Part shown: piece by piece, positions 1 through 35,123 of the stretch
How positions within the stretch are numbered: position 1 is the first letter of the stretch
Layout of the letters: each line of letters begins with the position of its first letter
Assembly: GCA_025399215.1 (NCBI GenBank)
Contig: MU621273.1
Coordinates: 1 to 35,123, forward strand
DNA: 35,123 nt
Source: Globomyces pollinis-pini
Taxonomy: Eukaryota > Chytridiomycota > Chytridiomycetes > Rhizophydiales > Globomycetaceae
Reading direction: 5' to 3'
Made by a program: the position numbers and the translations under genes
Notes under the pieces: model-generated
Seen by the model: the letters and a program-made list of their open reading frames with translations, nothing else
What the model was told of the DNA's origin: nothing
The model's database searches: none

Positions 1-97
1 TTATTTAGTTCTTACCCGTTTTCAGCAACATAGTGAAATATTTCTGAACACTTTCTTTTCTCTTGAAAATAACGAAACATTGAAACTCCAAACCAAG

Positions 98-1792
98 ATG
101 TCAAAACGATTCCTTAATGTTGAGTGCTATGGAATCAGAACTGAAGTCAATGTTTCTGAAGCTGAAAGACTTGGTCAAGTACAGGATGCTGTCAAGTTGG
201 AATTCTCCAACGCTCTTGTCCAGGTTGCTGCACCTCAACTACAATTCTACGATCAACAAGGACATCAAATTATAGATTTGGGTGGTATTCCTAACAACTA
301 TTACCAGAAGCCAAAGAATGGTGGTCTCTTTCTTGTCGTTTCTGTGATACCATTTTCAACACTACCAACTCAAGTCCAATTTGCCTCGTTCCCACCTTGT
401 GATTCCTTCTACAAAAACGTACCTAACGCCGCTGAGCAGGATAGATGGCTTGTATTTGCAGACAACATACCCTCCACTACGTTGAAGGGTCTCTATATCC
501 GACAGAGCTATCAATCCATCTCAGCAGACATCCACAACCCGGCTAAGTGCTACCAGTACCCTGCACAAGACTATTTGAACCATCCACCAAGCAAACAGCG
601 CACCGTCACCAAAGCAATCATCACAGGAACTCCCGGCATTGGCAAGTCACTATTCCTCTTCTATCTCTTATGGCAGCTGGTCAAAAGGGGGAAGCGGGTC
701 CTCTTTATCGTTGGTCCCAAAACAATCTACTATGATGGTCAAGGTGGTGTCTTCCAGTTTCCGAAGGACTGGTTACCAAGTAGAATTGATCATTCCTTCT
801 GGAACGGTGATTTGTGGTGTCTCTTTGGTGCCAAGTACAAGAAGGAAAAAGACTTTATGGAGTTGCCCTATCCCCTAATCACATTTATCCTCTCAACCTC
901 CCCACGAGGAGATATGATCAACGACTTCAAGAAACCTCCGCCATCTCAGATCTTTTACATGCCGATTTGGACCAAACTTGAACTGGAAATCATCGCTCCG
1001 AAATTCCCTGGTGTCACTGACTGGAATAGCCGATTCGAGATTCTTGGCGGCATCCCTGAGTATGTCCTGGAAGTGACTAGTACTGATTCAACGCAGCTGC
1101 TTCAAGCAGCATGTGAACAGTGCGACCTCAAAGACTGTATCAGAATAATTGACGTAAACTCTACCCACAATGATAAGTCCAAGGCTGTGCATTCTCTGGT
1201 TCATATCACTTCGACTTTACCGTTCACCGATTCTACTGTTACATATGCATCTCAAACAGTACTGGATATAATAGTTGCAAACAAGGGAGCTGAAGTTAAG
1301 CGCGAGATGAGAGCTCTCTTGGAATATTACTGGGGAAATCCTTTGCCTACGGCACTATTTGGATACATTTTTGAGTCATATGCTGTGGATCTGCTGGAAA
1401 GAGGAGGCACGTTTGCCTGTCGCCAGCTGGTACACGGAAACACAAGAAACCTGCCTCCTGATACCAAATTGGTGATTCCTCAATCAACGCGAAAAGTCTC
1501 TGACAAGCCTGAATCCAACCACACAACCGATCAACTATATGTGCCCAAAACCAAAAATTCCACGACAATTGATGCTTGGATTCCTGGGATAGGGGCATTT
1601 CAACTAGGGTTTGGCAAGCAGCATGACATCAAGAGCGGTACCAGGGACGATGTAGCAAAGCTTGGACTAGAAGCAAATAAGTTGTACTGGCTACTTCCTC
1701 CCCCGCATTACCGATCGTTTACCAAAAAAACACCCCAAGATATTGATCAATATGCTGTGCGAATCCCATATTTCAGTGCAGAAGACCAATAA
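98..1792 (+). CDS. Crinkler (CRN)-like protein: P-loop NTPase plus nuclease-like C-terminal domain
   Basis: One uninterrupted frame of 564 codons from the ATG at 98; the frame opens further upstream at 80 but only with TTG. Residues 1-90 form a ubiquitin-like header region (ECYGI near the start). A Walker A motif GTPGIGKS lies at about 177-184, followed by an NTPase region. The C-terminus has D492 in TTIDAWIPG, then QLGFGKQHDI at about 502 and a KLYWLLPPP strand. This D...Q spacing matches the restriction-endonuclease-like fold described for CRN proteins. In that family these proteins are treated as secreted or nuclear effectors, or as conflict NTPase-nucleases derived from mobile elements. 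No classical signal peptide is visible. It is the only intron-free gene here and looks less AT-rich than its neighbours, which suggests transfer or a mobile origin (inference). The catalytic set may be incomplete, since I place only D and Q with confidence. Confidence 0.8.
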   Translation: MSKRFLNVECYGIRTEVNVSEAERLGQVQDAVKLEFSNALVQVAAPQLQFYDQQGHQIIDLGGIPNNYYQKPKNGGLFLVVSVIPFSTLPTQVQFASFPPCDSFYKNVPNAAEQDRWLVFADNIPSTTLKGLYIRQSYQSISADIHNPAKCYQYPAQDYLNHPPSKQRTVTKAIITGTPGIGKSLFLFYLLWQLVKRGKRVLFIVGPKTIYYDGQGGVFQFPKDWLPSRIDHSFWNGDLWCLFGAKYKKEKDFMELPYPLITFILSTSPRGDMINDFKKPPPSQIFYMPIWTKLELEIIAPKFPGVTDWNSRFEILGGIPEYVLEVTSTDSTQLLQAACEQCDLKDCIRIIDVNSTHNDKSKAVHSLVHITSTLPFTDSTVTYASQTVLDIIVANKGAEVKREMRALLEYYWGNPLPTALFGYIFESYAVDLLERGGTFACRQLVHGNTRNLPPDTKLVIPQSTRKVSDKPESNHTTDQLYVPKTKNSTTIDAWIPGIGAFQLGFGKQHDIKSGTRDDVAKLGLEANKLYWLLPPPHYRSFTKKTPQDIDQYAVRIPYFSAEDQ

Positions 1793-2174
1793 ACTTATGG
1801 CAGCTTTTTGGTAAATGGGAATTTTATTTCGCTCTACTTGATAATTCAACCGCGATTATAAAGTCTGCTGAAGCGATCGTTTAGTATGAGGCACATAATG
1901 TCAACCAGAAGTATGAGCTCATATGTTCTGAGCTAAAGTGTATGGACTGTGCATACAATTCATTGTAGACACCAGCAACCAAACTAAATCAAAGCTAGAT
2001 AGAGAGAAAGAGCGACAGAGACGAAAAGAAGCAAGGAAAGCGCGACGAACCAATAGCTATGACACGCAATTCACTTATTAAATTCATGCTGAGAGAGTCA
2101 TTGATGTTTCGGTTCGTGTGGCGCGTATAAGGCTTTCCACACCCAATTCTTAAATTGTTATCCATTAACAATCC
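1793..2174. other. Intergenic stretch with a basic open frame of unknown status
   Basis: No firm gene lies between the Crinkler-like gene and the LRR gene. On the plus strand a frame is open from just after a TGA near 1933 to a TAA at 2079-2081 but has no ATG. Its middle (about 1998-2052) encodes a very basic, Arg/Lys/Glu-rich helix containing REKERQRRKEARKARR. This could be the last exon of a small gene, a relic, or chance in a purine-rich tract. The frame on the opposite strand looks like a shadow. Confidence 0.3.
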
Positions 2175-3452
2175 ATGGGCAACCAAGTGTCAAAGGACCA
2201 AGTATTTGCATATGCTTCAGAAACCCACAAACCACTAGTGCAGTCTTCTGGATCTGCATTGGAAAATACTAGAGTAGTGTGCACCAAAATCATGCCAGAG
2301 TTACTTCTACCACAAAAACCAATTCCAACTCAGTATAACGAAGAGGAATTACATCAAATTACATTTTCAGACTTTTCGCATTCCTCAAATACTGTGATTG
2401 CTTGTAACAAACGATTAGTTGCTGTTACCAATAACATTGGTTTATTGTTTAATACTACTAAATTATTACTGTAACATATTATAGTTAATACCATTAGCTG
2501 CTGCAATTTCCTTGAAGAAATTCCACCTGAAATTGGTTACCTCAAGCACTTGACTGTACTTTCTTTATCAAAGAATAGATTAAAGACTCTCCCAGATACA
2601 ATTTACCATTTATCTAAGCTAAAAGAATTATCTCTGGCTGATAACCAATTGGTTTATTTGCCTTCTTCAATTGGATCTCTGAAAAATTTAACTCAATTGG
2701 CTTTAGATAACAATAAACTAAAGACTTTACCAACGGAATTGGGACAATTATCGAAGCTGGAACATTTAAATATATCATACAATCCATTAACAACATTACC
2801 AGCAGTAATCTTTCACTTCAGTTGATTTTTAGGAACTATCCAAACTGAAAACCCTAATGACTCTGGTGACAACTGATTGCCCGTTTTTACTCACTGAACC
2901 TGAAAGTGAGTCTGGGACTGTGTTATCTTTGAAAGAGTTGACCGCAAGGTATATAGTACGTCACAATATTGCTGGTATACATATCCTCACACACGGTTTG
3001 CAAGTTTTTCTATCTACCGCTCATTCATGTACATTTTGTAAAGGTAGTTCATATTTGTATTTTTATATCTTCTAGGCCCTTATTTTGAAAAGTCAATATC
3101 ACGAGTTAGATTTATTATCAGGAACGACAGGACAATCCCAATTGAATCTCGTCTTTGTATAAATCATTATACCACAGAACAAGAACGAACAGCACTGTTA
3201 TTCAGCCCATTACCAGATACTACACCAGTAGATTACCAAGCATTAACAGTTCAACCGAGAAGATCTTTGTTACGCAATAGATCTTCATCTAATACAGTCA
3301 CTCGGGTCGTCTCAAAAACACCCAGTTTACCAGCTTTAGAGGCTCAAAGAAATAGCAATAATCAGACACTAATCAAACGACTTTCTTCAATGTCCTTGCT
3401 TCGAAGCAGTCAATCAATGACTTTTGGAGAAGAAAATTCCATCCATCAATAG
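2175..3452 (+). CDS. Leucine-rich-repeat protein with N-myristoylation-type start
   Basis: Four exons (2175-2439, 2485-2804, 2833-3043, 3076-3452) join to 390 codons; introns are 45, 28 and 32 nt. The protein begins MGNQVSK, a good N-myristoylation context (Gly2, Ser6), so membrane attachment is likely. The central part holds about five LRRs of the LxxLxLxxNxLxxLP type (for example LKTLPDTIYHLSKLKELSL), starting at EEIPPEIGYLKHL. After the repeats comes a short Cys-containing module, C-T-F-C-K followed by GPYFEKSISRVRFIIRND and IPIESRLC. From memory this resembles the tail of a conserved fungal LRR family. The Ser/Arg-rich C-terminus (RRSLLRNRSSSN, KRLSSMSLLRSS) looks like a phosphorylation region. 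Exact function is unknown; a signalling scaffold is only an inference. Confidence 0.75.
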
Positions 3453-3579
3453 CATCAGTCCCAAATATTATATGAGAAATAGAACTCTGAACTGTGTTTA
3501 TGCAATATATTCAATTTAATGACATGATTATTGAATTTTTCTAGACATTATTTCTTTGGCTTGTATTATAGATATTATT

Positions 3580-5847
3580 TTAACTCTCCAGTAAACCGTT
3601 TGTCACATGAATCCCTTGGTTTTTACAATCAATCAGTAATTGTTTGAACAAATCCTCTGAATATTTCTCCAGCCGAACTGCCGCTTTAAAATATACTGTG
3701 TGAGGAAGATTATAAATCTTGCAGTTTGATATAATTTTTTCAAAATCAGACTATTGTTAGATACTGGTACGATATTACCCGGAATAATTCAACATCTGTG
3801 TATTGATAGGTATCCAATTTAAGAGTCATGGTTGTAAAGTCCATGGGAGTTTTGATATGAATGATATAGTCAGGTACAAGCTTTACATCAACTGGATATA
3901 AGAAAAAGTCATTTTTGTCATATCTAAAACGTTATTAGATTATTGATTTTTTTTTTACTTTTTGAGTTTATCCAAAAGTGGGATAAGTAACGGCCTTATA
4001 GGATTGATAGCAAGTTCAAATTGTTCTGATATATTTCTATATACTCGTAGTTTCTGTTTCTCTCGCTTTCGAATCATATCCAAGTGTAAACGAATCTTTT
4101 CCAAATCTTTTCTAATAGTGGTTAAAAGCTGTCAAGTAAGGTATCATTTGGTATTACTTCAAACTTTTGGGCTTTAAACTCCTCTTCCTCTCTGTTGATG
4201 GCAGAACTAGCAGTCCATGGCTATATATATTAACTAGATATAGACTTACTTCTAAATGCAGTCGCTTCAATAGTGCAGCCCCACGACGGGATTCTTTCTT
4301 CAAGGCCCAATACCTGGAAATAGTGATAATCAGATCTTTTTTCTTTTTAAGTCCAAACGGACAGGGTATAGAGGCAATCTCGTTTAAAATTGATACAGGA
4401 ATTATTGGTGATTTTAACGAATACATTTTTTTGCCACCATCGGGTTTGGTTTCTTCAATTATTTTCCGTTTTTTAGTTCTGTTCTTTGGTGATTCTTGAT
4501 GTAGTTTTATTTTACGAGATAGTTCTCTTGTGGCTAATCGTAATGATTCATCGACATTTATCTTCTCCTTATACTCTTTCTAATCATAAACATATAGTTT
4601 ACGTACCGGACAATGGCGATCACAATAGGATCGGAAATGGTTGCTGTCAATCACTCCTTGTCCTCTCATTTTCATGTAAAGTTTCGCTTTTCTAGCACAT
4701 GTTGCATGATATGCCGTACAACAAGTTTTGCTACTGCATTGAATGGGTGCTCCGTGTCGCTTATGACATATATAACAAGTCTATAACGAATAAAAAATAA
4801 GATAGATTACTAGTTTCCATCTACTCTTTGGTATAGCTTCAACTCCTTCTATGGGTTCCATATAGACTACATTCTGGATATGACATTCTGGAATCCACAT
4901 AGCGCAAGTAAGATGTGCCCATTTATTTGTATTTGTTTGCTTGTAAGCTCCACCATCAGTTGGACAAAGAACGCAAGACTAACATGTTAGATTCAGAACT
5001 AACCACAGGAGTTTCAGGACTCAACATACATTTTCGACATAACCATTGACCTTCAGGTATAAATGGGATTCCATAACAGTCTAAAATATCAAATCATACA
5101 AGTATATACCTTGATGTACAGCTAAATCACAACCATCGCAAAATACAATTGCATTACTATTTTCTGCTTCTCCATCATCACAAACTGAGCACGTAATATC
5201 TTCAGGATATTGATCAGTATCTTTTAAATCTTTTGGGATATCTTTAACCTATGAAGATATTATCAATTTGAAAGGTTTTACTAAATCAAACCAATGTTTT
5301 TCTAACTGATCCATCACCCATTCAAAATAATCAAAATCACAATATATATCACTAGTTTCCGATAATTTAGAATTATATAGAGAAAGCCATTGTTTATCTA
5401 CAAGTATAAATTATTATTGGAAAACCTTGTTCATCCATATCATATTCAGTCCTTTGGGCCAACTGATCTTCAGAGGGCTCTAAACCAGATTAAAAAATTA
5501 AAGATACCAATATAGGTAGTATAAGGTGGTAGTGGTGGAGGTATAGTATGGGGAGGGGTATGTTGAATTATTCTAAATACTGGAGTAGGAACTGGCTTTG
5601 AAAAAACTGGCGCTATTGCTGGTAAGGGATTTTCTAGATAAGCAGCATGTGAGTTCTTTTGTGCAGTAGGTAGTTCATCGTTAGTAAGGTCAGTTAACCT
5701 CAAAATTTGAAGTGGTTTTTGAATACGTAGATCCGGATAGAAATCTCGGTATGACCTCTCTTCCTGAGGGGTAGTTGAACCTTTCCCGCAAGTTTTTGAG
5801 GGTCGGTTATTGGTACTATTCTTTGTATTGGTTGCGTACTTTGTCAT
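3580..5847 (-). CDS. NTO1: NTO1/BRPF-like PHD-zinc knuckle-PHD and bromodomain scaffold of a MYST histone acetyltransferase complex
   Basis: Twelve exons sum to 648 codons, read from the ATG at 5847 to a TAA at 3580-3582; introns are 25-35 nt. The order is: Pro-rich N-terminus; EYDMDEQD followed by a region ending LEKHWFDL (typical of BRPF/NTO1); a C4HC3 PHD finger ([18 protein letters not shown], then [12 protein letters not shown]); zinc knuckle [14 protein letters not shown]; an extended second PHD ([14 protein letters not shown] ... CDRHC); the segment [19 protein letters not shown]; and a bromodomain ending in [21 protein letters not shown]1/BRPF proteins anchor MYST-family acetyltransferases such as Mst2/NuA3 on histone H3 tails. 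Of the possible ATG/TTG starts I chose the ATG at MTKYATN. Bromodomain Asn (SNCKIYN) is present. It is divergent to the small gene at 5949, with about 100 bp between starts. Confidence 0.88.
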
Positions 5848-5948
5848 AAAAACACTCAAACGTTACTGAACAAACAAAAACCAGAAAATTCAAGAAATTT
5901 AAAATCCAACTGATTGCAAGTAGATACTAAAAACCCACTGTTGAAGGG

Positions 5949-6312
5949 ATGGGAAATGTTTGGTCTTGTTTAGAATTTATGTCATCATCGAATCGTGAGA
6001 TTTGTGATTCCTTAGTTTATATACCATCAGCTCATCAATGTATCATTCGCACAATTCATAGATTGTGTGTTGTTCTGTATAATACTTTTTAGCTTTTTCA
6101 CCTTGTAATTTAGAATGAAAATGTATGTCTATTGCCGATCATGTTATAAAGAAACTGTATATTTTAGATATCTACTGTGCATTGAGATACTGGATGCTGC
6201 TGTACATCATTTACTTCAATCGAATGTAGAATTAGGAATCAATTTGGGCGTTACACTTTCATCCATTCACGAAATAGTAACTTTAGTCTCATTAGCAAAT
6301 AATAATAAGTAG
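5949..6312 (+). CDS. Small protein of unknown function, N-myristoylation-type start
   Basis: Exons 5949-6076, 6114-6122 and 6168-6312 give 93 codons. The product begins MGNVWSC, which fits N-myristoylation plus possible palmitoylation at Cys7. It continues with two hydrophobic or amphipathic helical stretches (CIIRTIHRLCVVL and YLLCIEILDAAVHHLLQ) and ends VSLANNNK. The middle exon is only 9 nt; leaving it out keeps the frame, so a 90-residue form is equally possible. I do not recognise the family. The stop lies 29 bp from the GatA stop on the other strand. Confidence 0.5.
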
Positions 6313-6341
6313 CGCTTATTTATACTCTCAAATTAAGTCTA

Positions 6342-7893
6342 TTAAGATGAAGATTCCAGCGATTTAGCAACCTTTAACACCAACGAGTCATCACCATATT
6401 GTCCAATTAATTGCAAACCAATTGGTAATTCTCCAGCATCACGCTTGCACGGCACTACAATTGCAGGCAAACCTGCTAAACTTGCTGGAATGGTGAACAC
6501 ATCATTTACATAAGGATTGCACTTATTTAGTTTTACATCCTCCAGTGTTGGTGCTGATGTCATAGATGCAGGAGTTAACAACAAATTTACTTTAGGATTT
6601 CGCGGTTGAAAGTTTGTTAATGGGTTTATACTGATAAAAGTCTCGTCAAAATCGCGTTGAACTTTAGCTCTCATTTGTTGGGCTTTCTTGTAATAAACAT
6701 TTGTCCTATCATTACAACCGGTTTAGCTTACGATGATTTTAAAACAAACGCACCAATCATCAAACGACGCTTTACTTCATTTCCAAAACCCTCTGCTCGT
6801 GTATTTTCTATTTTCTTTAGATCTGATCGATGTCCATAACGAATTCCATCATATTTTGCCAAATTGGAATATGCTTCGGCTGGTGAAATAATATAATATG
6901 CTGATAAAGCAAACTGAGTGCTTGGTAAAGATACTGGTACAATTGTAGCACCCTTTGATTCCAAATGATGAATGGCTAGATTCCAAGATTCCAAGACTTC
7001 ATCTGATATTCCTTCCACATAGTATTCCTTTTCATTGATTAGTTATAAATACCTGAATTACTGATGGAATGCCAATCTTGATCCCTTCCAGATTATTCTC
7101 CGTTGTAATGGGTTTTGGTAAATCAACAAATTTTACCGAAGTTGGATCATTCTCATCGACGCCTTTCATAATGTCTAGATTTTAATAAGTAAAATTTTGA
7201 ATACCAAAGACAGTCTCTGTTTCTGCAACAGTTTTTGACATGATTCCTATTGTATCTAGTGAATTCGCGTATGGAATTAATCCATACCGTGAAATTCGAC
7301 CATAAGAAGGCTTGAACCCTGTCAAGGATAAATACTGGATCATGTTTACCTACTATGCCACAGTATGCAGCAGGTAGTCGCACACTACCACCAGTATCTG
7401 AACCAATTGCTATACTACAGAATCCAGCAGCTACTGCTGCAGCACTTCCTCCAGAGCTACCTCCAGCAACTCTTGGATTATTTTCTGTTGAATGTGGATT
7501 AATTGTAGGACCATGTTTTGAATAAACGTTGAAAGAACTAATGTTAATAAGAATATTATACCCCATTCCAAATTCATCTAAATTAGTTTTTCCTATGAGA
7601 ATAGCTCCTTCAATCAGTAATTTTTCCACAGCAGTAGCATTAAAAGGGGAATGATAATCTGGTATTAAAATGAATTGAATACTATCGAGTATAAGAGAAG
7701 CACAATTTGTTTTACAAGTAGTAGTAGCTAAATTATCTTTTATAGCGATAGGAATATTCTGTAATATTAAATTTTTTTGAGGTAAGTTTCTGATGATTGA
7801 ATCTAATTCAGGATTTAATTGAGTGATTGCATTGATCAACAAATTCTTTCTTTTTATTTCATTTAAAGATTTTTCCAATATTAATTTGTTCAT
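6342..7893 (-). CDS. GatA/HER2: Mitochondrial glutamyl-tRNA(Gln) amidotransferase subunit A
   Basis: Seven exons sum to 463 codons from the ATG at 7893. As the amidase subunit of GatCAB (GatFAB in yeast), it supplies ammonia that converts mischarged Glu-tRNA(Gln) to Gln-tRNA(Gln) in mitochondria. The amidase signature is clear: catalytic Lys in [20 protein letters not shown], and the nucleophile region [31 protein letters not shown] and [16 protein letters not shown] are also family hallmarks, as is the C-terminal [17 protein letters not shown]. Introns lie at 7659-7682 (24 nt), 7538-7561 (24), 7319-7349 (31), 7175-7204 (30), 7028-7052 (25) and 6706-6731 (26). The two 24-nt introns have no stop in frame, so an unspliced reading would carry eight foreign residues at each. 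No long targeting peptide is obvious; the N-terminus is Lys-rich. Confidence 0.93.
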
Positions 7894-7932
7894 GATCGAT
7901 TTTGAAGGTGATGAAACTTTTTTAACTTTTCA
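7894..7932. promoter_or_regulatory. 39-bp bidirectional spacer between GatA and NAR1 start codons
   Basis: The start codons of GatA (minus, 7893) and NAR1 (plus, 7933) are separated by only 39 bases, rich in T-runs. Both 5' UTRs and the core promoters must lie here or overlap the coding regions. No TATA-like box is convincing. Confidence 0.5.
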
Positions 7933-9559
7933 ATGGCATTTTCTTCTGCTGTTGTATTAACTGACTTGAATGATTATATAAACCCTTCTCAAGCTTGTAT
8001 TAAACCTGTAGAAACTCCTGAAATTTCAAATGAAAATGCTGAAGTAATCATTACTCTCTCATCATTAGATTTTATTGAAAAATGGTCAATATTATGAAGT
8101 CCAAATTGATGGAACTGAACAGCAATTAGAAACAGCTTCTATCTCTTTAAATGATTGTTTAGCTTGTAGTGGTTGCATCACTTCTGCTGAATCCGTTTTA
8201 ATTACACTACAAAATAATCAAGAATTCTTAAAAATTATAAATGATAATCTAAATTTACCTCAAATGGATAGAAAAATCATTTGTATTTCTATATCTTCTC
8301 AATCAAGAGCTTCAATTGGTGCAAAATTCGGTTTCAACGCTCAACAGGTTCTATTTAGAATGTTGCTAATTCATTCATTTAGACATGGCAAAAATTGTCC
8401 CATTTATTGAAATCTTACTTTCATGTTGATTATGTATTTGATATCGATTTTGCTCGTGATATTGCTTTACTAGAGACTGGAAAATCGTTTGTTGAACGTA
8501 TGAAACAGAATGATAAATCTCAATTACCCTTATTGGCTAGCTCATGTCCAGGTATAGATGCAACAATATTGATTTCCATTTTAGGGTTCATCTGTTATGC
8601 GGAAAAAACCCACGGAACAATTCTAAATCTTGTAGATAGTACAAAATCTCCACAACAAATCATGGGTTCAATTGTTAAAGATCATCTAGCATCACAGATT
8701 GGTAAAAACCCGGACCAAATTTATCATGTCTCTGTGATGCCATGTTTTGATAAAAAATTAGAAGCTTCCAGAACCGATTTTTATAATGATATGTACAGAA
8801 CCAGAGATGTAGATTTGGTTTTGTCCACAACAGAGTTAGAAATTATACTGCAAGATGAGAAAATAGATTTGAATGCTGTTAGTGATGTAATTGAGCCATC
8901 TTTGTAACATATATCGTATCCTAATATATAGGTTCATGAAAGGGGATGGTGTTAACTTGTACTCCAGCGAAGGCTCTAGTTCAGGAGGGTACTTATCATA
9001 CACAATGAGATATGCTGCGTCAGTTATGTACGGTGTGACTTTGACAGACGAAGATATTTCAAAAGGATTGAATGGCGTTTCTATTGTACCCGGAAGAAAC
9101 AGCGATTTCACTGAAGTTAACTTTACACCACCTGGCCATTCTGAGCCTGCGCTGAGATTCGTTTATGTTTATGGATTTAAAAACATTCAAAACCTTGTGC
9201 GCAAAGTCAAGTTAAAGTCCAAAACAACTCGTCGCTCTGCAACTCCATCAGCTGGTACCTATCATTATGCAGAGGTTATGGCATGTCCCAGTGGATGCAT
9301 AAATGGGGGCGGACAATTAAAACCCAATTCTGGTAACAATATATCTGCTGCAGAATCAAAGAATTGGATATCAAAGGCATTATCTGTTTATAATAACACT
9401 GACGGGCTTCAGGTAGGAGCTGAAGTCAGTTCTGCAGTGCAAGATCTATACCAGAATTGGCTTCAAGAAGGTCAAATTGATTTGGTAAAGAAATATCTTC
9501 ATACATCATATCATGCTGTTGAAAACAACTTCCAAAGTGGATTGGCTGTAAAATGGTAA
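7933..9559 (+). CDS. NAR1: Cytosolic iron-sulfur cluster assembly protein, Fe-hydrogenase-like
   Basis: Five exons (7933-8043, 8069-8347, 8383-8551, 8585-8903, 8932-9559) sum to 501 codons. NAR1 (NARFL/CIAO3) links the early CIA scaffold to the targeting complex that inserts Fe-S clusters into cytosolic and nuclear apoproteins. The N-terminus reads [20 protein letters not shown], with the family's conserved first Cys, then CLACSGC for the ferredoxin-like cluster. The H-cluster-like half has [30 protein letters not shown] and [13 protein letters not shown], and later [15 protein letters not shown]. All eight expected Cys positions seem present. It ends LAVKW: a terminal Trp as in many CIA clients and Nar1, although the preceding residues do not fit the strict L/I/M-D/E/S-W pattern. 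The intron at 8348-8382 uses a GTTCTA donor. Confidence 0.95.
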
Positions 9560-9730
9560 AGATTGAACTTACAACGTATTTTATTCATTGTTGACAAAGA
9601 ACATGTGTATTAATAAAATGATCCCTTTATAAGTAGCAGTGTCCTCAACATCCTAAACTAAAAGATAATTTATAATTAAGTTTTATATTCCACTACAATC
9701 ATCAGGTTCAATATATCAACATGTACAATG

Positions 9731-10163
9731 TTATAGGCCTTTTAAATGAGGAGCCAAATCAGGATAATTGACTTCAATCTGTGACTCCAACTCAGATTTC
9801 AGCAACTAAAGATTAAATACTCTAATTACTAACCTTCAATGACTGAATTCTGCCATTGGTTTTCTGGTTTTTATCAACCAAAGTTTGAATCTGGTCCTTT
9901 CTTAACAATGCAGGATTTATACCATTTTCAACTACCCTTCCATTAAAAACAAAGTCTTACTCTATCATGTTCATTGGGATATCTTTTTTTACAGTATCTT
10001 TTAATTCATCAAGAGATTTTAAAGTTTCAACAAGTGTCTGTATCCTGGCCTGCAGCACTTTATCAGAATTCTCTTGGTAATCAGATACAGTGACTCCGGC
10101 CTTGTACAGCACGCTTGTCATTTCAAGTAGTTTCTGCTCGATCGCATCGTTTGATTGTTCCAT
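9731..10163 (-). CDS. MED10/NUT2: Mediator complex subunit 10
   Basis: Three exons (10163-9961, 9936-9834, 9805-9731) sum to 126 codons. Mediator bridges activators and RNA polymerase II; MED10 belongs to the middle module and pairs with MED14 and MED7/21 neighbours. Family features are the N-terminal LYKAGVTVSDYQ, VLQARIQTLVETLKSLDEL, then IPMNMIE joined across a 24-nt intron to VVENGINPALL, and DKNQKTNGRIQSLK. The C-terminus is short and amphipathic. Length fits the family. The ATG at 10163 lies 20 bp from the SDH4 ATG on the other strand. Confidence 0.9.
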
Positions 10164-10183
10164 TTCTTTTTTCTAAATTTTTA
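10164..10183. promoter_or_regulatory. 20-bp divergent spacer between MED10 and SDH4 start codons
   Basis: Only 20 T-rich bases separate the two divergent ATGs. The two transcripts probably overlap at their 5' ends, or promoter elements lie inside coding sequence. Alternatively one true start lies downstream, but both N-termini fit their families. Confidence 0.45.
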
Positions 10184-10797
10184 ATGCTCCTCGTACGTAA
10201 TTTCAATACTTTAGGAAACAGTCTCTTTAGAACCTTTCCCTCCCGTCTACAAGCGACTAGCTTCAAAACTGGTAAGCAAATTTACTCCCTAACTTTTATT
10301 CAGGTTTCCCTGCCTTTTTTTCAAATACTCCAAATCTCAACTTTAACAAATCCAACAAACTTGAGTTTAAAAATACTTCAGTGAATTTGGCTGCTGGTAA
10401 GTGTTTATTATAGTTGATTATTTTAGATGCTACTGGTAAATACTAATTCAATTTATGATTTTTAGTGAAAACCCCATATAATGGTTCTTTCCATTGGAAT
10501 GCTGAACGTGCTCTCTCTCTCGTATCTTTGCCATTAGTTGGAAGTGCCTTCATTTATGGTTCCATCCCTTTGGTAGATATTGGTTTAGCCATAGTTTTAC
10601 CACTTCACATTCACATGGGATTTGAATCTTGTATTACTGACTACGTTCCAAAAAGAGTTTATGGAGTTTTGAATACTATTTTAAGTTGGATTTTGAAAGT
10701 ATCTACTGTTCTCACTTTATACGGTTGTTATGTCATCAACTCCCAAGATGTTGGAATGACTGCTTTGGCCAAACGTTTATGGACTGGAAAGTTATAG
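10184..10797 (+). CDS. SDH4: Succinate dehydrogenase membrane anchor subunit (CybS)
   Basis: Exons 10184-10271, 10304-10396, 10427-10435 and 10466-10797 sum to 173 codons. It anchors complex II in the inner mitochondrial membrane and helps bind ubiquinone and haem b. The N-terminus (MLLVRNFNTLGNSLFRTF and an RLQ motif) is Arg/Ser-rich without acidic residues, as expected of a presequence. The mature part has FHWNAERALSLVSLPL, three hydrophobic helices, His in LHIHMGFESC and the conserved TDYVP. The third exon is only 9 nt, flanked by 30-nt introns; skipping it keeps the frame. An alternative acceptor at 10413 would hit a stop. Confidence 0.93.
10427..10435 (+). other. 9-nt microexon of SDH4
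   Basis: Flanking introns 10397-10426 and 10436-10465 both have GTAA donors and TTTTAG acceptors. The exon adds three residues (D-A-T) between LAA and VKTPYN. Because it is 9 nt, exclusion is also in frame, so cDNA would be needed to tell whether it is always used. Confidence 0.6.
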
Positions 10798-11135
10798 AAT
10801 GAGTGTTCATTCAATAAATCTCATGGAAATTTTGAAAATAGTGCTGATAACCTCCAACCTTTTTTGAAATCTGTTTATTTTCTGCGATGAGGATTTCTTA
10901 TAAGGTATTGATTGAGCATTGGATATTTTATTAAGTAACCATGTTTTACAATCATATCAAATCAGAGCATGGTATTTCAAGACAATCAAATGCATCTCTT
11001 CTTCAAAATTACAACATTCTAATACTGAAATTTATATGTCAATGTTTTTGTTGTAGTATATTATTCTCTATTCTTATTTCACATACTATTTACTAACGTG
11101 TACAAAAAAACTGTTGATTTATCGCGTTAACAAAA
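10798..11135. other. Intergenic stretch, no gene seen
   Basis: This 338-bp AT-rich interval holds the SDH4 3' end and the upstream region of the GTPase gene. Several AATAAA-like or ATAAA motifs occur just after SDH4 (for example near 10816). No coding exon, RNA gene or repeat is visible. Confidence 0.5.
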
Positions 11136-11953
11136 ATGGCAACGACGGTTGAAATTCCCATCCAACTTCCCGTTTATTCAGTATCTATATTGATACTAGG
11201 AGATTATGGTGTGGGAAAAACATCATTTATTGATTCTTATTTGGATGGTTCATTTTCTACTGATTATACACCTACATTTGGTCTTGATAAATATGAAAAG
11301 GTTCAAATCGTTCCAGGTTTTTTTGAATTGAAAGTTGATTTGTATATAGGATCGGGAAGACGTACAATTGGATTACAATTTTGGGATATTAGTGGAAGAT
11401 CTCTTGAAAACAAAAATCTAACAGATACAATCTTACTTGCAGATATAATCATGCTCATGTACGATATAACTCATATTGGAAGTTTTCTCAAGTTATTTAA
11501 CACGCTTAACTTGATTCGAAATTGTTTTGGTATTGAAGGGGATAATAGTAACAATCAATTGGATATTCGATTACCTTATTTGGTATTAATTGCCAATAAA
11601 TGTAATGATTTGATATTTCTCATTAAAAATAGCTGACCTTGAACTTTCTCGAACTGTTTCAATTAATGACCATTTAGATTTTTTTCAAAAAGGACGATTT
11701 AACTCTCATGTATCCATTTCGTGTTTTAAATCGGAATTTATTAAACAATGGTTAACATTTCTGATTGCCGATTTACAATGTATACCCTACTCAGTAAAGA
11801 TGTTAATGTATGTTAAACAATTAGGTTTATAATTTGAAAAATCGAAATCAATTGGTTACTCAAAGTAAACAACCAAAAAAACACTCTTTGATTGATGAAG
11901 CTAAAAAATTAAGAGCTAATGCAATTGAAGAGGATCGATGCGCGATTTTATAA
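11136..11953 (+). CDS. Atypical Ras/Rab-superfamily GTPase with C-terminal CaaX box
   Basis: Exons 11136-11601, 11633-11793 and 11825-11953 sum to 251 codons. G1 is GDYGVGKTS at residues 22-30; switch I carries TDYTPTFG; G3 is WDISGR, where classical members have DTAGQ. G4 NKSD is created exactly across the first splice junction, which supports the intron; G5 is ISCFK. After the G domain a second 31-nt intron leads to a basic tail ending RCAIL. This is a CaaX motif with terminal Leu, predicting geranylgeranylation and membrane attachment. The missing Gln in switch II suggests slow or unusual GTP hydrolysis. The closest recognised family is uncertain (Rab-like or an orphan Ras group). Its stop is 27 bp from the NDC1 stop. 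Confidence 0.78.
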
Positions 11954-11980
11954 TCTTGATTTAGAGTATCATATATTTAT

Positions 11981-14104
11981 TTATTGTGAAAAATCAACAA
12001 ACTTTTGTATTTGCTCTGTGTATTTTGCATCAAACTTCATACGTGGAAGGTTTGAATAATAAGTCCCAATTATTTGATAAATACAGTTTTCAACAACTAA
12101 TAACAAGTTGTATGGCAATGGAAGAATATGTAAATCTGAAAATAAATTCCTGGAATGATGAATTCGTGTTAAATCACTTAAAGATCCAATTGGTTGAGTC
12201 GAGATTTGCTTTAACTTGATCCAATTTTCAATGGCTGTATGTAATCTGACTAACGTTTGTAAAATATCTGGAACTGATTGATACACTTGAGCATATCTAT
12301 CTTCTGTTGTTGACTGAACAACAAACTTTAATAACCCTATTTCATCAAAACAATAAATCGGTTACCTCTACAAGCCCAAATACTGACTTGATTATTGTCA
12401 AAAAGAATTTCGGATTCGGTTACTATAGATTCAGGAAACCACTTTTTTCCAATATCCTGCTTTTTCCATAAAATAAATCCAAACATTGAGAATTCTGGAA
12501 TGGTTATGTTTGAAAAAAAAGTTGCAAGTTGGTCTAGTAATTCACCGGTTTTAGGAATGCTATGATTATTCTGTGATAAAGAGAGATTGTTAATCTTTCC
12601 TTCGTTTGACTTTGGTAACAGAATATCTGGAACTGCGGTGTTGGTTTCTGCCGCTCTTGCGGTAGAAAATTGAATTGGGGGGATCGCAGTAGTTACATCT
12701 GGCTCTACTAGATAAGACATCACCTTATCCACTGCTTCAACAACAGGTGTCTTTTTTGGACGCATCAAGATCGACTGTGTACTACGAGTGGGGGTCATCA
12801 ATTCATCCTTGCGTTTTTCCATTGGTAGCGGCTTAAAATTGGGCATTGGTCTTTCTGTTAAAGAAATAGTAGTTACTTGAAATCCATAGGGTTTAGTGTG
12901 GTTCGAGCTTGGGTTCCAAAAGGGATTTCTATTGTGAACATATAACTTCTTACGATCTTTGGAATTAGATTTTATCTTACCCTCCAATGTTAAGCTGACC
13001 ATATTCAATTGTTGCAAGCAAGCATTTTTAATCACCACAAATGCCCCAGAACCCCCAACATTTGAATCTTCGAATACTTTAAGTCTATAGGGCTTGAAAT
13101 TTGACCGAACGGAAAAGTTTAAGAATGACATGTACTGAGATAATGGTTAAACTAATATATATGATACCATTTCATAAGAACTGCTATATGTGGATTTGGG
13201 CAAGTCAGTAATAGTCAGATGGTTAAGGTTAACTTCCATGGGCTAAAATTAGTCAACAATAAACTATGCCTTAGTATAATAGTAGTTGAACACTTGATGA
13301 GCGATTTCCCATAATACGACTAGTCTCCAAATTTTAAATGCAAGTTTGATTTGAAGAGAGATATTAAACATGGTTGTATAAGAATATGGTTGCTTAGCAA
13401 TACTACATAATCAACTGTAAGGTTCATACGAATAAGGTGAGTAAGAACTGACGTAAAGCAAGAAGTTGAAAGGAATAGAGCCAACTATATATAAGTATAC
13501 GTAATCAAATACATAAGGAAAATATAGATACTCCGAGAAGATAAATCCCAACTAAAGGGATCACTTTTCTGGCACTGGATAATACGATTGACTTGAACCT
13601 GAACCATTCTCTCCCCTAGTTTTAACAATAAAAAAGTTACATTTAACTTTGAAAATAATAAACGATCTGCTTGATGGAACTGTCTATAAATCGCGTACGT
13701 TGGACCCACGAATCCTAATGCCACCATCTCATATATCTGTTTCTGAACAATATGTGCAGGATTGTAAATTCTGGTGATAAGTAATAAGAATCATACCCAT
13801 ATTTGTAATCCAGAAAAGATTCAAACAAAATTGTAGAAAATGGAAAAGAAACGATACTGTGAGTTATCAAACTCGTTAGAAATCCTGATCTTAATGAGTA
13901 GCATATTGAAACAAAAGCATTTTTTCCAGTGCTGGTTTTAGTGCATATGAAGGTAGATCGGTATAAGATGATTGGAAATAACAAGACTAAATTGAGCAGC
14001 GAGAGTAACAATCCCAACCAAGAGTTGAAGATATTGGTAAGAAACACAATCGGTAAGGATAAAATTATTGAAATTTGGAATGTTTTCCAAATTAGAGACT
14101 CCAT
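11981..14104 (-). CDS. NDC1: Nucleoporin NDC1-like pore membrane / spindle-pole anchoring protein
   Basis: Seven exons, read from the ATG at 14104, sum to 639 codons; introns lie at 13771-13796, 13485-13512, 13393-13429, 13243-13293, 13135-13167 and 12337-12365. The N-terminal third has several hydrophobic helices (SIILSLPIVFLTNIF, LLLSLLNLVLLFPIIL and others), as in NDC1's six transmembrane segments. Then come FKIWRLVVLWEIAHQ and the R..KVFED...G..VIKNACLQQL pattern of the soluble half. The C-terminal exon carries RGLLKFVVQSTTEDRYAQVY followed by SVPDILQTLVRLHTAIENW, which fits the family's GL..W...S..eD.yG.Vq..lp.vi..l..L block. NDC1 inserts nuclear pores and, in fungi, spindle pole bodies into the nuclear envelope. 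Family assignment rests on these remembered patterns; the intron at 13243-13293 has a weak GTGTTC donor. Confidence 0.72.
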
Positions 14105-14197
14105 CTTGTCAAAAAGAAACAAAAAAGAAAATCAGACAAAAAGACTGACATAAACCTTTGATTAACATTAATTATATTGTGTTCATAAGAGACCATT

Positions 14198-17100
14198 TCA
14201 ACGCACTGGAACTATCGGATTGGCTATAAAGTTGTTCAATGGTGCAAGTCCAGAGTAATAGTTGTTAAAATCTAACTGGGACACCAAACTACTCAGTCGC
14301 GCTGTTTCAGAAACACCTAATATTTGTATACACTCGATCAGAGATTGGATTTGTAAGAGAAAGCTTTGCTCCAAAGTAGTCAAATATTGCTTCGACTCAA
14401 CAGAACTTAATGAATGATTTTGGTCAGAATTTGATGTAATATCATTGTTGTGGTTCGATGTAACACTGGTAGAAAACTTTACAAACGAATGACATGTGGT
14501 AATAAGACAACTAAAGATCTACAAAAAATCAGTCAATATAAAATCCCTTACTGCTATTAACCTGGGATTTGTAAGCATACATTCCTTTAAACATGTCTGC
14601 TGTTAGTATAATACATTTACATCAAGAAAATCATCATGCACTTTCATCATTCCATCAACCGTGGTAGCCTAACAATTATAAACTAATATGATATACATTT
14701 TTGATTGCGGTTTCCATCATTATCCAATGTGGATTAATGACTTCAAAAAACATAAAATAAATCATTTGTTGAATAAAATGGAGCATTTTCCCTCGTAATA
14801 AAGACATTTTAGAAAGCGTCAGTTGTTCCGTACCAACCAATGGGTTACGATTTCGCTTTGACAATAGTTTTGTTTCCTCTTGCCAAGCATTCCCCAACAA
14901 ACGTTCCAAATATTTACATTTGAATAAATGTCGAAAAATCATTTGGTATTTGGTCATAATTTTCTTGTTTAAAACAAGAGAAATAGGAAACGTCACATTA
15001 AAGTTGAGCGAAAATGAATCAATCCCTATATATCAGTTGATGGAATTCATACCTGATAATGGACCAGCATCACTGAAGGAATCAAACTTTGCTGTGTTTT
15101 CCAATGAATCATTGATATCAAATGGTCTCCCAGATCGAAGATTTTGAAGATGTTTTTTCATATCAATTCCAACCATTGAATTGATTTTTGATAGCTGATC
15201 AAAGAGGCTAATGGGTGCGAACTCTACAGAAAGAGAATCTTTATATATATCGTTGGAAGATACGGTAGAAGGAGTTCTCACCACCAGTTCTAATAGGGAA
15301 TTTACTTTCGGTAAAGATATGTGTGAAACCGGTTTAATTAAATGTACCAAAGCTAAATCAAGAAAATGAGTCAAATAGTCGGATTGATCTAGTAAGAAAA
15401 ACGTTTTCATGGACCTAACTTATAAACAAATATAGTCTGATACTTTAATCGTCCCAAAAGATCATTCTCTACGCGGAGAACATTCAATAGTGTGTGATTT
15501 GAAATTTTATAGCCCGACTCGATCAATTCTAAAAACCTATGCGTGAAAAAAACTCCACAAACCTTTCCCCTTGAACAACTTGAATTGCGTCAGATAATCC
15601 AATAGTACTTGGAGGCTTTTCTAAACTATCATCTACTTCAATATCTATGGAGCACTCCCTTAGAACATTCAAATACTTTCCAGTCAACAATATCTTTTCT
15701 TTGTATGGTTCAAGGAAGGAAGGGATGGTCTCAGATTGTAAAGTATACCTTTGATCCCAATAAACATCATTGAAGTCTTCTGGTAGATTGTCTTTGGATA
15801 AACTAGAATTTTCTTGGACCATGAATTCATTATAAGGATCATCTAAAACTCCATTACAGATCCATTCTTTCAAAATAGAAAGGTAAGGTTTGGATGACTC
15901 AGAGAGTAGATGCGAATATAATGATTTGGTTTTGTCGTTCCTAATTTTGAGACTCATAAAATGTATACCCTCCTAGCACAACCATTCTGTCTGCTAAAAG
16001 TGATAGCAGGACACCACCTGTTTTTGACAATGAATTTGTATTGTCTTGATTGAAAAATGAGTTAATATCAAATAGGTTTGTCTTTGAACTTTGCGTTCTC
16101 TCTTCTAACTTCTTGACCAGCGACTCAAGGCTGCTTAAAGTTTCGAAACTTGGAGCAGCATAATACCAAAGTCTATGTAGAGTAAAATCATCTGTTGTAT
16201 GTGCAAGATGCTCCAACTGTGCAACCAATATATGGTACTCCTATTGAGTTTTAGAATGGTAAATGAATGTACTTGCAGAATTTGCCGCATTGAGGCACAC
16301 AATGCGTGATGAGATTTTCCATACTCAAATGCCGAATGTTCTTCGATAAATCGAGAAATGACAATGTAGGACATGCAATGTGGTAGAACTCTTCGAACCA
16401 TTGCAGCAAGAGACGCTTCTGACATAAATACTGTGATTGAAATTCATTACCTAATTGGACATCTATCTTAAAACTGGGCATGTTCTGTTTTATCCCATCT
16501 CCATGAACAATGGATATGAATTCACCATCAAATCCCTTAACTTTAGTTCATATTATCTTACGATCATCAAATACAAGAGATCTTCAATCAATAATACCTC
16601 CTGATCTTTTGCTGATATAGGTAACTTTGTGTTCATGATTGGCTGGTTTTCCTCCTATCTATTAGTTATTAAATATTATAACCATAAGTGAATTAGGTAG
16701 TTTTGTAAATGGATTTGTAAACGTTTTTGATGCTACTTCCTAATAAGAGATTTAAAATGAATACCGTTGTTTGTTGTTGATTTCATCTCATGATCAGACA
16801 TAATGGGAGTTTGCATTAGGGTGGACGCATTTAATCGTGACGAAGACGGTGTGTTTAGATTGGATTGACTTCTTTGTTTAAACAGTTGTGCAGTTCTAGG
16901 TGTTTGTTGTACCTTTGGTCAAACTAAAAAACCATTACATGAGACAATCCAGATGTATTAATGAAACTTGTCGATCCTGAGAGTCCTGTCGTGAAGGAAC
17001 GCGAAGTATTTGAATTTGGAGTTTGAGTATAGTCTGACGCTGACTTTGCATTCACTGCTTTGGCAACATGTGGATCCGAATGAATATTGCTTAAAATACT

Positions 17101-17471
17101 TAAAAGAGGTTCTAACTCTTTCACTTGCATTGAAGATAATCTTTCAAAAACAGAGTTGAATCGTGCTGGTGAATCCTTTCTACAATATTTTAGTGGATTG
17201 ATCAATACGAAAGATGTCTCGCTCTCTGTGAAATCTTCTCTGCTAAGAGATATGAATTTCCCTATGAATGATAAATAAAATCATCATACATTTGACTGTT
17301 GAGACTTTTTTGATAGTATATTTAGGAATTTCTCTGGATCCTCTTCGACACTCAAGTACGCTAAAAGTTCCGACACTTCAATCAAAAAAACAATATCTAA
17401 CCTATTTAACCGAAAGTTATTCAAGAACTGTATATACCTGTAGCATGTAACCGAAGATCTCTACTTGTCAT
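14198..17471 (-). CDS. GCP2/SPC97: Gamma-tubulin complex component 2
   Basis: A many-exon gene (about 15-17 short introns) read from the ATG at 17471. It forms the gamma-tubulin small complex with GCP3, nucleating microtubules at the spindle pole. Diagnostic blocks in order are VSELLAYLSVEEDPEKFL; LLIEDLLYLM; MVRRVLPHCMSYIVISRFIE then EHSAFEYGK; HALCASMRQILQ-EYHILVAQLEHL; LLSLLADRM; KPYLSILKEWICNGVLDDPY then NEFMVQE; VYWDQRYTLQ; ILLTGKYLNVLREC; FFLLDQSDYLTHFLDLA; KYQMIFRHLFKCKYLERLL; LLRGKMLHFIQQMIYFMFFE; and the C-terminal LVSQLDFNNYY. Example introns are 17397-17437 (41 nt; acceptor may differ), 17262-17289 and 17180-17208. The N-terminal exon joins are the least sure part. Short, Ser/Thr-rich linker segments separate the first blocks. 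Confidence 0.92.
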
Positions 17472-17586
17472 AAAAACGAAAACAATTTGTCCAATCAAAA
17501 CAAAACACTGGACAAATCATACAATTATTGGATTAGACTATATTTATTGTTCTAGATACGATCGGATAATTAGATTAACTGTATTA

Positions 17587-18680
17587 TTATGATAGATTTA
17601 ATGATTTGGAAAAGTCAGTGACTTCGTCATGTTCTTGATTGACCAACTTGGACGGATTGTTTGAATATATCCATGAAGTGTTCTTTGTTAACAGACAAAG
17701 TTGAATGATCAGAAAAATACAATGAAAGCCCCATAGTGGGATCAGTTCTTGTTCCAGTTTCAAAATAGTGAATGCTCCAAATCCCCATATCGAATCTTCA
17801 ACCTTCAAAGTTAGACAAAAATTGTACCAGTTCTATAAATGATGATAAATTACACTGTTTCGAGAAAATTAACTCGTCAATCCAGCTGATCAAAATAGAT
17901 ATAGGAAATAGCATCATAAGGTAGTCCCAATTCCTAACAAGATAAACAGAAGATTTTTCTTTTGACTGATAATGAAATTCTTTCGAATAAAATATTCCCA
18001 TTAAATGAAATAAGAATATTAGAGTTTTTTGGAGAAATATACATGTAGCATTCAAAAGCGTCCAACTCTGTTTAAAATGTTTGTATAAAACATTGATTTG
18101 TATTTGATATGGAGACTGTATAGTAAATGCTCTTTGTTTTGATTCAATAAGTCTATCAAGGAACATATTTGCCTTGAACGTGTTATTAACAAGTTTGAGT
18201 TTTCGTTCTACATTTGCCATGCACTGAGAGCAAACAATAGGATATCTTTGTAAAAGATGGGCTTTATATGATTCATCAGTGAATGAATTTGGAGTCCCGT
18301 TACTCATTAGTAAAATCACCCTTTCTTGGTTATGTTGACAACAATTGCAGAATGCAGAAGCGATTGAATCATTCATGATTTTACTGGTATGTAGGTCTTT
18401 TATCCTGTTAGCATTATCCACACAAACAGTGCAATAATCTGGATATGTGCAAGAATGCTCTTCTGCATATGATATCCAATCCTAATATATTATCCTTGAA
18501 AGCTAAACTTACAGTTTGACTGTATTTGTTCCTCGTCTCACATTCTTTACAGATCCAAATAAAATCATTCGAGTTTAAAAGTTGCTTTGCTATTATATGA
18601 GTCTTTGAGCAACCAAAGCAAGAAGTCACAATCCAAGGAGACATTAAACCGAAAGATAATAAAGAAAATATCAATTCCAT
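17587..18680 (-). CDS. IMA1: Integral inner nuclear membrane protein IMA1 (SAMP1/TMEM201 family)
   Basis: Exons 18680-18513, 18481-17828 and 17802-17587 sum to 345 codons. The N-terminal half is the Ima1-N Cys-rich domain: CFGCSKT, CKEC, then across a 31-nt intron CTYPDYCTVC, AFCNCCQHNQERV, and LLQRYPIVCSQC-MANVERKL. These paired Cys motifs probably bind zinc. The C-terminal half carries at least three hydrophobic helices (LLNATCIFLQKTLIFLFHL, WDYLMMLFPISILISWI, LWGFHCIFLIIQLCLL). The family links heterochromatin and the cytoskeleton at the nuclear envelope. The protein is shorter than the animal form. A hydrophobic segment at the start (MELIFSLLSFGLM) precedes the first Cys pair. Confidence 0.85.
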
Positions 18681-18898
18681 TATACTGTAAGATTAGGTAA
18701 ATTCGGATTCAATACTAAATAAAAAAGCTTCGAAATCTACCATATAAAACCAAAAGCATCAACACTCCAGATATTAAATGGGATAGCACTTGAAGACTTA
18801 AGTCGTTATTCATCGTCCAATCCATGATGACTCTCATGAGTTTGTGAAAATAATTTTTTAAAACTGTTTCAGTGAGAATAAAAAAAGATACCAATTCA

Positions 18899-19989
18899 AT
18901 GGAAACTATTCTACAGAAAATCAATAATAACAAACCATTAGAAGAGCAGTTGGATCATGCTGCGGATATATTAAGAAAAGGAGGATTGGTGTCATTCCCA
19001 AGTATTTCTTTTTTCTTTAACAGTTAGCCGAAACAGTATATGGATTGGGTGCAAATGCACTAGATAGTGATGCAGTTGCAAAAATATTCATTGCAAAAAA
19101 TAGACCTCAGGATAATCCTTTAATAGTCCATGTTTCTGACTTGGAAATGCTAAATTCGTTTTTGGCACCACAATCAATTCCAAATATCTACCTTGACTTA
19201 ATCCACCAAGAATGGCCTGGGCCATTAACGATACTTTGTGAAAAACCTGAAATACTACCACTGTCCGTGTCTGCAGGTCAGAATACTGTAGCGATAAGAA
19301 TTCCAGCCCACCCAGTCGCTAGAGCGTTAATCAAGAAATGTGGATTTCCGTTGGCCGCACCATCTGCAAATACATCTGGACGACCGTCTCCAACACTGGC
19401 AAATCACGTTTTTGAGGAAATGAATGGAAGAATTCCTTTGGTCATTGATGGAGGTCCGTGTGAATCAGGGGTTGAAAGCACAGTGTTGGATGGATTGAGA
19501 ACCCCTCCTGCTATACTTAGGCCAGGAGGAGTCACAGTAGAGACTATAAGACAGTACATCCCACAGGTGCTGGTGTATCGCAAAGATTTCGTCGATGCAG
19601 GTTTGGAAGCGGCGCCAAGCACACCTGGAATGAAATATCGTCACTATACACCAAATGCAGAGGTTGTGGTAGTGGAATTAGGAGCTGATGATGGTGCATT
19701 GGTTCGACAAGAGGATGTCCTTCATCAACAGTATATCAAATATTCCACCGAAGGTGGCCAAGTTGGTGTTCTTAAAGTTGGAGGTTCTCAATATTATCCC
19801 CAGTATCCATTGCAATTTGATTTGGGCGTATCTGCCAATGAAGTTGCTAGGAACCTTTTTAATGGTCTTCGAGATCTAGAGCGAAACGGCGCGAACGTCA
19901 TTCTTGTTCAAGGAATTACTGAAGCAAGTGAAGGCTTAGCAGTAATGAATAGAGTTAGAAAGGCTGCAAGTAAATGTATCGCATCATAA
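18899..19989 (+). CDS. SUA5: Threonylcarbamoyl-AMP synthase
   Basis: Two exons (18899-19001, 19028-19989) sum to 354 codons; a 26-nt intron at 19002-19027 restores the family motif FPTETVYGLGANA across the junction. The enzyme makes threonylcarbamoyl-AMP from Thr, bicarbonate and ATP, the first step of the t6A modification at position 37 of ANN-decoding tRNAs. The YrdC domain shows IAKNRPQDNPLIVHV, WPGPLTI, NTVAIRIPAHPVARALI, PLAAPSANTSGRPSPT and GVESTVLDG...LRPGGVT. The linker STPGMKYRHYTP leads into the C-terminal Sua5 domain ending in NRVRKAASKC, so this is the long form. It diverges from IMA1 with about 220 bp between. Confidence 0.96.
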
Positions 19990-20089
19990 ATATACATTAT
20001 TTATCTAATACTAGAACTTCATCAGGGTCAAATTAGTCAATATTAATATACAACTTTTTAATATTACAGCAAATGCTATGAATCAAATA

Positions 20090-20208
20090 TCGGTGAGCAC
20101 CTAAATAGTTGGACTATTCCCGGGCCGATGGATCGGGTCTGGAGTTGACAAATTCCGGCCCGCCTCGGTGAAAAATTCAGAGGAACTGGCAAGCTACACA
20201 ACTATTTA
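20090..20208. ncRNA. GC-rich inverted-repeat island, possible structured RNA
   Basis: Between SUA5 and the ABCC gene is a conspicuous GC-rich patch in an AT-rich region. An outer 10-base perfect inverted repeat pairs TAAATAGTTG (20102-20111) with CAACTATTTA (20199-20208). An inner perfect 7-base stem pairs CGGGCCG (20121-20127) with CGGCCCG (20156-20162). TCGGTGA occurs twice, at 20090-20096 and 20165-20171. Nested stems enclosing a GC-rich core suggest an RNA gene or a 5'-UTR structure of the ABCC transcript (its ATG is at 20235). No tRNA, 5S, U-snRNA or SRP signature was found; strand unknown. Confidence 0.35.
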
Positions 20209-20234
20209 AGAATGTCCAAACTGTGACAGCCAAT

Positions 20235-23200
20235 ATGATTGAAATGTACAAGAAAAGGCAAGATTCTGTTGCTAAGAACTCGAAAATAAACCCAAATATG
20301 ATCAGTTACTTGACGTTATCATGGCTGGTAAGCCTATTGTTTGATTCGCTTACAACTAGAATCCTCTTCTTCAGATAGGAAAAACATTACCAATTAATGA
20401 ACGCGATTTATATTCACTTAACGAAAAAGATAAATCAAATCATCTGTTAAGTAAATTCACTCTACAATGGCAGCATTCTAAACGCACTGAAAGTCAAGCT
20501 GGTCGGACTAGAACTTCATTATGGAAAGTCCTGTTCAGAGTGTCCATGACTCAAATGTAACATTTCTATCACATAACCTTTCAGTTTATCAGCAAATTTT
20601 GTGTCCACGTTGGTTATTTTCATCAACCTTTATAGTCCACAAGTCTTGGAACAAGTATTATGTAATGCGATTAATTATTTAGTTAATTCTCTATTTGGAT
20701 CCACATCATACAACCAACTTCCTGAATGGAAATGGAATGTATATTGCCATTCTCCTGTTTGCACTTCAATTGGCTTTGGCAGTCTTCAAATCTATTAGAA
20801 AAAATATTGATCGTACAGTACAGCAAAGTATACGTACCACCATGATTGGTGCCATCTACGAAAAGTCTCTAATTCTGTCTCCTGCGTCAAAATTGGTACA
20901 TTTATTTCAATTAAACGTAGTTCTTTACAAATGGAAAGATTATGAATATGATAAACCAAGACACACTTAATCTGATAGAGGCCCCAATCATATTTACTCG
21001 ACTATGGTCAGTTCCAGTGCAAGTGATTGTTACTTTTGTCCTTTTGTATGGGATAATTGGTAGGTCGGTCTTCATTGGGGTTGGATTGATGGGATTACTT
21101 GGCCTATTTAGTTTGCTTTTGGGACCTGTCATTGGTAAAGCGTACAATGGATGGTTTACTGGTGCAGACGAAAGAATATCTATAGTTAGAGAAATGCTGT
21201 ATGGCATCAAAGTCATCAAATTTCAATGCATGGAAGAGTACTTTTGGAGAAAGATACAACAAGCTCGTGATGCACAGTTAAAAAGTTTACGAAAAATGGC
21301 TGTCTATCTTTCAATCCTGGACGGATTTTTATTTTCAGCACCACTTTTATTAACTGTTATAACTTTCGCAGTTTACGCGAATGACAACAAATTGACGCCA
21401 AGTATTGCATTCCCAGCTCTTGCATACTTCAATGCATTAGTGAATCCTTTGATTGAATTTGCAGACATCATGTCAGTTATACCAACTGCACTAAAGTCGC
21501 TTCAAAGAGTTAACGAGTTCCTTGACTGCGAAGAGATGGAAATAAAAAAGAACAATATTGAAATGGATGTTGATACTGACTCTATAATTAGAATTTCAAA
21601 TGCTACATGGGAATGGACTAATTCAGATGTAGAACCACCAACAGAAAAAGACTCATCAACGAACTTCTGCTTAAAGAGTTTAAATTTGGATATTAAACGT
21701 GGAGAACTGGTCGGAATAGTAGGTCCAATAGGTTCTGGAAAATCTTCCTTGTTCTCTGGTTTAATTGGAGACTCGGTGTTGGTTGATGGAAAGGTATACA
21801 ATATCAAGGGGTAACTTTTAGGTCTCAATTAATGGGTCTATCGCCTATTGCTCTCAGCAGTCTTGGATCATTTCCGGTACAATTGAGTCCAACATTTTGT
21901 TTAATACCCCTTTGGATCAGGTTCGATTAGATGAAGTTATAGAAGTCACAGGACTCTCAAAGGATTTAACACTGTTTGGTGATGGTTTAAAAACGAAGAT
22001 TGGTGAATCAGGCGTTAACTTATCGGGTGGACAGAAGTCGAGGGTTGCCTTAGCCAGAGCACTATATTCAGATGCTGATATTTACTTGTTGGATGACCCA
22101 ATTGCATCTCTAGATGCTCAGGTCAGCGAGCATGTATTTACTTCTGCTATTCAGAAATATTTGTCCAAAAAGACGGTGATGTTGGTCACACATCAATTGC
22201 AATTTCTTCAAAAAGTAGATCGTGTTTTGGTATTGTCTGGTGGCCAAATTGTGGAAAATGGAAGCTTCGATCAGTTGAGGGAGATGAAGAATGGGATATT
22301 GTACAATATGATTTCGGCATACAGATTCGAATCCAACCCCGCTGAACGTATCTATGAAACTAACAGTACAAGTGATATTGTCACTTCATCAAATGCTGCG
22401 ATTGATTTCATTGAAAAAGAGGACAAATCAGAAGTATGCATCCAATTTATTCACATTTAGGGATCGGTAAATTTGAAAGTTTTGTTCCGTTATTTCAAAT
22501 CATTCGGCAGCTTTTGGGTGTACATTTTGCTGGGAATAGAAGCATTTTTTACCATAGCTGGCATGCTAGGGACACCGTTGATATTGTCACAATGGACTGC
22601 TGCAGCAGAAGATGATTCAAATTCTTTCAATTATTTGTTATTATATAGCACATTTGGTATAATGACTGCACTGTTCCAAGGTATAATAATTTGAAACAAT
22701 AATATTAGGATTTCTTTTCTTCAATTCTCTATTTGCTACCATTAATGCAAGTGAAGAGTTCCATCAACTTGCTACAAAAAGATTGTTAAAAGCCCCACTA
22801 CAATTCTTTGAGTCAAACCCAATCGGTAGAATCATAAACAGATTTTCTGCTGATGTACAAAGTATGGATATGGGAATCGCAATTGTGTTACTCTCATTAC
22901 TTTTTTCTGTGATTGGTGTATTTGTTTCGGTTATAACAATTGTAATTGTTAGTTGGTACTTTGTCGGTAATAGCTTTATTGTTCTAACTCGTCTGTTAGT
23001 ATTACTCATTGTCTTCTTCTTGATATTTTACCACATCTTCAAACTCTATCAGCCAGTGAACAGAGACCTAAAACGACTGAATTCAATTTTAAAATCGCCT
23101 TTAGACTCCCATGTGACTGAAACTCTTGCTGGTATATCAACAATCCATGCATATGGTCAAGAAAGTATATTTATTGAAACATTGAAGCGTCTCCTGGATC

Positions 23201-24335
23201 ATTCACAATCAGCTTCATATCTCTACTCTTCACTTCAAAATTGGCTGGACTTTCGACTTTCAGTTTTAGCATCAATGATCACTTTCTCAATTGCAACTCT
23301 TGCAGTGAACATCGAAAAGCCCACGGTAGCATTTGCGTCTGTCGTTGGCCTTGCATTGACATACTCTTCAGACTTTGCGTTAGAGCTGAGTATGTTATTG
23401 ATGCATTTAGGAGCAGCCGAATCCGAAATGAATTCAGTTGAACGATTGTATCATTATGGTCATAAGATTCCAATGGAAGCACCAGCTACATTATTAAAGG
23501 ACAGTTCAATTACCGGATGGCCCAATCGAGCTAACTTGACTTTCAGGGACTTTTCCGTTAGCTATCCATCCCGTCCTGATCATTTGATTTTACGAAATCT
23601 AAATTTCACAATCAAATCTGGAGAAAAAATAGGTGTGGTAGGAAGAACAGGATCTGGAAAATCCACTTTAGTAACTGCTTTGTTCAGAATAATCGAACCT
23701 AAGAATGGTACAATAATAATTGATGGAATTGGTAACATTTTTCGAATTAATGTATAGATATCCAAACCATGGGACTAAAAACATTGCGATCACAAATTCA
23801 GATCATTCCGCAAGATCCTGTCTTATTTGAAGGGACATTGAGATCAAATCTTGACTATGAAGGGAACTTTACAGATGAAGAACTGTGGAAATCACTGGAG
23901 TATGTGGGGTTAAAAAAGTACGTTGGGGAATTAGAGGGAAAGCTTGACTACGAAGTAACGTATAATGGAGATAATCTTTCCGTTGGCCAGCGTCAGTTGA
24001 TGTGCTTATGTAGATCTATCTTGAAATCTCCCAAAATATTAGTTATGGACGAAGCAACTGCTTCTGTTGATGGGGAATCTGATCAAATAATCCAAAAGGC
24101 AATTTCTAAACACTTCGGTAGTACTACAGTAATATCTATTGCACATCGATTAAACACCATTGCTGAATTTGATCGGATCCTGGTTTTGGATAATGGAACT
24201 GTTGCAGAGTTTGACTCCCCATATAATTTATTGAAGAATCCCACTTCAATATTTTCGGAATTGACGGACGCTTCTGGTCCCGCAAATGCAACACTAATAA
24301 GAGAACTCGCAGCGCGAAAAGCATTGGCTATTTGA
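20235..24335 (+). CDS. ABCC/MRP-type ABC transporter, full length
   Basis: Ten exons sum to 1276 codons; introns lie at 20328-20374, 20557-20584, 20655-20682, 20896-20920, 21794-21821, 22434-22460, 22681-22708, 22967-22999, 23732-23757. It is an ATP-driven membrane exporter of the multidrug-resistance-protein class with the layout TMD1-NBD1-TMD2-NBD2 and no TMD0 extension. NBD1: Walker A GPIGSGKSS, then SIAYCSQQSWIISGTI, signature LSGGQK, Walker B IYLLDDPIASLDA. NBD2: Walker A GRTGSGKST, QIIPQDPVLFEGTLRSNLD, LSVGQRQL, ILVMDEATASVD, H-loop SIAHRLNTI. NBD1 has Asp where NBD2 has the catalytic Glu, the usual asymmetry of ABCC proteins. The intron at 22967-22999 is 33 nt without a stop, so it can hide inside a frame. 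Substrate cannot be told; plasma or vacuolar membrane are both possible. Confidence 0.95.
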
Positions 24336-24404
24336 ACATGTTAATAATATTTGATTAAATATATTGATTAAAAACTTTGCACTCACTACTATTAAAATAT
24401 AGCT

Positions 24405-25630
24405 TTAATCGAAAGGAAGAGGTCTTCGCATTTGGCTTTGTTTAGTTGCAACTAAACTAGGAACACGGATAGTGCAGCATAACGGCCGTTCTAAATCAAT
24501 TTAGTTGTAATTCAATTGGAAGGAGTATTAATAAAGTAAACAATTTTTTATAGAATTACCTTGGCCAAAAGCATGTACATGCTCTTGCTCTTCACTCAAA
24601 TCCATTTCCGATGCAGATCCAACAAATGGAATAAGTGACCCAAACAAAAAATGTTGCATAACAGGTAACTTGTTCAAAACCTCTGCTCGATACATTTTAA
24701 ACATTCCAGAATTGACCTTCTCCCATTTTTTTACACCGCTTATGTCATCAAGCATTGGAGAATGCCATCTTAATGTGGCAGTTTTAATCTGATAATTAGT
24801 GCATACATTATATAATACTGAGTTAATGTGCATAATACAAGAAAGATACATATAATCATTCCCAATTTCTTCCAATATATCTTTATCGTGGATTGATTTT
24901 GGCCGCAAATACTTGTGTTCTAACGATTAGCAACCTATAACTTAGAATTACCAGCTAATTGTCCAGCACCAAACAGGAATGGTAAAAACTGGTAATCGTC
25001 GAGTCCCCAAACTCCATGGGATCCCGCTGGTTCTAACCAGTAAGTCGATTGAAGCTGTCTCATCACTTGAATGTATTTCCAAAAAACGGAGATAACTGCA
25101 GCTTCCAAATCGTTCTCATTTAGAACTTGGAGCTTTCGTAAACAAAGAAGAAAACATATGAAATTAGCTTCATGACCTGTGCCATAATCAATTCGCTTTC
25201 GATCGCCAAATGAAGATAGTAAGTAAGTTCCAACTTCTGAAATAAAATCTGTTGCGACAAGCCCTTCCAGTAATGAACTCATTTCTTCCTTTAGCCTGTC
25301 ATACCATATCCTAAAGCTTGGATTACCAAACCTAGACAACCCTACATCCTAATAGGTAAGAAATTAATGTAATACTTCTGGAGGTATTTCCGAAATCCAA
25401 CCAGCGATAATGTCCAATAAGTCTAAAATCTTCAAAATATTTGCTGATTTATAGCAGTCATGGGAAAGTGGTTTGTTCTTGATTGCTTCATTCAAAAGAG
25501 TGATAAAGTCCATGAAATCGGAATGCGATTCACTTTCTTGAAACCTTTCTAAATCCTCTTTTGTGAGAATAGCTCTTGTTGGAATCTTTGCTGAAGTAGA
25601 ACAACAATTATCGGAATGTTGGTGAACCAT
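24405..25630 (-). CDS. PTPA/RRD1: PP2A phosphatase activator / peptidyl-prolyl isomerase (PTPA)
   Basis: Five exons (25630-25376, 25348-24952, 24919-24819, 24788-24560, 24490-24405) sum to 355 codons. PTPA activates PP2A-type phosphatases by helping load metal ions and has prolyl isomerase activity. Hallmarks are [37 protein letters not shown] then [36 protein letters not shown] and [15 protein letters not shown]. The last exon gives [13 protein letters not shown], the family's C-terminal CGI.RVPSA-like block. The last intron is 69 nt, the longest found. One 30-nt intron (24789-24818) has no in-frame stop; leaving it in would break the family's I..VK.G.....HSPML region. Confidence 0.93.
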
Positions 25631-25885
25631 GAGAAAAGTGAAAGGAAAAGAAGTGATGATTTAAAGGAAATAGTTAATCAAAATCTTGACTTTATTTTAG
25701 GAAAGAATGATTTGAATATATAAATAAGAGAGATTTATCACCCCAGTTGTAGTGATCCTTTAAGTTACCCCGGAATGGTTCGTGACGCAATGACCTGTCT
25801 TAGTGCCAGATCTTCACTGACATCCAATGACTCTGTTGTTCTTAACTTTATACTCTAAATAGCTATTTGAATTTTATACTTCACT

Positions 25886-26602
25886 ATGGTTTCATTTCAC
25901 TTACTTCACAGAGGATTTTATTATTTCACGTTGATGGGTTCTTGGTATTGAACATTAAACCTAATTCACCAGCTTTCTCCCTTGGTTAAAATATTCAATG
26001 GATGACTATTATTCCAAGTTATGGAGTGGAATCGGCTGCAAACAAGTCGTATTCTCAAACCTGTGTTGGGATAACTTTGGAATAGATTATACAATTCATA
26101 CATATTTAGGTTGCGCGACGTTGTTATGGTTGTTTGCAACGATTCTTATATCAATACATACAATGATCACCATACTAACTTGTATCTACAATGTAGGGAC
26201 GGAAAGTTTCCTTCTCGGTGCGGAAGATGGATGGTTTGTTTTTTTATAATTGAGCTAACTGTTTTAGGTAATGACTTATTCTTGACTAGTAGCTGTGGTT
26301 TAATTGCAGTTGTATTTGCTTTTGTTGCAACAGATCAACCACCAAAAGCCAAGTGTCCAGCCCTCAAACGTCGAGCAGTCATTCGGTTACTAACCGTTGG
26401 ATTTCAAGGACCAATATTTGTAAATATTTGTCGAGCTTAACCTATCTAGGTGTTTACTTGTGCAGCATTGAACGTGATATCCCGATCTGATGCTTGGCCA
26501 ACCGAGAGAACATCTCTATTCGTCCTCCTCCCTGTCCTTTTATTAACTATTGCAGACGCTATGGAAAACATTTATGAAGGGCTGACAGTAATCTATGCTT
26601 AA
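25886..26602 (+). CDS. Small multi-pass membrane protein, unknown family
   Basis: Four predicted exons (25886-25944, 25973-26128, 26197-26419, 26450-26602) give 196 codons. The first intron (28 nt) has a GTATTG donor and CTAATT branch; the third (30 nt) ends CTATCTAG. The second is the weakest call: 68 nt, GTTGTT donor, but with a perfect TACTAAC branch site before the TAG. Hydrophobic helices are WMVCFFIIELTVLG, SSCGLIAVVFAFV, VFTCAALNVI and LFVLLPVLLLTIADA; a short Lys/Pro/Cys loop (QPPKAKCPALKRR) lies between. I do not recognise it. The upstream ATG at 25774 opens a frame of about 30 codons that stops before this gene. Confidence 0.5.
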
Positions 26603-26669
26603 AGCTACAATTTTAATATAGTTATTTTAAACAGACATGACGTTTATAGAAATTAGTTTATTTGAATTA

Positions 26670-29106
26670 TCATTCTTTGCAGAATCCGTTGCACTGTTTC
26701 CCAATTGATATAGCATAAGTTGAAATCCAAAAGATCACCGTAAACACCACACCAACCAAGTAGTTGCATAACAGATTGAATCCAACCAAGATAACAATGA
26801 ATAGCTTTGAATTTAATGTAAGAAACGAGTTCAAGGTTTCGATACTTGGGGGTGCAATTAATTGTAGTTGCCATAGCATGTAAATAATTACACCAATGTA
26901 ATACATGGCTGCCAATGAGAACAGTGAAGTGACTGGAGAAAATACTTTCTTGAATGACAATTTCAGTGCATCAATTCTACCCTTGGATGAATTCATAGTT
27001 TCATAAAAGTAGAGTAAGGGTACATTGATCAATGAATTTCCAATACTCGCAATTAATGGAGAAGGAATAATCACAGAAAGCATCCATGGGACATTCGAAG
27101 AAGTGCCAAAAATATTTGTACCCAATGACACAAGAAATGTGTATAGTAAAAGAGACGATGATACAATGTCCAGAAGAAATAGCAACGCTTTGATTCCAAA
27201 AACAATTCCCAGCCATGGAGATTTATAGTGGATAGCAATGTAATATACTCGATGGAGAGTGTGGAAGAGAATGGTAAATCCAATACTGATTCCCCACATT
27301 AACAATTGTGCAAAATTTTGGAATTGCGGGTCATTCCACTGACTTAAGTTGTATTGCGCATCAACTAATAATGGTTAATCCCGTTTCATGTTACTTATCG
27401 AGTTCTGCACTTGTGGATTTTTCATTAATTCGGTGAATCTATAAGAATAGATTCTCAGGAGAAAATTGGCCAGTAGAGGAATCAAGTCAAGTAGGAGTTC
27501 ATGGTCGGCTATCAGTGACCAAATGCTTCGCAAGTATTTGATCTGAACCGTCAATATCAAAGTAACTTACACTATCCCAATTTTCTGTATCCCAACAACA
27601 CCAAAATGTTTTTGGCCATGCTTTGACAATAGTAACAACCAAGTCAATCACATTCGATATTAAAAGTGCAATGAGTAAATGCTGACCACCCAATTGGATA
27701 ACTAAAGGGTTACTAATACCAGGATAAGTGGTGTAAAACGAATGAGCTGTGAAAACTACTGCCCTAAATACTTGCAAATATTTCCAATAAGGAGTATTTT
27801 TTTCAAGAATTTTTTCTCTATTTGTAGGATCGACTTCGTCTGCTGAAAACACAGTGTTATTTGATTTAAAACTCTTTTCTAGCTGTAAAATATTAACCTT
27901 TCTGTTTTGGGGTGTATTGGAAGATGGGATCGGATTGTATCCTTTTCCAGAAAAAACTTCAATTCGATCAGCATTTGGTACCCTTTTATTTTCTTTGATC
28001 TGTTGGATCTTGTCTCCCGCATTATTCTTCTCAATTCTAGACGCACCTGGTAAAATGGGTTGATTTGCGGAGATTACTTTATCTTGATAGGATTCATATT
28101 CTAGTCCTAGTCTTTGTGAGTCATCGTAATGTGCTTCATGTTTTAATCCTGATCTTTGGGGATCTGGCGTTGGTAAAGGGGTGTTTGATGGCGGAATTTG
28201 ATATGCTTTACGGACATCTGGGAGATTCCCACACGATACAGGAATCTCTTTTCCACTTCCATAAGATCTTTCAGTAATCGGGATTTGTATCCGATCCTGT
28301 TGGCTATATAGTTTATTCTCTTCGTTGAAATCAAGACCAGAGTAATTGCATGCATGATTACTCACCGTTTGATTGAAATTTTCATTCGATAAAATAACAT
28401 CTCTGCTGAAATTAGGATATCTTTCAGCGGCAACACGTTCCTGTTGGGAGTATATTTGGTGGCCATTCTGTGTATTAAAATTCACACCAGTATAATTGTT
28501 CATAACCCTTGATTCAGCATGATTAAATTCATTAGTATTCAATAGAACGTTTTGATTATTTGAACTTTGGTGGATCGTGTTTTGGTTTATGACTATAGTT
28601 TGGTGGTCTCCGTTCCCAGACTTGATCGAATCAATTTTTTTATTCAAATTATTGATCAATTCCTCATTTCTGTTGTTAGTCGTGAGTAGCTTTTGTTTCT
28701 CTTCCAAAAGTTCTTTCTGTAAGTATTTTAACTTTAGTCTCTCCAGTTCAAGATCTGTATCATTTTGAGGATTGTTATTAATTTGAATATATTGATTGGT
28801 AGTTGAGGTATTATTCACCGTGTTATTGATTGTTGTATGGTTATGCTGTTCAGTCTGTATCAAATATTGATTGTTTAGAACATTCGTATTTGCGGTTACT
28901 TTAACGGATTGATTGTTGATTGAAAGCTCACATCTCGCTATTTCAGGCACTGGGTCTTTTTCGATAGGAATATCAATATCTGGTAATTTTTGCTTGGACC
29001 AGTATATATAATCGCCAAATTCATTTTCAACATGATCTTTAACGTAGGGCAAGTATGGAGCTTTAACTTTACCAAGTCTATCAAGCGTAGATTGATTGTT
29101 ATTCAT
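26670..29106 (-). CDS. Asn-rich protein with coiled coil, repeats and multi-pass C-terminus, unknown function
   Basis: Exons 29106-27571, 27542-27395 and 27364-26670 sum to 792 codons. The two introns (28 and 30 nt) join what would otherwise look like two or three separate genes. The N-terminal 400 residues are polar and Asn/Gln/Thr-rich, with a coiled coil near LELERLKLKYLQKELLEEKQ. Two imperfect repeats follow: NYTGVNF...IYSQQERV and NYSGLDF...LYSQQDRI. A proline-rich part (SNTPLPTPDPQ) and an acidic/Lys-rich linker lead to a membrane half with about seven hydrophobic segments, e.g. HLLIALLISNVIDLVVTIV, GIVFGIKALLFLLDIVSSSL, FIVILVGFNLLCNYLVGVV. No known domain is recognised. A cytosolic scaffold tethered to a membrane is one possibility (inference). 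Confidence 0.65.
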
Positions 29107-29229
29107 TTCAGGTTAAATCAAATTGTTTACGCGTTTTTTAGAAGTACTACTCAGCCTGATCAAGTGAGACAAACAACAGGTATTCAAGTCAAAATGTTTA
29201 TATTAGACACATAAGAACCAGTAAGAATA

Positions 29230-32964
<3,735 letters not shown>

Positions 32965-33027
32965 TTTGTTGAAACTTTTAATTTTTTAAATTTTTGGTTT
33001 AACTAAACTTGACATTAGTGACAAATA

Positions 33028-34594
33028 ATGCGTTATCAATTGGCTAAGTTAATAAGTCAGAGAGCTGCATTTGGAGGCTATTCTAGGAGTTTATTTCATT
33101 CTCAAAATGTTGCTTTTTCAAATTCAAATTCACTTGCTGAAGACGCTATTAAATTGGATTATAATAACTCACATATTGCATCTTTACCGTCAATCACTTC
33201 AAAATCTCTATTGGACTCGAGGCAAGTTTTAGGAAAAGGAACTTCATTCGTGGACTCTTGTTCACTTATCATTCAAGGTGGAAAGGGTGGGGATGGTGAA
33301 ATAACTTTTGATAAAGTATTGAAACTCTACTACGTAACTAATTTATTAGATTCCTCCTAGAACTGTTGGGCCTCCTTCTGGAGGAAATGGTGGTACAATG
33401 GATTTTTATCTCAAGTGATAGGGCGAGGTGGTGATGTTTACGTGGTTGCATCAAAAAATGTCACTTCATTGAATCAAGTGAAAAAAGTATATGCTGTTCA
33501 AGGTGGGCAAAACGGAAAAAGTAAAAGGCAGCATGGAGCGAATGGGGCTAATACAATAATATATGTTCCCGTCGGTACCATCATTCGCCAAGTTCCACTG
33601 CCGGAATATAAAGAATTTACTCCATCTATATATGAGGATGCTGAAATGAACGCCCTATCAAAGTATTATAAATTTCGACGAAATTACATCCCTCAGAAAG
33701 ATAGGATTAAAATGTTGTGGGATAGAGTAGAAGTGAGAAAAAATTCGGGTATCATGATGGAAATAGATTTGATAAAGGACGGTCAAAAGCATTTGGTATT
33801 TCGAGGTGGTCAGGGTGGGTTTGGCAACCCCCACTTCCAAACTCCATTGATTGCAGGTAGCGATAATTATATTTATTTATTTAAAGGTCCGGGTATTGCT
33901 GGAAGGGGGGAGGTTGTACCCCCAGTTAAACTTGAACTGGAATTAAAGACATTAGCAGATGTGGGTTTGGTTGGACTCCCGAATGGTAATTTCCGTTCAA
34001 TATAACGATTTAGCTGGGAAATCCACTTTATTGAAAGCAGTGTCAAATGCGCATCCAAAGTAGGGACTCGTGATTAACTCTAGAATTGCACCATATCCCT
34101 TTACAACGTTAAATCCATATATTGGAACCATAGACTTCCCTGACTTTTGGACAATGACTATTGCTGAGTAAGAGATACATTTAATAATCGTTTTAGTATG
34201 CCCGGGATTATTTCAGGTGCTCACCAAAACCAAGGACTTGGTCTAAGATTCTTGCGTCACATTGAAAGAAACAAAATATTTGTTTATGTTATTGATTTAG
34301 CTAGTCCTAATCCATGGGATGATTTGAAGATTTTACAGGATGAATTGGAATCCTATAAAGTAGGTCTAACTTTGCGGCCTTCAATTGTTGCAGCCAACAA
34401 GGCTGATGTATCTGACATTGCGAAGGAAAATTTGATGATTCTTCGAGAAAAAACCTCAATGCCGATTGTACCAATATCAGGTACATTTTTTTCTTCTGAT
34501 TTTAGCTAAATATGACAAGAATGTGACAACTCTTACAAGTTTAATGAGAACATTAGTTACCAACATAACAGAGGAGCCAAATCAGAGTATTTAA
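33028..34594 (+). CDS. MTG2: Mitochondrial Obg-family GTPase, large-subunit ribosome assembly
   Basis: Seven exons sum to 465 codons; introns at 33316-33349, 33393-33421, 33986-34013, 34060-34083, 34168-34196 and 34481-34505. The Arg/Ser-rich, acid-poor N-terminus (MRYQLAKLISQRAAFGGYSR) is a likely mitochondrial presequence. The glycine-rich Obg fold follows: SFVDSCSLIIQGGKGGDGEI, GPPSGGNGGRGGDVYVV, GGQGGFGNPHF. The GTPase domain has G1 GLVGLPNAGKSTL, split by the intron at 33986, then switch YPFTTLNPY, G3 DMPG created across the intron at 34168, IDLASPNPW, G4 NKAD and G5 PISAKY. No long C-terminal extension is present. Family members assemble the mitochondrial large ribosomal subunit. Confidence 0.95.
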
Positions 34595-35123
34595 ATAATA
34601 AAGCTGTGTAATTTATTCTTCAATGCTGTTTTTATAATTTCGTAGACAATTTTTGAAGTGTGATTAGCGTATCTGTAAGTTCCAAAGACAATCGTTTCGG
34701 TTTGGATCTCAATCACGTAAGACCACATTATATCCAGGAGAGAGAAGATTTGTTGTCCCATTTGAACACTGAATCAAGCTAAATTCGTTTGTAAATGAAT
34801 ACTGTTGGAGAATTCAACCAATTATGATTAGAGTATCTCTCAAAAGATAACTTAAAATACACGGATAGCCTGTTTCCTTTCTGAAAGTGAACACTTAGTA
34901 ATGCCTTTGTATAAGAAAAATATTTGGGACACATATATTAGGGGTATAACAGCCCAATTGTATAGTGGTCCATAACAAGGCTTACAATCCCAATCCCCTG
35001 TTTAGCGGTTATTGTAGCTAAGTTGATGTATTATTAACCATCTCTCTGGAACAATCTAAAAACAGAACAGTATAGTATCCCATCGTTTGGTGAATCGGTT
35101 TGAATAAATCCGATAGTTTAAAC
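34595..35123. other. Right edge, no firm gene; possible 3' end of a minus-strand gene
   Basis: On the minus strand a 56-codon frame (about 34758 down to a TAA at 34591-34593) reads MGQQIFSLLDIMWSYVIEI and continues as TETIVFGTYRYANHTSKIV. Its stop would overlap the MTG2 stop. It is open further upstream for only a few codons and an acceptor-like CAG sits just before it, so it could be a last exon. Composition is plausible but no family is recognised. A plus-strand segment near 34955-34975 resembles a tRNA D-arm but lacks a T-arm. Nothing else is visible. Confidence 0.25.

Follow-up and report, generated by a model that had tools for sequence, protein, structure and literature searches.

A Crinkler/RHS-type gene of the chytrid Globomyces pollinis-pini, probably inserted next to a duplicated 3' end of a SCY1-like gene

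The window, a stretch of 35,123 nucleotides from the chytrid Globomyces pollinis-pini, begins with a gene that had been predicted from the sequence alone to encode an intronless Crinkler (CRN)-like NTPase/nuclease that arrived recently among spliced host genes. This gene, its domains and its immediate surroundings are arranged as follows (all on the + strand):

98..1792, +: CRN-type gene of 564 codons plus stop in one exon, an uninterrupted open frame with homologous proteins
98..358, +: header domain, residues 1-87, ubiquitin-like fold by model
407..1192, +: P-loop NTPase, residues 104-365, STAND/AAA+-like by model
626..649, +: Walker A motif GTPGIGKS, residues 177-184; G177, G180 and K183 are invariant across 79 sequences
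827..829, +: codon 244, Gly here and Asp in 75 of 78 relatives, the apparent Walker B aspartate an assignment based on where the strand of residues 239-244 ends
1340..1777, +: nuclease-like C-terminal domain, residues 415-560 (E426, D492, Q502), by model
1..1963, +: presumed insert, the part inside the window; the 146 bases at its left end belong to contig C45, as judged from the overlap of C45 with the window
1964..2089, +: displaced copy of the SCY1-like 3' end (last codons, lost stop and 17 bases after it), 90% identical to C45:2035-2160(-)
2174..3453, +: right neighbour, a leucine-rich-repeat gene with introns (ATG at 2174; LRR_8 at E 4.9e-20 for the piece 2502-2822; end estimated by eye)

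The gene at 98-1792 belongs to the CR (Crinkler/RHS-type) genes, which chytrid fungi are already known to have. The ubiquitin-like header and the P-loop NTPase of the STAND/RHS type that mark CRN/CR proteins are present, and the 564-residue open frame, homology and models bear out the original prediction of a CRN header, a Walker A motif and a nuclease-like C-terminus within one exon. In the models the C-terminus bears a weak resemblance to PD-(D/E)XK nucleases and is probably a domain of that type; the protein may cut DNA. The Pfam Crinkler header PF20147 did not match the protein even at E 1, and by eye neither an LxLFLAK motif nor a hydrophobic stretch at the N-terminus was seen. A sequence search of the PDB returned nothing meaningful, and PADLOC gave P-loop matches only, all of them weak.

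Homology searches recovered 208 proteins at E<=0.001 from 7999 candidates scored. The best 120 of these 208 are metagenomic for the most part; the named ones belong to Batrachochytrium dendrobatidis, Globomyces pollinis-pini itself, aphelids, diatoms and Aphanomyces, and four that their sources call crinklers (P0015, P0045, P0059, P0119) are 51-60% identical to the window protein. The proposed comparison with CRN and NTPase-REase families thus led to Crinkler/RHS-type proteins of Batrachochytrium, aphelids, diatoms and an oomycete. Among 79 aligned members, Pfam at E<=0.01 found nSTAND3 in 36, RHSP in five and Crinkler (PF20147) in three; since so few relatives match PF20147, this header is not universal in the family. 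A Pfam Crinkler search of the Globomyces genome found none and is uninformative, as control genomes equally yielded none. Likewise, nothing follows from the absence of any near-identical protein of Globomyces sp. JEL0801 from the protein search, in which the window's own protein is absent too.

The search for paralogues suggested in the original prediction revealed diverged copies in the same genome. A tree of 46 rows places the window protein with its nearest paralogue, on contig C153, and a single metagenomic row (96/89, starred); C153 is 69% identical at the amino-acid level with a dS of 0.69. The database protein P0012 agrees with the C153 frame without a mismatch except for a 13-residue gap, and P0033 equals the C271 protein at 100% over 462 residues; both are from Globomyces pollinis-pini. 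The paralogues carry differing headers, as a shuffling family would predict. Separately, on C148 (L040:7921-9373) and C224 (L038:8471-9613) there are frames in which a CRN header of this kind adjoins, or is fused to, a different C-terminus; a P-loop-like stretch is present in one of them, and we regard them as cases of header shuffling. On C386, a short frame (L039:7623-7994) fuses a CRN header straight to the last nuclease-like stretch and lacks the NTPase, apparently through an internal deletion.

The window protein departs from the family at 16 of 166 conserved positions, compared to 4 of 165 for P0002, 6 of 165 for P0003 and 6 of 147 for P0012. It ranks eighth among the 79 members in this respect, the seven above it being mostly distant ones. 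Among the residues lost are D244 (the apparent Walker B aspartate), R271 (R271G), R321 (R321E) and T504/V505, and the protein does not have the complete set of NTPase motifs including Walker B. Its nearest relatives keep these residues, the usual Walker B aspartate included, while P0090, a relative with a Crinkler header, likewise has no Walker B D. Judged from the sequence, the gene is probably one whose frame has been kept open while its NTPase is impaired and constraint is being lost.

The surroundings of the gene were reconstructed from two contigs. C45:1-1888(-) overlaps window 1-1888 at 99.8% with 4 mismatches, and 146 bases upstream of this shared block C45 carries the 3' end of a gene identified as SCY1-like through 79 proteins, including one of Globomyces sp. 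JEL0801 and one record named SCY1 protein kinase. A 126-bp piece of this 3' end occurs on both sides of the CRN gene, intact upstream (C45) and displaced downstream (window), and no third place for it was found in the whole genome. The two copies differ at 12 of 126 bases. The last 34 residues encoded by the C45 copy are those of the JEL0801 orthologue. The window copy shows five amino-acid replacements and four silent substitutions and has lost its stop codon; the upstream copy is therefore the working one and the window copy a decaying duplicate. Direct or inverted repeats of at least 60 bases were not found within the 35-kb window, and inspection by eye of the open frames listed for the retrieved contigs showed no transposase or integrase gene.

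Mobile endonuclease cassettes carry their own version of the 3' end of their host gene. We considered a viral replacement cassette that brought its own SCY1-like 3' end and rejected it: as the C45 copy has exactly the same end as the JEL0801 protein, the upstream copy is ancestral. Instead, the CRN gene was probably inserted at this locus. In its full form, which we hold to be likely though by no means certain, a chytrid CR gene entered between the SCY1-like gene on C45 and the leucine-rich-repeat gene on C184, duplicating ~126 bp of the SCY1-like 3' end. The contigs C45 and C184 would then be neighbours, with the inserted block between the two host genes; the upstream copy would still terminate the SCY1-like gene and the downstream copy would have lost its stop codon and be decaying.

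The search for flanking repeats, also suggested in the original prediction, showed that this arrangement is not confined to the window. Brackets of direct repeats scoring above 60 were found at three of six CRN loci (192, 210 and 260) versus none of 43 control frames, the highest of which scored 41 (hypergeometric 0.001); the test covered 1200 bases upstream and up to 2800 bases downstream, and as the latter limit was chosen when the C354 repeat was already visible, we also give the counts at 2500 bases, which are two of six versus none of 39. The six loci are those with usable flanks on both sides (downstream only 1543 bases for C217 and 1687 for C386), and control frames near a CRN gene were excluded. 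On C327 the host repeat measures 188 bp at 81% identity and is found nowhere else in the genome. On C354 it measures 140 bp at 97% and corresponds to the 3' half of a small Cys-rich gene; this piece has two further genomic places, which makes the case less clean than C327, and the CRN gene is cut short (419 aa). The Cys-rich gene itself (~60 codons, MTNCHQ...GSYC) is found towards each end of C354, oppositely oriented (C354:636-756, C354:16402-16541), and again on C225 (C225:10339-10437), its 3' half also lying beside the C354 CRN gene. C271 was rejected as a host duplication since its flanking repeat is a piece of the CRN header. Direct repeats with no CRN gene between them are present on L031, L038 and L041. 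Overall, the host duplications around three CRN loci look like insertion scars. They are the less ordinary part of our findings and worth following; searching open-licence papers for crinklers together with direct repeats, insertion, mobility or target site duplication, we found no earlier report of such scars.

Could the repeats have arisen around a resident gene? An ordinary CRN gene might have been in place for long, with no insertion at all, the repeats being old segmental or tandem duplications that included a piece of the neighbour and were followed by a deletion. We consider this unlikely. In its favour, CRN families are multi-copy and often duplicating, on C271 a fragment of the same header type lies downstream of the gene, and other genes are tandemly duplicated on CRN contigs. 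Against it, the bases just inside the two 126-bp repeats do not match each other, no CRN remnant was found in the 1.1 kb compared upstream of the repeat on C45, and three loci are bracketed by three different host sequences.

A quite unlikely reading takes C45 and C184 for two loci, each with a near-identical CRN copy from a recent duplication, or for two alleles of a diploid genome. It would agree with the 4 mismatches per 1888 bases, two of which are adjacent, and with the fact that both contigs stop ~97 bases past the gene. However, the upstream SCY1-like 3' end and its displaced downstream copy fit a single locus best, the 126-bp piece occurs at no further place, and alleles of a single locus would be compatible with insertion. 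Contig ends are common at such genes, a trait that the window gene has in common with its relatives. A CRN match lies at most 2 kb from a contig end on 12 of 14 contigs, although just 9.9% of the genome does so (binomial 7e-11 if the cases were independent, which is doubtful); a 28-residue fragment on C153 is not entered as a separate match. With C183 and C368, which end in or at the match, the count becomes 14 of 16 contigs checked, C296 being left out. TTAGGG-type telomere arrays were not found on the fetched stretches. CRN genes break the assembly, as near-identical or heterozygous copies would.

The original prediction took the higher GC content and the lack of introns as signs of recent arrival, either by horizontal transfer or by retroposition. 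The compositional difference is real: GC3 of the window frame is 0.43 compared to a mean of 0.261 (sd 0.054, highest 0.399) in 91 non-CRN frames, each 150 codons or longer, taken from the window and 14 further stretches. As a sign of arrival it fails, as the paralogues are raised too; GC3 ranges from 0.292 to 0.429 in the ten CRN-related frames scored and is thus at least 0.29 in every one. The shift is therefore a family trait that does not single out the window gene as a newcomer. Recent horizontal transfer into Globomyces, to which this composition and ~50% identical relatives in diatoms, aphelids and one oomycete (among the best 120 of 208) might point, is very improbable, given that the nearest named relative is the paralogue from the same genome within the starred tree group of three. 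No related locus was found on viral contigs. Prokaryote genomes gave no relative in the single-protein search and one match in the alignment search, a fragment at the end of a contig from a Runella sp. MAG (L054:5001-5501, JALQYJ010000103.1). This fragment is 60% identical to the window protein and lies at the extreme contig end, the remaining frames looking bacterial; it is probably a chimeric contig end and possibly a transfer.

The lack of introns is weak evidence of arrival because other long single-exon frames occur in the region. Header and toxin part share a single frame in the window gene, C327 and C217, whereas C271 has an annotated intron at the header/toxin junction (P0033 vs L032), and on C153 the header frame and the toxin frame are separate. 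Retroposition of a spliced CRN transcript, which the contrast with C271 could suggest, is scarcely credible, as no poly-A is seen by eye in the 171 bases from the stop codon to the downstream repeat (window 1793-1963) and the C327 and C217 paralogues, too, have their header within a single open frame.

Of the predicted recent arrival, the insertion part stands, supported by the flanking duplication; recency does not, given the 12 differences in the 126-bp duplicate and the dS of 0.69 to C153, and the insertion is not demonstrably recent. Under neutral change of 9.5%, 6.4 stop codons would be expected in the frame, and only 2 of 2000 simulations remained without any. If duplication and insertion coincide, selection therefore acted on the frame during much of the period after that event. 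The six paralogue pairs have dN/dS values of 0.16-0.31, representative of purifying selection.

As to mechanism, we infer that insertion itself produced the duplications, for instance through breaks staggered by 130-190 bases that were then filled in, and that other family members would have entered other sites at other times by the same route. The protein may be a nuclease under nucleotide control that serves in conflicts with other cells or foreign DNA, the NTPase of the window copy probably being impaired. It is also conceivable, though we give it little credence, that the CRN genes of this chytrid are a mobile class themselves. They would enter through breaks with a stagger of ~130-190 bases, which the family's own nuclease domain might make, and leave the long host duplication as a scar with no need of a transposase, so that the 'effector' nuclease would serve primarily its own spread, or did so once in an ancestor.

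The closest known counterparts are the CRN-like proteins of Batrachochytrium dendrobatidis (Bd) (PMC5364385), with which the window protein shares a header motif close to MPKR[YF]LNVEY. P0017, P0037 and P0059 of Bd share its NTPase and C-terminal blocks at 52-55% identity (among the best 120 of 208). That paper describes signal peptides in few members; 162 CRN places are reported for Bd, compared to no more than a few tens of matching places in the Globomyces genome (PMC5364385). Unlike the Bd proteins, the window copy has lost several family-conserved residues. It also shares the ubiquitin-like header, P-loop NTPase and nuclease-like domain of the CR NTPase-REase effectors in the sense of Zhang et al. 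2016, as outlined in a review (PMC5289972), from which it differs by having neither LxLFLAK (by eye) nor a PF20147 match. In a recent Bd genome paper, function and evolutionary origin of CRNs are still called enigmatic (PMC11797018).

Insertions that duplicate their target site, such as those of transposons and LINE elements or those from staggered-break repair, are flanked by direct repeats of host sequence, as is the case here, and the repeats are locus-specific for the window and C327. The usual transposon target-site duplication measures 2-20 bp, whereas the CRN brackets of 126-188 bp are much longer. In contrast to DNA transposons and LTR elements, neither terminal repeats nor transposase or integrase were seen at the window locus, nor was the poly-A that accompanies the duplication in LINE-type retroposed copies. 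If long host duplications mark CRN insertions, these could be located, dated by the decay of their scars and compared with empty sites in relatives, which would open the 'transposons to toxins' idea to a direct test in a fungal genome.
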